Shown: positions 1 through 64,000 of the stretch, piece after piece | How the letters are laid out: the number at the start of each line of letters is the position of its first letter | Position numbering within the stretch: position 1 is the first letter of the stretch | Assembly (NCBI GenBank): GCA_017536545.1 | Contig: JAFXHF010000015.1 | Location: forward strand, 62,001 to 126,000 | From: a bacterium | GTDB lineage: Bacteria > Cyanobacteriota > Vampirovibrionia > Gastranaerophilales > Gastranaerophilaceae | Reading direction: 5' to 3' | DNA length: 64,000 nucleotides | Program-made: the position numbers and the translations under genes | Notes under the pieces: generated by a model | Seen by the model: only the letters and a program-made list of their open reading frames with translations | Told to the model about the DNA's origin: nothing | The model's database searches: none

Positions 1-491
1 ATTGCAATTGTCCCATATGGGAAATCAAAATTAGATGCATCTAAAGTTCTTCTAAGCCCAACAACAGGTTTTAAAGTTCTGGGATTATATTCAGGTTTGA
101 TTGTTATATGTTCAGCATAAGATTCTACATCATTAATATATTTATCTAAAAATTCTGGAAATTTATCTTTCCCTGGAGCTTCTCTAAAGCTTTTGGGTTC
201 TATGTTACGTGTAATTGGTTTAGTTATCGTGGTTTTAATCAGGGGGTGTTTTAATAAATAAACTGTAACACCAGCTACTAATATCCCAAAAGCAGTTTTT
301 ATGAGCCCTTTTTTGTTGTGGCTATTCTCTTTAGAATTAACTTCTGAATTTTTATTAGAAATAGTTAATTCATCAACATTGATTTTAGTATTATTGTTTT
401 CAAATATTTCAATGTTTTCTTTGGAATATGGTTTTATTACTAATGGAGTTTTTGCATTAGGAACAAAATCTAAGCTATCAATTTTTGTCAT
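1..491 (-). CDS. Hypothetical protein with one membrane segment (3' end outside window)
   Basis: Reading leftwards from an ATG at 491 there is an uninterrupted frame to the window edge, giving 163 residues with no stop, so the C-terminus is missing. An AGGA lies about nine bases before the ATG. Residues 1-60 are polar and Asn/Lys/Ser-rich; residues 63-80 (KTAFGILVAGVTVYLL) form a single hydrophobic segment; the rest is soluble and contains EAPGKDKFPEFLDKYI. There is no signal peptide, so the protein looks like a single-pass membrane protein or one with a buried helix. I do not recognise the family and assign no function. Gene reality is supported by frame length, ribosome binding site and codon use like its neighbours. 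Confidence 0.65.
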   Translation of the reverse strand, partial: MTKIDSLDFVPNAKTPLVIKPYSKENIEIFENNNTKINVDELTISNKNSEVNSKENSHNKKGLIKTAFGILVAGVTVYLLKHPLIKTTITKPITRNIEPKSFREAPGKDKFPEFLDKYINDVESYAEHITIKPEYNPRTLKPVVGLRRTLDASNFDFPYGTIA

Positions 492-634
492 TAATTTAGT
501 CCTATAATATTCCCCTATATACTTCTATAAAGTATTTCAACTTTTAGAAATTGCCCTTTTCTCAAATTTGTAACAAAAGCTATCCTTTATGTGAGATTTG
601 TGATAGTATAAATATCCCAAAAGAAAGGATTTTT

Positions 635-958
635 ATGCCACTTACAGTTAAACAGATTGAAAGAGTTCGTCAATTACGTTCGTCAATGGTTTATGACGCT
701 ATTCTTGGTAATTACAAGGCTTATAAAGAAGCAAGAAAAGAATATGCTTCATTAGCTATTCAAGATTTTGACACTGTAAGACAGATGAAAGCTCCAAAAG
801 CAACTGCTCCATTACTTTCAAAATATGGATTTAATATGTTGCTTGTTTATGTGAGAGATTTATTTAGAATTAAAACTCCAGAAGAAAAATTATTCAAGAA
901 AATGGGTCAAGAGGCAATAAGACAGCATAATATCAACAAAATTAACACTCAAGTTTAA
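635..958 (+). CDS. Hypothetical 107-residue helical protein
   Basis: I chose the ATG at 635 (MPLTVKQIERVRQ) because AAGAAAGGA stands just upstream, although the frame is open from about 551. The protein is basic and predicted largely helical, with Arg/Lys and Glu alternating through residues 5-45 and a shorter hydrophobic stretch (YGFNMLLVYVRDLF) near 65-80. There is no signal peptide or recognisable domain. It is transcribed away from the partial gene on the left and is followed 52 bases later by a secreted protein gene on the same strand, so the two may be co-transcribed. No function can be given. Confidence 0.6.
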   Translation: MPLTVKQIERVRQLRSSMVYDAILGNYKAYKEARKEYASLAIQDFDTVRQMKAPKATAPLLSKYGFNMLLVYVRDLFRIKTPEEKLFKKMGQEAIRQHNINKINTQV

Positions 959-1010
959 TTGTTTGCAAATTTTGAATTGATCTCCTATAATACCTCTAGT
1001 AGGAGGTGTT

Positions 1011-1730
1011 ATGAAGAAATTTTTATTACTTTTAGGTTTGTTGGCTATAGGCTCGTGTGTTTTTGCTGTATCAATTGGTGTTGAGCCTCCTGCAGAATTT
1101 ATGGCCGCTTTAGAAACATGTGCTAATGGTACATACAAAACGCAATATAAAGGAATGATTTCATTTTATACAATCAAAGGAAAAACTCCAACGGGAAGAT
1201 GTATAGTTGAGTATTCTGATTATACAGACTTCTCTCATAAAGAAACTTATGATTTTTATATTGGTATGATGAAATCTTTTGGGGGTGGCATGGTTAGACC
1301 ATCTGATATACCAACTCAAGAGCAAATGATTGAACGAGGTTTAAAAGAAAAAACTATTACTACTTGTAAGTTCAACTCTAAAGAACGAAAAATGCTTTAT
1401 GCAGCTTACAAAAAACATGATGGAATCCCTTTAAGTTTATTAAATAAAATACCATTAGGTACCATTCCCGAAGGTTATTCTGACAAAAGGAGTTCTTATG
1501 ATTTACTTATGATGAAGTTCTCTCACGGTCCTTGTACTACGACTTCTGCTAATAATCCGCAAGACCATAAAGGTAGTATTTATGCGTGTGAATATGCAGA
1601 TCGAACTTGTTATGTAACTAAATATTCAAATACAAGTTGGGCCGTTAGTTGTAATCCAAGTATAGAAGGACGTACACCTTGGGATACATTAAAGAAACAC
1701 GTAAATCAAGGTATGTGTGAAAAGATATAA
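1011..1730 (+). CDS. Secreted Cys-rich protein, member of a local family
   Basis: A strong AGGAGGTG precedes the ATG. Residues 1-20 are a Sec signal peptide (basic MKK, hydrophobic LLLLGLLAIG) with possible cleavage after VFA; the GSC within it could alternatively be a lipobox. The mature part has spaced cysteines in the order ETC, GRC, TTCKF, GPC, with KTPTGRCIVEY resembling the GW..NKC segment of the two secreted proteins at 15011 and 15691. I infer that all three share a disulphide-stabilised fold acting outside the cytoplasmic membrane. The function is unknown. The gene ends six bases before the convergent helicase gene. Confidence 0.75.
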   Translation: MKKFLLLLGLLAIGSCVFAVSIGVEPPAEFMAALETCANGTYKTQYKGMISFYTIKGKTPTGRCIVEYSDYTDFSHKETYDFYIGMMKSFGGGMVRPSDIPTQEQMIERGLKEKTITTCKFNSKERKMLYAAYKKHDGIPLSLLNKIPLGTIPEGYSDKRSSYDLLMMKFSHGPCTTTSANNPQDHKGSIYACEYADRTCYVTKYSNTSWAVSCNPSIEGRTPWDTLKKHVNQGMCEKI

Positions 1731-1736
1731 TCTTTT

Positions 1737-4037
1737 TTATATTTCTACTGGAGTTCTGCAAATTAGCGATAGTGCTTCATCAATATTATGGTATAGCGTG
1801 TGATAATATTGGTGTTCGTATTTGTCTTGTGAAATGTCCATACCAGTTTTTGCAATAAGTTTCATTTGTTTTAATAAATCTGCCGTCATTGTGATTTCTT
1901 TGAATATACTACCTTCGTTTTTAATGCTTTTACCAATATTACCATGGTAAAGTTGTTTCCAGTTTTCAACAGAATCTTCGTTTTCAGCATTCAGTGCAGC
2001 CCATTCATATAAATGTTTTGTCACTTTTGTATCTAGTTCAGATTCCCTGTATTCTGGGTCGTATTTTTGTATATCCATATTGAATTTTTGAAGACCTTTA
2101 TCAAACTCTCTGATAAATTGCGTAATCTTATTGTTTTCGTGGTAGAAAACAGGTTTTTTCACTTCTTCTTTTGCAAATGGGTTTATGAATTTCGGTTGAA
2201 TATTTGCCATTGTTCCTACGGCTGCAACAAGTTCAACAGGGTTAAGATTAGCCAGTTTTTTCTCGTAAATAGCATTGATGATAGGAATTTGCTCGTATCC
2301 ATTTAATTTAGCAAGAAGTTCTCCTTTTGGTGTTAGTTGGTGATTAGATTTGATGAAATCCATTTTTCTCAAAGTTAATCTTCTGCTAGAGAAAATACCT
2401 TTCATTTCTTGAGTTTTCTTAGCTTTAATTTGTGGGTTATTATCGTAAGAATAGAAAGATTTTTCTAAAAGTTCGTTGATAATTTCGTCGTTTTTGCAAG
2501 TTGCATAATAACCAGCAACAAATGAAAAGTCTGGTCTGAATGCACTTTCCAAATCGTTTGGAGGTGATTCGATTAAGCGTTCGAAGTTTTCAGCTTGTTT
2601 TTTGTTAACTGCCATTGTAATACAGTAACCTTGAGTATCAATTCCACGACGGCCAGCTCGTCCTGCCATTTGGTGGAATTTGTTAGGTGTAAGTTCACCA
2701 GTTGGAGTTCTATCTGATGTGATTACAGTTGTTCTTGCTGGCATGTTGATACCTGCAGAAAGTGTTTCTGTTGCGATAACAACTTTTACAAGCTTTTTGT
2801 TAAATAGTTCTTCGATAAGTTCTTTTTGTGCTGGTAGAAGTCCTGCATTATGAATTGCATAACCTTTGTTTAAAGCACTATAATTCAGTGATTCGCCTAA
2901 GTATTTACCTTCTTCTTTGTACCTTTCGATAATTTCAGAAATTTGATTGATTTCATCTTCTGAATTTAGTCTTTCTCCGAATTTAGCTAGGAAACTAAGT
3001 ATTTCATTACTTTGACGTTTGCTAAACACAAAGAAAATTGCAGGGATTTTGTCTTCATTTTTAAGTTTGCGTACCATATTTTGGTAACTAATCATATTAG
3101 GTGTAGGGAAACGTTTAGGTGGAGTTTGAGCCTTTTTAATTTTTCCTTTTTTGCCTTTGTTTGTTTTTGATTGACCTTCAGCCATACATTCGATGATTTC
3201 AAAATCTAGTGGTACATGGCGATTTTCTGATGGAACATCGATTAAAACTGTATGGACAGGTGCATTGTTCTGAGCTCTATATGTTTCCATATTGCGGTTT
3301 TTACCTGCAACAACTTCGGCTTTTGTGTGTCCTTTGCTATCAGCCATCCAGTTAGCAACTTTAGTATTATTTCCAATAGTTGCAGAAAGTGAAAGCAGTT
3401 GTGTGTTAGGGTCACTCAAAATAATTGATTGTTCCCAAATTCCGCCTCTGTCAGCATCTCCAAGATAATGAAGTTCATCGAAAATCACTGTTTTTAAGTT
3501 ATCTAAGATAGGATTATCTTTATTAAATCTATCTGATAAAACCATATTTCGATAAACTTCAGTTGTCATAATAACAATTGGAGCATCTGTGTTTATTTTA
3601 GTGTCGCCTGTTAATAATCCTACGTTTTCTTTTCCGTAAAGTTTTTGGAAGCTTCTAAATTTCTCATTACTTAGAGCTTTTAATGGTGTTGTATAGAATG
3701 TTTTTACACCCTCTTCCATATTTTTTGAAATTGCATAAAGTGCGATTGCAGTTTTGCCTGTTCCAGTTGGGGCTGTTACGATTACATCATTATCTTTTAG
3801 AATATTCATTGCAGCAGCTTTTTGAAATACATCTGGGGTTGCATTTGGTGGTAATTGGAAATAATTATTTTCCAAAGTTTGATAGAATTCACGAGCAGTG
3901 AAGTTTATTAAGCTCAAATTGGTTGTGTTGTTTGAAATGTAGTTATATTGAGGATATTGAGCTTGTTTGATTTGTTGTTTTTTATTTTCTAGTTGAATTG
4001 GCTGTGCAAATTTTATATTAGAAATTTTTGTAATCAT
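1737..4037 (-). CDS. Ski2/HelY-like DExH-box helicase
   Basis: This 766-residue protein is a superfamily 2 RNA/DNA helicase of the Ski2-like group. Visible motifs in order: Q-like region near 65-75, Walker A APTGTGKT (89-96), DELH (187-190), LSLSAT (about 215-220), FVFSKR, ATETLSAGINMPART (motif V) and QMAGRAGRRG (motif VI, about 465), followed by a helical C-terminus. The family unwinds structured RNA or DNA with ATP; the substrate here is unknown. I start at the ATG at 4037 because AAAAGG immediately precedes it, directly after the stop of the upstream gene; an ATG at 4061 would overlap that gene. The extension before the helicase core is Asn/Gln-rich and carries IKFAQ (residues 8-12) and INFTA, resembling the N-terminal motif seen in several other proteins here. 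Confidence 0.88.
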   Translation of the reverse strand: MITKISNIKFAQPIQLENKKQQIKQAQYPQYNYISNNTTNLSLINFTAREFYQTLENNYFQLPPNATPDVFQKAAAMNILKDNDVIVTAPTGTGKTAIALYAISKNMEEGVKTFYTTPLKALSNEKFRSFQKLYGKENVGLLTGDTKINTDAPIVIMTTEVYRNMVLSDRFNKDNPILDNLKTVIFDELHYLGDADRGGIWEQSIILSDPNTQLLSLSATIGNNTKVANWMADSKGHTKAEVVAGKNRNMETYRAQNNAPVHTVLIDVPSENRHVPLDFEIIECMAEGQSKTNKGKKGKIKKAQTPPKRFPTPNMISYQNMVRKLKNEDKIPAIFFVFSKRQSNEILSFLAKFGERLNSEDEINQISEIIERYKEEGKYLGESLNYSALNKGYAIHNAGLLPAQKELIEELFNKKLVKVVIATETLSAGINMPARTTVITSDRTPTGELTPNKFHQMAGRAGRRGIDTQGYCITMAVNKKQAENFERLIESPPNDLESAFRPDFSFVAGYYATCKNDEIINELLEKSFYSYDNNPQIKAKKTQEMKGIFSSRRLTLRKMDFIKSNHQLTPKGELLAKLNGYEQIPIINAIYEKKLANLNPVELVAAVGTMANIQPKFINPFAKEEVKKPVFYHENNKITQFIREFDKGLQKFNMDIQKYDPEYRESELDTKVTKHLYEWAALNAENEDSVENWKQLYHGNIGKSIKNEGSIFKEITMTADLLKQMKLIAKTGMDISQDKYEHQYYHTLYHNIDEALSLICRTPVEI

Positions 4038-4047
4038 ATTTACCTTT

Positions 4048-4548
4048 TTATTTGTTTTCAATGTATCTTAAAACAGGGTCTTGATCTAAAGTTAGCTTAA
4101 CTGTGTCTGATTTTTTCTCATATAATGGTCCAAAAATGTCATCTTCAAAACGTTCAAAATCAGGGTCAACCATTTTGAATTTAGAATCTAGTTTTGCGAT
4201 TTTTTCAATAAATGTATCGTATTGATTAATCATCACATCTTCGTATTTTGCGATATTGAATAATTTTACTATTTTTTGAGCAATTTGTTTTGGTGTAAGT
4301 TTATCTAATTCCTTTGCACCTTGTTCGCTCATTTGAAATATCCTGTCGTGGTTTATAACAGCACTTTCAAAAAGGTCTTTCCCATCTAGGTCGATTGAGA
4401 TTGTACCATCTGGATCAGATTTTGTTTTTGCTTCTACGATTTTTGCAACTTCTGCCCAAGTACCTTTTTGGGTTTTTCCACCGTCATAATTGAATTTTAC
4501 TTTAGCTCCAAAAGCTGGATTATAATTGTTGTTAATTCCTAAATTCAT
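4048..4548 (-). CDS. Hypothetical protein with N-terminal PAFGA motif
   Basis: The 166-residue protein starts MNLGINNNYNPAFGAKVKF. A short Asn-rich segment is followed by a Phe-Gly-Ala motif, the arrangement seen at the start of several unrelated proteins in this window. The remainder is acidic and mostly helical with no recognisable domain, signal peptide or membrane segment. It lies directly upstream of the helicase gene on the same strand; the stop is 10 bases before the helicase ATG and merges with its ribosome binding site, so the two are probably co-translated. A role linked to the helicase is plausible from context only. Confidence 0.75.
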   Translation of the reverse strand: MNLGINNNYNPAFGAKVKFNYDGGKTQKGTWAEVAKIVEAKTKSDPDGTISIDLDGKDLFESAVINHDRIFQMSEQGAKELDKLTPKQIAQKIVKLFNIAKYEDVMINQYDTFIEKIAKLDSKFKMVDPDFERFEDDIFGPLYEKKSDTVKLTLDQDPVLRYIENK

Positions 4549-4691
4549 GTATAACTCCTTTTTATTGTGTTGTTTAAATGCTTGAAAATAAAAATTTTTG
4601 CGTAAATATTCACATTTTGTAATATATTTAGCAATTAATTTTCTTCACAGGTTTTATAGAGGCAAACCAAGAAATAGAAAGGAAAAATGCA

Positions 4692-5057
4692 ATGCAAGTA
4701 AACAATTCTCAACCAAGTTTCGGTTCAACCCTATTAAAACTAACACCAGATACACCTATAGTAAATAAGTATTTAAATACAGTATCTCAGTATTTTGAAT
4801 TAAAAGGTTTTGCGGGCGATAAATTAATTATGAAGCCTCAATTAGCTGCAGACCAAATTGATTTTTCTCAAGCTGCAGTAATCCCTAAGGGCAATGATTC
4901 AATGTTAATTGTCGGTAAAGATGGTGGACCAGGTGGAGCTGATACATTTATTGGTAGAATATTAAAAGAAACATTCCCTAATGATAAAGCAATTGTTTAT
5001 ACAGATGACATTGCACCTGTAAAACTTGAAGGTCCAGTAATTGATATGGATTTTTAA
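4692..5057 (+). CDS. Hypothetical protein with N-terminal PSFGS motif
   Basis: The start at 4692 is chosen because the earlier ATG at 4687 runs into a stop after four codons, and AAAGGA lies about eight bases upstream of 4692. The 121-residue product begins MQVNNSQPSFGSTLLKLTP, again a short Asn/Gln/Ser segment ending in Phe-Gly. The body has mixed strand/helix character with a Gly-rich loop (GKDGGPGGADTF, about 75-88). It has no signal peptide, membrane segment or known domain. It is divergent from the gene at 4048-4548 and ends before a bidirectional terminator. Function unknown. Confidence 0.72.
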   Translation: MQVNNSQPSFGSTLLKLTPDTPIVNKYLNTVSQYFELKGFAGDKLIMKPQLAADQIDFSQAAVIPKGNDSMLIVGKDGGPGGADTFIGRILKETFPNDKAIVYTDDIAPVKLEGPVIDMDF

Positions 5058-5077
5058 ATATAGATAACAAACCTAAA

Positions 5078-5107
5078 AAGAAGGAAGCTAATTAGCTTCC
5101 TTCTTTT
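5078..5107. terminator. Bidirectional Rho-independent terminator
   Basis: A perfect 12-base inverted repeat (GAAGGAAGCTAA and its complement, 5080-5103) is followed by TTTT on the plus strand and by a T-run on the minus strand. It sits between convergent genes ending at 5057 and 5106 and would end transcription from both sides. Confidence 0.85.
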
Positions 5108-6698
5108 ATGCTTCGTAAAAGACAATTGTGTCGTTTAGTTTTATTTCTGTATTTCCGTGAGGAACAATATATTCATCGTTTCGTTTGATTAGAGCAATCA
5201 GGAAGTTATGTGGAAATTCGATTTCACAAACTTTTTTATCTAGCCAATAGTGTCCTTCATCAATATTCGTTTCTGTTAGTTTTATATCTTCAGGTGTTTT
5301 TTCATAAGTTTGGCCAAGCAGAATTTCATCGTTTGTTTGAAGTTTAGTGTGTCCGTTTGGAATAATTTTTTCACCATTTCTTGTAACTGTCAAAATCAGT
5401 GCGTTTTTGCTGATTTTGATATCTTTTAGCATTGAGTTATTCCAAGGGTGGTTTTCTTCAATTGTAAGTTTGTTTAGTGAAATTGCTGCTTCTTGTTGGT
5501 AGTCATTAAACGTTTTTCTTACATCGTAAAATCTATCAATCATACCAGATTTTTTTGCTAAAAATGGAAGTAGTGAACCTTGCAAAGTTACGGATAGTAA
5601 CGCTACAACAAATACAATATGAAATAAGTCATACACTAATGCTTCACTTTCTGCTACAACTAAGATTGCAAATACGATGGATGCAGCCCCTCTCAAACCC
5701 GCACTTGAGATGAAAAATATTTGATTCCAAGTAGCTTTAAACGGAAGCATAATTAAACTAACCGCAAGTGGTCTTGCTATAAATGTTAAAAACGCAGTTA
5801 TCAAAATTGCTGGTAGTAAAATTTCTGGAATTTTATGTGGGAATGATAAGAATCCAATCAAGAAGAATATGATAACTTGAGATAATGCCGTTATGCCGTC
5901 AAAAAAGTGCATCATAGTTATTTTGTTTTTGATTTCGCAGTTCCCTAAAATAATCCCTGTAATATAAACGCTTAAATATCCGTTACCGCCTAATAAGTCT
6001 GGTATTGCAAAAGAAGCTAGTGCTATTGCAACCATAAAGATTGTATCTGTACCTTCTGATAGCAATCTTGTTTTCTTGAATATGAAATTAGCTGCAAGAG
6101 CTATTACCACCCCAAATAAAATTCCATAGATAATTTGTTTGAAAAGCAATGGTGTTAAAGTTAAGGCTTGTCCACCTTTTAAAAGTACGATACCAAGCAT
6201 TGTTAAAATATATGCAAAAGGGTCGTTACTACCACTTTCCATTTCTAGAATTGGTGCGGTGTTGTATTTCAGATTGAGTCTTTTGGAACGTAAGATTGAA
6301 AATACTGAGGCTGCGTCTGTTGAACTTATAATTGCACCGATTAAAAAACTTTCTACAAATGGAATTTTTAAAACATAATAACAGAATAAAGCGGTAAATC
6401 CTGCTGTAAAAACTGTTCCAAGAGAGGATAGACAAACTGCTTGAGCTGTAACCTTATTGTTATCTGGTTTTTTGGTGCAAAATCCACCATAAAAGATTAT
6501 GAATAATAGTCCGATTGAGCAAAGTTTTGAGGTTAGGTCGTAATCGTCAAATGATATTTTTAGGATTCCGTCAGAACCAAATAGTACACCTAAGAACATA
6601 AAAAATATCAAAGCAGGCATTCCAAGTTTGTTTGAAAACTTGTTTGTAACGATGCAAGATAAAATTACGATTGCACAAAATAAGATTAAAATTGACAT
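5106..6698 (-). CDS. CPA1-type K+(Na+)/H+ antiporter with two C-terminal RCK_C domains
   Basis: The 530-residue protein has a Na+/H+ exchanger-type membrane domain (residues 1 to about 375) with GSDGIL, SSTDAASVFSILR and MESGSNDPFAYILT, the last two being the classic ion-binding regions of the NhaP/CvrA group (TDAA and ESGSNDP). The C-terminus carries two consecutive RCK_C/TrkA-C-like modules, each with a pattern like LIALIKRNDEYIVPHGNT. CvrA/NhaP2-type proteins exchange K+ or Na+ for H+ and use such domains for ligand gating. GAGG is well spaced before the ATG. It is monocistronic and divergent from the WG-repeat protein. Ion specificity cannot be read from the sequence. Confidence 0.87.
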   Translation of the reverse strand: MSILILFCAIVILSCIVTNKFSNKLGMPALIFFMFLGVLFGSDGILKISFDDYDLTSKLCSIGLLFIIFYGGFCTKKPDNNKVTAQAVCLSSLGTVFTAGFTALFCYYVLKIPFVESFLIGAIISSTDAASVFSILRSKRLNLKYNTAPILEMESGSNDPFAYILTMLGIVLLKGGQALTLTPLLFKQIIYGILFGVVIALAANFIFKKTRLLSEGTDTIFMVAIALASFAIPDLLGGNGYLSVYITGIILGNCEIKNKITMMHFFDGITALSQVIIFFLIGFLSFPHKIPEILLPAILITAFLTFIARPLAVSLIMLPFKATWNQIFFISSAGLRGAASIVFAILVVAESEALVYDLFHIVFVVALLSVTLQGSLLPFLAKKSGMIDRFYDVRKTFNDYQQEAAISLNKLTIEENHPWNNSMLKDIKISKNALILTVTRNGEKIIPNGHTKLQTNDEILLGQTYEKTPEDIKLTETNIDEGHYWLDKKVCEIEFPHNFLIALIKRNDEYIVPHGNTEIKLNDTIVFYEA

Positions 6699-6806
6699 AA
6701 AAACCTCACTACACTCGTGTTTTACAATTATAACATATTAGTTATAAAATTTGAACCTTTTTAAAAACAAGTCGTTACTATATATGTAGTGTTATGAGGT
6801 GAATGA

Positions 6807-7838
6807 ATGAAAAAGTTAATTGTTTGTATTATGGCATTTGCGTTTTTATTAACTACAACAGCTCCTGCTTTGGCAAAAGGTGGTCACGGTGGTGGTAAAT
6901 CTGCAAGTGGTCATAGTTCAAGCTATAGCGGTGGAGGTAAAGGACACTCTGGAGGTGGAAAAGGTCATAGTGGAGGTCACGGACATGGGCACGGCAAAGG
7001 TTCTGGCGGACCAAGTCGAGGTCATGGTGGACATAGAGGTGGTGGACATTATCACTCTTCAAGTTCTACCTCTGTTTATCTAGTTGGACGTGAAGTTATT
7101 CCAAACGTTCATACTTTCCCTGATTGTAATCAACATTCGGCAACATCAGAAACCTTTGTAAGCTACTATTCAAACGGAACAAGCAATTCTTATACTTATT
7201 ACACAGTTTTGGATGCTAAAGGAAATGTTTTAGCAACAGATTGTACAGATGTAAAACACACAATTTATGATAATGTTCACTATTTACTTCTTAGAAAAGG
7301 GGGTAAATATGGAATATATTCTCACGATGGACAATTGATTAGTAATAGAAGTTATACAACTATGTATGAAATCGCACCAAACAGATTACTTGTAAAAGCT
7401 AACAAAATGTATGGTGTGATAGATTTGTTAGAAAATACTGTTGTCCCAATTAAATATAAAGAATTTAAAAGTGTTGGAAAAGATTTATATATTACAAAAT
7501 TAAACGGTTATTACGGTATGGTTAATAGCTCTAATTATATGTTCTTCCCACCTGAGTATGACAAAATTACACAACTTTATGACACTTTTGTTCTAAAACA
7601 ATATGGCAAATATGGTTTGGCAGATGCTTATGGACGTTTAATTTTAGAGCCAGTATATGACAAAATCAAAAAACAAGGTGAATATATTGTTGTTAAAAAA
7701 GACAAGCGTTGGGGTGTTTTTGATTCATCTGGACGAATGCTAAGTGAAGTTGGTTATGAAAAAATCAAAATTAACCGCAACCATCTTGAAGGTAAAATTA
7801 ACGGTATGTGGATAGAGATACCTGTCCCGTTAATTTAA
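6807..7838 (+). CDS. Secreted His/Gly-rich protein with WG repeats
   Basis: Residues 1-23 form a signal peptide with cleavage expected after ALA. Residues 24-88 are almost entirely Gly, His, Ser and Lys (GHGGGKSASGHSS and similar), a composition that often binds divalent metals. From about 125 to 340 there are at least five WG_beta_rep-type repeats (KYGIYSHDGQLI, MYGVIDLLENTVV, YYGMVNSSNYMFF, KYGLADAYGRLI, RWGVFDSSGRML), each about 40-45 residues. The protein is therefore exported with a repeat domain probably used for binding. GAGGTGAATGA precedes the ATG. A second His/Gly-rich secreted protein is at 36154. Partner and function are unknown. Confidence 0.82.
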   Translation: MKKLIVCIMAFAFLLTTTAPALAKGGHGGGKSASGHSSSYSGGGKGHSGGGKGHSGGHGHGHGKGSGGPSRGHGGHRGGGHYHSSSSTSVYLVGREVIPNVHTFPDCNQHSATSETFVSYYSNGTSNSYTYYTVLDAKGNVLATDCTDVKHTIYDNVHYLLLRKGGKYGIYSHDGQLISNRSYTTMYEIAPNRLLVKANKMYGVIDLLENTVVPIKYKEFKSVGKDLYITKLNGYYGMVNSSNYMFFPPEYDKITQLYDTFVLKQYGKYGLADAYGRLILEPVYDKIKKQGEYIVVKKDKRWGVFDSSGRMLSEVGYEKIKINRNHLEGKINGMWIEIPVPLI

Positions 7839-7885
7839 TGGCAAAAAATATTATTTAGAGGTTTTACTGATTGCAAGGAGTAAAA

Positions 7886-9088
7886 ATGTATATTTCTGCA
7901 GTAAATCCTCTTACCCTAAGAAATGATTTTCAAATAAAATCTAGTAAAAATAGTTCATCATTTAGCCCAAAGGTTTGTGATGATGTTTCGTTTGGTGGTA
8001 ATGTTTTTGGAAAATTTCAAAAAACTTTATATCGTGCTATTGGGAAAAGTGAATTAGATGAATTATTGAAACCAGATGGTTTTATTTATGGTCAAAAATA
8101 TACAACTGGTAATCCAATGGGATGGGGGGCAAGAGATTGGGCTTCTGGGTTTAAACATGGACAATCTGATCATTATTTTGTTGAATTTAAGCCAAATAAC
8201 TTTGATTATACTCAAATAATGGATGCGTCTGATTATAACTCAGATTCAAGATTTGTAATTACAAGAGGGTATTCGTTAAATGATGTCCGAGTGATTAGAG
8301 AAGGTACAAATTCCCATGGTAAAATAATTTGGGCAGATTCTGTTGATGTAAAAATTGAGGATGCTAGTAAAAAAGCAACTTCTATTTTTCATTTATTGAA
8401 ACAAATTACTTCTACAAAGAATCCCGAAGTTTTGGATGATGCAATGGTAGAGTTATCATCTTATGCAAAAGAATTTCCACAAGTTATAACAGCTCTTTTG
8501 CCAAGAGCTGTTGCAGATAAGGATTTTGCACATAAATTAACTTATCTGATAGCTAAGGCTGACGATGAATCTTATGTAGATTTTGTTCGGGGGTATTATA
8601 AAGACTTCTTGAAAAATCCTGATGAGATGAAAATTCATGAAATGTCATTACATTATATTGCAAAACATGGTTCTAATGAGGATTTGGATTTAATACTTTC
8701 AGTTATGCAAAAAGATAAAGATATTATGTATCATACTTACGGGGTGCCTGTATATGCCTTATCTGAAGAAAAGGATATTCCAAAACTCTTAGACTTAATA
8801 AAAACTTCTACTCCTGGGGTTCAAAATGGTATTTTAAATGGTTTTATGTGTGGGACTGATGACAAATTGACATCAGATATCGTTAGAGGAATTCTTAATC
8901 AATATTCAGGACTAGAGCCAAATGTAGTTAAGCGTGATAATGATTTAAAATCACTTTTAGCAACTTGTGTTGAATGTATGTTTAAGTGTGGCGAAAAGCG
9001 GGATATTCCATTGTTCAAGAAATTCACCAATTTAGGGATTTATACAGATGTTGATTTTAAAGCTTTAATAAAAGCTTTAGAAGAGTAA
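7886..9088 (+). CDS. Protein with N-terminal SFGG motif, ART-like region and helical repeats
   Basis: The start is the ATG at 7886 (MYISAVNPL) because AAGGAG sits five bases upstream. The 400-residue product has a Ser/Asn-rich leader ending in DVSFGG (about residue 41), then a region (about 48-150) with LYRAIGKSELDELL, KYTTGNP and DVRVIREG. A YR-x-hydrophobic start followed by a Thr-rich strand and a late Glu resembles ADP-ribosyltransferase-type folds, but the match is weak and rests on pattern only. Residues 160-400 are paired helices resembling HEAT-type repeats. There is no signal peptide or membrane segment. It could be a modifying enzyme with a binding scaffold; function remains open. 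Confidence 0.75.
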   Translation: MYISAVNPLTLRNDFQIKSSKNSSSFSPKVCDDVSFGGNVFGKFQKTLYRAIGKSELDELLKPDGFIYGQKYTTGNPMGWGARDWASGFKHGQSDHYFVEFKPNNFDYTQIMDASDYNSDSRFVITRGYSLNDVRVIREGTNSHGKIIWADSVDVKIEDASKKATSIFHLLKQITSTKNPEVLDDAMVELSSYAKEFPQVITALLPRAVADKDFAHKLTYLIAKADDESYVDFVRGYYKDFLKNPDEMKIHEMSLHYIAKHGSNEDLDLILSVMQKDKDIMYHTYGVPVYALSEEKDIPKLLDLIKTSTPGVQNGILNGFMCGTDDKLTSDIVRGILNQYSGLEPNVVKRDNDLKSLLATCVECMFKCGEKRDIPLFKKFTNLGIYTDVDFKALIKALEE

Positions 9089-9664
9089 TTATTTCCAATC
9101 AGGGTAATAATATATTACAATTTCATCTTTTGCTTTAATTCTTGCGTGTCCACCTTTGATGAAGTTTGTCAAAGATCCAACAAACGGAATAATTGTTAGT
9201 GCCCATTTTATTGGGTAAACTATGTAGCAACGGTTTTGACCTTTTTTGGTATAAGTGTCAACAAGTTGGGATGGTTTTGTTCCTGGAATTTCAAAATTCC
9301 CAAGAATTATTTCTGCAGGAAATCCATTCATTCCACTAGAAATCAATGTTTCAATTTTTGCATTTACAATAGTTCCTTTTTTTAAGAATGTTTTGCGTCT
9401 GCAGTATGTATCTTGTAGAACTTTGAATTGAAGAGTTTGACCTTCGTACAAGGTTTCACCTTTTGTGGTAATAGGTTCAACAATCCCAAGTTTAATTGGA
9501 ACTTTGTATGTGCTTTCATAATTGTATGGTAATTCTTTAACTTCTTCAGTAACCACTTCTTCTGTTTCTATTGCTTCCACTTCAGGAATTGGCGCCATTT
9601 CAATTCCATATGTAGGCAAAGTTAAAAATGCTAAAGATAAGAGTGTGGCGATGAATTTATTCAT
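9089..9664 (-). CDS. Secreted hypothetical protein
   Basis: The ATG at 9664 is preferred over one at 9673 because AAAGGA is correctly spaced from it. Residues 1-20 (MNKFIATLLSLAFLTLPTYG) are a signal peptide. An acidic Glu/Val-rich linker follows (about 30-45), then a beta-rich domain with TLYEGQTLQFKVL and KKGTIVNAKIETL, and a C-terminal hydrophobic stretch (WALTIIPFVGSLTNFIKGG) that may associate with a membrane. The first eight bases overlap the end of the upstream degenerate M48 gene, implying translational coupling. The family is not recognised; an envelope protein is the most that can be said. Confidence 0.72.
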   Translation of the reverse strand: MNKFIATLLSLAFLTLPTYGIEMAPIPEVEAIETEEVVTEEVKELPYNYESTYKVPIKLGIVEPITTKGETLYEGQTLQFKVLQDTYCRRKTFLKKGTIVNAKIETLISSGMNGFPAEIILGNFEIPGTKPSQLVDTYTKKGQNRCYIVYPIKWALTIIPFVGSLTNFIKGGHARIKAKDEIVIYYYPDWK

Positions 9665-10352
9665 AATCAACATCCTTTGTTGATTTGGTTCTTATTTTCT
9701 TTTCAAGTTTTTTACGGTTTTCAACTGAAGTTAATAAGAAATTTTGGTAATATTCATTGTTGATATATTCATTATTTTCTAGATATTGAGGGTATTTGAA
9801 TGTAATGTATTCATATACTCTAGCAAGTCTTTTTGAAGTTAAATTGTGTCTTGAAAAAGTATCATGACGTTTTTGCGGGCATGTTTTGTTTATAAAAATA
9901 ATCACTGCAAGAGGGTTGTATCCTGCATTTACCAAATAATCAACGGCACGTTTATCAGAAACAGTTTCGAATTTCTTAGAGCCAAGTGCAACTTGTGCTG
10001 AATCTATCCAACCACCAAATGAACCATCGTAAGACTTCATTGCTGTAGCTATTTCTCTAGCCATCATTGCGGCCAATTCATCGTCAGTTTGAATGTGTTG
10101 GTACAAACCATCATAAATAATAATTTGTCGTTTAGTTAAAGCTTTATCTGTTGATAACGCTTTTTTCTTTGCTCGCTTATCATAAGCAAATATTATTCTT
10201 TTTGTAATTTTATTGTTGTTTAGTAATTTTACAGCAACTGAATCTATTCTTGTTTGAATTTCAGTTTCCTTTGTAATGTCAGAACTTGTTGTTGCTGCGA
10301 AAACTGGTGTTGTGCATAATAATAACACCAAGAAAGTAATTATTTTTTTCAT
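9657..10352 (-). CDS. Secreted M48-like protein lacking the HExxH zinc site
   Basis: The 231-residue protein has a signal peptide ending near VFAA (19-20). Its layout follows M48 metalloproteases: DELAAMMAREIATAM at 91-105 aligns with DELA.V.AHEiAH, and DKRAVDYLVNAGYNP at 133-147 aligns with the ExxAD..G..L..AGYNP segment. Both zinc-binding histidines of HExxH are absent (REIAT) and the third ligand Glu is replaced. It should therefore be catalytically inactive as a zinc protease and may bind peptides or regulate a partner. It is divergent from an intact M48 protease at 10540 and overlaps the downstream secreted gene by eight bases. Confidence 0.78.
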   Translation of the reverse strand: MKKIITFLVLLLCTTPVFAATTSSDITKETEIQTRIDSVAVKLLNNNKITKRIIFAYDKRAKKKALSTDKALTKRQIIIYDGLYQHIQTDDELAAMMAREIATAMKSYDGSFGGWIDSAQVALGSKKFETVSDKRAVDYLVNAGYNPLAVIIFINKTCPQKRHDTFSRHNLTSKRLARVYEYITFKYPQYLENNEYINNEYYQNFLLTSVENRKKLEKKIRTKSTKDVDYE

Positions 10353-10539
10353 TTTAACCCTCTAGACTTATCATAAGTTATTATATTCAAAATTTTACAT
10401 AATCTCAATATTTTTAGAAAATCTTTATATGAAATCTTTATTGTATGTAAATTACCCAAGTGGCTATGTTTTTTTAATATGGTTGATTATTATGAATTTT
10501 ATTTATAAAATATCTCTATCAGAATTAGGAGTTGAGAAA

Positions 10540-11856
10540 ATGAAAAAATTAGTGTTGTTATTCTCGTTATTGTTATTGTCTAGTAGTCTTGCGGAAGCTT
10601 CTTATTTGGATCAACAATTAAATGAATTAGATAAAAATGTTATTTATCAAACTCCTCAACAACATACTAAAAATTATGAGCAAAATAAAGAATATAGTGT
10701 AGAAATTGCTGAGGGGGTAAAAGATCCAAAGTTGTTGGAGTTTGCAAAGTATACTCCGATTGATGAGAAACTTTATCAACAAAAGCTTTCCAAGGATGCA
10801 ATAAAATATGAAAAATTAATAATCCCAGCATTAAAGAAGAAAACTCAGACTATAAATATGGAGCCTGAGGCTGTGGATTTTTATAATGTTTATAGAATTA
10901 CTGAGCGTTTAATTCGTGCAAATAATTTGGATTATATAAATTGGCGTGTTGCAATTAGAAAAACTCCCGTTTCTAATGCCGCAGCATTTGATGGTAATTA
11001 CATAGTCATAAATACAGGTTTGTATGACTCAGTTTATGAAAGTGAAGATGCTTTAGCGTATGTTATTGCTCATGAGATGGCTCATCATATTCTGGGGCAT
11101 ATTCAACGTACTCAGGAATTAAATTATACTTTAGATTATTTTGACAAACTAATTACGGCAAATAACAGGTCTAATAGTAGTAACGCAGGGCTTAATAAAC
11201 TTGTTGTTGAAAGTCGTAGGCTTGGTATTTATAAAGAGTTTAGAAAAATGGAATATATGGCAGATACTCAGGCTTTAGAATTGATTACAAGAGCTGGATA
11301 TTCACCTTATAAAGGCCTTGAAACTTTAAACTTTTTGAATACTTTTAATAATCTTTCAACTATTGTATCAACTCACCCTTCTACTGCAGAACGAATTGCT
11401 AGTTATAATGAGAATATAGCTGTGCTAGATCCGAATTGGAAATTTGTTGGTAGAGAAAATATTTATAATAGTGATGTTTTAAATTGTAAGAAATCATCTG
11501 ATAGGGTTTCTATTGTGATTTCAAAATCGAAAAAAGCTAAACAATTTTATCAAGTTGAAACAAAAGAACAACGTTTAACAAGGCTTGCTCATGTTAAATA
11601 TCTTCGAGGTGAAATGAAAGATGCAGTTAAATACTTTGCTCAGTTAGCCGAAATACAAGAAGATAATTATATTCCTTATGTTTATATTTCATTGGCAAAT
11701 GAATATACATTTAATAAAACTGGGAAGAAAAAATTTATGAAATGGGCTAAAAAAGCAATTGTAAAAGCTGCAGAATTAAAGCCAGATGCTCCTCAAGTTC
11801 TTTCGCAGTTGGAGAATTTAGGTTTGATAGGAGAAAATAAAAAACAAAAATTATAA
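10540..11856 (+). CDS. Secreted M48-family zinc metalloprotease with TPR-like C-terminus
   Basis: The start at 10540 (MKKLVLLFSLLLLSSSLAEA) gives a clean signal peptide and has TTAGGAG upstream; the frame is open further upstream but that part does not look coding. The active site is complete: HEMAH at 178-182 and EYMAD with Glu238 as third zinc ligand, followed by STHPSTAERI (277-286), which is typical of BepA/YfgC-type M48 peptidases. The C-terminal ~100 residues are helical and TPR-like. Such enzymes act in the periplasm or envelope on misfolded or outer-membrane proteins. The divergent neighbour is a degenerate relative, suggesting a protease/pseudoprotease pair. Length 438 residues. Confidence 0.87.
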   Translation: MKKLVLLFSLLLLSSSLAEASYLDQQLNELDKNVIYQTPQQHTKNYEQNKEYSVEIAEGVKDPKLLEFAKYTPIDEKLYQQKLSKDAIKYEKLIIPALKKKTQTINMEPEAVDFYNVYRITERLIRANNLDYINWRVAIRKTPVSNAAAFDGNYIVINTGLYDSVYESEDALAYVIAHEMAHHILGHIQRTQELNYTLDYFDKLITANNRSNSSNAGLNKLVVESRRLGIYKEFRKMEYMADTQALELITRAGYSPYKGLETLNFLNTFNNLSTIVSTHPSTAERIASYNENIAVLDPNWKFVGRENIYNSDVLNCKKSSDRVSIVISKSKKAKQFYQVETKEQRLTRLAHVKYLRGEMKDAVKYFAQLAEIQEDNYIPYVYISLANEYTFNKTGKKKFMKWAKKAIVKAAELKPDAPQVLSQLENLGLIGENKKQKL

Positions 11857-11861
11857 AAATT

Positions 11862-11889
11862 AAAGTCAGGTTGATAGCCTGACTTTTTA
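11862..11889 (+). terminator. Rho-independent terminator
   Basis: AAAGTCAGG and CCTGACTTT form a nine-base-pair stem with a seven-base loop followed by TTT, six bases after the M48 protease stop codon. Confidence 0.85.
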
Positions 11890-11985
11890 GTTATATCAAG
11901 ATATAAAGTTTATATTAATGCATAAAAAGCTAGTGTTATAATAAGTTTATAACAGTTCGGTAGGATAGAAAAGGAGATTTATATT

Positions 11986-13110
11986 ATGATTCCAATTTTT
12001 GATTCAAAACGTCAATACGCACAAATTGGTGCAGAAGCTGAAAAAGCTGTTTGTGAAGTTATGAGATCTGGTTGCTACATTCTTGGTCCAAACGTAAAAG
12101 CATTAGAAAGTGAATTGGCAAGCTATATTGGTTGCAATTACACTGTTGCATTAAACTCTGGTACTGATGCTCTTCATATCGCATTAAGAGCTTTAGATAT
12201 TGGTGAAGGTGATGAAGTTATCACAACTGCATTTACATTTGTAGCTACAGCAGAAGCTATTGGTATGGTAAATGCGAAACCTGTATTTGTTGATATCGAT
12301 CCAGATACATTTAATATTGACCCTAAAAAAATTGAAGAAGCAATTACTCCAAAAACAAAAGCTATTATCCCTGTTCACCTATATGGTCAAGCATGTGATA
12401 TGGATGCGATTATGGACATTGCAAAACGTCATAATTTAAGAGTTATCGAAGACTGTTGCCAAGCAATTGGTGCAACATACAAAGGTAAAATGGTTGGTAC
12501 ATTCGGTGAAATCGGATGTTTCAGCTTCTACCCAACTAAAAACCTAGGTACAATGGGTGATGGTGGTTTATGTTCAGTAAACGATGAAAAACTAAGAGAT
12601 AGATTGATTTCTTTAAGAAACCACGGTTCATTAGTTCGTTATCATAATGATGAATTGGGTGTAAATTCTCGTTTAGATGAAATTCAAGCAGCAATCTTGA
12701 GAATTAAAGCTAGACATATCGATGAATGGAACTCTCTAAGAAGAGAAAAAGCTGCATACTACAATGAGTTATTTGCTAGTTGTGCAGATGTTGTAACACC
12801 AAAAGAATTAGATGATACTTATTGTGTATATCACCAATACACAGTAAAAATCCCTAACAGAGATGAAGTTCACAAAATGCTTGGTGAAAATGGTATTGGT
12901 GCTATGTTGTATTATCCAATTCCACTTCACTTCCAAAAAGTTAATGCTTGGTTAGGCATGGGTAAAGGTTCATTACCTATCACTGAAGATAATACAGATG
13001 TGGTTATTTCATTACCAATGTTCCCAGAATTAACTAAAGAAGAACAAGAAACTGTTGCATCTACATTGATTTCTTGCATCGAAAAATCAAAATCAGTTGC
13101 AGCTGTATAA
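11986..13110 (+). CDS. DegT/DnrJ/EryC1/StrS-family sugar aminotransferase
   Basis: This 374-residue PLP enzyme matches the family length. Hallmarks are SGTDAL (58-63), TAFTFVAT (81-88), EDCCQAIGA (155-163, Asp156 for the PLP pyridine nitrogen), and FSFYPTKNLG with Lys185 as the Schiff-base lysine, then RNHG and SRLDEIQAAIL. The family transfers an amino group from glutamate to a keto-sugar nucleotide for surface polysaccharide, LPS or glycan modification; the exact sugar cannot be read. AAAGGAGA precedes the ATG. It is monocistronic, bounded by terminators at 11862 and 13129, away from any glycan cluster in view. Confidence 0.93.
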   Translation: MIPIFDSKRQYAQIGAEAEKAVCEVMRSGCYILGPNVKALESELASYIGCNYTVALNSGTDALHIALRALDIGEGDEVITTAFTFVATAEAIGMVNAKPVFVDIDPDTFNIDPKKIEEAITPKTKAIIPVHLYGQACDMDAIMDIAKRHNLRVIEDCCQAIGATYKGKMVGTFGEIGCFSFYPTKNLGTMGDGGLCSVNDEKLRDRLISLRNHGSLVRYHNDELGVNSRLDEIQAAILRIKARHIDEWNSLRREKAAYYNELFASCADVVTPKELDDTYCVYHQYTVKIPNRDEVHKMLGENGIGAMLYYPIPLHFQKVNAWLGMGKGSLPITEDNTDVVISLPMFPELTKEEQETVASTLISCIEKSKSVAAV

Positions 13111-13128
13111 ATAAAAACTAAATAAAGA

Positions 13129-13168
13129 AACCCCTCTCTTAGGACTTTAGAGAGGGGTTCTTTTTTTT
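13129..13168 (+). terminator. Rho-independent terminator
   Basis: AACCCCTCTCT (13129-13139) pairs perfectly with AGAGAGGGGTT (13149-13159) and is followed by CTTTTTTTT. It ends the aminotransferase transcript. Confidence 0.93.
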
Positions 13169-13191
13169 ATACTCGGATCACTTTACTTTTT

Positions 13192-13446
13192 CTATGCTTG
13201 GGTGAATACTTTATGGTTACCTTTATCTACATTTGGTTGTAGTCCAGTTTGTATAAAGTAGTCGTTTTTATTATAACTTGCGATATTGTCAGTTTGTTTT
13301 CCTTGGAAGACAACTTGAATAAGGTTGTACAAAGGGTTGTTTGTAAGTGTTGTGTTATTGGTCAATCCTGTATCAGGTAGATTGTATTGAGTTGCGAAAT
13401 CTACGCCTGGTTTGCTATTTAGTTGTATACCATTTAAGCTAGACAT
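13192..13446 (-). CDS. Small hypothetical protein
   Basis: An 84-residue polar, Asn/Thr/Gln-rich protein starting MSSLNGIQLNSKPGVDFATQYN. It has no signal peptide, membrane segment or known domain. It lies 18 bases downstream of another small gene on the same strand (13465-13815), and both seem to form one transcript. DFATQ near residue 16 faintly resembles the Phe-Gly-like N-terminal motif of other proteins here but lacks the glycine. Function unknown. Confidence 0.6.
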   Translation of the reverse strand: MSSLNGIQLNSKPGVDFATQYNLPDTGLTNNTTLTNNPLYNLIQVVFQGKQTDNIASYNKNDYFIQTGLQPNVDKGNHKVFTQA

Positions 13447-13464
13447 CTTATAATCAATCTCCGT

Positions 13465-13815
13465 TTACGCCATTGTTTGCATTGAGAAGCAACCACCTGA
13501 AGGGTTACCCATTTCGTTGTATGGTCTAAGGTTACCAACCCCTGGGTGGTGATAGAATTTCTTTCCATTTACTTCAACGCATCTGTTAGGGTCATTCATT
13601 GTGTTTTCGTATGCTATGTTAACGTTTGGATCTAAACCAACTGAATACCATAATGCTTCCAAGTTGTTTTTAATCATGCCAAATGTTGAACTAATAACGT
13701 TTTTTGTTTCTTCGTCAGTTCTTTTGATACCCAAATCAGCTCTAACGTAGGTTTCTGTTGTAGCTACATTTCGGTTAACTTTGTCTATTGCGATTCTTTC
13801 TTCGCCGAATGCCAT
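13465..13815 (-). CDS. Hypothetical 116-residue protein
   Basis: The ATG at 13815 (MAFGEERIAIDKVNRN) has AAAGGA eight bases upstream; the longer open frame to 14022 reads through AT-rich leader and is unlikely to be translated. The N-terminal half is helical and charged, the C-terminal half is Gly/Asn/Pro-rich (YHHPGVGNLRPYNEMGNPSGG). There is no signal peptide or membrane segment. It precedes the 84-residue gene in a probable two-gene operon. I do not recognise the family. Confidence 0.65.
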   Translation of the reverse strand: MAFGEERIAIDKVNRNVATTETYVRADLGIKRTDEETKNVISSTFGMIKNNLEALWYSVGLDPNVNIAYENTMNDPNRCVEVNGKKFYHHPGVGNLRPYNEMGNPSGGCFSMQTMA

Positions 13816-14026
13816 GATAATAATCCTTTTTACTCTGCTCTTGTATATATAAAGTATATATTGAGTAAATAATTGCCTTTTTGTGAAAAATAATGTTAAC
13901 AATCTGTAACATAAAAACGCATGCGTCAGAAATATGAATAAAAGGCATATATTAAGTTTTGTAAAGTGTAAAATGTACACTATTACTATGTTTTCACCCC
14001 TCGAAAAAATTAATAAAAACATATTG

Positions 14027-14055
14027 TTGACATATAAAATTAGTTATGCAATAAT
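14027..14055 (+). promoter_or_regulatory. Sigma-70-type promoter TTGACA-N17-AATAAT
   Basis: A consensus -35 (TTGACA, 14027-14032) and a five-of-six -10 (AATAAT, 14050-14055) are separated by 17 bases. No protein gene lies downstream on this strand before a strong terminator at 14175, so it probably drives a non-coding RNA. Confidence 0.65.
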
Positions 14056-14061
14056 AATTAC

Positions 14062-14201
14062 ATAAGATTTAAGTGTAGTCGAAACACTAAATATAAATAG
14101 TTCATTAACCCCAAAAACATATAAACTCCTAAATAATAAACACTAAAAGAGACCATTAGGATGCAGAAAACGACCCACTCACTTGTGAGTGGTTTTTTTT
14201 T
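14062..14201 (+). ncRNA. Candidate small RNA of about 140 nt
   Basis: The 398-base gap between genes at 13815 and 14214 contains a near-consensus promoter at 14027-14055 and a strong Rho-independent terminator (CCACTCAC, TT, GTGAGTGG, then nine T, 14175-14201). Between them are no convincing open frames; a small hairpin AGTGT/ACACT spans 14072-14088 and the rest is A-rich and probably unpaired. The promoter-terminator arrangement without a gene suggests an independent small RNA. Its identity is unknown and I do not match it to a known family. The 5' end is estimated from the -10 position. Confidence 0.5.
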
Positions 14202-14213
14202 GCTTTAGTAAAA

Positions 14214-14873
14214 TTATTGTTCGACTTGTTCTGAATCTTGAAGAAGTTCTTCTTTTTGAGGTAATGTTTGTGAATAATCTTCTATGATTGGTTCATCTAT
14301 TTGTTCAAGTTCAGGAGAATTAGCTTGTAATTGCATTTCAATTTCTCTAGCTTTACGTTCTTTGTAGCCGTTTAAAAATCTATTCATTCTCTCTTCGTTA
14401 TCAGCTGCTTTTTCTTCTTTTTGAATATCAGTTAGAATGTTTTGTAATTCTGATTTGTATTGAGCAGCTTTTTTGCAAGTTCCGTAGTTATCAATCATAT
14501 TATATAGCCCTCTTACGTTACCAGCGGCTACACTTTTTTTAGTATCATCCATATCTAGTTTGCGATTTGTAAGTCTATATAGTTCAATAGCGTTATGGTG
14601 TGCGTAATCTAAGTACACGCAAGAAGAATTTTTAATTGCTAAATTTTTGTTTTTGTTAAGTTTTTGATTTAAAAAATCTGCAATAGTTATGTATTTATAA
14701 TATTTTTCAGAGGAAGACAGCTCATTGTTATCGTCAATTAGTTCAAAATCAATTTTTTGGCTAAGTTCTTTTACTTCCAAATAAGTTGAAAAGGAATAAG
14801 ATCCAAGTACTAAGCCAAGTATAAGTATTCCTGAACCAAGCATTATTAGTTCGTTGTTTGTGTTGTTATTCAT
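14214..14873 (-). CDS. Membrane-anchored hypothetical protein
   Basis: The 219-residue protein has a short Asn-rich head, one hydrophobic helix (LIMLGSGILILGLVLGSYSF, about 9-28) and a long helical, charged region with coiled-coil character (about 125-180: QNILTDIQKEEKAADNEERM). The C-terminus is Glu/Gln/Pro-rich. This fits an N-terminally anchored protein with a soluble coiled-coil domain. Two cysteines (SSC, GTC) fall in the soluble part. No family is recognised. It is divergent from the secreted gene at 15011. Confidence 0.7.
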   Translation of the reverse strand: MNNNTNNELIMLGSGILILGLVLGSYSFSTYLEVKELSQKIDFELIDDNNELSSSEKYYKYITIADFLNQKLNKNKNLAIKNSSCVYLDYAHHNAIELYRLTNRKLDMDDTKKSVAAGNVRGLYNMIDNYGTCKKAAQYKSELQNILTDIQKEEKAADNEERMNRFLNGYKERKAREIEMQLQANSPELEQIDEPIIEDYSQTLPQKEELLQDSEQVEQ

Positions 14874-15010
14874 TGCTTCTCTTCCTTAATTTAAAAGAAT
14901 TATAATGTATTTATTATAATACATTATTTAACTTTATGAAATACCATTCAAAAGTATTATTTGAAAATACTGAAAATATTATATAATTAACCTAAGAAGG
15001 TTGGTGAATT

Positions 15011-15670
15011 ATGAAAAAATTTTATTTAATAGGTTTGGTGGCTATATTATTAGTGGGAACACACGCTTTTGCGGATGTTGTAACCACAACAAGACGAATT
15101 AAACCTAGTACAGAAACTTCTCAACAGAAAAAAGAAGTAAAAAGCTCTACTGCTAGTAAAATAAAAAGTACTAAACAACAGCAAGCTCCGCAGACGACTG
15201 ATACAAAGCTTTCTTCAAGTGTAAAAAATTGCAAGAGATACTCTGAAACTCTTGATTCGACAATAAGTGGTGTTGATTTTAATTTTAAGATATCTATTTT
15301 AGGTTGGCATAATAATAAATGTAGAGTGGACTTTGTTGCGAAATCAACTGGTATAAATGAGATATTCTCATCTCTTCATGGTATGGATCCATCAATGGCT
15401 ACAATCTCTATATTTGAACCAAATGTTAGATGTGAATTTACTAAACAACAGTTATTGAGAGTTGGGGATTCAATTCTTCAAGAGGAAGAGAGAGCTTCTA
15501 ATAGTGGAAGAAAAATGTTAAAAGATCCATCATTGATTACGATTAAATCTGTTTCTGAATTATCTGGTTCAGATGCAGCATTGATGGATGTTATCTTAAG
15601 AGAAAGAGCGTGTACGATATTGAATGCTCCTGATTCAGATGCTATGTTTGATTCGTTATTAAATTACTAA
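15011..15670 (+). CDS. Secreted Cys-rich protein, tandem paralogue A
   Basis: AGAAGG precedes the ATG. A signal peptide (MKKFYLIGLVAILLVGTHAFA) is followed by a Ser/Thr/Lys/Gln-rich linker (25-70) and a folded domain with cysteines at NCKRY, NNKCRVDF, VRCEF and RACTIL. The GWHNNKCRVDF segment aligns with GWVDNKCSYYM of the next gene, and VRCEFTKQQL with VQCNFNQEQL, so the two are tandem duplicates. The protein at 1011 shares the same cysteine order. An exported disulphide-stabilised protein is inferred; function unknown. The stop is 20 bases before the paralogue. Confidence 0.78.
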   Translation: MKKFYLIGLVAILLVGTHAFADVVTTTRRIKPSTETSQQKKEVKSSTASKIKSTKQQQAPQTTDTKLSSSVKNCKRYSETLDSTISGVDFNFKISILGWHNNKCRVDFVAKSTGINEIFSSLHGMDPSMATISIFEPNVRCEFTKQQLLRVGDSILQEEERASNSGRKMLKDPSLITIKSVSELSGSDAALMDVILRERACTILNAPDSDAMFDSLLNY

Positions 15671-15690
15671 TATAAAGGGGAATTAAGACT

Positions 15691-16560
15691 ATGAACAAAA
15701 TGAAATTATTGGTTTTAGCAACAGCTTTAATTGTAGGTATTCCAAGTATTGCAGGTGCTCTTCAAACAAGTAATGTTGAAGTTGCAAAAGATGTTAATCA
15801 GGATACTGCAGTTCAGGTTCGTGAAGTTGGAGCTGCTGCAGTTGATAGCGTAACAGAGTTAATGGATCGCTATATGACAAACTTCCGTACTTGTGAACCT
15901 CTTCACATAAGTCAGTCTATTGATATTTTCGGTTTGAAAGCATTTTATCAGTTTGATATTAATGGATGGGTTGATAACAAATGCTCTTATTATATGACTG
16001 GTAACATTGGTGGCTTAGGTAAAGATATTAGAGATGTTTTTAAGATAAAAGCTACTGATGAAGATATTGCAAAAATTAAACCAATTGTTCAATGTAATTT
16101 TAATCAAGAACAGTTAGATATCCTTGTAGATGGTTTTATTGCCGCACAAGAAAGAAAATTGAACGAAAAAGTTATGCCAATTAGTGAAAAATCTTCAACT
16201 AAGAAAAAGTTATCTCCAGCTGAAGAAAAAATGATGGAAATGCTTATGGGTGGTCAAGTTTGTACTGTACCAAACCAAGAACAATTGATGCAAGATTTTT
16301 CAAAATTGATGGGCTTACCTTCACCAATGGCAGCTCCTTCATGTGATAGTCCAGAAACTCAAGCTCCTGAAGCGGTAGATGAACCAGCTGTGGAAGTATC
16401 TGAACCACAAGCTCCAGTTCAGGAAGTTGTAGAAGAAGTTGCGCCACAGGCTCCAGAGGTTGTAGAACCAGTTACTGAACCTGCTGCTGAAGTGGAAAAG
16501 CCTGTATTAAGAAAAGAGCAAGGGCCTAAAATGAATATGCCACAAGCTCCTAAATTCTAA
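15691..16560 (+). CDS. Secreted Cys-rich protein, tandem paralogue B with Pro/Glu-rich tail
   Basis: AAGGGGA precedes the ATG. Residues 1-24 form a signal peptide ending near AGA. The domain at about 65-210 has four cysteines in the same order as the upstream paralogue (RTC, NKC, VQC, GQVC) with GWVDNKC and NFNQEQL conserved. The C-terminal ~75 residues are Pro/Glu/Val/Ala-rich (VDEPAVEVSEPQAPVQEV and similar), absent from paralogue A and resembling an extended wall- or periplasm-spanning tail. The gene ends in a terminator at 16581. An envelope role is inferred; no specific function is known. Confidence 0.78.
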   Translation: MNKMKLLVLATALIVGIPSIAGALQTSNVEVAKDVNQDTAVQVREVGAAAVDSVTELMDRYMTNFRTCEPLHISQSIDIFGLKAFYQFDINGWVDNKCSYYMTGNIGGLGKDIRDVFKIKATDEDIAKIKPIVQCNFNQEQLDILVDGFIAAQERKLNEKVMPISEKSSTKKKLSPAEEKMMEMLMGGQVCTVPNQEQLMQDFSKLMGLPSPMAAPSCDSPETQAPEAVDEPAVEVSEPQAPVQEVVEEVAPQAPEVVEPVTEPAAEVEKPVLRKEQGPKMNMPQAPKF

Positions 16561-16580
16561 TAATAATTCTAATATATTAA

Positions 16581-16618
16581 AATCACTATGGCTTAATTTT
16601 AGTTATAGTGATTTTTTT
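16581..16618 (+). terminator. Rho-independent terminator
   Basis: AATCACTAT (16581-16589) pairs with ATAGTGATT (16605-16613), followed by T-rich sequence. It ends the two-gene secreted operon and argues that the next gene starts downstream at 16658 rather than 16619. Confidence 0.82.
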
Positions 16619-16657
16619 ATGATGTTCATGATAGAATTGTTGCACGGGATTATATTT

Positions 16658-17929
16658 ATGAAAAAGGTTTTATTAACAATTTTATGTATAATTTTGTTTA
16701 CGCCGATTGCAGCTTATTCTGAAGTCGTTCACGTTTCGTTGGATGAAGCTGTTAGTTTAGCTTTAGAAAAGAATTTGGATATCAAATCTAAACGTAAAAA
16801 GGCTGAAGAGTTAAAACAAGATATTAAAATTGCTAATGCTCTGAAAAATCCTCAATTCCAGTCTAATTTCTTGATAGGAAAAGTTACTCGAGGTAACTCA
16901 AGCCAATTTGGGATGGCTGTTCCTGTAGAAGTTGCGAAACGTGGAATTCGTAAAAAGATTGCTCAGATTAATTTAAAAATAGCAGAAAATGAAATTAGAG
17001 CTTCTGAGCACGAGTTAAAAATTCGTGTAATGAGAGCTTATTTTAATATTTTATATATGAAATCTGTTGTTAAAATTTTGCAAGAACGTGAAAAAATGTT
17101 CCGAAGTATGAAATCTATTGCAGATAATCACGAACGTTATGAGCTTCACACAAGTATTGATATCATGCAAAATGATATGAAATACAAGAAACAGCTTGTA
17201 TTCTTGAATAAGGCTAAAGCAAATCTTTTAGGTGCTCAATTTGCATTGAATGATGTAATGAATATTGAAGGTTCAAAAGTTATGTATGATACCGTGGAGA
17301 GTTCATTATTTTCAAAGAATTTGTCGATATTGAATATTAATATTCCAGAATATCAAGTTATTGAAGATACTGCAATGGAATATAGTTATGCTTTATCAAT
17401 TGCAGAGCAGAATATAGAAAGACGTTCTGCTGAAGTTTCTCAAGCGAAAAGAAAGCGTATTCCTGATGTTACTGTTGCAGGAGGTTATGCTTATCAAACA
17501 GCACATCAAACCAGAGCTGCAGCGTTGCCAGGTGCTTTTGTTGGGGCAACTGTAGATGTTCCAATTTTGTATAGTTTTACTCCTGATGTAAAAAAGGCAA
17601 AAATTATATTAAATCGTGCGGAAATCGATAAAGCTTCTTTTGAAAATCATTTAAAATTTGCTTTAAAGCAAGACTACAATGATTTTAAATATGCAAAAGA
17701 AAATATTGAGCATTACAAGATTATATTAGAAGAATCAAGTGAAGTTTTGGATAATTATAAGCGACGCTACGAAAAAGGGCAGGTAATGTTGTTACACCTT
17801 TTGCAAGTTGAGACTGCACACCAAGAAAACGTTAGAGAGTATATTAATGCAGTTCAAGTTTATTATGATGCATATTTAAGTTTGATGCAAAATGTTGGGC
17901 ATGATATCCTTCTAGAGGATGAAATATAG
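16658..17929 (+). CDS. TolC-family outer membrane efflux protein
   Basis: I start at 16658 because MKKVLLTILCIILFTPIAAYS is a complete signal peptide and GGGAT precedes it; an in-frame ATG at 16619 directly abuts the T-run of the preceding terminator. The 423-residue length and pattern fit the outer membrane efflux protein family: VSLDEAVSLALEKNLDIKS at the mature N-terminus, two long coiled-coil halves, NALKNPQFQ, and a second-half repeat with RRYEKGQVMLLHLLQVE. Such proteins form trimeric outer-membrane ducts for efflux pumps or type I secretion. No inner-membrane or adaptor partner is adjacent in this window, so the substrate is unknown. Confidence 0.88.
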   Translation: MKKVLLTILCIILFTPIAAYSEVVHVSLDEAVSLALEKNLDIKSKRKKAEELKQDIKIANALKNPQFQSNFLIGKVTRGNSSQFGMAVPVEVAKRGIRKKIAQINLKIAENEIRASEHELKIRVMRAYFNILYMKSVVKILQEREKMFRSMKSIADNHERYELHTSIDIMQNDMKYKKQLVFLNKAKANLLGAQFALNDVMNIEGSKVMYDTVESSLFSKNLSILNINIPEYQVIEDTAMEYSYALSIAEQNIERRSAEVSQAKRKRIPDVTVAGGYAYQTAHQTRAAALPGAFVGATVDVPILYSFTPDVKKAKIILNRAEIDKASFENHLKFALKQDYNDFKYAKENIEHYKIILEESSEVLDNYKRRYEKGQVMLLHLLQVETAHQENVREYINAVQVYYDAYLSLMQNVGHDILLEDEI

Positions 17930-17930
17930 T

Positions 17931-18683
17931 TTACACAAGTGATAATGTTAAATTCTTATTTTTAACTTGTCTTAATTTTTCGACTCTTTGTAAAATTTTG
18001 TTTGCATTTTCAGCATCAGGTTGAGCAGATAAAAATTTTCTATAATATCTTTTTGCTTCTGTTTGTTTGCCTAATTTGTCAAAGCATAAGCCAATCTCAG
18101 AATATACATTTGTGTAATTAGGGTTAATTTTTAATACATTTAAGTATAAGCTAAGTGCCTGTTTATATAAGTCCATCTTCATAAATAATGTAGATTTTCT
18201 TAAGTATGCATTGATGTATGAAGGAGAGTTTTCAATTAATTTTTGATAAATCATTAGAGCCATATCTTGCTCATCGCAAAGTTCGTGAGCTCTACCAAGT
18301 TGATAAATTGCTTCAGGATTTTCTGGTTGAATTTCAACAGCACGAATAAAGCATTTGATAGCTTTGCAAGGGACCTCTTCTTTCAAGTGACAAAGTCCTA
18401 ATTCATAGAAAGTTTCAAATTTGTTAGGGTCGAGCATAGCCGCTTTTTCTAAAGATTCAATGGCTTTGCTTGTTTTGTTCATGTTTTTGTAGCAAATACC
18501 AAGCCCGAAGTAAGTTTCGGCATTATTTCTATCAAGCAAAATTGAGTTTAAATAAGTGCTTGCAGCTTCTTTGAATGAATCATTTGCTCTTAAATGGTCG
18601 GCCTTTTCTAGTAAGTTTTCTTGTAATTTCTTACTAAGAACAGGGGTACTCATATAACGGGATTTTGTATTTTCACTACTCAA
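17931..18683 (-). CDS. TPR-repeat protein
   Basis: The 250-residue protein is made of about six tetratricopeptide repeats from residue 22 on, with typical periodicity (AETYFGLGICYKNMNKTSKAIESLEKAAMLDP, described in pieces: AETYFGLG, AIESLEKAAMLDPN, FYELGLCHLKE, AIYQLGRAHEL, YSEIGLCFDKLGKQTEA). There is no signal peptide or transmembrane segment, so it is likely a cytosolic scaffold. The stop lies two bases from the end of the convergent TolC-like gene. Function beyond protein binding cannot be inferred. Confidence 0.88.
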   Translation of the reverse strand: MSSENTKSRYMSTPVLSKKLQENLLEKADHLRANDSFKEAASTYLNSILLDRNNAETYFGLGICYKNMNKTSKAIESLEKAAMLDPNKFETFYELGLCHLKEEVPCKAIKCFIRAVEIQPENPEAIYQLGRAHELCDEQDMALMIYQKLIENSPSYINAYLRKSTLFMKMDLYKQALSLYLNVLKINPNYTNVYSEIGLCFDKLGKQTEAKRYYRKFLSAQPDAENANKILQRVEKLRQVKNKNLTLSLV

Positions 18684-18801
18684 CTCTTTTGTCCTCTTCC
18701 TTAACTATTCTAAAATTTTTTCATGACTGGAAGAACCTCCAAAAGATGTAAACATTAATCAATCAATGGATTTATTATCTTGGTTGTGCTATAAATAAAT
18801 T

Positions 18802-19635
18802 ATGAGAAAGCTGTTAATTTTATTAGGGATAATTGGGGTATTTTCTTGTAATCAGGTTTTAGCAAATGAGCCTGAAGAGGTTCAATTAGGTGAAATTAAG
18901 CAAACTAAAATTGAATTGCCAAAAGTTGATTATAAGGATAAGGAATCTCTTGTAATTAGTGACAAAGAGATTATGGATGAGATTATTAAGCTTCAAAAAG
19001 AAAAAGATTTGGAAGATATCGAACGCCTTTGGAAAGGTACTGTTGAAAATAATCAAGTAATTGGTTTTGCATTGAAAAAATTAGCAACGCCAGAGAGTCA
19101 ACGAAGAATCCATTCGTCCTTAATGGCTAAAACTCTTTCAGCAATTGTTACAGGTGCTGCGTTAGCTCCGTGTTTGATTGGTGCTGACTATATGGTTCAA
19201 TCAGGCTCTTATGCAGCAGGTCGAATTGCTAATAATTTGTTAAATAGAAAAAATGTTCCTCAAGAAATTCCATTAACTGATACAGAGCTTATAGAGTTGG
19301 CTGGATTGGTTGAAAATTTACAAGATAAAATTATAAATGCTTATTATAATTATAAAAGTGCACTTACTCAATTAAAAGAAGTTCGTTCAAGACAGCTTTT
19401 GTATAGTAAAAACTACGTTAAAGCTATGGATGAAGAAGACTTTTTAGAAATTGCAATTTCTTCTGCTCTTTATAAAGATATGGAGATTGAAGAATTTAAA
19501 TATACTCAGTTGGCAAAAAAATATCATCTTGAGCTGCAAAGATTAGCAGGGAAAAAAGTTGTTAATGGCCTGAATTTATATCAGTATAACTATGATACAG
19601 CTTTGATAGGAGGTGTGAATGCTCCTAAAAAATAA
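18802..19635 (+). CDS. Secreted or lipoprotein-like protein, tandem paralogue with 19619 gene
   Basis: Residues 1-22 form a signal peptide (MRKLLILLGIIGVFSCNQVLA); VFSC could act as a lipobox, otherwise cleavage follows VLA. The mature 250 residues are largely helical with ERLWKGTVENNQVIGFALKKLATP (seen in pieces ERLWKGT, IGFALKKLA), a central small-residue hydrophobic stretch near 112-140, and LIELAGLVENLQDKIINAYYNYKSAL. These match LSLLWQGAA, INFALYKLA and IRKVEDLQQKAVDLYYDYMSA in the next gene, so the two are duplicates. The last 17 bases overlap the next gene. An envelope complex is plausible; function unknown. Confidence 0.75.
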   Translation: MRKLLILLGIIGVFSCNQVLANEPEEVQLGEIKQTKIELPKVDYKDKESLVISDKEIMDEIIKLQKEKDLEDIERLWKGTVENNQVIGFALKKLATPESQRRIHSSLMAKTLSAIVTGAALAPCLIGADYMVQSGSYAAGRIANNLLNRKNVPQEIPLTDTELIELAGLVENLQDKIINAYYNYKSALTQLKEVRSRQLLYSKNYVKAMDEEDFLEIAISSALYKDMEIEEFKYTQLAKKYHLELQRLAGKKVVNGLNLYQYNYDTALIGGVNAPKK

Positions 19636-21313
19636 AATGATGCTTTTATCGTTATTATTTGGGCTTTCTGCTCTTCCTGTTATGAGTGCGGAAGTGTTGT
19701 ATGATGTTGAATTTCCAAAATCACCAGCATATAGAGTTGGAATTTCAGAACTTCCAGAAAAACAGTATGTTCAAGCATTACAAGAAAAGGTAAAATCAGA
19801 TAATAAGGTTGATAAGTTGGGGGATACAGAAGATGTAAATTTTGCAGATTTAACTTATGCTGATTTAACAATTAAAAGATTATCCAAAGAGATTGCTCAG
19901 GAACTTGAGTATGAAGAACAAGATATGCTTGCTGATTTATCTTTATTATGGCAAGGTGCTGCGATGCAGAGTGATACAATTAATTTTGCATTGTACAAAT
20001 TAGCAAATCCAGATGCAGATAAACCAGATGAAAAATCTGTGAGAAATGTTTTGAAAACTATCGCAAGTATGTCTACTCTTGTTGGTGCAAGTATGGGTAG
20101 CCCATTAATCGCGGGTTCATCTTTGATTGGGGGCAATATTTTTGGAATTATGTCGCAAGATACAAAAGCTCTTAATTATAAATATACTCGTGTAAATGAT
20201 GCGGATATGATTATCCTTATTCGTAAAGTTGAGGATTTGCAGCAGAAAGCTGTTGATTTATATTACGATTATATGAGTGCAAAAAAACAGTTAGAGTTTG
20301 CAAATGATTTAGTAGAAGATAGACAACGTAAGTTTGAACTTGCTCAGAAAAATAATGCAGCAAGAGAGTTGGTTGTAATTACTGATGCATATTATCGTAC
20401 AGCTTTAGATAAACAAAGAACAGCAAAGTCTGAATTCTTCTCAAAACGGGCAGCTTTAGAACAGTTTGTTGGTCGTGAAACTTTCTTACAATTTGAGGCT
20501 GAACTTGCAGCAAGAGAACGAGGAGAAACAACAAAAACTCTGCCAGAACAAAAAACAGAAGACGAAATTAAAGTTCAAGAAATTGAATATAACAAAACCG
20601 TAGAGGATGTTAAAACTTTTACTGAAGGTGTTGTTCCCAAAAATGTTGAGGAAATTCAAGTAGCAGATCCTGAAGTTAAAGAAGTTGAAGAAGATTCTGT
20701 AGAACAAAAATCTGATGTCAAAAAATTAAAATTCTGGGAAAAGAAAGATAAAACTGATAAAAATAAAGAGAATAAAGTTGATGTAAAACAGGAAGTTTTG
20801 CCGATTGAATTACCTACAACTGAAGAATATCAGAATGCAGTTTATGAATTGGAAAATGAAAATAATAGCACGTATGATTATTCTGATTCTTCACCTAGGT
20901 TGAAGTACTTTGATGATCCTATGTACGAAGGTGTTACAGGTTTGGCTGCAAATACTGAAGAACCAGTTAAAAAATCTTTTCTCCAAAGATTTAAAAAAGA
21001 TAAAGCAAGTAATGATGTGAAACCTGTAAAAGAAAAGAAAGAAAAAGTTAAAAAAGAAAAAGTTGACCCAAAATCAACAAAAAATCTTATCTTTTTGCAT
21101 GGTGAAGATAAACAAACTGCTAAAAATAGACTAAACTTCAATGTGAACGGAAAAGAAATTGAACCAAGTTTTATAGATGAAAAACCAAATAAGAAAAAAG
21201 AGAACGTTGAACAACAAAATAAAAGTGAATTTGAATTCTTACCACTTGATGAAATCAGAACACCAGATTTGACCCGTGAAGGATATTCTATTCATTCTGA
21301 GTATATGTATTAA
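19619..21313 (+). CDS. Secreted protein with long charged tail, paralogue of 18802 gene
   Basis: The ATG at 19619 has a perfect AGGAGG five bases upstream, within the end of the preceding gene, so translation is coupled. Residues 1-24 are a signal peptide ending near MSA. Residues 90-285 are homologous to the upstream gene product (helical, with YYDYMSAKKQL and long coiled coil after it). The C-terminal half (about 290-564) is unusual: Glu/Lys/Val-rich and low complexity, with clusters such as KEKKEKVKKEKVD. The helical part faintly resembles TolC-type coiled coils. Its genomic company (TolC-like protein nearby) suggests an envelope machine, but this is inference. Confidence 0.75.
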   Translation: MLLKNKMMLLSLLFGLSALPVMSAEVLYDVEFPKSPAYRVGISELPEKQYVQALQEKVKSDNKVDKLGDTEDVNFADLTYADLTIKRLSKEIAQELEYEEQDMLADLSLLWQGAAMQSDTINFALYKLANPDADKPDEKSVRNVLKTIASMSTLVGASMGSPLIAGSSLIGGNIFGIMSQDTKALNYKYTRVNDADMIILIRKVEDLQQKAVDLYYDYMSAKKQLEFANDLVEDRQRKFELAQKNNAARELVVITDAYYRTALDKQRTAKSEFFSKRAALEQFVGRETFLQFEAELAARERGETTKTLPEQKTEDEIKVQEIEYNKTVEDVKTFTEGVVPKNVEEIQVADPEVKEVEEDSVEQKSDVKKLKFWEKKDKTDKNKENKVDVKQEVLPIELPTTEEYQNAVYELENENNSTYDYSDSSPRLKYFDDPMYEGVTGLAANTEEPVKKSFLQRFKKDKASNDVKPVKEKKEKVKKEKVDPKSTKNLIFLHGEDKQTAKNRLNFNVNGKEIEPSFIDEKPNKKKENVEQQNKSEFEFLPLDEIRTPDLTREGYSIHSEYMY

Positions 21314-21324
21314 GGAGATTTGTA

Positions 21325-21972
21325 ATGAGATTTATTCCATTTGCTACATATGATGGTCAAAAAAATATGGATATTGACGCAGCTTTGTTAGATGAAGCAA
21401 TTGAAAAAGGCTTAACTGAGCCGATTTTTAGATTATATGCTTGGGAGCCTGCTTGCATATCATTGGGTAGAAATCAAGATGATAGTTTCTTGGATAGAGA
21501 GTTCTTAAAAAAGCATAATATTGATGTTGTAAGACGTTTGACAGGAGGAAGGGCATTACTTCATGATAATGAAATTACGTATAGTTTTATTTGCCCAATT
21601 TCGTATCTTGAACATGGGGAGCATGTGGTTTCTTCATATAAAGAAATTTGCCAAATTCTGATTGATAGATTTAAAAAACTTGGTATTGAATTAGATTTTG
21701 GTGGTAAAAAACCTGTTAATACGGCATTTGATTATTGTATGTTGATTTCAACTGGAGCTGACTTATGCTATAACAATAAAAAGCTTATTGGTTCTGCTCA
21801 ATGTCGTAAAAATGGTTACATATTGCAACATGGTGGTATTTTGTATGATTGTGATACGGCGTTATTAGAGACTATTTTTGGGGAACCTGTTAGTGCAGAT
21901 GAGATTACAACAATCAAAGAAATTAATCCAGATTTGACAAAAGAACAAATAATTGAGATACTAAGTGTGTAG
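21325..21972 (+). CDS. LipM-like octanoyltransferase / lipoate-protein ligase family
   Basis: The 215-residue protein has the BPL/LplA/LipB fold signatures: RRLTGGRALLHDNEITYS (70-87) and KKLIGSAQCRKNGYILQHGG (152-171) with Lys153. Cys138 in FDYCML is at the position of the catalytic cysteine of LipM-type octanoyltransferases, which move octanoate from acyl carrier protein to GcvH or other lipoyl domains. It is shorter than LipM (about 278), lacking C-terminal residues, so a ligase with another substrate is possible. AAGGAGA precedes the ATG, 11 bases after the preceding stop, so it may be in the same transcript. Confidence 0.8.
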   Translation: MRFIPFATYDGQKNMDIDAALLDEAIEKGLTEPIFRLYAWEPACISLGRNQDDSFLDREFLKKHNIDVVRRLTGGRALLHDNEITYSFICPISYLEHGEHVVSSYKEICQILIDRFKKLGIELDFGGKKPVNTAFDYCMLISTGADLCYNNKKLIGSAQCRKNGYILQHGGILYDCDTALLETIFGEPVSADEITTIKEINPDLTKEQIIEILSV

Positions 21973-21994
21973 AAATTTTGGAGTTTGTGAGTTT

Positions 21995-22756
21995 ATGAAG
22001 TTTAAAAAATCAGATGCAATTACACCTTGTCAAACAATGTTAATTTTAGGTGTTGTATTTTTAGCACTTTTGGCAATTTTCGGAGCACCTTTATATAATA
22101 CTTGCAAGCAAAAAATGGCGATTGCAAAATTAAGAACTTTATATTCGCAATTGGTAGATGCAAGTTATAGACATTTTACAAGTTCTATGACAAATATGAA
22201 CGAATTTGATACAACTTTACCAGTTGATAAATTTGCTCAGACTTATTTTACATCTCAACTTCCTGTTGAAGAATATTGTACAGATTCGCAAGATGCTTGT
22301 TGGAACTCAAAACAGTTTGTAGATTTACAGAAAAATGCTATATCTGATAAAATTTCATATAGTGTTATTCTAAAAGGTGGTACAGTTTTAGGATTTACTA
22401 AAAGTAAAGAAAATCAAATAACTTTAATTGCTGATATAGATGGTAAATTAGGTGATAATAAATTAGGTCGAGATATTTTTGTTTTTTATATTTATAATAA
22501 CGACCAACGCCCTAACATTTGTGAAGATACTGAATATGAAAAATATTATATAACAAATGGTCTTCATTTTGGAGGCTTTGACAAATGTGGTATCCCGCAC
22601 GATGTCTATTCTTATTTAGAATTATTTGGTGAAAATCTTGAAGACGGTTGTAATAAAAAGGCTCCTAAAAACCCTATAGGTGTTGGGGTTGGGGCGGCTT
22701 GCTCAGCTTTAATTAAAACTGCCGATTGGACTATTGATAAAATTTATCCTTGGTAG
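21995..22756 (+). CDS. Atypical pseudopilin-like protein without a prepilin leader
   Basis: I start at the ATG at 21995 (MKFKKSDAITPCQTMLIL), although the frame extends to 21965. After a short basic head there is one hydrophobic helix (TMLILGVVFLALLAIFGAP) followed by KMAIAKLRTLYSQLVDASYRHF, the same layout as the pseudopilin at 43356 (FKKTISTLSQAARLSQ). IDGKLGDNKLGRDIFVF resembles the D-x-NG..GPN..G.D.F.F motif of pseudopilins of this lineage. The canonical GFTLAE processing site is missing, so peptidase cleavage is doubtful. Several cysteines in the C-terminal part suggest an exported domain. Probably a minor pilus or secretion component. Confidence 0.68.
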   Translation: MKFKKSDAITPCQTMLILGVVFLALLAIFGAPLYNTCKQKMAIAKLRTLYSQLVDASYRHFTSSMTNMNEFDTTLPVDKFAQTYFTSQLPVEEYCTDSQDACWNSKQFVDLQKNAISDKISYSVILKGGTVLGFTKSKENQITLIADIDGKLGDNKLGRDIFVFYIYNNDQRPNICEDTEYEKYYITNGLHFGGFDKCGIPHDVYSYLELFGENLEDGCNKKAPKNPIGVGVGAACSALIKTADWTIDKIYPW

Positions 22757-22785
22757 TACAATGAGCAAAAAGGGATATATCACTT

Positions 22786-23781
22786 ATGAAATATAAAATT
22801 AAAGCAATGGTAATGGCAGCTGGAATGGGGTCTCGTTTAGAACCGTTAACTTTGATGTTCCCAAAACCTTTAATTCCAGTAATGAATAGACCATTGATGG
22901 ATATTATACTATCTCAATTGCATTCTATTGGTGTTGATGAAGTTATTTCAAATACTTACTATTTAGCTGATCAAATTATTGATAGATATAGTAAAAATGA
23001 TTTAGGAGTAAAATTTAGTTATATCAAAGAAACTGAACTATCAGGTACTGCTGGTGGGGTTAAAAAATGTCAGTTTTTCTTTGATGAAGGTGAAGATTTT
23101 ATTGTAATGTCTGGTGATGTTTTGACAACAGCAGATATTAAAGCAGGTATTGAAGTTCATAAAAAATCAGGAGCGATTGCAACTATTGGTGTAAAACAAG
23201 TTCCTCACGAGTTAGTTTCACATTTTGGAGTTGTGGTTACTGATGAAAATGGCTATATTACTGAGTTCCAAGAAAAACCTCCTGTAGAGGAAGCAAAAAG
23301 TGATTTAATTAATACTGGTATCTATATTTTTAATTATAAAATATTTGATTATATTCCTGAAAATACTTTCTATGATTTTGCGAAAAATGTATTTCCTAAG
23401 TTGTTAGAAGAAGGACAAATAAATACATTTACAGTAGATGCATATTGGAATGATATCGGTACAATTTCTCAATATAAACAGTCAATTCAAGATGTCTTTA
23501 ATGGTATTTGTAAAATTGAGCATGCAAAGATTGTTGACACAAACCTAGGTAGTTATACTGCAGGAAAAACAAAAATCCCATCAACAGTACGTTTCGTAGG
23601 TAATAATGTTGTAGGTAGTAATTGCAAGCTTGGTGAATATATTAAATTGGAAAATTGTGTTGTATTAGATAATTCCGTTATCCATACAGGTTCAGAATTA
23701 TCAAATTGTGTAATTTTACCTTCAAAACACGTACAGAAGTCTTCAGTGAAAGTTTCTGCAAAAGAAATTTTAACAGTTTAG
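22786..23781 (+). CDS. Sugar-1-phosphate nucleotidyltransferase
   Basis: The 331-residue protein has the NTP-transferase signature MAAGMGSRLEPLT (10-22) and FPKPLIPVMNRPL, then SGTAGGVKK, VMSGDVLT (metal-binding Asp) and FQEKPP. The C-terminal part (about 255-325) has left-handed beta-helix-like hexad repeats (VGNNVVGSNCKLGEYIKLENCVVL in pieces). The family makes NDP-sugars from NTP and sugar-1-phosphate, such as GDP-mannose or dTDP/UDP-glucose, for surface glycans; specificity cannot be decided. AAAGGGA lies upstream. It follows the pseudopilin-like gene by 29 bases. Confidence 0.9.
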   Translation: MKYKIKAMVMAAGMGSRLEPLTLMFPKPLIPVMNRPLMDIILSQLHSIGVDEVISNTYYLADQIIDRYSKNDLGVKFSYIKETELSGTAGGVKKCQFFFDEGEDFIVMSGDVLTTADIKAGIEVHKKSGAIATIGVKQVPHELVSHFGVVVTDENGYITEFQEKPPVEEAKSDLINTGIYIFNYKIFDYIPENTFYDFAKNVFPKLLEEGQINTFTVDAYWNDIGTISQYKQSIQDVFNGICKIEHAKIVDTNLGSYTAGKTKIPSTVRFVGNNVVGSNCKLGEYIKLENCVVLDNSVIHTGSELSNCVILPSKHVQKSSVKVSAKEILTV

Positions 23782-24003
23782 TTGACTTGATTTTTTCGTA
23801 TATTGATGATATTCTTGGACTACACAAGAAAAGTTTTTGTGTCAGGACTATGGCACTCTGCCGAGAGCATGGGACTATGGCACTCTGCCGACGAGGATAT
23901 GACTAAATGTCATATCGGAGGAGAGGAAAGGTAGCGCAACCGAATGGAATGAGGTCAAGCTACCGCAAGCAAATCCCAAAACAATTAAATAGAATGCTAT
24001 CGT
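23782..24003 (+). other. Structured non-coding segment with tRNA 5'-end-like repeats
   Basis: No gene is supported here. The 20-base string GGACTATGGCACTCTGCCGA occurs twice at 23845 and 23872 (27-base period); its first ten bases match the 5' end of the tRNA at 24004. Nearby are a perfect hairpin GATATGAC/GTCATATC (23896-23916), GGTAGC/GCTACC (23930-23964) and ACACAA/TTGTGT (23822-23842). The G+C content is above that of the surroundings. It could be decayed tRNA copies or a structured RNA. Confidence 0.5.
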
Positions 24004-24462
<459 letters not shown>

Positions 24463-24463
<1 letters not shown>

Positions 24464-25323
24464 TACTTAACAATACGCTCCATAGCATAATCGTTCATGT
24501 CTTTTACTAGCTCCAAGATGATTTTGCGTGCATCTTCACTTGGATAATCATCTTTTCGCCAGAAGTAATCATCACTTAAGACTTCAACTAATTCATTTTT
24601 TATCTGCTGTTTTTGTTGTTTTGTTCCACGTCTAGATAAATCATCAATACCATACACCAAACTTCTAAAATGGTCGTATAAGTCTGGAAGATATTTTTCA
24701 TATGGAGAATCTCCTAGTCCATCGCTTAAATAGTTAAGGTCAGAGATTCTTCTCAAAAATGGTATCAATTCTTGCAACCTTTCTTCTGGTAATTTAAAGA
24801 AGGCTCCAAGTGGTTCTGTTGCCCCAATATCTTGTTCGTAACGTGCAAATTCTACCACTGCAAGTCTATCTTCAGCACTACGTCCAGCATTTAGTTTTAA
24901 AAGTTTTTGAATAAATTGTCGTGAAATCGGTTCTCCTGCAGCGTTGAACATATCAACTTTAATCCCAGGGCCTGGAATAGCTTCATCCCAAGTCATCGCC
25001 ATTACTTCTTTAATAATGTTTGGTCTTTCTTCTTCGCAAAGTTCTTGTTCTAAAGATTGTAGGATCTTTTTAGATTCAGATGGAGTGAAAAGTTTGTATT
25101 TTCCGTTGCGTATGTTTTGCAAAAGTTCAATACATTCGTTTTCGATTTTTGTTGAGCTTCTTGACCATATCCCGCAGAACGGAACTTGTACCCCTTTTTG
25201 ATTATATATTGATGTTTCGATAGAATTTTCGCAAGATAATGTTTCAGGCTGATTATTAGTGATTTTAGCCTTAAGTTGGGATTGTTTATTTACCTTGTTA
25301 CTTGTAACTTTGTCTAATTGCAT
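24463..25323 (-). CDS. Hypothetical helical protein with VPFCG motif
   Basis: The 286-residue protein begins with a 45-residue Lys/Asn/Gln/Ser-rich disordered segment that ends in GVQVPFCGIWSRSS, resembling the Phe-Gly-type motif of other proteins in this cluster. The rest is mostly helical and charged with no recognisable domain, signal peptide or membrane segment. The stop codon falls inside the last partial copy of the tRNA-derived repeat, so the repeat's edge coincides with the gene's 3' end. It is transcribed in the same direction as the pentein-like gene 84 bases upstream and may share its transcript. Function unknown. Confidence 0.72.
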
Positions 25324-25407
25324 AATTTACCCAAGAAAATTCTACCATTAATTATAAGTTAAAATTCTGATAGTTATTGCTAAATTATTCTTTTTTGTAA
25401 ATCAATG

Positions 25408-26661
25408 TTAAAGGATTTCTGCTGCGGTACAGTGAATACCACCCATAAATTTGAAAAGTCGTTCAGTTAATCTTTCGTCAATAAAATGTATATTTTCTGG
25501 TTTTATGTATGGGCTAACGCTATCAACAAACATTTTCCTTGTACTAAAACCTGTTAATTCTTCAATTTCTGGTGTTATACCTAACTTTTTATCAAGTAGT
25601 GATGCGTTTGTAACATAAACAAGTTCACCATTTTGGTTTCTAGTTACGATTGCGTTGATAAAATTGTTTTCGTATATGTTTTCTAGTTCTACTCCAATAT
25701 TTTGATTTTGAGAAACTTCAAATGTTTTTAACTTGATGTATTGATTTACTTTTTGTTGAATATCAGGTGTATGATTTTGGGCAAGTTCGTTTAAATCTTG
25801 CATATTTTTTGCAAAGTTTTCTAAACGTTCTTGTTCTAATTCTGGGTTTTTAATCCCATCAAGGTAATAATGAGTTCCAGGAATTGGAATTGGGTTAAAT
25901 CCATTATCAGATAAAGTGGTTATTATTTGCATTGTTCTTTCTTGAGGTTTGTATCGTGCAAATTGTTCAGTGATATCCCACTTTGCAATTTCAGTTTCAA
26001 GTTTATCAATAATTTCATCTAACTGAGCTTTTTGTTCTGATGTAATATCGTTTCTTTTTGCATGTTGCCTAAGAATATCTAATCCTCTGTTTAAACCTTC
26101 TTTTGTTTTTATGTAATCTGCAACTAAAACATTACCGTTATCAAGTGGCCTTACGAATAAATCTAAGTGCCAATCAAGGCGAGGAAGTGGGCAGATTTCA
26201 TCAACGCCAAATATCTTCTTGAACAAGTCTTGAGGGTAAATACCAGCTTTATTATCACCAACTAAGAGTTTTTTTACACCATTAACATCACAGATAAAGA
26301 AGTTGCCACCTCTTAAATGGGGTTCAGATTTTATTGTTGGGAGTTTAAGAGCTTTGCTAAGTCCGTCAGCAGATGCTCTGAGTACACGCTTAAGATGTTC
26401 TCGCGTTGAGTCAAATAGTATTGCTCTATTATCCATTACAGTTATGTAATCTTGAGCCCAAATGAATTTGTTTTGAGTTGAAACTTCAGCTAGTTCTTTT
26501 CGTATGGATTTAGATGCAATACTTGGGGTAAATATGTCAACATCCATTGCCCCTGATAGCTTTTGTAAAGCCTCAGCACATCGTTTATCACTAACAAATA
26601 AACCTTTTAGCTTTCTTGCATCATATCCTGTGAAGTTTTGTGTAGTATATTTTATTTCCAT
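25408..26661 (-). CDS. Pentein-fold (agmatine/peptidylarginine deiminase-like) protein with N-terminal NFTG motif
   Basis: The 417-residue protein starts at 26661 (MEIKYTTQNFTGYDAR); AAAGAAAG lies upstream. Spaced residues match guanidino-group-modifying enzymes of the agmatine deiminase/PPAD type: WAQD with Trp68 and Asp71, RGGN (117-120), HLD with His165 and Asp167, NFINAIV with Asn335, and GGIHC with Cys411 near the C-terminus. In that superfamily His, Asp and Cys hydrolyse guanidinium groups (arginine, agmatine, peptidyl-arginine). Overall similarity is low, and a long helical insertion lies between 185 and 320, so the substrate is unknown. There is no signal peptide, unlike secreted PPAD. 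Confidence 0.72.
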   Translation of the reverse strand: MEIKYTTQNFTGYDARKLKGLFVSDKRCAEALQKLSGAMDVDIFTPSIASKSIRKELAEVSTQNKFIWAQDYITVMDNRAILFDSTREHLKRVLRASADGLSKALKLPTIKSEPHLRGGNFFICDVNGVKKLLVGDNKAGIYPQDLFKKIFGVDEICPLPRLDWHLDLFVRPLDNGNVLVADYIKTKEGLNRGLDILRQHAKRNDITSEQKAQLDEIIDKLETEIAKWDITEQFARYKPQERTMQIITTLSDNGFNPIPIPGTHYYLDGIKNPELEQERLENFAKNMQDLNELAQNHTPDIQQKVNQYIKLKTFEVSQNQNIGVELENIYENNFINAIVTRNQNGELVYVTNASLLDKKLGITPEIEELTGFSTRKMFVDSVSPYIKPENIHFIDERLTERLFKFMGGIHCTAAEIL

Positions 26662-26833
26662 GTGATTATCTTTCTTTACGATGTATAATACTTGTGAAAG
26701 CAAAATTTTGCTATTAAATTATTAACTAATGTAAATAACAACCCCACAAATTGTCAAAAATAAATATTTAGAGGTTTTTGACGGAGCATATATTTAGACT
26801 CTAATACAAGTAAACAAAAAAGGAAATTTTATT

Positions 26834-27160
26834 ATGATTAACAATGTTACATTTACCGGTATGCAAAGATTTATGACAGCTGCAGCTCACGAATATTTAC
26901 CAGCAGGCAAAATCTTTAATAAAGCTGAATTAGAAGCTGCAGAAAAGGCAGCAAGAGAAGCCGCAGAAAATATTTCAGAAGAAGCTAAGGCATTAGCAGA
27001 AGCTGCAAAAAAAGCTAAAGAAGTTGAGTTCTTCAACCACAGAGGCAATAACATTATTGATAATTCAGTTGCTCAATTACAAGATGCTGCAGCAGCTGAA
27101 AGTTATGCTAGATCACATGGTATTGAAGTTGCAGAATCTGTGTTAAAAACAAACGCATAA
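26834..27160 (+). CDS. Small Ala-rich coiled-coil protein with N-terminal TFTG motif
   Basis: AAAGGA precedes the ATG. The 108-residue protein opens MINNVTFTGMQRF and then becomes an Ala/Glu/Lys-rich helix (about 33-66, ELEAAEKAAREAAENIS) typical of a coiled coil, with a second helix in the C-terminal third. It has no signal peptide or membrane segment. It is the shortest protein here with the Phe-x-Gly motif and so shows the motif with little else around it. It is divergent from the pentein-like gene and 58 bases before the 5'-nucleotidase-like gene. Function unknown. Confidence 0.75.
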   Translation: MINNVTFTGMQRFMTAAAHEYLPAGKIFNKAELEAAEKAAREAAENISEEAKALAEAAKKAKEVEFFNHRGNNIIDNSVAQLQDAAAAESYARSHGIEVAESVLKTNA

Positions 27161-27218
27161 TTTATGTTAAAATATAAAATGGGGGCTTGAAAAAGTCCTC
27201 ATTTTTAATAGGTGATAA

Positions 27219-28709
27219 ATGCAAATAAACGCTAATAACTATTCGCCGTCATTTAGTGGATTGACTAAAATATATGCGATGACGGATTCCCATCAAGAAA
27301 CACGTAAAACAAGTGCTTTTTTATCGAGAATTCTTGCTGAAGCTAGAAAAGATAAGAATGTGCTATTTTTGAATTGTGGTGATATGTTTAAAGGTATTTA
27401 CTCTCAGCCTTTAGAACGTGATTGTTATTTAGCAATGAAAGCAGCCAAGCCTGATACAGAAATGGTTTTTACTATTGGGAATAATGATTTTGGTTTTTTG
27501 AAAGAAAATTTGGATTTTTTAATTGATACAATCACTCAATTTACAAAAAAAGGTATACATACAGTTTGTGCAAATATTTTCGAATCAACAGGTAAACGTC
27601 CTGCTTGGTTGAAGCCTTATACTGTTGTTGAACTAGATGGTGATAGAACTTTTGTTACTGGTTTTTGTATTGATAATATAAATACTGCAAAATTTGGAAT
27701 TGTTGCTAAAAATCAATCAGAAGTTTTGGATGAAATTACAGAAGCTATTGTAAAAGAAAAACCTGATAATGTTGTCATTTTGAACCACGATTTTATGCCA
27801 TCAAGTTCATCCATTGTCAAAGCTTTAAAAGAAAGAGGCGTAAGTGTTGATGTTACAATTGGTGGTCATGCTCATGATTTTGTTCCTGCCAACAAAGAGT
27901 TGCGTATTTACTATCCTGAGGCATTCAGCGATACAATGTATAAAATGAGTTTAGAAAATTCAGGTAGTGGCAAACGCTTTTCTTTTGATGAAGTTGTAAA
28001 AAATGAAGGTTTGAAACTCAATGAAGTTTTTGCTCCAGCGGTAGAGGCTTATGAAAAAGAAACAGGTTTATTGGATGAAATTGCTCCATATACATTAAAT
28101 CTAAGAAAAAACTATTCTTATCCTTGTTCATTGGGTAGTTTTTTAGCAGATGAGATGAGAAAAGTAGCTGGAGCTGATGTTGGATTCTTTTCGACAGGTT
28201 TTATTATGCAACCAATGGAGTATCGCCCTAATCAAGTTATTACTAAATATTTATTCAAACGTACTATGAGTGCAGAAAAACCTATTAAAATGGTCGAACT
28301 TACGATTCAAGAATTAAAAGAGGTTTTTGAACATGCATTTAATCAGTTTAATTTTACAGGTTCAAATTCTAGATTTTTACAGTGTTCAAATAATATGAAA
28401 TTTGTTGGTTCCATGAATTATTCAACAAATAGTTGGGATCTTAAACAAATATATATTGATGGCGAACCTTTATTGGATAAAGAGTTACGTCCTTTAGATA
28501 GCAGTAGGAAGTTTAAATGTGCTATTGATTATTTTATTGCAGATGGTGGACAGGGTTTTAAAACAATTCAAGCTGCTGAAAAATCAGATATCGTAGTTGA
28601 TGGTAAAGTTGCTAGGATGGATGAGGTTCTAATGAATGCACTAAGGGAGGCTCCAAGTAAATATGATCCAGGTTCTGAATATCCGTCATTTAAAATAGCT
28701 TTTGCTTAA
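27219..28709 (+). CDS. 5'-nucleotidase/UshA-like metallophosphoesterase, cytosolic, with PSFSG motif
   Basis: The 496-residue protein shows the two-domain 5'-nucleotidase layout: metal site motifs TDSH (22-25), NCGDMF (GD 54-55), GNND (87-90), NHD and GGHAHDF, then a C-terminal domain (about 280 on) with LGSFLADEMRK and TGFIM. Members cleave phosphate from nucleotides or other phosphoesters. Two points are unusual. The usual GNHEFD, which provides the catalytic His and Asp, reads GNNDFG, so the dyad is replaced; and there is no signal peptide, the N-terminus being MQINANNYSPSFSGLTKI instead. It may be a divergent or inactive member working in the cytosol. Confidence 0.82.
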   Translation: MQINANNYSPSFSGLTKIYAMTDSHQETRKTSAFLSRILAEARKDKNVLFLNCGDMFKGIYSQPLERDCYLAMKAAKPDTEMVFTIGNNDFGFLKENLDFLIDTITQFTKKGIHTVCANIFESTGKRPAWLKPYTVVELDGDRTFVTGFCIDNINTAKFGIVAKNQSEVLDEITEAIVKEKPDNVVILNHDFMPSSSSIVKALKERGVSVDVTIGGHAHDFVPANKELRIYYPEAFSDTMYKMSLENSGSGKRFSFDEVVKNEGLKLNEVFAPAVEAYEKETGLLDEIAPYTLNLRKNYSYPCSLGSFLADEMRKVAGADVGFFSTGFIMQPMEYRPNQVITKYLFKRTMSAEKPIKMVELTIQELKEVFEHAFNQFNFTGSNSRFLQCSNNMKFVGSMNYSTNSWDLKQIYIDGEPLLDKELRPLDSSRKFKCAIDYFIADGGQGFKTIQAAEKSDIVVDGKVARMDEVLMNALREAPSKYDPGSEYPSFKIAFA

Positions 28710-28750
28710 TTTTTCTGTTATAATTAGTTCAAAACACAAGGGAGATAATT

Positions 28751-29233
28751 ATGAGAGATGAATTATTATCAATAATTGAAAAAAATAGCAGAATTGATTT
28801 TAGTGAATTGGCCGTGTTATTGGGCCAGCCTGAAGAAAAAGTTTTAGAAGAACTTTCTAACTTGGAAACAGAAGGCATAATTTGTGGTTATCACACATTG
28901 ATTAACTGGGAAAAAACTTCTATTTCGAAAGTTACAGCTTTAATCGAGGTTAAAGTTACTCCTCAACGTGGTACTGGTTTTGATAGTATAGCTGAAAGAA
29001 TTTATAACTATCCTGAAGTTAAAGATGTGTATCTGATTTCTGGGGGTTATGATTTGATGGTAATTTTAGAAGAAAAATCATTAAAAGAAATTGCAAACTT
29101 TGTTTCTTATAAATTATCAACTTTAGAAAATATTTTCAGTGTAGCGACTCATTTTATTTTAAAAAAATACAAAGATCACGGCACTATAATTAACAAGAAA
29201 AATAAAGATGAAAGAGAGATTATTACCCCATGA
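28751..29233 (+). CDS. Lrp/AsnC-family transcriptional regulator
   Basis: AAGGGAGA precedes the ATG. Residues 1-55 form the winged helix-turn-helix (DFSELAVLLGQPEEKVLEEL then EGIICGYHTLINW), residues about 65-145 the RAM effector domain. Length (160) is standard. The stop TGA overlaps the ATG of the following aminotransferase gene (ATGA), so the two are co-translated; this arrangement, Lrp-type regulator plus class I aminotransferase, is common and suggests that an amino acid sensed by the RAM domain controls the operon. Confidence 0.92.
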   Translation: MRDELLSIIEKNSRIDFSELAVLLGQPEEKVLEELSNLETEGIICGYHTLINWEKTSISKVTALIEVKVTPQRGTGFDSIAERIYNYPEVKDVYLISGGYDLMVILEEKSLKEIANFVSYKLSTLENIFSVATHFILKKYKDHGTIINKKNKDEREIITP

Positions 29234-30399
29234 GAAAGTATTTATCAGATGCAGTAGTAAATATTAAACCATCAGGTATTAGAAAATTTTTCGATATAGT
29301 AAGTGAGATGAAAGATGCTATTTCACTTGGTGTTGGTGAACCTGATTTTGATACTCCTTGGCATATCAGAGATGAAGGGATTTATGCCTTTGAACGTGGT
29401 AAAACTTTCTACACATCAAATGCAGGTTTAAAAGATTTGCGTATTGAAATTGCAAATTATTTAAAACGTACTCAGAATTTAGAATACAATTCCGATAACG
29501 AAATTATTGTAACTGTTGGTGGCTCAGAAGCTATCGATATTGGTTTAAGAGCTATTATTAACCCTGGGGATGAAGTTATTATTCCTCAGCCATCATATGT
29601 TTCATATGAGCCTTGTGCAGTTTTAGCTGGAGCAAAACCTGTAATTATCAATTTAAAAGCCGAAAATGAATTTCGTCTAACCGCTGAAGAATTAAGAGCT
29701 GCAATTACTGACAAAACAAAAATTTTAATTCTTCCGTTTCCTAATAATCCAACAGGTGCGATTATGGAGCGTAGGGATTTGGAAGCTATTGCAAAAGTTT
29801 GTATTGAAAAAGATATTCTTGTAATGTCAGATGAAATTTATGCAGCTTTAACTTATAAGGATAAACACGTTTCTATTGCTGAAATTGAGGGTATGAAAGA
29901 ACGTACAATTCTTATTAATGGTTTTTCCAAAGCATATGCAATGACTGGTTGGCGTCTGGGTTATGCTTGTGCACCAAAAGAATTGATTAAGCAGATGACA
30001 AAAATTCATCAATTTGCGATTATGTGTGCTCCAACAATTAGCCAATATGCAGCAGTGGAAGCTTTAAAAAATGGTGATAAAGATGTTGAAGAAATGCGTC
30101 AAGCATACAACCAACGCAGAAGATTTTTGATGGATTCTTTTAAGAAAATGGGTCTTGATTGTTTTGAACCATTTGGAGCGTTTTATGTCTTCCCTTGTAT
30201 TAAAGAATTTGGTATGACAAGTGAAGAATTTGCGACAAAATTCTTGCAAGAAGAAAAAGTTGCGATTGTTCCTGGAACTGCTTTTGGTGATTGCGGTGAG
30301 GGATTTTTGAGAATATCTTATGCTTATTCTTTAGAAAATCTAAAAGAAGCAATTGGGCGATTGGAAAGATTTATTACAAAATTAAGAAATCAAAAATAA
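29230..30399 (+). CDS. Class I/II PLP-dependent aminotransferase
   Basis: The 389-residue protein has all hallmarks of aspartate-aminotransferase subgroup Ig enzymes: GVGEPDFDTP (34-43), GGSEAIDIG (97-105), PNNPTGA (171-177, Asn binding the PLP O3'), SDEIY (200-204, Asp201), and NGFSKAYAMTGWRLGY with Lys234 as PLP lysine and Arg for the substrate carboxylate near the end (FLRISYA). It transfers amino groups between amino acids and 2-oxo acids; aspartate, aromatic amino acid or alanine are possible substrates. It overlaps the Lrp gene by four bases and ends before a terminator hairpin. Confidence 0.93.
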   Translation: MRKYLSDAVVNIKPSGIRKFFDIVSEMKDAISLGVGEPDFDTPWHIRDEGIYAFERGKTFYTSNAGLKDLRIEIANYLKRTQNLEYNSDNEIIVTVGGSEAIDIGLRAIINPGDEVIIPQPSYVSYEPCAVLAGAKPVIINLKAENEFRLTAEELRAAITDKTKILILPFPNNPTGAIMERRDLEAIAKVCIEKDILVMSDEIYAALTYKDKHVSIAEIEGMKERTILINGFSKAYAMTGWRLGYACAPKELIKQMTKIHQFAIMCAPTISQYAAVEALKNGDKDVEEMRQAYNQRRRFLMDSFKKMGLDCFEPFGAFYVFPCIKEFGMTSEEFATKFLQEEKVAIVPGTAFGDCGEGFLRISYAYSLENLKEAIGRLERFITKLRNQK

Positions 30400-30415
30400 A
30401 AGTAGCAAAAAATTT

Positions 30416-30455
30416 AACCTTCATGTTTTAGATAAAATATGAAGGTTTATTTTAA
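30416..30455 (+). terminator. Terminator hairpin that contains the next gene's start codon
   Basis: AACCTTCAT (30416-30424) pairs with ATGAAGGTT (30439-30447); inner TTTT/AAAA extends the stem around loop AGAT, and TTATTTT follows. It looks like the terminator of the Lrp/aminotransferase operon, but its 3' arm begins with the ATG of the zincin-like gene. Confidence 0.7.
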
Positions 30456-31323
30456 TAATTTTTTAAATAGTGTTAGTCCTGTGAGTTTTAAATCTGACGG
30501 TGTTTCAAATCAAAACAAAGTCGATATGTCAGCACCTCAAGATACATTTGTGCGTTCAGCAAAAACTCAAGATGTTTACACTCAAAAACTTAACGCATTA
30601 TTCCCAAATGGAGCATTAGATAAGATTTATGCTCAAATTGGTAAAGAATTAGGTATTGATGTTTTACCTACGTTGAAATTCTATGGGCCATCAGATAATG
30701 TTATGGCTGGTGGTTTTACGTTTAGCAAAAATGAAATAGCACTAAGCCTAGGTGAAATTTTTAATTTTGATAAAAAAGTTGTTATGGTTAAAAATGGCAG
30801 ATATTTGACTTTAGTTGCTCCTCAAATAGGTATGCCAATGTTTGCAGATAAGGCAAGTTGTGAAATGGTTGCTAATGCCAACCGTCAAAATGTTAAGGCA
30901 TTTGCTGATGATGTAATAGTTGTTTCAATGACAGATGATGATTATAGAAAATTTGTTATTCATAAACTTTACCACGAACTTATTCACGCTCAACAACATA
31001 TGATTATGAGAGCAACTGAAGGTATTGGCGAAAAAGAAATTACAAAGGCTTGGACTCATATAAAACCTAAAAATGTTACCGAAGAAAAGAAATTAGCTGA
31101 ACTTACAGAAAATCTTCATAAGGATTCGTATTGGGCAGATAAAACTCCGACAGCTCAAAAACATAGCAAAGATTCTGAGATAGGAAAACTTGCATACACT
31201 TTCTTGGAAGCGGTAAGAAACTATCCGCCAGTAGGATCTCCTGAATATCATAGTAATGCTCTTGAAGCGGATGCTTACAAACGTTCTTATGAATATTTGA
31301 CTAAAAATTTTGGTTCATACTAA
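30439..31323 (+). CDS. Zincin-like metallopeptidase with N-terminal VSFKSD motif
   Basis: The 294-residue protein carries HKLYHELIHAQQH (HExxH His179-Glu180-His183) and, 93 residues on, LEADAY with Glu276 as possible third zinc ligand, which is the gluzincin pattern. There is no signal peptide; the N-terminus (MKVYFNNFLNSVSPVSFKSD) resembles the short Phe-containing leader of neighbouring proteins. The ATG at 30439 follows an in-frame stop, so no longer version exists, yet no ribosome binding site is visible and the ATG lies in a stable hairpin. Translation may be leaderless or need hairpin opening. Probably a cytosolic peptidase; substrate unknown. Confidence 0.75.
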   Translation: MKVYFNNFLNSVSPVSFKSDGVSNQNKVDMSAPQDTFVRSAKTQDVYTQKLNALFPNGALDKIYAQIGKELGIDVLPTLKFYGPSDNVMAGGFTFSKNEIALSLGEIFNFDKKVVMVKNGRYLTLVAPQIGMPMFADKASCEMVANANRQNVKAFADDVIVVSMTDDDYRKFVIHKLYHELIHAQQHMIMRATEGIGEKEITKAWTHIKPKNVTEEKKLAELTENLHKDSYWADKTPTAQKHSKDSEIGKLAYTFLEAVRNYPPVGSPEYHSNALEADAYKRSYEYLTKNFGSY

Positions 31324-31330
31324 ATTAACC

Positions 31331-31358
31331 AATTAGATTGTCGTTTTGTCTAATTTTT
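31331..31358 (+). terminator. Rho-independent terminator
   Basis: AATTAGA (31331-31337) pairs with TCTAATT (31349-31355) and is followed by TTT, just after the zincin-like gene. Confidence 0.7.
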
Positions 31359-31402
31359 AAATAATAAGTTCCCGATAGTATTTTATTATTGGAGAATTTG
31401 CT

Positions 31403-31954
31403 ATGAAAAAATTATTATTGTTTTTGTTTGTGATATTAGGATTGAATTTATCAGTGTTTGCTGAAAATATCCATTTTAATGATTTAATTTATAAGTTGAA
31501 AACTGTTGATAATGATAACTCAAAAATAGAAAACGAATATTATATTGATGGAGAGAATGACGAATCTTGGACAAGTAGAGTTGATATAACTTATTTACCA
31601 GAGCTTTCAAATCCTTTGAAATATGCATCAGAGGTTGATAAAAAAGTTTCAACAGATGAAAAGAAATTGTTATTGAAATTTGTTCAAAACAAAAAGCTAG
31701 ATATCGCTGTATTGAGTTATTTAGAAAACGAGATTAGTGGTGATTGTGCATGTTTTATATATCAGGTTCTAAAGTTTGAAAAGCATCCAGATAAAGGTAT
31801 TATGGTTCTTAGATTTGCAAAAAAATATAAAGTTAATACAAATGATGATATTCAAAAAGTTGCAAACGAAATAAAAGCCATAAATGATGATTATATGGAG
31901 CGAATAATAATTTCACCAATTCCGCCGATAGTAAAAGAAAAGGCACTTCAGTAG
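31403..31954 (+). CDS. Secreted hypothetical protein
   Basis: TTGGAG precedes the ATG. Residues 1-19 form a signal peptide (MKKLLLFLFVILGLNLSVFA). The mature 164 residues are helical and charged, with two cysteines (GDCACF) close together near 113-118. No domain is recognised. The stop codon sits inside a perfect eight-base-pair hairpin (GGCACTTC/GAAGTGCC, 31942-31961) that has no following T-run. The gene appears to stand alone between a terminator at 31331 and the convergent Na/Pi transporter gene. Confidence 0.72.
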   Translation: MKKLLLFLFVILGLNLSVFAENIHFNDLIYKLKTVDNDNSKIENEYYIDGENDESWTSRVDITYLPELSNPLKYASEVDKKVSTDEKKLLLKFVQNKKLDIAVLSYLENEISGDCACFIYQVLKFEKHPDKGIMVLRFAKKYKVNTNDDIQKVANEIKAINDDYMERIIISPIPPIVKEKALQ

Positions 31955-32016
31955 AAGTGCCGTGCGATTATTTAGGATAAATGTACCTGTACGCTATGAG
32001 TATCAGAACGTACAGT

Positions 32017-33777
32017 TTAAACTAATGAATATTTTTCTTTGTATTCATCGTAAGTCTTGCTAAAATCTTTGTTATTATAAGATTTTAATTGTTTTAAAAA
32101 TTCGTGTTTATCGATGGTTAAATCGTTAGCTTTTAATATTGATGCTCCGATATTTGAACAATGGTCAGAAATTCTTTCAAAATCGTTGAATAATTCAGAG
32201 ATTAAAAAGTCTAATTCGATTGGGCATTCTCCATATTGAATACGTTTAATGTGGCGATTTTTAGCTTTTAGAACCAGCCTATCGATTACCTGTTCAAGAG
32301 GTTCAATTCTTAGTGCTAATTCGTTTGAATTTTTTGAAAAAGCGTGAGTTGTTAACGTTACAACTTCTAGAATTGCACCAACTATTGTTCTAATGTCTTC
32401 AATAAGTTCTGGAGGAAATTCCATTTCTTTATTTTTCTTTTCTTCAGCGATATTCAAAATGTTTATTGCATGATCACCAATTCTTTCATAATCACCGATG
32501 ATAAGTAGCAATCTGGCAATTGAATTGCTTGTTTCTTGAGCAAGTTCTTTATTTGAAGCTTTTACCAAATAATTTTCCATTTTATCTTCAAATAAGTCGA
32601 TTAGCTGTTCGTTTTTATTGATAACATCAGCTTTTCTTGGTTGAAAATTTTTAAGTTGCTTTGTTGCGTAAAGAACATTGTTTTTTACAAGTTTAGCCAT
32701 TTCGATTACTTTTTGGTTAACTTCAATTGTTGCAAGTTCTGGAGATAGTAATAATCTTTCATCCAAGAATACAACTTCTTCTTTTTTTGTTTTTGTGTCT
32801 TTAACAAGGAAGTTTGCAATATTTTCCAATTGTTTAATAAATGGGAATAACATTATTGTTGTTGCAATGTTAAATGTTGAGTGTAAAATCGCAACCCCTG
32901 CTGGGTTTATGTTTTGATTTAAGATTGGAATATTGAATAATAATTTGCCAAGTTCAAAAATACATAAAAAGATTGCAGTACCAATAATGTTAAATGTAAC
33001 GTGTACTACTGCAACTTTTTTAGCATTAGAGTTTACCCCAACACTAGAAATAATAGCAGTGATACAAGTCCCGATATTTTGCCCCATAATAATAGGTAAT
33101 GCCATTGAGTATGTCATATCAACTTTCATAACAAGTGCTTGTAGCATACCAACTGATGCTGCTGAACTTTGGATAATTGCAGTAATTACTGTGCCTACAA
33201 GAACACCAAAAATTGGATTGTTGAATAGCGTCATTAAATTAATAAACTTTTCAGAATGAGATAGGGGTTCCATTGATGTACTCATAAAAATCATACCAGT
33301 CATCAATATTGAAAAGCCTAAAAATACGCTACCAACATTTTTATTTTTGTTAGATTTTGCTGCAAAAATCATAAGAACCCCAACTAAAGCAAGAATTGGA
33401 GTGAATGATTCTGGTTTGAACATTCTAACAACAACGTTTGTACTTTGGATACCAGACAAACTTAAAATCCAAGCAGTGATAGTGGTACCTATGTTTGAAC
33501 CCATAATTACACCGATAGCTTGTGATAGTTTCATAATCCCTGAGTTTACAAGACCAACAAGCATAACAGTTACTGCTGAAGAACTTTGAATAATCGCAGT
33601 TATTGCGGCACCTAATACAAGACCTTTCGTTGGGTTTGAGGTCATTGTTTTTAAAATCTTTTCTAATTTCCCGCCTGCAATTTTTTCAAGTCCAGCTGAC
33701 ATAACATAAATCCCGTATAGGAAAAATGCTAGTCCGCCTAATAATTGAAGTATGCAAAATATATCAAATTTTTCCAT
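32017..33777 (-). CDS. Na/Pi cotransporter II-family protein with PhoU-like C-terminus
   Basis: The 586-residue protein has two inverted membrane repeats, each with the QSSSA-type signature (ITAIIQSSSAVTVMLVG near 58-75 and ITAIIQSSAASVGMLQ near 195-212) and MGSNIGTT / MGQNIGTC partners. Residues about 345-560 form a helical PhoU-like domain (EQLIDLFEDKMENYLV, RIGDHAINI, FERISDHCSNI). This is the NptA/YjbB type, which moves phosphate with Na+. Start: ATG at 33777 with AAAGG upstream. It lies downstream of the OadG/transporter operon but behind a terminator at 33797, so it may be separately expressed. Confidence 0.92.
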   Translation of the reverse strand: MEKFDIFCILQLLGGLAFFLYGIYVMSAGLEKIAGGKLEKILKTMTSNPTKGLVLGAAITAIIQSSSAVTVMLVGLVNSGIMKLSQAIGVIMGSNIGTTITAWILSLSGIQSTNVVVRMFKPESFTPILALVGVLMIFAAKSNKNKNVGSVFLGFSILMTGMIFMSTSMEPLSHSEKFINLMTLFNNPIFGVLVGTVITAIIQSSAASVGMLQALVMKVDMTYSMALPIIMGQNIGTCITAIISSVGVNSNAKKVAVVHVTFNIIGTAIFLCIFELGKLLFNIPILNQNINPAGVAILHSTFNIATTIMLFPFIKQLENIANFLVKDTKTKKEEVVFLDERLLLSPELATIEVNQKVIEMAKLVKNNVLYATKQLKNFQPRKADVINKNEQLIDLFEDKMENYLVKASNKELAQETSNSIARLLLIIGDYERIGDHAINILNIAEEKKNKEMEFPPELIEDIRTIVGAILEVVTLTTHAFSKNSNELALRIEPLEQVIDRLVLKAKNRHIKRIQYGECPIELDFLISELFNDFERISDHCSNIGASILKANDLTIDKHEFLKQLKSYNNKDFSKTYDEYKEKYSLV

Positions 33778-33796
33778 AATCTTTTTCCTTTAAGTT

Positions 33797-33820
33797 AAAA
33801 AGGGCAGATAAAATCTGCCC
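33797..33820 (-). terminator. Rho-independent terminator
   Basis: On the minus strand GGGCAGA, TTTTA, TCTGCCC is followed by TTTTT. It lies between the 51-residue gene and the Na/Pi gene. Confidence 0.87.
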
Positions 33821-33827
33821 AAAATAT

Positions 33828-33983
33828 TTAGCTTCCTTTGAAATGTGCCAAAATAACCATTCCAATAGTTACAAGAATTACAAAAATTATTGTACTAAGT
33901 GCTCCAGTTCCTTTACTTTCTGAGTAATGGCTTCTATTTAGAGCTGGCCCGTTATTTTGTTCTTTATTTATATTATCTGTCAT
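33828..33983 (-). CDS. 51-residue single-pass membrane protein
   Basis: A short frame from ATG at 33983 to TAA at 33828 encodes 51 residues: a polar Asn/Ser-rich head (1-27), one transmembrane helix (STIIFVILVTIGMVILAHF, about 30-48) and a KGS tail. GGAG stands eight bases before the ATG and the gene follows the transporter stop by 10 bases, so it is probably translated from the same transcript. Its size, single helix and position last in an OadG/ion-transporter operon suggest an accessory subunit or regulator. No homologue is recognised by eye. Confidence 0.75.
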   Translation of the reverse strand: MTDNINKEQNNGPALNRSHYSESKGTGALSTIIFVILVTIGMVILAHFKGS

Positions 33984-33993
33984 AATCTTTCTC

Positions 33994-35313
33994 CTATTTT
34001 AGAAATCTCAAATAGACATAAGCTGTGCTTATAACAAGTGAGATAGTTACAATGCACACCCCATATTTCAAAAATCTCATAAATGAAATTGGGTGTCCTT
34101 CTTTGCTTGCGTTTTCAGAAACTATAACGTTAGCGGCTGCACCGATAATTGTCATGTTTCCTCCTAAACAAGCTCCTAAAGATAGTGCCCACCATAATGG
34201 GTATGTGTATGTTGCTCCCATAGTTTTTTGAATTTCAACAAGCATTGGTGCCATAGTTGCTGTGTATGGAATATTATCAATAATTCCTGAGATAATACCT
34301 GATGCCCAAAGAATTAACATTGAAGTTGCAGTTTGGCTACCCTGAGTAACTTTTAATATCCATTCTGCCATCAATTTAATCCCGCCAGAAGCTTCTAAGC
34401 CACCAATGATGATAAATAATCCGATGAAGAAGAAAATAGTATTCCATTCAACATCTCTAAGAATTTCAGTTGGTTTTTCAAATAATAACAAGAAGCTGGC
34501 ACCTAACATAGCAACAACACAAGTTTCTAAATGAGTAATATCATGTGTCATAAATCCTAGAATTACTAATGATAAAATGATTGTAGATCTAATCATTAGT
34601 TTTTTATCTGTAATTGAATTACTGTTATCTATGTTTGCAACTTCTGCCATTTTTTCAGGGCTAGCAACAAGTTTCTTTTTAAATGCAAGTGCTAATGCAA
34701 TAACTACAACCGCTAAAATTATTGCAACAACTGGAGTTAATTCTTTCACAAAATCCATAAAAGATAAGTTACCAGCCGAACCAATAATAATATTTGGAGG
34801 GTCACCAATCAGAGTTGCTGTACCACCAATGTTTGACGCAAAGATTTCTGTCAAAAGATAAGGGATTGGATCGATATCCAATTTCTTTGCGATAGCAAAC
34901 GTAATAGGCATAATTAAAATAACTGTTGTTACGTTATCTAAGAATGCACTTGTTACCGCAGTAAAAATACCTAAAGCAAATAAAACTTTAATTGGATGAC
35001 CTTTTGTTAATTTCAACAATTCATTAGCTAGCCAATTGAAAACACCACTTTTTGTTGTGATTGCAACAATAATCATCATTGCAACAAGTAAGAAAACTAC
35101 ATTAAAATCTACAAAATTAATAAAGTAATGTGGATTTAATGCTTCACCTATATTTTTTGATTGGCTAACTAAACCTAAAACAATAGTTATTGCTGCACCT
35201 AAAAGTGCAATTGTAACTTTTGGTATTCTTTCTAGAGCGATAAATATATAAGCTAGGATTAATAGACCTGCTGATATAGCAACACTATGAGCTGAAATAA
35301 ATTCTGCTAGCAT
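33994..35313 (-). CDS. ArsB/NhaD-type ion transporter superfamily permease
   Basis: This 439-residue protein has about 11 membrane helices and ion-transporter superfamily motifs: AFLDNVTTVILIMPIT (about 120-135), GGTATLIGDPPNIIIG (about 163-178) and, in the second half, IIDNIPYTATMAPM and GNMTIIGAAANVI. The paired DN(V/I)..T and G.PPN/G.AAN signatures are typical of ArsB, NhaD and DASS relatives that move anions or exchange Na+ and H+. The ATG overlaps the stop of the OadG-like gene (shared AAATGCTAG) and has GGAGG upstream, so expression is coupled. Linkage to a sodium-pump subunit favours a Na+-linked function, as inference. Confidence 0.88.
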   Translation of the reverse strand: MLAEFISAHSVAISAGLLILAYIFIALERIPKVTIALLGAAITIVLGLVSQSKNIGEALNPHYFINFVDFNVVFLLVAMMIIVAITTKSGVFNWLANELLKLTKGHPIKVLFALGIFTAVTSAFLDNVTTVILIMPITFAIAKKLDIDPIPYLLTEIFASNIGGTATLIGDPPNIIIGSAGNLSFMDFVKELTPVVAIILAVVVIALALAFKKKLVASPEKMAEVANIDNSNSITDKKLMIRSTIILSLVILGFMTHDITHLETCVVAMLGASFLLLFEKPTEILRDVEWNTIFFFIGLFIIIGGLEASGGIKLMAEWILKVTQGSQTATSMLILWASGIISGIIDNIPYTATMAPMLVEIQKTMGATYTYPLWWALSLGACLGGNMTIIGAAANVIVSENASKEGHPISFMRFLKYGVCIVTISLVISTAYVYLRFLK

Positions 35314-35564
35314 TTTTTACCTCCTTTAAGTGCTGCAACGGCACAGGCAATTGCTAGAGCAATTTCAGAGTCATTGTTTGTTGTTGATTTTTTCTTAGCT
35401 GTAGTTTGCTCTTCTTCCACTGCTTCTGGGAAATATTTACCCAAAAAACTAATGATTTTAGCGTTTATGTTCATAACACAAATCATTATTGCTAGGAAAA
35501 AGAATACAAAACCCATACCAATAACCATTAGAAGGAGTCCATCCTTCCATAATTCGATATTCAT
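35307..35564 (-). CDS. OadG-like small membrane subunit (sodium pump decarboxylase gamma type)
   Basis: The 85-residue protein has one N-terminal transmembrane helix (LLLMVIGMGFVFFFLAIMICVM, about 10-31, in the G-MG-FxFL pattern of OadG), then a charged linker with EEEQTTAKKK and a C-terminal short helix (ALAIACAVAALKGGKK). OadG normally stabilises oxaloacetate or methylmalonyl-CoA decarboxylase Na+ pumps together with alpha and beta subunits. No alpha or beta gene is seen here; instead it is fused translationally to an ion transporter. AGGAGA precedes the ATG. Confidence 0.8.
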   Translation of the reverse strand: MNIELWKDGLLLMVIGMGFVFFFLAIMICVMNINAKIISFLGKYFPEAVEEEQTTAKKKSTTNNDSEIALAIACAVAALKGGKKC

Positions 35565-35620
35565 TTTTCTCTCCTATTAAATTGTAAATGTATAAACTAA
35601 ATTTGATTTATACAAGGAGA

Positions 35621-36013
35621 TTAAGGGGCTCTTGTACAAATCTCATTTTTTAAATGTGGAGATATTTTATGAGATTTGCTGAATAATGTTTTATTATAAT
35701 TTGATGTAAAAATTTGTTGTAATAGTTTATTTTGAGCGGAGGTTCTTTCGATAGCTCCACTATTATAAGTATCTCTTCTTGAAGATGATGTACTAATTTC
35801 GTGTCTTTGACTGTTTGATGCTGCAATTGAATTTTCGCTAACATCATCAGACAATGTCAATTCAGGCTCATCTGGAATTGATACGCTATCTAAAATAATT
35901 TCTTGTTGTGAAAAATTAGAATTTAAAAGTGAAAAATCCATTTCTCTTGCATTTGCACTAAGGGAAATGAAAAAACAAACTACTATAAAAAATATTTTAA
36001 TAAAATTTTTCAC
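35621..36013 (-). CDS. Secreted hypothetical protein
   Basis: Residues 1-22 are a signal peptide (MKNFIKIFFIVVCFFISLSANA). The mature 108 residues are polar and Ser/Asn-rich with low predicted structure and a single C-terminal cysteine (NEICTRAP). No domain is recognised. No clear ribosome binding site is seen before the ATG. The gene is divergent from the His/Gly-rich gene at 36154 and is separated from the OadG-like gene by about 55 bases. Confidence 0.6.
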   Translation of the reverse strand: MKNFIKIFFIVVCFFISLSANAREMDFSLLNSNFSQQEIILDSVSIPDEPELTLSDDVSENSIAASNSQRHEISTSSSRRDTYNSGAIERTSAQNKLLQQIFTSNYNKTLFSKSHKISPHLKNEICTRAP

Positions 36014-36153
36014 GCCTATATTTTATCATAAAGATATTATTATTTCTCTTTATATATCTGGATAATTTTATATTTCTATATATTTGAACAAAATACCATG
36101 CCTTATCGTTAACTACATGTGATGCTTTGTGATGTCGAAAGGAGAATTGTAGT

Positions 36154-36708
36154 ATGAAAAAGATAATTTGTTTAATAGCATTAGCAGTAGCTTTTGTTGG
36201 TGTACCTTGTTTTGCGGCTCCTGGAGGACATCACGGAGGTGGCCATGGAGGTCATCATGGCGGAGGGATGAGGGGCCCAGGTGGACATGGTGGAGGAAGA
36301 CCTGCAATGCATGGGCATGTTTCTCATGGGCACAGACCTGGAGGACCTTCAATGGGACACAGACCACCTATGCATGCTGGAGGGGGGCATAGACCTCCTC
36401 ATCATCACGTAGGTCATCATCACAGGCCACTACCACCGCCAATTTACAGACCATACAGACCTTATATAAGACCTTATTATCCTTATTACTATTCTTCTGT
36501 GTATCCATATTACACGTCTTATTCTTATTATCCAGCAACAACTTATGTTTATGATCCAATTTTAACAACTCCAGTTGTGACAACACCTGTTTCCACTGCT
36601 GTAAATGGAGTTGTTGTTACAGATCCATATTTAAAAGTTAATACTGCAGCAAACGTTATCAATGCGGCAGCTAATGTTGCTACAATGGTTCGCTACTGGA
36701 CTTGGTAG
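36154..36708 (+). CDS. Secreted His/Gly/Tyr/Pro-rich low-complexity protein
   Basis: AAAGGAGAATT precedes the ATG. Residues 1-21 are a signal peptide with cleavage near CFA-AP. Residues 22-90 are a Gly/His-rich run (GGHHGGGHGGHHGGG, HGHVSHGHRPGG), residues 95-135 a Tyr/Pro-rich run (YRPYRPYIRPYYPYYY). The composition suggests metal binding and an extended, possibly surface-attached or assembly-forming protein. The C-terminal 45 residues are Val/Thr/Ala-rich and may fold. The stop overlaps a G+C-rich region with a repeated CTCGGCCGGAC. Function unknown. Confidence 0.72.
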   Translation: MKKIICLIALAVAFVGVPCFAAPGGHHGGGHGGHHGGGMRGPGGHGGGRPAMHGHVSHGHRPGGPSMGHRPPMHAGGGHRPPHHHVGHHHRPLPPPIYRPYRPYIRPYYPYYYSSVYPYYTSYSYYPATTYVYDPILTTPVVTTPVSTAVNGVVVTDPYLKVNTAANVINAAANVATMVRYWTW

Positions 36709-36711
36709 GTC

Positions 36712-36796
36712 CTCGGCCGGACGGTGCAATATGCCACTAACGGCTGGTAAAAATTTTAAGGCAAACGTGCTCCGCAGGGTTTTTACTCGGCCGGAC
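36712..36796 (+). repeat. Direct repeat of CTCGGCCGGAC in a G+C-rich segment
   Basis: CTCGGCCGGAC occurs at 36712-36722 and 36786-36796, 74 bases apart, in an otherwise AT-rich genome. A stem GTAAAAA/TTTTTAC (36747-36786) lies between. The 340-base gap from 36709 to 37048 holds this segment, two terminators and a candidate small RNA, and no gene. Confidence 0.6.
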
Positions 36797-36822
36797 GTGG
36801 CAGGGGTAAATATTATGCATCT

Positions 36823-36850
36823 AAATCTCATCTATTTAGATGAGATTTTT
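36823..36850 (+). terminator. Rho-independent terminator
   Basis: AAATCTCATCTA (36823-36834) pairs with TAGATGAGATTT (36837-36848), followed by TT. It would end the transcript of the His/Gly-rich gene together with the G+C-rich segment. Confidence 0.8.
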
Positions 36851-36900
36851 AGTGTTTTGCTAAAGAAAAATTTTTACTTGTCGATACAGAGAATATAGAT

Positions 36901-36968
36901 ATGAAAAACGAAAGTTTTTCATACCTCCTCCCCAAGTCTGGTAGCCGTTCTTTTTGAAACGGCTTTTT
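36901..36968 (+). ncRNA. Candidate small RNA with two hairpins around an unpaired CCTCC tract
   Basis: A perfect nine-base-pair hairpin with a GAAA tetraloop (ATGAAAAAC/GTTTTTCAT, 36901-36922) is followed by unpaired ACCTCCTCCCCAAGTCTGG (36923-36941) and by a terminator hairpin AGCCGTT/AACGGCT (36942-36963) with a run of T. The middle tract resembles an anti-Shine-Dalgarno sequence. The layout, hairpin then pyrimidine-rich single strand then terminator, is like cyanobacterial Yfr1-type RNAs, although the exact motif differs. TATAGA near 36894-36899 could be the -10. No gene overlaps it. Confidence 0.5.
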
Positions 36969-36992
36969 TTTATGTCAAAAATTTATCGTAAT

Positions 36993-37027
36993 AAAAAACT
37001 CTGAGATATTTTCTCAGAGTTTTTTTA
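36993..37027. terminator. Bidirectional Rho-independent terminator
   Basis: AACTCTGAGA (36997-37006) pairs with TCTCAGAGTT (37012-37021), flanked by A-run and T-run. It ends prs on the minus strand and serves as a second stop on the plus strand. Confidence 0.87.
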
Positions 37028-37048
37028 TTATATATTTACTGTTTATCC

Positions 37049-38068
37049 CTAGCCTACTTGCATTTCTTTTTCAAAACCGAACAATGAACTTACAGATTCA
37101 TCATCGTGAATTCTTGAAATTGCTTGAGCAAGTAATGGAGCAACTGAAACCTGTTTAATATTTGATGGCATTTTGCTCATATCAAGTGGAATTGTGTTAG
37201 TAACGATACATTGAGTGATAGGAGCTGAACCTAATCTTTCAACTGCTGGGCCAGAGAATACTGGGTGAGTTGCACCAACGTAAATTTCTTTTGCACCTTT
37301 TGATTTTAGAAGTTTAGCCGCTTCACAAATTGTACCAGCTGTATCAATGATATCGTCAAACATCAAACAAACTTTGCCTTCAACATCCCCGATAACGTTA
37401 GTTGCGATAGCTTCATTGTGTTTATCACGTCTTTTATCAATAATTGCGATAGGACAATCAAGTTTTTTCGCAAAGTGGCGGGTTCTATTTGCACCACCCA
37501 TATCAGGTGAAACTGCAACCATATCGTCTGGATCAATGTTTAAACTTTTAATATAATTTACGATAACGTTTGTTGCAAAGATGTGGTCTACTAGTATATT
37601 AAAGAAACCTTGAATTTGACCTGTGTGTAAATCCATAGCAAGTACTCTGTCAGCACCTGCAGTTGTTAATAGGTCTGCAACAAGTTTTGCTGTAATTGCT
37701 TCACGACCAGATGTTTTTCTATCTTGTCTAGCGTAACCATAGTAAGGTATTACGGCAGTGATAGTTTTAGCACTTGCACGTTTAAACGCATCGATAATAA
37801 TTAATAATTCCATTAAGTTTTCGTTTACAGGATTACATACAGGTTGGATGATAAATACATCATCACCACGAACACTTTCTTTTACTTGAACATAAAGTTC
37901 ACCATCTGCAAAATTTTTAATGACCATTGGACCAACTGTTGTACCTAAATAATCTGCGATTTCTTGAGCTAGTTTAGGGTTTGAACGGCCTGAGAATAGC
38001 TTGATATCGTGAGTTGGGTTAATTGCTCTTTCTAGTTGGGTATAAGTCATTTCTTCGATTGCAGTCAT
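37049..38068 (-). CDS. prs: Ribose-phosphate pyrophosphokinase
   Basis: The 339-residue enzyme (MTAIEEMTYTQLER start) has AAGGA nine bases upstream; the longer frame to 38263 runs through a terminator and promoter and is not coding. Signatures are FSGRSNPKLAQEIA, QPVCNPVNENLMELLIIID, MDLHTGQIQGFF, DKRRD, and the PRPP-binding loop CLMFDDIIDTAGTI. It makes PRPP from ribose-5-phosphate and ATP for purine, pyrimidine, histidine, tryptophan and NAD synthesis. It is monocistronic, with promoter at 38106-38134 and a terminator at 36993. Confidence 0.97.
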   Translation of the reverse strand: MTAIEEMTYTQLERAINPTHDIKLFSGRSNPKLAQEIADYLGTTVGPMVIKNFADGELYVQVKESVRGDDVFIIQPVCNPVNENLMELLIIIDAFKRASAKTITAVIPYYGYARQDRKTSGREAITAKLVADLLTTAGADRVLAMDLHTGQIQGFFNILVDHIFATNVIVNYIKSLNIDPDDMVAVSPDMGGANRTRHFAKKLDCPIAIIDKRRDKHNEAIATNVIGDVEGKVCLMFDDIIDTAGTICEAAKLLKSKGAKEIYVGATHPVFSGPAVERLGSAPITQCIVTNTIPLDMSKMPSNIKQVSVAPLLAQAISRIHDDESVSSLFGFEKEMQVG

Positions 38069-38105
38069 ATTCTTAATCCTTTCTACGTAAAAGTCAGCAT
38101 GGTCT

Positions 38106-38134
38106 ATTATAAATCTGATTGATTTTAACCACAA
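38106..38134 (-). promoter_or_regulatory. Promoter of prs: TTGTGG-N17-TATAAT
   Basis: On the minus strand a consensus TATAAT (38106-38111) is preceded by TTGTGG (38129-38134) at a 17-base spacing, 38 bases upstream of the prs ATG. Confidence 0.65.
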
Positions 38135-38186
38135 TATTTTTTTAAGTTTTGTTATAATAAAACTCCTAAAAAAATAATTTGTTAGT

Positions 38187-38220
38187 AAAAAAGATGGACT
38201 TAATATTAAATCCATCTTTT
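38187..38220 (-). terminator. Rho-independent terminator of the aquaporin gene
   Basis: AAAAGATGGA (38189-38198) pairs with TCCATCTTTT (38211-38220); on the minus strand a run of T follows. Confidence 0.87.
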
Positions 38221-38243
38221 CCCTTTCTTTAAATAAAAACTTA

Positions 38244-38882
38244 CTAGTCTTCTTTAACAACAAGTTTATATGTTAAAGCAGCAAGTGCTCCTGCAACCAA
38301 GTTTGTTGCAATAGTGATGAGGATAGAACCTAGGCATGCTGATTTTAGCATCCATAGTCCTAATGCAACTGCAGGGTTAAATGCACCAAAGCAAAGAACT
38401 CCGCCTGCAACAAACGCACCAACCATTACAGTTGAACCGATAGCTAAACCGTAATAAGAATTTCCAGCTGTTGCTTTTGATGTTGCAGTCATAAGTACAA
38501 CATAGCACAGAGCGTAAGTGAATAAGAATTCACCAATAATTAAAGCCATTAAACCAAATGGGCAACCAGCTTCAACTTCAGGGCTTGCAGTGAAATACAT
38601 TACAAGACCAGCTGCTGCTGCACCGCCCAAGAATTGTGCAATCCAGTATTGTGCGATTTGAGACCAAGACAATGCACCACGAACTGCTGCAGCTAGAGAT
38701 ACTGCTGGGTTGTAGTGTCCTCCAGAAACAAAACCACCTGCATAAACCATTACCATCAATACAAAACCGATAGCTACTTTGTGTGCTGGTAATGCAACTG
38801 GTGCAAATGCAGTTAAACCTACAGTGAACACTAGGAAAAATGTTCCAATAAATTCAACTAAATACTTTCTAAGATGTTCCAT
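38244..38882 (-). CDS. MIP-family aquaporin
   Basis: I start at 38882 (MEHLRKYLVEFIGTFF) because AGGAGG lies nine bases upstream. The 212-residue channel has six membrane helices and the two half-helix motifs: GGHYNPAVS (about 53-61, first NPA) and GAFNPAVALG (about 172-181, second NPA). Length and the GTFFLVF N-terminus fit AqpZ-type water channels rather than the longer GlpF with an Asp after the second NPA. It conducts water, perhaps small solutes, in the cytoplasmic membrane. It is a single-gene unit divergent from the 86-residue gene at 39065. Confidence 0.9.
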   Translation of the reverse strand: MEHLRKYLVEFIGTFFLVFTVGLTAFAPVALPAHKVAIGFVLMVMVYAGGFVSGGHYNPAVSLAAAVRGALSWSQIAQYWIAQFLGGAAAAGLVMYFTASPEVEAGCPFGLMALIIGEFLFTYALCYVVLMTATSKATAGNSYYGLAIGSTVMVGAFVAGGVLCFGAFNPAVALGLWMLKSACLGSILITIATNLVAGALAALTYKLVVKED

Positions 38883-39064
38883 AATACATAACCTCCTATA
38901 TAAACACCGAACTAATATTAGCATAATATAAACTTCAATTCAATCTGTAAATTGTTTTGTTGGATAATATTTATTAATTGTATTTTTTATTTACATTTAC
39001 TCCCCGCAAATTTATTTTTGTTCGGTTTTATATTATATTAAGGAATAATATTAAAGGAGTCGAA

Positions 39065-39325
39065 ATGAAATTAAATAGTATTACCCCATCTATAACAAAA
39101 GATGTTAGTTTAGATACTCTAGCCAAAAAAGCTCAAGAAATAGCAGACTCTGTTGTGCAAGATTATGTTGGCGTTCGAACAACTCCAAAAGTGTCTGCAG
39201 CTCGAGTTAACTTAGAATTAAATGCTGAAAGTATGTCCCCAAATGAATACATTGCTGCAAGAAGTTATATTGCAGGGTTAGAAATGGAGGAACTTATAGC
39301 TTCAGAAATGAAGATGTTTAAGTAA
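39065..39325 (+). CDS. Small hypothetical helical protein
   Basis: The ATG at 39065 (MKLNSITPSITKDVSL) has AAAGGAG upstream; the longer frame from 38978 covers promoter-like sequence. The 86-residue product is amphipathic and helical, with Thr-Val-Pro-containing middle (VGVRTTPKVSAARVNLELN) and a C-terminal helix rich in Met/Glu. It has no signal peptide or membrane segment. It is followed by a strong bidirectional terminator. Function unknown. Confidence 0.65.
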   Translation: MKLNSITPSITKDVSLDTLAKKAQEIADSVVQDYVGVRTTPKVSAARVNLELNAESMSPNEYIAARSYIAGLEMEELIASEMKMFK

Positions 39326-39337
39326 TTATTTATAAAT

Positions 39338-39374
39338 AAAAGGGGCGGTTTCAATTTTTGAAACCGCCCCTTTT
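39338..39374. terminator. Bidirectional Rho-independent terminator
   Basis: AAAAGGGGCGGTTTCAA pairs perfectly with TTGAAACCGCCCCTTTT (39338-39354 with 39358-39374). It lies between convergent genes ending at 39325 and 39386 and gives T-runs on both strands. Confidence 0.95.
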
Positions 39375-39385
39375 GCTTTTGTTAA

Positions 39386-41839
39386 TTATTCATTTACCTT
39401 TTCTTCTGCACGAGTAGGGATTCTCATACCGTAGAAAGATCTAATAACAAAGATTAACGCAATTACTAGGAACACTGCACCAACGATTGGAGCAATTTTT
39501 CTAAATGATTCGTTGATTGCAATTTCCATTGCTAACAAACCAAATAGAGTTGTGAACTTAATAATTGGGTTCATTGCAACTGAAGAAGTATCTTTGAATG
39601 GGTCACCAACAGTATCACCAACAACTGTTGCTTCATGAAGAGGTGTACCTTTTTCTTTCAAGTCAACTTCGACAATTTTCTTAGCGTTATCCCAGCATCC
39701 GCCAGCGTTAGCCATAAATACAGCTTGGAATAAACCAAATACTGCAATAGCAATCAAGTAGCTTACGAAGAATGATACAGCTAATTGAGATTTTTCGCCT
39801 GGAGCTGATAAACAAGCTAGAGCTAATGCAAATGTAAATAATGCGATAAAGATATTTACCATACCTTTTTGAGCATATTGAGTACAAATTTTTACAACTT
39901 CTTTTGAATTTGCAACGTTTGCACTTTTTTCATCTGCATCACCTAATTTGATATTTTCTTTAATATATTCAACAGCTTGGTATGCACCTGTTGTTACAGC
40001 TTGCATAGAAGCACCAGAGAACCAGTAAATTACTGCACCACCAGTTAGTAAACCTAACAATGTGTATGGGTTAAGTAAGTTCAAGATTGATTCTGGTTGA
40101 ATACCTAAAGTGTTTTGGATAACCAAGATTAGTGAGAAAATCATAGTTGTAGCACCAACAACTGCTGTACCAATAAGAACTGGTTTAGAAGTTGCTTTGA
40201 ATGTGTTACCTGCACCATCATTTTCTTCTAAGTATTGTTTAGCATTATCAAAGTCAGCATCGAAGCCGTATTGTTCTTTGATTTGACCTTTAACATCTGG
40301 GATTTCTTCAATTAAAGATAATTCATATACTGATTGAGCGTTATCTGTAACTGGACCATATGAGTCAACAGCAATTGTTACAGGACCCATACCTAAGAAA
40401 CCGAAAGCTACCAAGCCGAAAGCGAATACTGACGGATAAATCATTAAGCCTTCTTCTCCAGATGGGATGAAAGTACTTGCAACATAAGCTAACGCCATAA
40501 GTAATACGATTACCATGCCAATCCAGAAACCAGAGTAGTTACCAGATACAATACCTGATAGAATTGTTAAAGATGAACCACCTTCTCTAGAGGCAGTAAC
40601 AACTTCTTCTGTGTGTTTAGCTTTTGGTGAAGTGAATATCTTAGTAAATTCTGGGATTAGGGCAGCACCTAAAGTACCGCAAGAAATGATACAAGATAAT
40701 ACTAGCCAAATATTATTACCCATATCGCTTAATAACCAGTAGCTTACGCCAAATGTCATAGCGATAGATAGGATAGATGTAATCCATACAAGTCTTGTTA
40801 ATGGAGCTTCAAAGTCAAATTTTTCTACACGTGGAGCGTATACAAATCTGTCCCAAAGTCCGTTAATCCAGTATGCAACTACTGAAGTTACAATCATTAA
40901 GAATCTCATAACGAAAATCCAAGCTAATAATTGAACTTGATTTTCTTGACCCATAACAGCCAATAAAATGAAACTAACTAAAGCAACACCAGTTACACCA
41001 TAAGTTTCAAAACCATCAGCAGTTGGCCCGATAGAGTCGCCTGCGTTATCACCAGTACAGTCAGCGATTACACCTGGGTTACGAGGATCGTCTTCTTTAA
41101 TACCAAATTGGATTTTCATTAAGTCTGAACCGATATCAGCGATTTTTGTGAAGATACCACCAGCTACACGAAGAGCTGAAGCACCTAAAGATTCACCGAT
41201 TGCAAAACCAATGAAGCATGCTCCTGCAATTTCACCAGGAACGAATAAAAGGATTGTAAGCATCATGATAAGTTCAACTGATACTAACAATACACCAATA
41301 CTCATACCAGCTTTTAGAGGAATGTTCATTGTATTTAATGGGTTACCTTTTAATGCTGCGAATGCAGTTCTAGAGTTTGCTAGAGTATTCATTCTGATAC
41401 CAAACCAAGCAACAGCATAAGAACCTAAAATACCGATTACAGACCAAGCTAAAATTGTTAATACACCTTTAGCTCCCATGTGGTTTAGGTATCCAAAGTA
41501 AAATGCGATACATAAACCGATTAAAACTTCTAAAACTAAAAGGAATTTACCTTGTTGTACCAAGTAAGTTTTACAAGTTTCAAAAATTGTATTACCAACA
41601 TTGTTCATTACTTCATGAACATCTAATTTTTTGATTTTTAAGAACTCAACAAGTCCAAAAATCAAGCCAGCTACAGAAATTCCAAGTCCAATTAAAAGTA
41701 GCGTATAGCTATCTTTGGAAATCGATTGGATGCTAGGAACAACTAAGTCAGCCTCACTTGCAAAAGCAGGTGAAATACCAAGAATCATTATTGCAAATAT
41801 TGCTAATAATGTCATTGGTGAAACAAACTTTTTAATCAT
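39386..41839 (-). CDS. hppA: Membrane-bound ion-translocating pyrophosphatase
   Basis: The 817-residue, about 16-helix protein hydrolyses pyrophosphate and pumps H+ or Na+. Signatures include VGAGLF-like glycine-rich segments, DDPRNPGVIADCTGDNAGD (about 250-268, PPi/Mg site), GPTADGFETYGVTG, and late motifs ANAGGCWDNAKK and GDTVGDPFKDTSSVA. The diagnostic K+-dependence site reads GNTFKATSKP: Lys where K+-dependent enzymes have Ala, and Thr three residues on, the pattern of K+-independent H+ pumps (family knowledge). AAGGAGAG precedes the ATG. It is monocistronic. It is longer than plant and bacterial averages (670-770). Confidence 0.95.
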   Translation of the reverse strand: MIKKFVSPMTLLAIFAIMILGISPAFASEADLVVPSIQSISKDSYTLLLIGLGISVAGLIFGLVEFLKIKKLDVHEVMNNVGNTIFETCKTYLVQQGKFLLVLEVLIGLCIAFYFGYLNHMGAKGVLTILAWSVIGILGSYAVAWFGIRMNTLANSRTAFAALKGNPLNTMNIPLKAGMSIGVLLVSVELIMMLTILLFVPGEIAGACFIGFAIGESLGASALRVAGGIFTKIADIGSDLMKIQFGIKEDDPRNPGVIADCTGDNAGDSIGPTADGFETYGVTGVALVSFILLAVMGQENQVQLLAWIFVMRFLMIVTSVVAYWINGLWDRFVYAPRVEKFDFEAPLTRLVWITSILSIAMTFGVSYWLLSDMGNNIWLVLSCIISCGTLGAALIPEFTKIFTSPKAKHTEEVVTASREGGSSLTILSGIVSGNYSGFWIGMVIVLLMALAYVASTFIPSGEEGLMIYPSVFAFGLVAFGFLGMGPVTIAVDSYGPVTDNAQSVYELSLIEEIPDVKGQIKEQYGFDADFDNAKQYLEENDGAGNTFKATSKPVLIGTAVVGATTMIFSLILVIQNTLGIQPESILNLLNPYTLLGLLTGGAVIYWFSGASMQAVTTGAYQAVEYIKENIKLGDADEKSANVANSKEVVKICTQYAQKGMVNIFIALFTFALALACLSAPGEKSQLAVSFFVSYLIAIAVFGLFQAVFMANAGGCWDNAKKIVEVDLKEKGTPLHEATVVGDTVGDPFKDTSSVAMNPIIKFTTLFGLLAMEIAINESFRKIAPIVGAVFLVIALIFVIRSFYGMRIPTRAEEKVNE

Positions 41840-41983
41840 ATTTTTTGCTCTCCTTTACCAAAAGTTTTTCACACTCTTTTATTCTACTAAATATTAGGCT
41901 TTAAGACAATTTATTTACATTTTGTCATGAAAAAGTTTTGGCATGTTATTTACTATTTATTTTAAATTTGTTATCCTATAGTT

Positions 41984-42346
41984 ATGCGGATAAATGAGAT
42001 TATAAAAAATTTCTTTTTAGTGTTAATAGCCTTTACTATATTAGGTTTGCTTTCAATGGCTCCTGTGGGTAAATATCAAAGGGCGTATAATAAACAACGT
42101 ATGAAATATCGTAATGCTCCTCAAGTACATGTTGATGCTACAGAACGATATGTAGAAGCAATCATGGAAGGAGAAGAAGATACATCTAAGGGTATTAAGG
42201 CAAGAGCTCCTAAAAAATATTATTTGCCTTTCTTTAATCAAGATAAAAGTGCTCAAAAACAGCCAAAATCAAAAATAAGAAAATATGATAAACCTCTCTA
42301 TGTGAGGGATAAGAATAATCCTAAGATATTAAGACCATATAGATAA
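41984..42346 (+). CDS. Membrane-anchored basic hypothetical protein
   Basis: The 120-residue protein has an N-terminal hydrophobic helix (FFLVLIAFTILGLLSMAP, about 10-27) followed by a basic Tyr/Arg/Lys-rich domain (YQRAYNKQRMKYRN, KIRKYDKPLYVRDKNNP). It could be a signal anchor or an uncleaved signal peptide. No ribosome binding site is clear, but TTGGCA-N17-TTTAAA upstream (41938-41966) may be its promoter. A terminator follows at 42359. Function unknown. Confidence 0.65.
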   Translation: MRINEIIKNFFLVLIAFTILGLLSMAPVGKYQRAYNKQRMKYRNAPQVHVDATERYVEAIMEGEEDTSKGIKARAPKKYYLPFFNQDKSAQKQPKSKIRKYDKPLYVRDKNNPKILRPYR

Positions 42347-42358
42347 ATTATTTTTAGT

Positions 42359-42381
42359 AGCATGGTTTCTCATGCTTTTTT
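42359..42381 (+). terminator. Rho-independent terminator
   Basis: AGCATG and CATGCT form a six-base-pair stem with a GTTTCT loop followed by a T-run, 12 bases after the preceding stop codon. Confidence 0.8.
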
Positions 42382-42506
42382 CTATTTATCTACCCTGAAT
42401 ACTTTAATAGGTTGAGAAAGTTTTCATCCTTTTAAATGATGTTTAAATTGTTGAATATTATAGAATAGAAATGTAGAAAAACGAAGTAGAAGAATTGGGT
42501 AGGTTA

Positions 42507-43331
42507 ATGGAACAAGGTTTTGATTTTTCTTCATATAACAACATAAAGCGTATGTCGGAAGATGAGCTTGTTGCTTTGTGGGAAAAATATCTTGCAGACA
42601 AATCAAATAAACAAGCAAGAGATGCTTTGATTGTTCAATATATTTATCTTGTAAGATATGCTGTTGGACGTGTTAAGGTTTCATTACCTGTGACAATTTC
42701 TATTGAAGATATTGCGGGTTATGGTGTTGAAGGTTTGATAAACGCTATTGAACGTTTCTCACCTCAAAAAAATACTAGATTTGAAACATACGCTCTTATT
42801 AGAGTTCGTGGTGCAATATTAGACAGAATTCGTTCTGAAGATTTCTTACCAAGAAGTGTAAGAAAGAAAATTAAAGATATTAAACAAGCTGCTGAGTTTC
42901 TAAAACAAGAATATGGCAGAACTCCTACAACTACAGAAATTGCTAATTATCTAGAAATGGATCCAGATAAAGTAAATCAAATCATGTCAGAAGACGTAGT
43001 TGTAACATCGATTTATGAAAAACGTGGATCATCTGAAGATAGTATGGAAATTATTGATACTATTGAGGATTCAAATAAATTAAATCCACAAGAACAGATG
43101 GAAGAAAAGAATGTTAAATCAGATTTGCAACGAGCATTACAACGCCTTCCTGAGCGTGAAAGAGTTTTGATGGTCTTGTACTATCAAGAAAACATGACAA
43201 TGAAAGAAATTGGCGAAACATTATCAATGTCAGAATCAAGAGTTTGTCAGTTACATGCTCAGGCGATTATGAAGCTTAAAAACATTCTTAACGAAAATCG
43301 TTCATCACGACTTCAACAAGCTATTGTTTAG
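42507..43331 (+). CDS. FliA/WhiG-type RNA polymerase sigma factor
   Basis: The ATG at 42507 (MEQGFDFSSYNN) is preferred to a TTG 12 bases upstream; GGGTAGG lies before it. The 274-residue protein shows region 2 (DALIVQYIYLVRYAVGRV, EDIAGYGVEGLINAIERF, TRFETYALIRVRGAILDRIR), region 3 (RSVRKKIKDIKQAAEFLKQEYGRTPT in pieces) and region 4 with a helix-turn-helix (MTMKEIGETLSMSESRVCQLH). It is of the sigma-28 group, which controls motility, envelope or developmental genes; no flagellar gene is in the window, so its regulon is unknown. It is followed by the pseudopilin gene 24 bases on, possibly co-transcribed. Confidence 0.92.
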   Translation: MEQGFDFSSYNNIKRMSEDELVALWEKYLADKSNKQARDALIVQYIYLVRYAVGRVKVSLPVTISIEDIAGYGVEGLINAIERFSPQKNTRFETYALIRVRGAILDRIRSEDFLPRSVRKKIKDIKQAAEFLKQEYGRTPTTTEIANYLEMDPDKVNQIMSEDVVVTSIYEKRGSSEDSMEIIDTIEDSNKLNPQEQMEEKNVKSDLQRALQRLPERERVLMVLYYQENMTMKEIGETLSMSESRVCQLHAQAIMKLKNILNENRSSRLQQAIV

Positions 43332-43355
43332 TTATACTTTAGGAGAGGGTAAATA

Positions 43356-44147
43356 ATGTTGAAACGCAAGGATAGTCGAGTCTTTTTGGGGTTCTCTAAA
43401 AGATTTTTTAGATTTGGTTTTACATTGGCGGAAGTATTAATTACCCTAGGGATTATTGGTGTTGTTGCAGCAATGACTATTCCGAATTTGATTGCGAATA
43501 CTAAAGCACATACTTATCGTTCTCAGTTTAAGAAAACAATATCTACTCTATCTCAAGCTGCACGTCTTTCTCAGGCACAGTATGGTTTTGATTATGCAGG
43601 TGTTGATTTTAAATGCGGAACAAATCCTCCAAAGGATCATCCAGAATCAAATATGACGGTATGTGCATTGCTAAATGGTTCACTAACTGGAGCGACATAT
43701 TTTGCAAATCTTTCTGATATAAAAGACAAGAATGGTAAGAAATACTCTGTTACCCCTGGGTATTTTATGCAAGCGGGGCCAGGAAGAACTGTAGATGCTC
43801 TTCAGGCTTATTTACTGGCTGATGGTACAATTGTTGCAATTTCAAAGCGTTTAGGTATTCAAGGAATCTGCTCTCTTCCTGTTGGTTATTCACTTCAGGA
43901 ACGTGGTTATGATGATCTGCCTGAAATGTATATGTCTGATTGTTGGGGTTTGATAGATGTTAATGGAGCATCTTTACCAAATAAAGAGGTAACTTGTTCT
44001 TCTGGTTCACAAGAAATTACATCTACAAATTGTATTGTAAAAAATGATGCAAAACATATGACAGATGTTTTTCCTGTGAGATTTCATGATGGAATTGTAG
44101 AGCCAGCCTCTGCCGCTGCTCGATATGTTCTAAAAACTGCAAAATAA
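43356..44147 (+). CDS. Prepilin-like protein (type IV pilin / pseudopilin)
   Basis: GGAGAGGG precedes the ATG. The 21-residue leader ends in the prepilin peptidase site G21|F22: FGFTLAEVLITLGIIGVVAAM, with Glu at position +5 of the mature protein and a 20-residue hydrophobic helix. The next segment, FKKTISTLSQAARLSQ, continues the pilin helix. The C-terminal domain has several cysteines (KCG, VCALL, GICSL, DCWG, TCSSG) likely to form disulphides. It belongs to the large pseudopilin family of this lineage; a pilus or secretion role is likely, but no other machinery is adjacent. Confidence 0.88.
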   Translation: MLKRKDSRVFLGFSKRFFRFGFTLAEVLITLGIIGVVAAMTIPNLIANTKAHTYRSQFKKTISTLSQAARLSQAQYGFDYAGVDFKCGTNPPKDHPESNMTVCALLNGSLTGATYFANLSDIKDKNGKKYSVTPGYFMQAGPGRTVDALQAYLLADGTIVAISKRLGIQGICSLPVGYSLQERGYDDLPEMYMSDCWGLIDVNGASLPNKEVTCSSGSQEITSTNCIVKNDAKHMTDVFPVRFHDGIVEPASAAARYVLKTAK

Positions 44148-44155
44148 AAAATAAG

Positions 44156-44401
44156 TTAATCTAAAAGTTCGTACAATGTAGAAGATTCTTGTATGCTAAC
44201 GTTTCCTGTTGGAACTTTGAGGATTTTTGCTTTTACAGTTCTATTTGCGTATTCAATCGTAATGATGTCGTTTTCTTTGACTTGTTTTGCAGCTTTTGCT
44301 GGATTGCCATTAATAAGTACTCTACCCATATCAGAAACTTCATTGGCAACAGTTCTGCGTTTTATAAGTCTTGAAACTTTTAAAAATTTGTCTAATCTCA
44401 T
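44156..44401 (-). CDS. rqcP: S4-domain RNA-binding protein RqcP
   Basis: The 81-residue protein begins MRLDKFLKVSRLIKRR, nearly identical in pattern to B. subtilis YabO/RqcP, and continues VLINGNPAKAAKQVKENDIITIEY, the S4 fold. RqcP binds the 50S subunit with RqcH and helps poly-alanine tailing in bacterial ribosome-associated quality control, and Hsp15-like proteins recycle stalled subunits. The gene ends nine bases from the convergent pseudopilin gene. Assignment rests on length and motif similarity. Confidence 0.85.
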   Translation of the reverse strand: MRLDKFLKVSRLIKRRTVANEVSDMGRVLINGNPAKAAKQVKENDIITIEYANRTVKAKILKVPTGNVSIQESSTLYELLD

Positions 44402-44465
44402 AGTCTTTATTTTAGCACATATTTGAATTTTATGTTATAATTTCCTCAAGGGAGATGTATCTAAT

Positions 44466-45305
44466 ATGAAAAAGTTTATATTATCACTTTTTGTTTTATT
44501 AGCTTTTACTTGTGTAAGTGCTTTTGCTGCAAGTGCTAAAACTATTAAATTTGTACAGGTTACAGATGCTCACTTGTCTGCATCGTCTGAGTATTCTGTA
44601 AAAGTTTTAAAAAGTGCAGTAGAAGATATTAATTCCTTACAAGATGTGTCATTTGTTGTATTTACAGGTGATAATATTAACAACCCATCCGAAGAAAATT
44701 TAAAGCTTTTCTTAAAAACAGTGAAAAAATTAAAAGTTCCATATTATATAGCTTTAGGAGATCATGATGTTTACAAAGCTAATGGGTTATCTAAAGTTAG
44801 ATATTTTGATATGATTCACGAACGTAACTGGGGAATGTTTAGACATCAACCTAATTACAAATTCACTAAAAAGGGTTTTGTATTCCTTATAGTAGATGGT
44901 GCGAAAGAAATTATTCCTGGGTCAGTTGGATATTATAGAGCTGATACTTTAGAATGGCTTGATAAACAATTGGAAAAAAATAGCAAAAAAGATGTAATTA
45001 TTTTTCAGCATTTTCCTGTAGTATACCCAGACAATGCTGAATCTAGTGTAAAAACACATAAAACATACAAAGTTGAACAATATCAGGAGTTAATTGCAAA
45101 GCATAATAATTTATTAGCAATTGTATCTGGGCATTTCCACGCAAATTCTGAGAATATGGAAAATGGAGTGTATCACATTTCTACACCATCGTTGTTGACA
45201 TTGCCTCAATCTTACAAAGTTATTGATATTGTTACAACAAAAGAGTTTTCACCGATAATTTATACTCAGTTACGTGAGTTTACGGTGAAACAGGAGGCTT
45301 TTTAA
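44466..45305 (+). CDS. Secreted calcineurin-like metallophosphoesterase
   Basis: AAGGGAGA precedes the ATG. Residues 1-23 are a signal peptide ending near FAAS. The metal-binding motifs are complete: TDAHL (D, H), FTGDN (GD-N), ALGDHD (GNHD-type), QHFP (H) and SGHFHAN (GHxH). This is the class III cyclic-nucleotide phosphodiesterase / Icc-like type, probably exported. Its natural substrate is unknown. The last 26 bases overlap the convergent gene at 45280. Confidence 0.87.
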   Translation: MKKFILSLFVLLAFTCVSAFAASAKTIKFVQVTDAHLSASSEYSVKVLKSAVEDINSLQDVSFVVFTGDNINNPSEENLKLFLKTVKKLKVPYYIALGDHDVYKANGLSKVRYFDMIHERNWGMFRHQPNYKFTKKGFVFLIVDGAKEIIPGSVGYYRADTLEWLDKQLEKNSKKDVIIFQHFPVVYPDNAESSVKTHKTYKVEQYQELIAKHNNLLAIVSGHFHANSENMENGVYHISTPSLLTLPQSYKVIDIVTTKEFSPIIYTQLREFTVKQEAF

Positions 45306-45597
45306 AGATATTTGAAACGAATTTCCAGATATCTTTCCTGAATATTACTCCTAATGCAACAGCTCCTGCACCTAAAACGATTTTTAAAACGGTTGGGAAT
45401 TTTCGTCTATCGGGGGCTTTGACGTGTTTTTGTGTTTCGTAAATATCAGACTGTAGCTGATTATACCTTTTTTGAGCCTCATAATCAGAATATAAATATC
45501 TTTTTGGTAAAAATCCTGGAGCGTCAATAGTTTTTACAACGGGTGTATCGCCGTTGTGCATATGTTTGTTTGCAGGATTATCTACTTGAACTACCAT
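45280..45597 (-). CDS. Small membrane-anchored hypothetical protein
   Basis: The 105-residue protein has a disordered N-terminal half, a basic/charged middle and one C-terminal hydrophobic helix (FPTVLKIVLGAGAVALGVIF in pieces, about 66-85) followed by a basic amphipathic tail (RKDIWKFVSNIFKK). It is convergent with and overlaps the phosphoesterase gene by 26 bases. No ribosome binding site is clear. Function unknown; a tail-anchored protein is plausible. Confidence 0.6.
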   Translation of the reverse strand: MVVQVDNPANKHMHNGDTPVVKTIDAPGFLPKRYLYSDYEAQKRYNQLQSDIYETQKHVKAPDRRKFPTVLKIVLGAGAVALGVIFRKDIWKFVSNIFKKPPVSP

Positions 45598-45671
45598 ATA
45601 TTAATTAAAACCGTTTTTATCAAAAAATTGCTAGTTGTTTGTAAATAAATATTACCTTTCCTTTTTATAGC

Positions 45672-45700
45672 TTGATTTTTGAATATGTTTAATATATATT
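45672..45700 (+). promoter_or_regulatory. Promoter of rplJ-rplL: TTGATT-N17-TATATT
   Basis: A -35-like TTGATT (45672-45677) is separated by 17 bases from TATATT (45695-45700). Transcription would start near 45707, just before the conserved L10 leader. Confidence 0.65.
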
Positions 45701-45705
45701 GGTAA

Positions 45706-45860
45706 CATAGCCGCAGACAATTAGCAGGCGAAAGCCTTTAAAACACTAGCTAATCGAGGTTACACAAGGTGCCGAAACAAGGGCCGAGAATAAAGGCAGA
45801 TGACTGAATAAGGTAATGCTTTTATCCAAGGGAAATAACAAAACTTGTTAAGCCCAATAA
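45706..45860 (+). promoter_or_regulatory. L10 (rplJ) leader, ribosomal protein autoregulation element
   Basis: The 389-base gap upstream of rplJ holds the conserved L10-leader structure: AGCCGCAGACAATTAGCAGG (45709-45728), a loop GCGAAAGCC, and the return strand CTAGCTAATCGAGGTTA (about 45747-45763). The L10-L12 complex binds such RNA to repress its own synthesis; that role is family knowledge. The segment 45764-45860 is a further structured stretch before the attenuator at 45881. Confidence 0.82.
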
Positions 45861-45880
45861 ATTTGAAAAGATTTGTGTGT

Positions 45881-45920
45881 AAGATTTTGCGGTAAAAACT
45901 AGAAAAGCAAAATCTTTTTT
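45881..45920 (+). terminator. Attenuator in rplJ leader
   Basis: AAGATTTTGC (45881-45890) pairs perfectly with GCAAAATCTT (45907-45916), followed by TTTT. It lies 67 bases before rplJ and probably controls read-through in response to L10 binding. Confidence 0.8.
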
Positions 45921-45986
45921 AGTTTTTAGTACAGGTCGATAACAAATAGATTGTGAATAACAATCACAGTAAACAAAGGAGCAAAA

Positions 45987-46508
45987 ATGGCAACAAAAGC
46001 ATTTAAATCAGAAAAAATAGATGCTATTAAATCAAAACTAGAAAAAGCTCAAGTTGCAATTATCACTGAGTACCAAGGTTTGAGCGTTGAAGATATTACA
46101 AAACTTAGACGTGAAATCCAAAAAGGTGGCGGCGACTACATGGTAACTAAAAATACTTTAGTTAAAATCGCTGTTCAAGGTACTGAATATGAAGCATTAG
46201 CTGAAAAAATGACAGGACCTATTGCATTAGCTTTCGGTTTTGAAGATCCAGTTAGCCCTGCAAAAGCAGTAGCAAAATTTATCAAAGACTCTAAAAAAGG
46301 TACTATGATTGGTGCTGTATTAGATGGTAAATTGCTATCTGAAGCTGAAACAAAAGCTTTGGCAGAACTTCCAACAAAAGAAGAACTATTTGCAAAAATG
46401 CTTGGATCTATCAACTCACCAGCATCTGGTATCGTTGGTTGCGTGAACGGTGTTATGTCAGCACTTACAAGAGCAATGGCAGCAGTTCGCGATCAAAAAG
46501 CTGCGTAG
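45987..46508 (+). CDS. rplJ: 50S ribosomal protein L10 (uL10)
   Basis: The 173-residue protein starts MATKAFKSEKIDAIKSKLE and has ITEYQGLSVEDITKLRREIQ in pieces, GGDYMVTKNTLVKIAV and the C-terminal helix that binds L12 dimers. It anchors the L7/L12 stalk on 23S rRNA and recruits elongation factors. AAAGGAG precedes the ATG. It is co-transcribed with rplL 78 bases on. The usual neighbours rplK, rplA and rpoB are not present. Confidence 0.97.
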   Translation: MATKAFKSEKIDAIKSKLEKAQVAIITEYQGLSVEDITKLRREIQKGGGDYMVTKNTLVKIAVQGTEYEALAEKMTGPIALAFGFEDPVSPAKAVAKFIKDSKKGTMIGAVLDGKLLSEAETKALAELPTKEELFAKMLGSINSPASGIVGCVNGVMSALTRAMAAVRDQKAA

Positions 46509-46586
46509 TTTCGCAGTTGTCACTTAGACTAGTTAGTCTATATTAAGTATTAGTACACAATAAAAATTAAAATAAAGGAGAAAATC

Positions 46587-46958
46587 ATGAGTGTAGAATC
46601 AATTTTAGAATCAATTGAAAAATTAACATTATTAGAAGCAGCTGAATTAGTAAAAGCTATGGAAGAAAAATTCGGTGTATCTGCAGCAGCTCCAGTAGCA
46701 GTTGCAGCAGCTCCTGCAGCAGCAGCTCCAGCTGAAGATGCTGACGCTGAAGTTTCTGTTATCTTAGCTTCTGTACCAGCTGATAAGAAAATCGCTGTAT
46801 TAAAAGAAGTTAGAACTTTAACAGGTTTAGGCTTAAAAGAAGCTAAAGATCTTGTTGAAGCAGCTCCTAAAGCAGTTAAAGAAAACATTAAAAAAGACGA
46901 AGCTGCAGCTATCAAGAAAACTCTTGAAGAAGCTGGTGCTGTTGTTGAAATCAAATAG
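46587..46958 (+). CDS. rplL: 50S ribosomal protein L7/L12 (bL12)
   Basis: The 123-residue protein has the N-terminal dimerisation domain ([20 protein letters not shown]), an Ala/Pro-rich hinge (about 35-55) and the C-terminal factor-binding domain with [20 protein letters not shown] and VVEIK at the end. It forms the flexible stalk with L10 that stimulates GTPases. AAAGGAG precedes the ATG; a strong terminator follows at 46984. The next gene encodes a membrane protein with a similar C-terminal domain. Confidence 0.97.
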
Positions 46959-46983
46959 TTTGATTAAAATGACAAGTTGCTTA

Positions 46984-47018
46984 AAAGAGGTAATCCATTG
47001 TGATTACCTCTTTTTTTG
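46984..47018 (+). terminator. Rho-independent terminator
   Basis: AAAGAGGTAATC (46984-46995) pairs with GATTACCTCTTT (47002-47013), followed by a T-run, closing the rplJ-rplL operon. Confidence 0.93.
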
Positions 47019-47082
47019 TTTGATTTTTTGAGAAAAATATGCTATATTTATGTCAAGAATTTAGTAAGAAGGAGTACTTTTT

Positions 47083-47454
47083 ATGATAGATATGCCTTTT
47101 TTGTATGCCGCGATTGTTATTATGTTAATCTTAATTGCAAGAGAATTTTTAAAACGTAAGTTTAATTTTGATATGGATAATGTCGATAGTACAAAATTAA
47201 AGGCGTTGTTTGCTTCTAAAAAAGGTTCTATTAAAAAAGCAACTGGTGATAAATCTTTGGTTTTGATTAGTGCTGGTGACAATAAAGCAACTGTAATGGC
47301 AACATTAAGACAAATTACTGGTATTGATTATAATGAAGCAAAAAAACTTGTTGATTCTGCTCCGTCTGTGTTGATGTCAAATATTTCAGAAGCAGAAGCT
47401 GATTTGAATAAAAAAGCTTTGGAATTTGTTGGGGCTAAGTTAGAAATTAAATAA
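47083..47454 (+). CDS. Membrane-anchored protein with L7/L12 C-terminal-like domain
   Basis: AAGGAG precedes the ATG. The 123-residue product has an N-terminal transmembrane helix (FLYAAIVIMLILIAREF, about 6-22), a basic linker (KRKFNFDMDNVDSTKLK), and a C-terminal domain (about 57-123) that aligns with L7/L12 over about 67 positions with one gap, sharing about 28 residues, including TG, NEAKKLVDSAP, NI, EA and the final EIK. The stalk dimerisation domain and hinge are missing. I infer a membrane-tethered paralogue that may bind translation factors near the membrane. It lies just after the rplL terminator. Confidence 0.82.
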   Translation: MIDMPFLYAAIVIMLILIAREFLKRKFNFDMDNVDSTKLKALFASKKGSIKKATGDKSLVLISAGDNKATVMATLRQITGIDYNEAKKLVDSAPSVLMSNISEAEADLNKKALEFVGAKLEIK

Positions 47455-47555
47455 ATTAGTTTCTAGTAAATATATTGTCCTATTTTTTTTTAATTTTGCT
47501 ATGACAAAAGTTTCTCATAGTTTGGATGTGCAAATATAAGTTATCAGTTGTGAAT

Positions 47556-48770
47556 TTAAGGTTTAATTATAGATAACACGTATTTGTCGTTGAAGTATTT
47601 TTGAGCACAAGCTAAAACTTGTTCTGCTGTAACTTCTTTTACTAATTCTTTCATTTTTTCTGTGTATTCAAAACCAAAGCCAAGGGCTTCATATTTAGCA
47701 TATGAACATGCTTGTTGAACGTTTGTTTCATCAAGGAATGCACATTTACCGATAAGGTTATTTTTAGCATCGTTAAGTTCCTTTTCTGAAACTGGTATTG
47801 TTCTAATTTTTTCTATTTCTTCGTCAAAACCTTTTAGTGAGACTTCTATATTTTTAGCTTCTGTTGCGATATAAATCATGAAGTTTCCAACAAGTTTATA
47901 AGTTTCGTATGAACTTCTAACAACGTAAGCCAAACCTTTTTTATCACGAAGTTCCATAAATAATCTTGAAGATAATCCACAAGCACCTAGCATAATATTT
48001 AATAAAATCAAAGCTGGATAATCTTCTTCACCATATGTTTGAACTTGCCATCCTTTGATGATGTGTGCTTGGTTTAGGTCAGATTTTATATTAGTAACTT
48101 CTTTTTTCTCAGTCAAAACTGGTTTTTCGATATTAAAGTTGTTATCTGTTGATGCTGGTAATGTACCAAGAGTTTCTTCAATTTGAGGAAGAATATCATT
48201 TTTTTCTAGAGCACCAACAATAGCAAGAGCTTTTTTGCTATTGTTCAATATGTTATCATAAGCCTCAACAACATCTTCTTTAGTAATAGAATCAATATTT
48301 TCTAAAATTGTTGTCATTGAATTGCCATAATAATGGTTTTCAAACATTGCTCTTGCATATGAGTCCATTGCTCGAACACGTGGAGAATCAAGTTCTGCTG
48401 TTACTTCCCCTTGAATTTTGATTTTTTCTTTTTCAAATTCTTCAAATGTAGAATTTGTGATAACTTCGTGCATTAGTTCAATTGCTTTTGAAAAATCTTC
48501 ATTAAGACAAACAAATTTCAATCGTAAGTAATTTGGGAACAAATCGCTTGAAAAGTCGATTGCGTATTTTTCGAATTCGTTTGCAAGTTCTTCTGAGTTA
48601 TAATTTTTTGTACCTTGTAGTAAAAGTCTTGCTACAAGTGAGTATATCCCAGGTTTCTTCTCAGCGTCATTTACTGACAAATTTAGGCAAACTGCCATTC
48701 TTGGGGTGTTGTCGTTCTTTTTATAAATATAACTAATATTATTGTTTAATTTAGAAATTTCTTTTATCAT
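47556..48770 (-). CDS. M16-family peptidase-like protein lacking HxxEH
   Basis: The 404-residue protein has the two-domain M16 layout: LSVNDAEKKPGIYSLVARLLLQGT at residues 30-53 is the region that normally carries HFLEH, and here reads YSLVARL with no metal ligands. Residues about 265-290 have LFMELRDKKGLAYVV, the R/Y pattern found in M16B partner subunits that help bind substrate. It is thus probably the non-catalytic half of a two-subunit M16B peptidase; no catalytic partner is adjacent. GGAGAGAT precedes the ATG. It is divergent from the ComM gene. Confidence 0.87.
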   Translation of the reverse strand: MIKEISKLNNNISYIYKKNDNTPRMAVCLNLSVNDAEKKPGIYSLVARLLLQGTKNYNSEELANEFEKYAIDFSSDLFPNYLRLKFVCLNEDFSKAIELMHEVITNSTFEEFEKEKIKIQGEVTAELDSPRVRAMDSYARAMFENHYYGNSMTTILENIDSITKEDVVEAYDNILNNSKKALAIVGALEKNDILPQIEETLGTLPASTDNNFNIEKPVLTEKKEVTNIKSDLNQAHIIKGWQVQTYGEEDYPALILLNIMLGACGLSSRLFMELRDKKGLAYVVRSSYETYKLVGNFMIYIATEAKNIEVSLKGFDEEIEKIRTIPVSEKELNDAKNNLIGKCAFLDETNVQQACSYAKYEALGFGFEYTEKMKELVKEVTAEQVLACAQKYFNDKYVLSIIKP

Positions 48771-48848
48771 TGTTATCTCTCCACTGTTTTGATTTTATCA
48801 TAGTTTAATTTAAAAGACAAATTAAATGAGTTATGATATACTAACTTT

Positions 48849-50384
48849 ATGGTAAACAGAGTTAAGACGGCAACGGTAATTGGTTTGAATGCATACGAAG
48901 TTTCAGTTGAAACTGACGTAACTAATTCTTTGCCTGGAATGTCGGTTGTTGGTTTGCCTGACACTTCAGTTACAGAAGCAAGAGATAGGGTAAAGTCTGC
49001 GATTAAGAATTCAGGTTATTCTTTCCCGTCTAAAAAAGTTGTTGTAAACCTTGCTCCTGCTGATTTAAAAAAAGTTGGAACAAATTTTGATTTGCCAATG
49101 GCGATTGGTATTTTAATCGAAGAAGAAGTTTTAGATTCTGAGAAAGTTAAAGATTACGCTTTCATTGGTGAGTTGTCTTTAGATGGTACAATTCGTGGTG
49201 TGAGTGGGGTTTTACCTTTGGTTCTAGGACTAAAAGATGCTGGTATTAAAAATGTTATTGTACCTTTAGAAAACGCTAAAGAAGCGGCTTTGAATGGTGA
49301 AGTAAATATTTTTGGTGCAGGGCACTTGGTCGATGTTGTAAATCATTTTATTGAAACAAAAATTCAGCCGACAGTTGTTGATGTGAAAGAATATTTAGCA
49401 AAACAAATTCAACAAGATTATACTTTTGATTTTAAAGATGTAAAAGGTCAACAAAAGGCTAAAAAAGCATTAGAAATTGCAGCCGCAGGTGGTCATAATA
49501 TTTTAATGGTAGGATCTCCAGGGTCGGGTAAAACTCTGATGGCAAAGTGTTTTGCATCTATCTTGCCACCGCTGGAGTTATCAGAAGCGTTGGAATTAAC
49601 AAAGATTTATAGTATTTGTGGACTTCTATCTCCAGATGAACCGTTGATGACTAAACGACCATTTAGACCTGTTCACCATACAGCATCAGCTAACGGTATC
49701 ATTGGTGGTGGTACAAATCCAAAACCAGGTGAGATTACTTTAGCAAATCGTGGGGTTTTATTCTTAGATGAAATGGTAGAATTTCCAAGAAATGTTTTAG
49801 AGGTTCTTCGTCAGCCGTTAGAAGATGGTGAAATTGTAATTTCAAGAGCTCAGCATTCTATAAAATATCCTGCTAATTTTATGTTGTTAGGAGCTATGAA
49901 TCCTTGTCCTTGTGGGTTTTTAGGAGATAAAGAGAAACAATGTACTTGTTCAGATTTTCAGGTAAGCAGATATTTGGCAAGGCTTTCTGGTCCATTATTA
50001 GATAGAATTGATATCCAAATAGATGTTCCAAGATTAACGCCATCTGAACTGTTGGCGACAAAAGATGCCGAAGAAGATTCAGCAATGATAAGGCAACGAG
50101 TTGTAAAAGCTAGAGCAATTCAATTTGAACGTTATAAAGATGAAAATATTCTTACAAATTCAGAATTAACTTCTGAACTTATCAAAAAATATTGCCAAAT
50201 TGATGAAAAATCTCAAGAAATTCTAAAAGTTGCAATTGTGAAATATCAATTATCTGGTCGTCGTTACGATAGAATTTTAAAACTTGCTAGAACTATTGCG
50301 GATTTAGATGGAAGTGAAAATATTACTCAAATTCATTTGATGCAGGCTCTTCAATATAAGGGATTGAACCTTACTAATAGTTAA
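48849..50384 (+). CDS. comM: YifB/ComM-family Mg-chelatase-like AAA+ ATPase
   Basis: The 511-residue protein opens with a ribosomal-S5-like domain (SLPGMSVVGLPDTSVTEARD, KKVVVNLAPADLKKVG) and continues with an AAA+ core: Walker A GSPGSGKT (about 222-229), Walker B VLFLDE, SANGIIGGGTNPKPGEITLA, and the zinc-binding CPCG..GDKEKQCTC segment. It ends with a magnesium-chelatase-like C-terminal domain. ComM is a branch-migration helicase needed for efficient natural transformation in some species, and the family is widespread. No ribosome binding site is obvious before the ATG. Length is standard. Confidence 0.93.
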   Translation: MVNRVKTATVIGLNAYEVSVETDVTNSLPGMSVVGLPDTSVTEARDRVKSAIKNSGYSFPSKKVVVNLAPADLKKVGTNFDLPMAIGILIEEEVLDSEKVKDYAFIGELSLDGTIRGVSGVLPLVLGLKDAGIKNVIVPLENAKEAALNGEVNIFGAGHLVDVVNHFIETKIQPTVVDVKEYLAKQIQQDYTFDFKDVKGQQKAKKALEIAAAGGHNILMVGSPGSGKTLMAKCFASILPPLELSEALELTKIYSICGLLSPDEPLMTKRPFRPVHHTASANGIIGGGTNPKPGEITLANRGVLFLDEMVEFPRNVLEVLRQPLEDGEIVISRAQHSIKYPANFMLLGAMNPCPCGFLGDKEKQCTCSDFQVSRYLARLSGPLLDRIDIQIDVPRLTPSELLATKDAEEDSAMIRQRVVKARAIQFERYKDENILTNSELTSELIKKYCQIDEKSQEILKVAIVKYQLSGRRYDRILKLARTIADLDGSENITQIHLMQALQYKGLNLTNS

Positions 50385-50840
50385 TTATTTGTATAAAAGT
50401 CTACTTAGAAATTCTTTTAGTAATTGGATTTTCTCTGAGCCAATGGCAGAAAATGAAGTTTGTCCATTGTTTAATTTTAGATAAAATTTTGCTTCATAAT
50501 AGCAAACCATACTATTATTCATAAAAAATACAACTGCAGGCTTTTTTTCTTCTACTCTAAAATCTTTGATTTGTGAAAATGGGATTAGTTGATTGTTTAT
50601 ATTTATCCCATTATCTACAATTTTTATAATATCTTTATGTGCTAATTTTTTTATTATAAGTAGCCTAGGTAGATAAATTAGTGTAAATACTATTACACTA
50701 TAGATTGTTGGAATTAGGGTTGTTCTATGCAAGAAAAATAAGTATAAAATAAATCCTACAACAAGAAGATAAAGGGCAAGTATCCCCATTACTATCATTA
50801 TTGGTCTTTCATCTGTTGTTGGTTTAAATATTTCTTTCAT
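50385..50840 (-). CDS. Two-helix membrane protein, PH-domain-like
   Basis: AGGAAGT precedes the ATG. The 151-residue protein has two hydrophobic helices (IMIVMGILALYLLVVGFILY near 14-33 and IPTIYSVIVFTLIYLP near 43-58), then a soluble beta-rich domain (IVDNGININNQLIPFSQIKDFRVEE, in pieces) resembling the bacterial PH-like domain found after TM pairs. The stop abuts the ComM gene end. Function unknown. It shares direction and close spacing with the 117-residue gene upstream. Confidence 0.65.
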   Translation of the reverse strand: MKEIFKPTTDERPIMIVMGILALYLLVVGFILYLFFLHRTTLIPTIYSVIVFTLIYLPRLLIIKKLAHKDIIKIVDNGININNQLIPFSQIKDFRVEEKKPAVVFFMNNSMVCYYEAKFYLKLNNGQTSFSAIGSEKIQLLKEFLSRLLYK

Positions 50841-50857
50841 ACTTCCTATAATTTATC

Positions 50858-51211
50858 TTATTTAGAATACTCTTTTACATTGTACTTATCCATAAGGTCA
50901 TTTTTCTTGTGAGATGAAACCGCAGTTCCGATTAGCCAACCTGTAAGAATACCTAATGGAATTCCAATGATTGCGTGCTTAATAGAATGTTTTACCATAG
51001 CCATAATAGCACCAATTCCACCTAAAAGGCTACTTGTTATCATTGTGAAATTAAAAAGTTTTTTCTCTTGAGAATTATATTTGCGTACAAATTCATCGGC
51101 TTTCGATTTTTCAATCTGATAGCTTGGAGTATTCTTAGGTTTATCTGGACTGTTTCTAAAGTCCAAACGCACTCTATTATTATCAATACTTTGACCAACT
51201 TGTAATCTCAT
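50858..51211 (-). CDS. Small membrane protein
   Basis: The 117-residue protein has a soluble, charged N-terminal half (1-48) and two hydrophobic helices (FTMITSSLLGGIGAIMAMV and AIIGIPLGILTGWLIGTAV), ending in a charged tail. The two helices are glycine-rich and close together, like a hairpin. It lies 17 bases upstream of the PH-like membrane gene and 42 bases downstream of murJ, so it may belong to the same transcript. No family is recognised. Confidence 0.6.
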   Translation of the reverse strand: MRLQVGQSIDNNRVRLDFRNSPDKPKNTPSYQIEKSKADEFVRKYNSQEKKLFNFTMITSSLLGGIGAIMAMVKHSIKHAIIGIPLGILTGWLIGTAVSSHKKNDLMDKYNVKEYSK

Positions 51212-51253
51212 ATGTAATAAATCTAACTCTTCTTATAAAAATTTTAAATTGTC

Positions 51254-52858
51254 TTATTTTCTGCAAAATCTTGCTGACAATCTATTAAACAATTCTCCAG
51301 CATATTCCATTTTGAATAGTAAATTCATTGGAACATAAACACCCAGACAGATAATTGCTATTAAAATTATTTTTATGACTTCAAACGGAATCATAGGGAG
51401 TTGTACTAATTTGTCGTATTGTACTGCACAAATCCAACAAACTACAAATGTTATTGTACCTGAAACAAGCATTTTAAACAAGTTTACAAACAGTGATTTG
51501 TAGTCCATTTTTATTTTTCTGGAAATTAAAATCCCTAAAACAACAGCGTTGAATAAAGTTACTAATGAAGTTGAAAGTGTGATACCACCAATTCCAAATC
51601 CAAGTTTTGTGATTAAAACCCAGTTAAGGATAAGTTTTAAAATTATTGAAGAAAAGGCTACTGCAAATGGTGTTGCTGAGTCATTAAATGAATAATAAAC
51701 TCTAGTGATTGAATCTCTAAATACATAAGGAATAATTGAAGCAGATAAGAACCAAAGTGCTTCAGATACCATAAATGTTGCGGTTGTATCGAATGCACCA
51801 CGTTCATAAACAAGCCTTACCCCATCTTGTCCTACTGTAATTATTCCGATAATAATTGGGATTGCGGCAAAAAATAGTACGCCAACTCCTTTATTAAAAT
51901 ATTTTTTTATATCTTCAATTTTATTATCGGCCGCTAGTCTTGCAAAAATAGGGAATAGCGGAACTAAAAATGCTGTTACTAAAATTCCAACTGGGAATTG
52001 GAAAATTCTATTAGCATAACCAATAGCAGTCCAAGCTCCTTCTGAAATCGAAGATGTGAAAAACATATCAACGTAGATATGAATTTGTCCAACTGTGGAA
52101 CTTAAAACTGCAGGGAATAAAAGCTCTCCAATTGCTTTGAAGTTTGGATTTGCTACAACATCTAAACAAGGCTTTAATCTATATCCAAGTTTTCTGATAT
52201 TCGGATATTGTGTTATTAGTTGTAAAATCGCACCAACTGTTGTTGCCCAAGCAAGTACATAACCTTTTTGATCGCTTGGAGCCGCAATTACTGCCACAAT
52301 TATTGCAGCACTAACAAGCATTGGTGAAAGATTAGGCAACATAAAATGTTTATAAATAATCAAAATCCCATAATAAATCCCGACAATTCCACCAATTAAA
52401 AGAATAGGTGTCATTATTTTTAAGTGTTCAGCAGCAAGTGTTACAAGTTCTGTTGAGCCACTAGAGATGATTAGTTTCATTATCGGTTCAGCGAAAAAGA
52501 AAATAAAAACACTTAACGCTAAGAAAAATATAATCGTAGAATTCATAAATGTTGAATATAAACGATTAACTTCTTCAGATGGTTTTTCTTTTAGGTTTGG
52601 AATTAGTTTCGAAAATACTGCAACAGTTGCACTATGAAATGGTCCCCCAACTCCACCTAATAAAATTAATGATAATGATGGAATTTGGTAAGCGTAATAA
52701 TAAGCGTCAGAGACTAAAGATGCACCATAGTAGTTTGCAATGATAATATCTCGAGCAAATCCGATTAATTTACTCACGATTGTTACTACTGCAATTAACC
52801 AAGCTGCTTTTAAAACGCTTGAAGTATGGTCTTTATTTTTCGCTAATGTTTCTGTCAT
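51254..52858 (-). CDS. murJ: Lipid II flippase MurJ
   Basis: The 534-residue protein has about 14 membrane helices of the MOP superfamily and MurJ marks: TIVSKLIGFARDIIIANYYG near the N-terminus (conserved Arg), GGVGGPFHSATVAVFSKL, and repeated GLRDSITR-like segments (FRDSITRVYYSFND). MurJ moves lipid-linked peptidoglycan precursors to the outer face. I take ATG at 52858; the frame extends to 52867 only through non-ATG codons. It overlaps the preceding spoIID-like gene by 26 bases, suggesting co-translation in one peptidoglycan unit. Confidence 0.92.
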   Translation of the reverse strand: MTETLAKNKDHTSSVLKAAWLIAVVTIVSKLIGFARDIIIANYYGASLVSDAYYYAYQIPSLSLILLGGVGGPFHSATVAVFSKLIPNLKEKPSEEVNRLYSTFMNSTIIFFLALSVFIFFFAEPIMKLIISSGSTELVTLAAEHLKIMTPILLIGGIVGIYYGILIIYKHFMLPNLSPMLVSAAIIVAVIAAPSDQKGYVLAWATTVGAILQLITQYPNIRKLGYRLKPCLDVVANPNFKAIGELLFPAVLSSTVGQIHIYVDMFFTSSISEGAWTAIGYANRIFQFPVGILVTAFLVPLFPIFARLAADNKIEDIKKYFNKGVGVLFFAAIPIIIGIITVGQDGVRLVYERGAFDTTATFMVSEALWFLSASIIPYVFRDSITRVYYSFNDSATPFAVAFSSIILKLILNWVLITKLGFGIGGITLSTSLVTLFNAVVLGILISRKIKMDYKSLFVNLFKMLVSGTITFVVCWICAVQYDKLVQLPMIPFEVIKIILIAIICLGVYVPMNLLFKMEYAGELFNRLSARFCRK

Positions 52859-54560
52859 CTTCACCAACTAATTCTACGTATAATCTTATTCCACCTTTGT
52901 TCTCAGGATAGTAAAATTTTATTGTGTTTTTGCCACAGTTTAAATCTTCTGACAAATCTATTTGATTATACCTTTCTGATTTATCAAATTCAATTCTTTT
53001 GTCAATATTATTTATATTTACATCAATGTATTTTGATTTGTATTTGTTATCAACTACTAAAATAGCTTTGCCATTTTTTGAATAAAATGTTTGTACTGCT
53101 CGGGTTTGATCATCATCTGCTGATAATATTACAGGCTCTGTCGCAAGGGTTATATTTGAATAATAGTGTTTTAAAATCTGGTCATATGTCATTTTTAATT
53201 CTGTTCCCATATAACCTGCACCGTATTGGCTTAAACCCACACCGTGTCCGTAACCACCACCATATGCTTTGACATAAATCAACTGGCCTTCATTATTGTA
53301 TTCTTGTTCAAAAACAACATTAGCACTTGGTAGGGCTTTGCCTTTGTTTGTTAAAAGACGTCTTATCACAAGTTCTTTCTGTACAATGTAATTTTGGTTT
53401 TCTGTTTCAATTTCAAGCTCCATAATTTTTCCAGAAAGTCCACGTTTTTTCACGTTTAGAGCTTTAATTATTCCGATAGTATCACCTTTTTCAACCGCTG
53501 GAGTTATAAATCCTGTTGTACTTTGAGCTGCGATATTTGCTTGTACTGCATCTTGAATATCTTGTCCGCTCCATTCTCTTTCCCAACGGAAGTATGGTGA
53601 ATTTACATCAAAAGATTTTGGTTTTGATTTGTAAAATTCAGCTACTTTTTCTTCGCTATCAAGTGGCTCAAACTCATCATAATCAGGTTTTGCGATTAGA
53701 TAAGGTTTTGATTCTGATGGAAATGCTTTTGTTTTAACATCAGAGAATGTGTTTTCAAAACTTTCACTCCAACCACCAGCAGTTGACGAATATTGAGCTA
53801 AAATTAAATCCCAACCGTAAAGTGCAACTATACCTTCGGTTTCTTTAACTGCTTGGTTTGATAATTCTTTTTCTGTATTTGCACCAAAATAAACTTGGCT
53901 TGCAACTGAATCTACAACATCATAATTGGGGTTAAGTTTTATTCTTGGTGAAAGAACATAGTTTCTTGCCGCAACACTTTGAGCTTTTAGTGCTTCTAGT
54001 CCAAATCTAACAGGCATTTCGTTTGGTACAACACCTTTTAGGTATTGTTCAACTTCGATTTCGTTAACGATATGAAATTGATTTTCTTTCACGCAAGGTA
54101 CAATTTCGATTTCTCCACGATAAACCGCATTCTGTCCTGCTCTTTTTAAATCTTTAATTCCAATATTTCCGAAATTTGATTTAAAAGAAATTGGGTTCGT
54201 TGTGTTTAGAATTTCTTCATTTTTCTCATTAGTTAGGATAAAATTTTGTCCTTTTCGAGTTATTTTTATTGTTTCATCAGGAGTTAAAGTGTCAACAAAA
54301 TTTGTACCTTCAAAAAGTTCGTAATCGTCGGTGGCATAGATGGTTGCTTCTTGCCAAAAATATGACGTGAAATTATTTGTTCCAATTCCAACTCTAATAA
54401 GTTTTGATTTTGGTTCGTTTTGCTCAATAATTTGTGTTATTTGTTCTTTTAGATCAGCCGATAAAGGTGATGCCATAGGAATATCACCTAAGACATTAGC
54501 TTTTGCAATTGGACAAAATAACAACACGTTTAAAAATAATAAAATTCCCAACTTCTTCAT
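52833..54560 (-). CDS. SpoIID/LytB-domain protein (peptidoglycan lytic enzyme type)
   Basis: The ATG at 54560 (MKKLGILLFLNVLLFC) gives a signal peptide; no strong ribosome binding site is visible. The 575-residue exported protein has the SpoIID core from about residue 180: VPNEMP, EALKAQSVAARNYVL, and the signature GHGVGLSQYGA near 455, followed by MTYDQILKHYY. SpoIID enzymes cleave denuded glycan strands in the wall; non-sporulating relatives exist in cyanobacteria. No other sporulation gene is in view, so a cell-division or wall-remodelling role is likely. It is coupled to murJ by a 26-base overlap. Confidence 0.87.
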   Translation of the reverse strand: MKKLGILLFLNVLLFCPIAKANVLGDIPMASPLSADLKEQITQIIEQNEPKSKLIRVGIGTNNFTSYFWQEATIYATDDYELFEGTNFVDTLTPDETIKITRKGQNFILTNEKNEEILNTTNPISFKSNFGNIGIKDLKRAGQNAVYRGEIEIVPCVKENQFHIVNEIEVEQYLKGVVPNEMPVRFGLEALKAQSVAARNYVLSPRIKLNPNYDVVDSVASQVYFGANTEKELSNQAVKETEGIVALYGWDLILAQYSSTAGGWSESFENTFSDVKTKAFPSESKPYLIAKPDYDEFEPLDSEEKVAEFYKSKPKSFDVNSPYFRWEREWSGQDIQDAVQANIAAQSTTGFITPAVEKGDTIGIIKALNVKKRGLSGKIMELEIETENQNYIVQKELVIRRLLTNKGKALPSANVVFEQEYNNEGQLIYVKAYGGGYGHGVGLSQYGAGYMGTELKMTYDQILKHYYSNITLATEPVILSADDDQTRAVQTFYSKNGKAILVVDNKYKSKYIDVNINNIDKRIEFDKSERYNQIDLSEDLNCGKNTIKFYYPENKGGIRLYVELVGEDDRNISEK

Positions 54561-54575
54561 ATAAATATTATATGA

Positions 54576-54609
54576 CAAAAATCCCGAAACTTTTAAGTCT
54601 CGGGATTTT
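54576..54609 (-). terminator. Rho-independent terminator of cysS
   Basis: AAAATCCCGA (54578-54587) pairs with TCGGGATTTT (54600-54609); on the minus strand a T-run follows, five bases after the cysS stop. Confidence 0.88.
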
Positions 54610-54613
54610 GAAT

Positions 54614-55987
54614 TTATTTAAGTTCTAAAGTTGTTCCTTCTTTTGTATCTTTAACGATGATACCTGATTCATCGAGCGCAATTCTTATCTTGTCTGCGAT
54701 GTCCCAGTTTTTCTCAGCTCTTGCTTGTTTTCTTAGTTCAAGAACTTCATCCATAGAATTAAATGTTTGTCCTAGAACTTCTGATACGTGAGCTGCCGCT
54801 TTTGCTAAATCTTCATCAGAAACAGAAGCTTTTTCAAAAGTGAAACCTAATGCAGTTCCTAATTTGTATAAAATAGTGAACGCATCTTTTTCATCTTTAT
54901 TCGCTCTTGTAGCAAGGTCAAATAAAATTGCAAGTGCTTTTGAAGTGTTTAAGTCTTCATCCATAGCTTCAACAAACGCTTTGTATTCATCTGTTGTTGT
55001 GATGTCTAAGTTTTCGTTAATTGGTGTTTGTTTAGCGTTAACTAGACGTTTTGCACCTGCTTGAGCTGCAGTTAGAGCTTCATCTGAAAATTCAACTGGC
55101 ATTCTGTAGTGGTTTGTCAAAATGAATAATCTTAATGTGTTTGCGTCATAATTTTTCAACATATCATCAATAGTTAAGAAATTACCTAAAGATTTAGACA
55201 TTTTTTCTTTGTTAATAGTTACAAAACCATTGTGTAACCAGTAATTAACGAATTTACATCCGTTTGCACATTCAGATTGTGCAATTTCGTTTTCGTGGTG
55301 AGGGAAGATTAAATCTGCACCACCAGCGTGAATATCGATAGTCTTACCTAAATATTTTCTACTCATTGCAGAACATTCGATGTGCCAACCAGGACGGCCA
55401 ACGCCCCAAGGTGAGTTGTAGCCAAATTTTTCATCACGTTTCCATAATGCAAAATCTAGTGGATCTTCTTTTAAATCGCCAACTTCAATTCTTGCACCAC
55501 TTTCTAATTGGTCAATAGGTTGTTTTGAAAGATAACCGTATTGAGGGAATTTTTTAACTCTGAAATAAACATCTCCATCAGCTTCATAAGCGTATCCGTT
55601 TGCAATTAAATCTTTTACGATTGAAATCATTTCGCCTAAAGTTTTTGTTGCAAAAGGCTCAATATCTGGTTTTAAATTATTTAATTTATTCATTGAGTTT
55701 TCAAATTGTTTGTACCAATATTGTGAAACTTCAGTTGGTGTTTTCCCTTCTTTTTCTGCTTTTTTAAGGATTTTGTCATCAACGTCAGTTACGTTACGGC
55801 AATATGTAACGTCATATCCTTTAAACTTTAAATATCTATATAGAACGTCCCAAGTGATGTAACATCTTGCGTGTCCTAGGTGAGCATAATCATATACTGT
55901 TGGACCACAAACGTACATTTTAACTTTGTTTCCGTCCATTGGTTTAAATTCTTCTACTGTATTTGTGTAAGAGTTAAATAATTTCAT
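54614..55987 (-). CDS. cysS: Cysteine--tRNA ligase
   Basis: The 457-residue class I synthetase has CGPTVYDYAHLGHARCY (HIGH-type motif near 28-44), zinc-binding residues (Cys28, Cys and His in GRPGWHIECSAMS and HHENE), and KMSKSLGN (the KMSKS motif, near 265). It charges tRNA-Cys with cysteine. GAGGGA lies upstream of the ATG. It appears as a single gene bounded by a terminator at 54576. Confidence 0.97.
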   Translation of the reverse strand: MKLFNSYTNTVEEFKPMDGNKVKMYVCGPTVYDYAHLGHARCYITWDVLYRYLKFKGYDVTYCRNVTDVDDKILKKAEKEGKTPTEVSQYWYKQFENSMNKLNNLKPDIEPFATKTLGEMISIVKDLIANGYAYEADGDVYFRVKKFPQYGYLSKQPIDQLESGARIEVGDLKEDPLDFALWKRDEKFGYNSPWGVGRPGWHIECSAMSRKYLGKTIDIHAGGADLIFPHHENEIAQSECANGCKFVNYWLHNGFVTINKEKMSKSLGNFLTIDDMLKNYDANTLRLFILTNHYRMPVEFSDEALTAAQAGAKRLVNAKQTPINENLDITTTDEYKAFVEAMDEDLNTSKALAILFDLATRANKDEKDAFTILYKLGTALGFTFEKASVSDEDLAKAAAHVSEVLGQTFNSMDEVLELRKQARAEKNWDIADKIRIALDESGIIVKDTKEGTTLELK

Positions 55988-56039
55988 ATAGTCCCTCGTT
56001 TCTAGATTTAGGGTATCACAAAGAGGTTAAGATTTCTAC

Positions 56040-56684
56040 TTAGTACCCTTTTAATTCTTCAAATATCTCAAACATTTTTGGGTAAATGGTTTCTAGTGGA
56101 ACTTCTTCGTCAAGTTCAAGAGTTATTGTCGGAATATTTCTTTCAACTCCACAATACGTACCAAAACTTCCAGGTGTAGGATAGCCGATACTTCCTTCAG
56201 CTGGATAGTCAATAATTTCTGAAATTTTTTCTGCTATTTCTTTTGCAGGGCCATCGTAATTTACAACCTTGTATGGTGCATGAATTGTTAGGATTAGTTT
56301 TGGTGAATATTTTTCAATAACGTTAATTACAAATTGTGTTTCAATCTCGCTAGCTGGATGTTTCCCCCCGTAATAAGCAGTTGTACAATCATCGCAAGTT
56401 GCGTTCTCTCCTTCATTTTTTCCCCAATTTTTAGTTGGGAAATTTCTGTTTAAGTCAACACCGTTTGAATTTGTTCTAATGTTTTTACTAAGTCCATCAG
56501 GGTTTAAACAAGGGATAAAAAGTAGGTTGCTTGGTGAGTGTGTTTTTAGATATTCTTCTATCAAGTGTTTCCCTTGTGGTTCGTCGCCGTGAAAAACTCC
56601 GATAATAAGAACGTTATTATCGATACTTTCTCCAACTAATTCGATATTATTACCAAGTTTAGTTTTAATGCTCTCCAAAATATT
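56040..56684 (-). CDS. M14-type zinc carboxypeptidase/murein peptide amidase-like
   Basis: I start at 56684 (MNILESIKTKLGN) because GAGGGA stands upstream, overlapping the stop of ftsY. The 214-residue protein has the M14 zinc and substrate residues: HGDE (HxxE, about 33-36), RTNSNGVDLNRNFP with Arg and the Asn-Arg pair, a later zinc His in LTIHAPYK, and TLELDEE with catalytic Glu near the end. Small M14 proteins of this type include MpaA, which releases diaminopimelate from murein tripeptide, and related desuccinylases. A cytosolic wall-peptide recycling role is likely. It is co-transcribed with ftsY. Confidence 0.82.
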   Translation of the reverse strand, partial: NILESIKTKLGNNIELVGESIDNNVLIIGVFHGDEPQGKHLIEEYLKTHSPSNLLFIPCLNPDGLSKNIRTNSNGVDLNRNFPTKNWGKNEGENATCDDCTTAYYGGKHPASEIETQFVINVIEKYSPKLILTIHAPYKVVNYDGPAKEIAEKISEIIDYPAEGSIGYPTPGSFGTYCGVERNIPTITLELDEEVPLETIYPKMFEIFEELKGY

Positions 56685-56691
56685 CATGAGT

Positions 56692-57612
56692 TTATCCCTC
56701 AAATAGAGCGTTTATAAAATCGTCAGTATCAAAAGCTTTTAAATCTGTCATTTTTTCGCCAACTCCAACAAGTTTTACTGGTAATTTCATTTCTTTGGCA
56801 ATAGCAATAATTATTGCTCCTTTTGCACTTCCATCAAGTTTTGTTAGTGCAACTGAAGTCAAATTTACAGCTTCCGTGAATACTTTTGCTTGTTGTAATC
56901 CGTTTTGACCTGTGTTTGCGTCAATTACCAAAATACTTTCTCTGAGTGCTTCAGGAGCTTGTTTATCGATTACAGTTTTAATCTTTTTAAGTTCTTCCAT
57001 TAGGTTGAATTTGTTTTGAAGTCTTCCAGCAGTGTCAATTAAAATTACATCATAATTTTCATTCCTAGCTTTTTGTACAGCTTCATAAACAACAGATGCT
57101 GGGTCTGCTTTATCTCTTCGAACAATGTCAGCTCCTGCTCTTTCAGACCAAATATTTAGTTGTTCTTCTGCGGCAGCTCTGAATGTATCGCCAGCAGCGA
57201 CAAGAACTTTTTTACCTTGTTGTTTAAATTGGTAAGCCATTTTTGCAATCAGTGTGGTTTTACCAGCACCATTAACACCTGCGATAAAATAAATATTTAA
57301 TTCATTATCGTTGTATTTTAATTCTGTTGAACCTGCTTCAGATAGGGTTTTTCTAAATTCATCTTTTAAGTAATTTTTTAATTCAGACGGTTTTGCGTTT
57401 TTCTTAGAACGGAGATTATCAACTAACTCTGCAGCGTAATTAACGCCTAAATCAGCACTGATAAGAGTATCTTCAATATCATCAAGGGCAAATTCTGAAT
57501 ATTCTTCTTCAGTTTCATCAACATTTGACAAAACATTTCCAACAAGATTTTGGGCTGTGTTTGATACAGCATTTTTTAGGTTTTCAAATTTATCCTTAAA
57601 AAATCCGAACAA
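56692..57612 (-). CDS. ftsY: Signal recognition particle receptor FtsY
   Basis: The 306-residue protein has the NG domain: N-domain helices (residues 30-95), GVNGAGKTTLIAKMA (P-loop, about 113-127), DTAGRLQNK (G3), TKLDGSAKG (G4) and the final GVGEKMTDLKAFD. It is the SRP receptor GTPase that docks ribosome-SRP complexes at the membrane. The acidic A domain is short. It lies between mpaA-like and nusB, with a G+C-rich repeat in the gap before nusB. Confidence 0.96.
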   Translation of the reverse strand: MFGFFKDKFENLKNAVSNTAQNLVGNVLSNVDETEEEYSEFALDDIEDTLISADLGVNYAAELVDNLRSKKNAKPSELKNYLKDEFRKTLSEAGSTELKYNDNELNIYFIAGVNGAGKTTLIAKMAYQFKQQGKKVLVAAGDTFRAAAEEQLNIWSERAGADIVRRDKADPASVVYEAVQKARNENYDVILIDTAGRLQNKFNLMEELKKIKTVIDKQAPEALRESILVIDANTGQNGLQQAKVFTEAVNLTSVALTKLDGSAKGAIIIAIAKEMKLPVKLVGVGEKMTDLKAFDTDDFINALFEG

Positions 57613-57619
57613 TTTAATT

Positions 57620-57660
57620 GCTCCCTCACCCTATCCCTCTCCCCCTAAATGTGGCGAGGG
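57620..57660. repeat. G+C-rich CCCTCACCCTA-type dyad element
   Basis: Between ftsY and nusB lies CTCCCTCACCCTATCCCTCTCCCCC followed by GGCGAGGG; the outer arms CCCTCACC/GGCGAGGG form an imperfect dyad. Similar CCCTCACCCTAACCCTCTCCC sequences are widespread extragenic repeats in bacteria (general knowledge). It stands out against the AT-rich background. Confidence 0.55.
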
Positions 57661-57670
57661 TATTAGTTCC

Positions 57671-58330
57671 CTATTTTAAGCCGTTGTCAACGATAACTTT
57701 TGCTAATACACCGTTAATAAATGATGAGCTATCATCTGTTGAATATTTTTTAGCTAATTCAACAGCTTCATCAACAACAACTTTCATTGGAGTTTCTTTG
57801 ATATATAGAAGTTCTGAAAGTGCTATTCTTAGGATATCTTTATCCATTTTTACAAGTCTTTCAAAGTCCCAGCCTGTTGAATATTTTTTGATGATAGAAT
57901 CGATTTCATCGTGATTTTTTTGGAAAGTTTCAGCAATTTGGATTGCGTAATTTTTAACTTCGCCTTGAGATTCAAGTGTTGTAAATTCTGCAATTTCAAG
58001 AGCTAATAACGCTTTTTCTGCAACTTCAATCATTTCTTCTACTCTTGCTGACATATCTGATGTCATTGGTAGAGGAACTGCAATGTTTGCTGCATCAAGT
58101 GGTCTATTTAAGTTGATTTCGTGTTCAGCTTCGTAATCATCAATTTTATTTTTCATATCGATTAAAGCACCCAATGATGTTTTTAAATCATCACTTGCAC
58201 TGCTTGAAAGAATTCTAACAGACTTAACGATAATATCGTCTAAGTTTTCTTTAGAATAGTTTGTAATTGTTTTATCAAATTGTGAAAATAAAATGAATGC
58301 TAATTCTCTTGATGCTCTACGGGCTTGCAT
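57671..58330 (-). CDS. nusB: Transcription antitermination protein NusB
   Basis: The 219-residue protein starts MQARRASRELAFILFSQFD, the NusB N-terminus, and ends with the conserved ILRIALSELLYIKETPMKVVVDEAVELAKKYS and SSFINGVLAKV in pieces. It is about 75 residues longer than E. coli NusB because of an insertion (about 40-130), as in cyanobacterial homologues. NusB with NusE (S10) acts in rRNA antitermination. AAGAGG precedes the ATG. It probably heads the nusB-ftsY-mpaA transcript. Confidence 0.95.
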   Translation of the reverse strand: MQARRASRELAFILFSQFDKTITNYSKENLDDIIVKSVRILSSSASDDLKTSLGALIDMKNKIDDYEAEHEINLNRPLDAANIAVPLPMTSDMSARVEEMIEVAEKALLALEIAEFTTLESQGEVKNYAIQIAETFQKNHDEIDSIIKKYSTGWDFERLVKMDKDILRIALSELLYIKETPMKVVVDEAVELAKKYSTDDSSSFINGVLAKVIVDNGLK

Positions 58331-58411
58331 AATTTACCTCTTAATTTTTCATATCTTATATCTTGCCCTAAGAATATCATGAAAAATTTTCTACGACAAG
58401 AAATATTGTTC

Positions 58412-59392
58412 TTATTTTACATATCGAATACCATATTTTTTATATTTTTTGTAGCCACTTCTAATATTAGGTTCTTTTTGTTTTACATCTTTAGCAAGTT
58501 GTTTGAAACAAGCTTTTGTTTTAGACAATTTTTTATGTTCATATCCTGCTCCATATAATTTAGCGTTTGGTTTGTAGTAAAAAGAACATATTCTTCCGTC
58601 GGTGTGTTTTAATTCTGCTATTGTATGGTTTATTTCGCACTGACCTTGGTTTACTAAATCTATGAGTTCATTGTATTTTTCAACTTGTTTTTCATAATTC
58701 TGTTCAAAGCTTTTTTTAAATTCACTTGAAATATCTTCTGGAATGTTTTTTTCTGGAGTTCTGTTTGGATTGAACTCAATGAATTGGATACCTTTGCCGT
58801 TGTTAATCGGTTTTTTACAACGATATACTTTTTCAAAAGTTGTGTTGTTTACTTTTTCGACTTTGTAATCATTTATTGTTTTTATTTTTGGACTTGTTAC
58901 TTTTTTATTTTCGGTAATAGAATCAATTACTTTTATTTCTGGGTATTTTGCTTCAATTTCTATCGCTAGTTTCTCTAAACAACCATTATCAATAGCCACA
59001 GGATAATTATCATAACCATACATTTTTGTGTATGTGATAGACATTTTTTCAGAAACTTCTTTTGTGTTTAAATCAAAATCTATAAAGCAAGTACTTTTTC
59101 CATATTCTTTGCTAACTCTAATCTTTGTCGTTTTTGTACATTTACCAGAATTGAGTAATTGTAAGCTATATTTATTGCTATTTTGGAGTCTTTCTATACA
59201 TTTTAATTGAGATTTCTCATTTGGATAGAGTAATGGGTTTTTACAAAAATATTCTTGATAAACATTTCCAGGAATAATGACCTCTTTTTGGCCTTTATCT
59301 TCGCAAGTATAAAATTCCTCAAATGTAGCAGTTGCAAATGCTGGTAAAATTATTCCAATTACTATAAGAGTGGTCAAAATTACTTTTTTCAT
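58412..59392 (-). CDS. Secreted protein with internal two-fold repeat
   Basis: The 326-residue protein has a signal peptide (MKKVILTTLIVIGIILPAFA) and an internal duplication: SGKCTKTTKIRVSKEYGKSTC (about 82-102, in part) matches QGQCEINHTIAELKHTDGRIC, and NGCLEKLAIEIEAKYPEI matches KACFKQLAKDVKQKEPNI. Each copy carries paired cysteines, similar in style to the Cys-rich secreted family at 1011, 15011 and 15691. The ATG lies in a perfect hairpin whose loop is the AGGAG ribosome binding site, suggesting control at initiation. Function unknown. Confidence 0.75.
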   Translation of the reverse strand: MKKVILTTLIVIGIILPAFATATFEEFYTCEDKGQKEVIIPGNVYQEYFCKNPLLYPNEKSQLKCIERLQNSNKYSLQLLNSGKCTKTTKIRVSKEYGKSTCFIDFDLNTKEVSEKMSITYTKMYGYDNYPVAIDNGCLEKLAIEIEAKYPEIKVIDSITENKKVTSPKIKTINDYKVEKVNNTTFEKVYRCKKPINNGKGIQFIEFNPNRTPEKNIPEDISSEFKKSFEQNYEKQVEKYNELIDLVNQGQCEINHTIAELKHTDGRICSFYYKPNAKLYGAGYEHKKLSKTKACFKQLAKDVKQKEPNIRSGYKKYKKYGIRYVK

Positions 59393-59414
59393 ACAAGATC
59401 TCCTATCTTGTATG
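59390..59414 (-). promoter_or_regulatory. Start-codon hairpin sequestering the Shine-Dalgarno sequence
   Basis: On the minus strand CATACAAGAT, AGGAG, ATCTTGTATG form a ten-base-pair perfect stem with the five-base Shine-Dalgarno sequence as loop; ATG of the 59392 gene is in the 3' arm. It could be an RNA thermometer-like or protein-bound switch. Confidence 0.7.
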
Positions 59415-59446
59415 AAATTATAACATTTTAAATACCCTTCGTAATC

Positions 59447-60022
59447 CTATTTATGTGTGAATTTATCAACAATTTTTTGTTTTGCTCCAACAAATAAATT
59501 TTTATAAAACTCATAAAAATCTCTCACGTAGAATTTTATAATTTCAAGTCGGGATGCTTTTTCTGGACATTGGTTGATTTTGTCTGGTAAGGTTCCAAAA
59601 TCTCTACAAATTGGTGGTCGTTTTTCATAAACGTTACATCTTCCAAAATCTGTTAAAAACGGACAATAATTTCTATAATTTTTAGCATCTTCAATAAGTG
59701 CCTTAACCTGTTCCATACTTTTTATTTCTAATTCTTCCATAACTTTTTGAGGAATACCCATAATTTTATTCCCATATTGGTCAAAACCAACAAGCTGGAC
59801 AGGATTTGGTGTTGTGTTATAAATTACAGAATTATATGTATCTCTAGGGTCATTTCTACCAATATTTACAGCAGAATAAATACTGCGTCTTAACTCTTGA
59901 GGATATTTTGGTAAAAAATCCTCAGGAAGTGGTGCGTCTTGGCAACATCTTGCTTTACATTTAGCTATAAAGCATTTACTTGGTTCTGTAAGGTATGTGG
60001 TTATTTTTTGTTTGATTTTCAT
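59447..60022 (-). CDS. YkgJ-type Cys-cluster protein
   Basis: The 191-residue protein carries the YkgJ/UPF0153-like cysteine pattern: KCFIAKCKARCCQDAP near the N-terminus, then YCPFLTDFGRCNVYEKRPPICRDFG and NQCPEKAS (first part in pieces). Such clusters probably bind zinc or an iron-sulphur cluster; the exact reaction is unknown. No strong ribosome binding site is visible. It is a single gene upstream of a bidirectional terminator. Confidence 0.82.
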   Translation of the reverse strand: MKIKQKITTYLTEPSKCFIAKCKARCCQDAPLPEDFLPKYPQELRRSIYSAVNIGRNDPRDTYNSVIYNTTPNPVQLVGFDQYGNKIMGIPQKVMEELEIKSMEQVKALIEDAKNYRNYCPFLTDFGRCNVYEKRPPICRDFGTLPDKINQCPEKASRLEIIKFYVRDFYEFYKNLFVGAKQKIVDKFTHK

Positions 60023-60060
60023 AACTATTATAAATTAGAACATAATTAATTTTGCTAAAA

Positions 60061-60093
60061 AAAAAGAGATAAGCTATAAGCTTATCTCTTTTT
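60061..60093. terminator. Bidirectional Rho-independent terminator
   Basis: AAAAAGAGATAAGC (60061-60074) pairs with GCTTATCTCTTTTT (60080-60093). It ends rpsA on the minus strand and would also act on the plus strand. Confidence 0.9.
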
Positions 60094-60113
60094 GATGACA
60101 TCTGAATATAAAA

Positions 60114-61184
60114 CTATTCAGCAACTTCTTCTTTGTTGATGTCTTTAACGCTTAAAGCGATTCTGTGTTCTTGAGGAGTGAATTTTTTGATTAACACTTC
60201 AACACTGTCACCAACTTTGAATTTGTTGAATGGGTTAACATTTTCTTCAGCCATTTCAGAAACTGGTAATAATGCTTCAACGCCTGGGAAGATGTTGATG
60301 AATGCACCAAAACCTGTAACTTTGTTTACAGTACCTGTAATTACTTGGCCTTCAGAGAATTGACCTTCGATTTGTTGCCATGGATCTTCGCCCATTCTTT
60401 TTAGAGATAATGAAATACGTTTTAGTTCGCTATCAATTTTAATGATTTTAACTTCTAAAGTTTCACCTAGAGAAATAACATCTGATGGATGTTTAATTCT
60501 TTGCCATGAAATTTCAGAAATTGGAAGTAAACCATCGATACCGTTGATATCAACGAAAGCACCGAAGTCAGCGATTCTAACAACTTCACCTTTAACGATT
60601 TGATCTTCAGCAAGTTCTGAAAGAATGTTATCAACAACTTGATCTCTTTGTTCAGCAACAGCTTGTCTTTGAGAAAGGATAAGTTTGTTTTTCTTAGGAT
60701 CAGCTTCAAGAACTTTAACTTCGATTTTTTGATCTAATAGACCGTCAAATGGAGTGCCAGTTCTTAATTGAGATGATGGGATGAAACCTTTAAGATCAGC
60801 TACATCAACTAATACACCACCTTTAACAACTGAAACAACTTTTGCAAGGATTGTATCGCCTTGAACTTTAGCATCGTTAAGTTGAGCCCAAGCTTGAGCG
60901 AATGCAAGTCTTTTAAGTGATAATAACATACCATCTTCATCGTGTTCTTCTTTTAATACGTAAAATTCTTTTACGTCGCCGATTTCTAATGGAGCTGCTT
61001 CTTCAGCTGAAGAAATTTCTTTGTTTGGTAAATAAGCTTCAGTTTTAGCACCACGAACGCTGATTAGGTAACCATCTTGGTCTTTTCTTAAAACAGTACC
61101 TTCAACGATGTCTGCTACTGAATGTCCGTTTGAAAAACTTTCTTCTAATAGTTTTTCGAATTCATCTAACATTACTTGTGTCAT
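60114..61184 (-). CDS. rpsA: 30S ribosomal protein S1, four S1 domains
   Basis: The ATG at 61184 (MTQVMLDEFEKLL) has AAAGGAG eight bases upstream; an earlier frame to 61217 overlaps ispH. The 356-residue protein has four S1 RNA-binding domains, near 20-90, 108-175, 193-262 and 280-348, with repeats such as GEVVRIADFGAFVDINGIDG and GTVNKVTGFGAFINIFPG. It has fewer domains than E. coli S1 (six). It binds mRNA and helps initiation; the gene follows ispH, whose stop lies four bases before its ATG. Confidence 0.93.
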   Translation of the reverse strand: MTQVMLDEFEKLLEESFSNGHSVADIVEGTVLRKDQDGYLISVRGAKTEAYLPNKEISSAEEAAPLEIGDVKEFYVLKEEHDEDGMLLSLKRLAFAQAWAQLNDAKVQGDTILAKVVSVVKGGVLVDVADLKGFIPSSQLRTGTPFDGLLDQKIEVKVLEADPKKNKLILSQRQAVAEQRDQVVDNILSELAEDQIVKGEVVRIADFGAFVDINGIDGLLPISEISWQRIKHPSDVISLGETLEVKIIKIDSELKRISLSLKRMGEDPWQQIEGQFSEGQVITGTVNKVTGFGAFINIFPGVEALLPVSEMAEENVNPFNKFKVGDSVEVLIKKFTPQEHRIALSVKDINKEEVAE

Positions 61185-61188
61185 TTTT

Positions 61189-62061
61189 TTATTCTCCTTT
61201 TCTTTGTATATTTTCAATGACTTTGTTTATCAAGTTTTGAGGGGTTGATGCTCCTGCAGTGATTGAAATTCTTTGAGATTTTTCAATCAAATCTTCGTAT
61301 CCATCTAACTCTTCACTAGTTTCAATATGAATTGTTGATGTTATATCTTTTAAAATTTCTGCTAAATGTGTTGTGTTTGCACTTTTTTTAGAGCCAACAA
61401 CAATCATTAAATCACTTTCTTTTGCTAATTCTTTTGCTTCAGCTTGGCGTTTTGCGGTGCTTTGGCAAATAGTATTAGCAATATGTAGTTCTTTTGAGAT
61501 AGGTGTTAAGTAAGCAACAATTTCGTTTAAATTCGAAATCATTTGAGTTGTTTGGACAACAACACCAATTTTCTTATGGTTTTTAAGTTCTTCTTCATAA
61601 ACTTTTAACTGTTCAGAAGAATCTGCAACAAGAACATTTTTGCTGAATTGTTCCGCATTTGCTTTAATTGCAACAACTTCTGGATGTTGAGCTTTTCCAA
61701 CAATTACAACGTAAAAGTCATTTTGTGCAAATTCAATAGCTTTTTGCTGAACTTTTTTTACATCAGGGCAAGTTAAATCGTAAACTTCGTAGCCAGCTTT
61801 TTCAATTGATTCAAAGACTTCAGGACTTTCGCCATGACTTCTTACAACACAAATTCCATCACCTTTTTCTGGTAATTCACTTAAAGATTTGATGCCAAGA
61901 GCGTCTAATTCTTCAATTACGTGTGAATTGTGAATAAGTTCACCAAGCACACAAATATTACGCTCAGGGTTTTCAGCTTTTAAGTTTTTTACAGTATCAA
62001 CGGCTCTTTTTACGCCGTAACAAAAGCCTGCAAATTTTGCTAATTTAATATCTTTCGGCAA
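61189..62061 (-). CDS. ispH: 4-hydroxy-3-methylbut-2-enyl diphosphate reductase
   Basis: The 290-residue enzyme carries the three cysteines of its iron-sulphur cluster (FAGFCYGVKRAVD near 13, YDLTCPDVKK near 96, TICQSTAKRQ near 194), the GELIHNSHVIEEL segment, VQTTQM and SVTAGASTPQ-type C-terminal motif (ITAGASTPQNLI). It performs the last step of the MEP pathway, making IPP and DMAPP. It lies four bases upstream of rpsA and is probably co-transcribed with it. Confidence 0.96.
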   Translation of the reverse strand: MPKDIKLAKFAGFCYGVKRAVDTVKNLKAENPERNICVLGELIHNSHVIEELDALGIKSLSELPEKGDGICVVRSHGESPEVFESIEKAGYEVYDLTCPDVKKVQQKAIEFAQNDFYVVIVGKAQHPEVVAIKANAEQFSKNVLVADSSEQLKVYEEELKNHKKIGVVVQTTQMISNLNEIVAYLTPISKELHIANTICQSTAKRQAEAKELAKESDLMIVVGSKKSANTTHLAEILKDITSTIHIETSEELDGYEDLIEKSQRISITAGASTPQNLINKVIENIQRKGE

Positions 62062-62125
62062 TTTGTAATTGTCTTCTTTCTATAGAACTCGCAAGAAAAA
62101 TCTTGCTGTAAGGCCATTACAACAT

Positions 62126-62160
62126 AAAAGCATTTAATTGTCAATGAATTAAATGCTTTT
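62126..62160 (-). terminator. Rho-independent terminator overlapping the stop codon of the next gene
   Basis: AAAAGCATTTAATT (62126-62139) pairs perfectly with AATTAAATGCTTTT (62147-62160); on the minus strand a T-run follows. The stem overlaps the stop codon of the gene at 62159. Confidence 0.9.
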
Positions 62161-64000
62161 AGCCTCTGATATTAAATCCGTTAGGGTTGTATTTTTTCTT
62201 TATTGGCTGTCCGATTTTTACTCTGTTTGAGCCGAAGTTTAAACCGTCATCTTCAGCTTGTTCTTCTAGGGCTGCCATTGTAAATGCTACTTTTGGTGCT
62301 TGTTTATTGTATTTCATCAACCATTCTTGTGAACCAGGAACAAGAACTTCATCGTTCATACCAATTGGAGCACCAGTTTTGTCTTTTTTAGGTTTAGGAT
62401 CAACAACTCTAAAGCCTTCTTCAACGTTGTTGCTGATTCCTGCAAATGTTGTGCCTTGGCTTGTGATTACTCTACCGTCGTTAAGAACTTTTGTAGTTTC
62501 ACCAGCTTTGAATTTAGTTTGAGGATTGTCAACAGGTTCGCTATCAGCTTTTTGACTTGTTTTATTTTGAGTTTGTTGTTGAGCTTGTTGTGGTTGAAGT
62601 TGCTGAGATTGTTGTACTGGATTTTGAGCAAAACCAAAACCTTGAGTAGTACCTGTTTGAATTTGATCTTGAGCGATAGGGTTTGTATGAACTGATTGTT
62701 CTTCTACATCAACTTTTGTAGTTTCAACTTCAGGTTTAATACCCATTGCTTTATTTCTCATCTCAATAAGTTTTTCTCTTTCGTCAAACGGTAAGTATTT
62801 TAAGAAGTTTGCGAAATTAGTTTGAGTCATTGAGTATATGTTTTTAGAAACATATGTGAAAATGATTTCGTGATCAACGCTTTCAAGAGTAGTGATTAAG
62901 TTTTTGTCTAACAATTCAAGAACATCAGAAGCTGGTAGCATACCAATTAACTCGTTTTTAAGAGTTGTACTTGTTGTGCGTAATAAAATTTGTTTGATTA
63001 CGTCTGTATTGCCAGCTTTGCTGTTTAAGAATGCTCTGATATTTCCAGTTGAACCACCTCTAGCTAGGTTGTCAATGAATTTTTGGTGAACTTTTGAACC
63101 CAAAGCAGAAAGTAAGATGTCATAAACTTCGCTAATTGAATCAGCATTAGAAAGTTTTGTTAATACTTCTTCTCTTTTAGTTGGGTTAGCTTCCATATAT
63201 TCTTCTAAAGCTTCAGATGCAGCGATTTCTTTTAATTCGCTGATAACTTCATCTGTTAATTTTAATTCTTGTTTAAGCTCCCATTCTGCGATAGATTCAT
63301 CAATTTTAGCTTTTACTTCAGCAACATTTTCTAACGCAAGGTCTTTCATTTGTTGACTTGCTGCAACTTGAGCTTGCTGAGCTTGTTCTTTGATTTTTGA
63401 AGTATCTACGCTTGGTGTAGATGTAGTTTTTGAAATAGGTTCAGATGTTGTAGTGTGACGTAAACCATTTTCAATTATTGATTGAGTAATATCAAGGTTG
63501 CTTGATGTATAAGTTCTACCTACAACTGGAGTTGTATAATCAACAGTTGAGCTTGTAGATGCTTGATATACATTATTGTATGTTTCTTGAGTTGTAGTAG
63601 TAGTTGTTGTTGAACTTGTAGTTGTAGTAGTTGTTGTTGAATTTGTTTGGTGGTAAGTGTTACTACTATTAGATGAAGTTGTTGGAGTGTATGTATCAGC
63701 TTCAGGGTAGTAAGAATTTGAAGCTGGAGCTGAGCTGTTTCTTGTTTGTTCAGAAATTTGACCAGTAGTTAAAGCTGCTTGGATAGTTTGTTGAACTTCT
63801 GGTGGGTAATTTTGAGCAGCTTCAGTGATTGCAGAATTGTATTGATTTCTCAAGTTTTGATCAGTAATAGATTGTCCACCTGCAGCAGCACCTTCTGTCA
63901 ATGCAGCATTACCAAGACTTGCTAAGCCTTTACCTAATTCTATTTTGTCTTCATCATTTTCGGTATAAGTGGTTAACCTTTGACCATATTCACTAATGCT
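62159..64000 (-). CDS. Large Thr/Ser/Gln-rich hypothetical protein (5' end outside window)
   Basis: The frame is open from the right edge to the stop at 62159 (613 residues visible), so the N-terminus is missing; the TTG near 63901 is not a start. From the left: a helical segment, then a Thr/Ser/Tyr/Asn-rich low-complexity stretch with long Thr runs (about 63520-63700), a helical middle (about 62750-63400) with AAS/EL/LL-rich repeats, and a Gln-rich stretch (QQSQQLQPQQAQQQ, near 62560-62600). The C-terminus has an ordered tail (FGSNRVKIGQPIKKKYNP). It may be a cell-surface or structural protein; no domain is recognised. Confidence 0.72.
   Translation of the reverse strand, partial: SISEYGQRLTTYTENDEDKIELGKGLASLGNAALTEGAAAGGQSITDQNLRNQYNSAITEAAQNYPPEVQQTIQAALTTGQISEQTRNSSAPASNSYYPEADTYTPTTSSNSSNTYHQTNSTTTTTTTSSTTTTTTTQETYNNVYQASTSSTVDYTTPVVGRTYTSSNLDITQSIIENGLRHTTTSEPISKTTSTPSVDTSKIKEQAQQAQVAASQQMKDLALENVAEVKAKIDESIAEWELKQELKLTDEVISELKEIAASEALEEYMEANPTKREEVLTKLSNADSISEVYDILLSALGSKVHQKFIDNLARGGSTGNIRAFLNSKAGNTDVIKQILLRTTSTTLKNELIGMLPASDVLELLDKNLITTLESVDHEIIFTYVSKNIYSMTQTNFANFLKYLPFDEREKLIEMRNKAMGIKPEVETTKVDVEEQSVHTNPIAQDQIQTGTTQGFGFAQNPVQQSQQLQPQQAQQQTQNKTSQKADSEPVDNPQTKFKAGETTKVLNDGRVITSQGTTFAGISNNVEEGFRVVDPKPKKDKTGAPIGMNDEVLVPGSQEWLMKYNKQAPKVAFTMAALEEQAEDDGLNFGSNRVKIGQPIKKKYNPNGFNIRG

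What the first reader, a model, noticed from the sequence alone, without database searches (positions are those of the whole stretch)
47083..47454. Membrane-tethered paralogue of the L7/L12 C-terminal domain beside rplL
The product shares about 28 of 67 aligned residues with the factor-binding domain of the adjacent bL12, has a transmembrane helix instead of the stalk dimerisation domain, and sits right after the rplJ-rplL terminator. Only the GTPase-factor-binding domain is kept, so it may recruit translation factors to the membrane or regulate stress translation.
Basis: partly seen in the sequence, partly recalled or inferred. Interest (0 to 1): 0.7.

Follow-up and report, generated by a model that had tools for sequence, protein, structure and literature searches.

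The report
Membrane-anchored copy of ribosomal L12 domain
One genus of gut-type bacteria carries, right next to the ribosomal stalk gene rplL, a separate small gene that fixes a modified copy of the stalk's factor-binding domain to the inner membrane; it is real and conserved, but what it binds there is not known.

Summary
ORF 47083-47454 encodes a 123-aa protein: one N-terminal membrane helix, a short linker, and a complete bL12 C-terminal domain (PF00542, E=2e-16; model 0.8 Å from 1CTF; 29/67 identical to the adjacent bL12), with no dimerisation domain. It sits behind the rplJ-rplL terminator and has its own conserved promoter. It occurs in all 41 genomes of its genus in which the rplL region is assembled, on the same contig as rplL in 38, and in none of the other ~40 sampled genera of the family or its order. 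It is one clade with a long stem, under purifying selection. The CTD is predicted to face the cytoplasm. Helix α4, part of the factor-binding face, is the most conserved stretch, but rewritten: R73 and K84 kept, K65 mostly kept; V66→A, K70→A, G74→Q fixed, I69→M and L80→Y nearly so; K81/E82/D85 variable. It probably binds one fixed partner, not with normal EF-Tu-type bL12 chemistry. Translation-factor recruitment to the membrane is possible but unshown; a changed partner is about as likely. Single-TM L12/ClpS-domain proteins are already described, so this is a new, genus-fixed variant of a known kind.

The parts
45987..46508 (+). rplJ (uL10)
   Evidence: PF00466 E=1.1e-27
46587..46958 (+). rplL (bL12), complete: dimerisation domain plus CTD; parental family of the paralogue
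   Evidence: PF16320 and PF00542, TIGR00855 above its cut-off
46983..47014 (+). intrinsic terminator of rplJ-rplL (13-bp stem plus T tract)
   Evidence: scan found 1, shuffles mean 0.2; a hairpin is visible at this place in most other genomes read
47020..47048 (+). predicted promoter of the paralogue: TTGATT, 17 nt, TGC-TATATT (extended -10)
   Evidence: 9 of 12, TG present; the same TTGATT-17-TGn-hexamer is the best-scoring site in 18 of 30 genomes
47070..47074 (+). Shine-Dalgarno AGGAG
   Evidence: sequence
47083..47454 (+). CDS of the membrane-anchored L12-CTD protein (123 aa, P0001)
47092..47148 (+). single membrane helix (about residues 4-22), very short N-terminus outside, K/R-rich stretch after it inside
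   Evidence: hydropathy in all 30 homologues, 2-5 K/R just after the helix; helix 4-27 in the model
47164..47250 (+). juxtamembrane motif (FDMDN-like) and variable linker (residues 28-56)
   Evidence: alignments; 39% mean identity, omega about 0.57
47251..47451 (+). L12-type C-terminal domain (residues 57-123)
   Evidence: PF00542; Foldseek 1ctf rmsd 0.8, TM 0.96 by target length
47281..47313 (+). helix alpha4 block NKATVMATLRQ (residues 67-77 = E. coli 64-74), most conserved stretch of the domain
   Evidence: lowest mean entropy of 55 windows

Best explanation
A single-pass inner-membrane protein that arose once, in the ancestor of this genus, from a bL12 C-terminal domain and has a membrane helix in place of the stalk dimerisation domain. 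The helix lies N-out/C-in and holds one L12-type CTD on the cytoplasmic side on a flexible linker. The alpha4 face of that CTD docks one fixed cytoplasmic partner and so holds it at the membrane. Shown here: domain, predicted fold, single origin, genus-wide fixation, a conserved promoter-like site of its own, constraint concentrated in alpha4. Inferred: topology (positive-inside rule) and that alpha4 binds a partner. Least certain: the partner. I favour a protein that also uses the bL12 CTD (a translational GTPase such as EF-G, IF2 or a LepA/BipA-type factor), bound with altered specificity because K70 and the alpha5 contacts are lost. The tether would raise that factor's concentration near membrane-bound ribosomes or hold it in reserve there.
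For: Domain and fold. Topology. Genus-wide presence: 41/46 genomes, 34/34 of high quality; the 5 without it gave no hit at all, not even rplL, and are 66-88% complete, and the short match in G183 ends at a contig end. On the same contig as rplL in 38/41. Single origin: clade support 97/95, stem 0.74. Constraint: omega about 0.24 for the CTD, 0.31 for the membrane part. Alpha4 is the most conserved of 55 windows; R73 30/30, K84 29/30, K65 27/30. Own conserved promoter-like site.
Against: K70 is Ala in all 30; V66A, L80Y and the loss of K81/E82 change the canonical factor-binding face, and K70 matters for EF-Tu binding (PMC10602876). No translational GTPase is peculiar to the genus: EF-G-, EF-Tu- and IF2-sized proteins and two of about 600 aa are in genomes with and without the gene. 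No physical or expression data exist. Codon usage does not suggest r-protein-like expression.
Confidence: 0.35

Rival explanations
1. Neofunctionalised adaptor: the same membrane-held CTD, but the rewritten alpha4 face binds a non-translational partner (a membrane or signalling protein, or a protease-adaptor partner in the manner of the structurally similar ClpS).
For: Fixed non-bL12 residues across alpha4 (A66, T67, M69, A70, T71, Q74) and Y80, with drift at the alpha5 contacts. L12/ClpS domains are used outside translation: single-TM proteins beside Skillet-2 lipocones (PMC12419801), insertions in vWA conflict proteins (PMC7159879). In the phylum, an SPFH/Band 7 protein carries two L12 CTDs.
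Against: R73, K84 and mostly K65 of the factor-binding face are retained; lasting neighbourhood with rplL.
Confidence: 0.35
2. Titrating decoy: the tethered CTD competes with the ribosomal stalk for factors and so damps translation.
For: Same fold and partly the same face as bL12; promoter of its own next to rplL.
Against: bL12 is abundant (general knowledge) and the ordinary codon usage of the paralogue (0.62 against 0.87 for rplL) suggests lower expression, so competition by mass action is unlikely; K70 loss should weaken binding.
Confidence: 0.12
3. Anchor for ribosomes rather than factors: the CTD touches uL11 or another stalk-base element and holds translating ribosomes near the translocon.
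For: The bL12 CTD can contact uL11 in some ribosome states (general knowledge; title of 2ZJQ).
Against: No dimerisation domain to bind uL10; no direct evidence.
Confidence: 0.1
4. Decaying duplicate without function.
For: Faster evolution than bL12 (68% mean CTD identity against 93% for bL12).
Against: Open in every genome where it is fully assembled, omega well below 1, conserved promoter-like site and alpha4.
Confidence: 0.02

Closest known systems
bL12 (L7/L12) ribosomal stalk protein, TIGR00855 / PF16320+PF00542
   Same: C-terminal domain: sequence, length and fold; R73, K84 and mostly K65 of the factor face; gene neighbour
   Different: No dimerisation/uL10-binding domain, no Ala-rich hinge, membrane helix instead; K70, V66, L80, K81 changed; under the TIGR00855 cut-off (57.3 of 84.4 bits)
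Single-TM proteins with a cytoplasmic ClpS-ribosomal L7/L12 domain beside Skillet-2 lipocones (PMC12419801)
   Same: One membrane helix plus a cytoplasmic L12/ClpS domain
   Different: Those described carry an HTH fused to the domain and sit beside a lipocone gene; this one has no HTH and sits beside rplL
Phage bL12-domain proteins (PMC6375957)
   Same: bL12 CTD without the rest of bL12, transplanted into a new context
   Different: Phage-borne, not described as membrane-anchored; no relative of this alignment in viral contigs
Second TM-anchored L12-CTD genes in the same genus (L060, L069-L071, L073) and in other members of the phylum (L136, L142, L144)
   Same: Membrane helix plus L12 CTD
   Different: Those of the genus have a CTD closer to bL12 and fall outside the clade of this gene; the others lie elsewhere or carry other domains
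ClpS adaptor
   Same: Similar fold (Foldseek TM about 0.54-0.71 by target length)
   Different: 9-17% identity, much weaker than bL12 CTD

Membership tests
Ribosomal_L12 C-terminal domain (PF00542) | Profile match above the curated cut-off over the whole domain | tested here: met
   60.5 bits vs 25.9, profile 3-67 of 67
Ribosomal_L12 C-terminal domain (PF00542) | beta-alpha-alpha-beta-alpha-beta fold of 1CTF | tested here: met
   Model strands and helices in that order; 1ctf rmsd 0.8, TM 0.96 by target
bL12 ribosomal stalk protein | N-terminal dimerisation / uL10-binding domain | tested here: not met
   PF16320 absent, present in the neighbour rplL
bL12 ribosomal stalk protein | TIGR00855 equivalog cut-off | tested here: not met
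   57.3 bits vs 84.4
bL12 ribosomal stalk protein | Conserved factor-contact residues K65, V66, I69, K70, R73, L80, K81, K84 | tested here: inconclusive
   R73, K84, mostly K65 kept; I69 to Met; V66, K70, L80, K81 lost
bL12 ribosomal stalk protein | Binding of translational GTPases / assembly into 50S | not testable with these tools
   Needs biochemistry
Single-TM ClpS/L12-domain proteins (PMC12419801) | Single TM helix plus cytoplasmic L12/ClpS domain | tested here: met
   cytoplasmic side by positive-inside rule only
Single-TM ClpS/L12-domain proteins (PMC12419801) | HTH fused to the domain | tested here: not met
   Pfam shows no HTH
Single-TM ClpS/L12-domain proteins (PMC12419801) | Skillet-2 lipocone neighbour | not tested
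   Neighbours are rplL and an M16 homologue, and the latter was not found at this place in the other genomes read; no lipocone profile was run
ClpS adaptor | Closest fold and sequence match to ClpS | tested here: not met
   bL12 structures rank first; ClpS at E 0.03 and weaker

The most novel reading that the evidence does not exclude
A dedicated membrane receptor for translational GTPases: this genus evolved a tethered stalk domain that concentrates one elongation, initiation or LepA/BipA-type factor at the membrane to serve ribosomes that insert membrane proteins.
Probability: 0.2. Interest if true: 0.75.

Novelty: new variant of a known kind. Interest (0 to 1): 0.45.

Why it matters
The bL12 CTD is the ribosome's docking arm for translation factors. 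A genus that has fixed a membrane-held, rewritten copy of that arm next to rplL offers a natural experiment in how the docking face can be retargeted, and possibly a way in which translation factors are brought to membranes. It also adds a clean, genus-wide case to scattered reports of L12/ClpS domains used outside the ribosome.

Tried and rejected
Chance similarity: rejected. Mis-annotated or split rplL: rejected, since a complete rplL is adjacent. Read-through expression only: unlikely, since a conserved promoter-like site lies between rplL and the start. A genus-specific translational GTPase as obvious partner: not found. Mobile or viral origin: no related gene in viral contigs; phage and plasmid hits cover at most 71% of the query, mostly just the CTD, and several are annotated as rplL. 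RNA element around the gene: no Rfam match. Descent of the paralogue from the genus's own present bL12: not resolved; the paralogue lacks the one-residue insertion in the beta1-alpha4 loop of that bL12, but the tree on 67 columns cannot place its root. Codon usage as a sign of high expression: no.

Full report
What is there. The ORF at 47083-47454 (+) encodes 123 aa, MIDMPFLYAAIVIMLILIAREFLKRKFNFDMDNVDSTKLKALFASKKGSIKKATGDKSLVLISAGDNKATVMATLRQITGIDYNEAKKLVDSAPSVLMSNISEAEADLNKKALEFVGAKLEIK, with an AGGAG Shine-Dalgarno. Residues 59-123 match PF00542 (Ribosomal_L12 CTD) at E=2e-16 and 60.5 bits; the dimerisation domain PF16320, present in the neighbour rplL, is absent. TIGR00855 gives 57.3 bits against an equivalog cut-off of 84.4, over positions 54-125 only. 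BLASTP with the adjacent bL12: 29/67 identical, E=1e-12. The PDB sequence matches are all bL12 or its mitochondrial form. An AlphaFold2 model from 17 homologues shows a helix 4-27 and then beta-alpha-alpha-beta-alpha-beta with pLDDT about 78-87; Foldseek puts it 0.8 Å from 1CTF with TM 0.96 by target length.

Topology. All 30 homologues read have one N-terminal hydrophobic helix (best 19-mer mean 1.64-2.92), with 0-13 residues before it and, in nearly all, 3-5 K/R within 18 residues after it. By the positive-inside rule (general knowledge) the CTD faces the cytoplasm. This is inferred, not measured.

Distribution. In the window's genus the protein is found in 41 of 46 genomes, 34 of 34 of high quality; the five negatives gave no hit at all, so rplL is missing too, and they are 66-88% complete. 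In 38 of the 41 it lies on the same contig as rplL; in G149 and G148 the two genes lie on different contigs, with the paralogue 77-104 bases from a contig end, which fits a break between them; in G139 a stretch that reads like the end of a transposase gene lies upstream of it and rplL starts another contig. The short match in G183 stops at a contig end. PF00542 searches of 146 genomes of the family and 146 of the order show only one full CTD per genome outside this genus, apart from matches split at contig ends and a weak one (21-24 bits, under the cut-off) in a protein of about 815 aa of genus g33. In the phylum sample of 244 genomes, 5 distant genomes had a second match with the alignment. 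So this is a genus-fixed gene. The genus belongs, I infer, to the Gastranaerophilales: small genomes in a phylum whose other members have cyanobacterial-type bL12 and genomes of 1.6-8 Mb, with RUG-series assemblies among the relatives; no tool named it.

Origin and selection. On a CTD tree the 30 sequences are one clade (97/95) with a stem of 0.74 changes per column; the point of origin is not resolved (67 columns). Median omega by NG86, on pairs many of which are near saturation, is 0.24 for the CTD, 0.31 for the membrane part and 0.57 for the linker; for bL12 it is 0.09. The gene is kept by purifying selection but evolves faster than bL12 (68% against 93% mean identity).

Expression. Between rplL and the gene lies the terminator 46983-47014 and then TTGATT-17-TATATT with TG before the second hexamer (47020-47048), an extended -10 promoter. 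In that one region such scans find six sites where shuffles give 3.5, so the single match means little; but TTGATT, a 17-nt spacer and TG before the -10 hexamer are together the best site in 18 of 30 genomes, and are visible by eye in L054 and L064 too. In one group of genomes the promoter lies before the hairpin, so the hairpin falls in the leader. Where a second L12-CTD gene lies in between (L060, L069-L071, L073) the site is not found directly upstream, as expected if the two are transcribed together. Codon usage is ordinary: 0.62 on a scale where rplL is 0.87, rplJ 0.78 and the other window genes tested 0.50-0.75.

Which face is conserved. Mapped to E. coli numbering, the most conserved of 55 windows of 11 columns is 64-74, helix alpha4 (mean entropy 0.16 bits; whole domain 0.88; alpha5, 79-88, 1.33). 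N64, A66, T67, A70, T71, R73 and Q74 are invariant in 30; K65 is kept in 27, K84 in 29; M69 in 27; Y80 in 29. In the bL12 of the same genomes the corresponding residues are K65, I66, A67, L69, K70, E71, R73, L80, K81, E82, K84, all invariant. So one half of the factor-binding face is under strict constraint but rewritten, and the other half (K81, E82, D85) has drifted. Substitutions of K65 or K70 in bL12 reduce EF-Tu binding (PMC10602876). A fixed partner is therefore likely; a normal bL12-type interaction with EF-Tu is not.

Partner search. The PF00009 proteins of genomes with and without the gene are alike: EF-G (about 700 aa), EF-Tu (about 410), two of about 600 (LepA/BipA-sized), IF2 (about 840) (names given by size, not by profile). 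No genus-specific translational GTPase stands out. In one search the four genus members have 11-13 matches against 7-12 in most others; the excess comes from weak hits and from EF-Tu split over two contigs.

Comparison with what is known. A 2025 paper describes single-TM proteins with a ClpS-ribosomal L7/L12 domain in the cytoplasmic region, fused to HTH and next to Skillet-2 lipocones (PMC12419801). L12/ClpS domains also occur as insertions in vWA conflict proteins (PMC7159879) and in phage proteins (PMC6375957). The kind is thus known; a genus-fixed copy beside rplL with its own promoter and a rewritten alpha4 was not found in the papers searched.

Verdict. Real, very probably functional, new variant of a known kind. 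Anatomy: near certain. Partner: open, with factor recruitment (0.35) and a non-translational adaptor role (0.35) about equal.

Noticed in passing
46587-46958 and L045-L073: The bL12 of this genus has a beta1-alpha4 loop one residue longer (ASVPADKK) than the SAGANK of the other genera of its family that were read; the same VPADKK loop occurs in other members of the phylum.
   Followed up: partly
47556-48770: The M16 peptidase homologue downstream has no HxxEH motif, so it is probably inactive as a zinc protease; no active M16 partner was found in the window.
   Followed up: partly
L144:673-1704: A 343-aa SPFH/Band 7 membrane protein of another member of the phylum carries two L12 C-terminal domains.
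   Followed up: partly
L060, L069-L071, L073: Five genomes have a further membrane-anchored L12-CTD gene between rplL and the paralogue, with a CTD nearer to bL12; the tree does not support a single origin for these.
   Followed up: partly
L147:1345-1719 and L145:984-1964: Other proteins with very diverged L12 CTDs at other loci of the genus (124 aa with a membrane helix; 326 aa with the CTD first and hydrophobic stretches after it).
   Followed up: no
L092-L094: Proteins of about 815 aa in genus g33 with a weak L12-like stretch (21-24 bits, under the cut-off).
   Followed up: no
L048:1208-1500: A repeat-like insert (CAGCGTCATACTGAGCGTTAGCGAAG...) lies between the rplL terminator and the promoter in one genome.
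   Followed up: no
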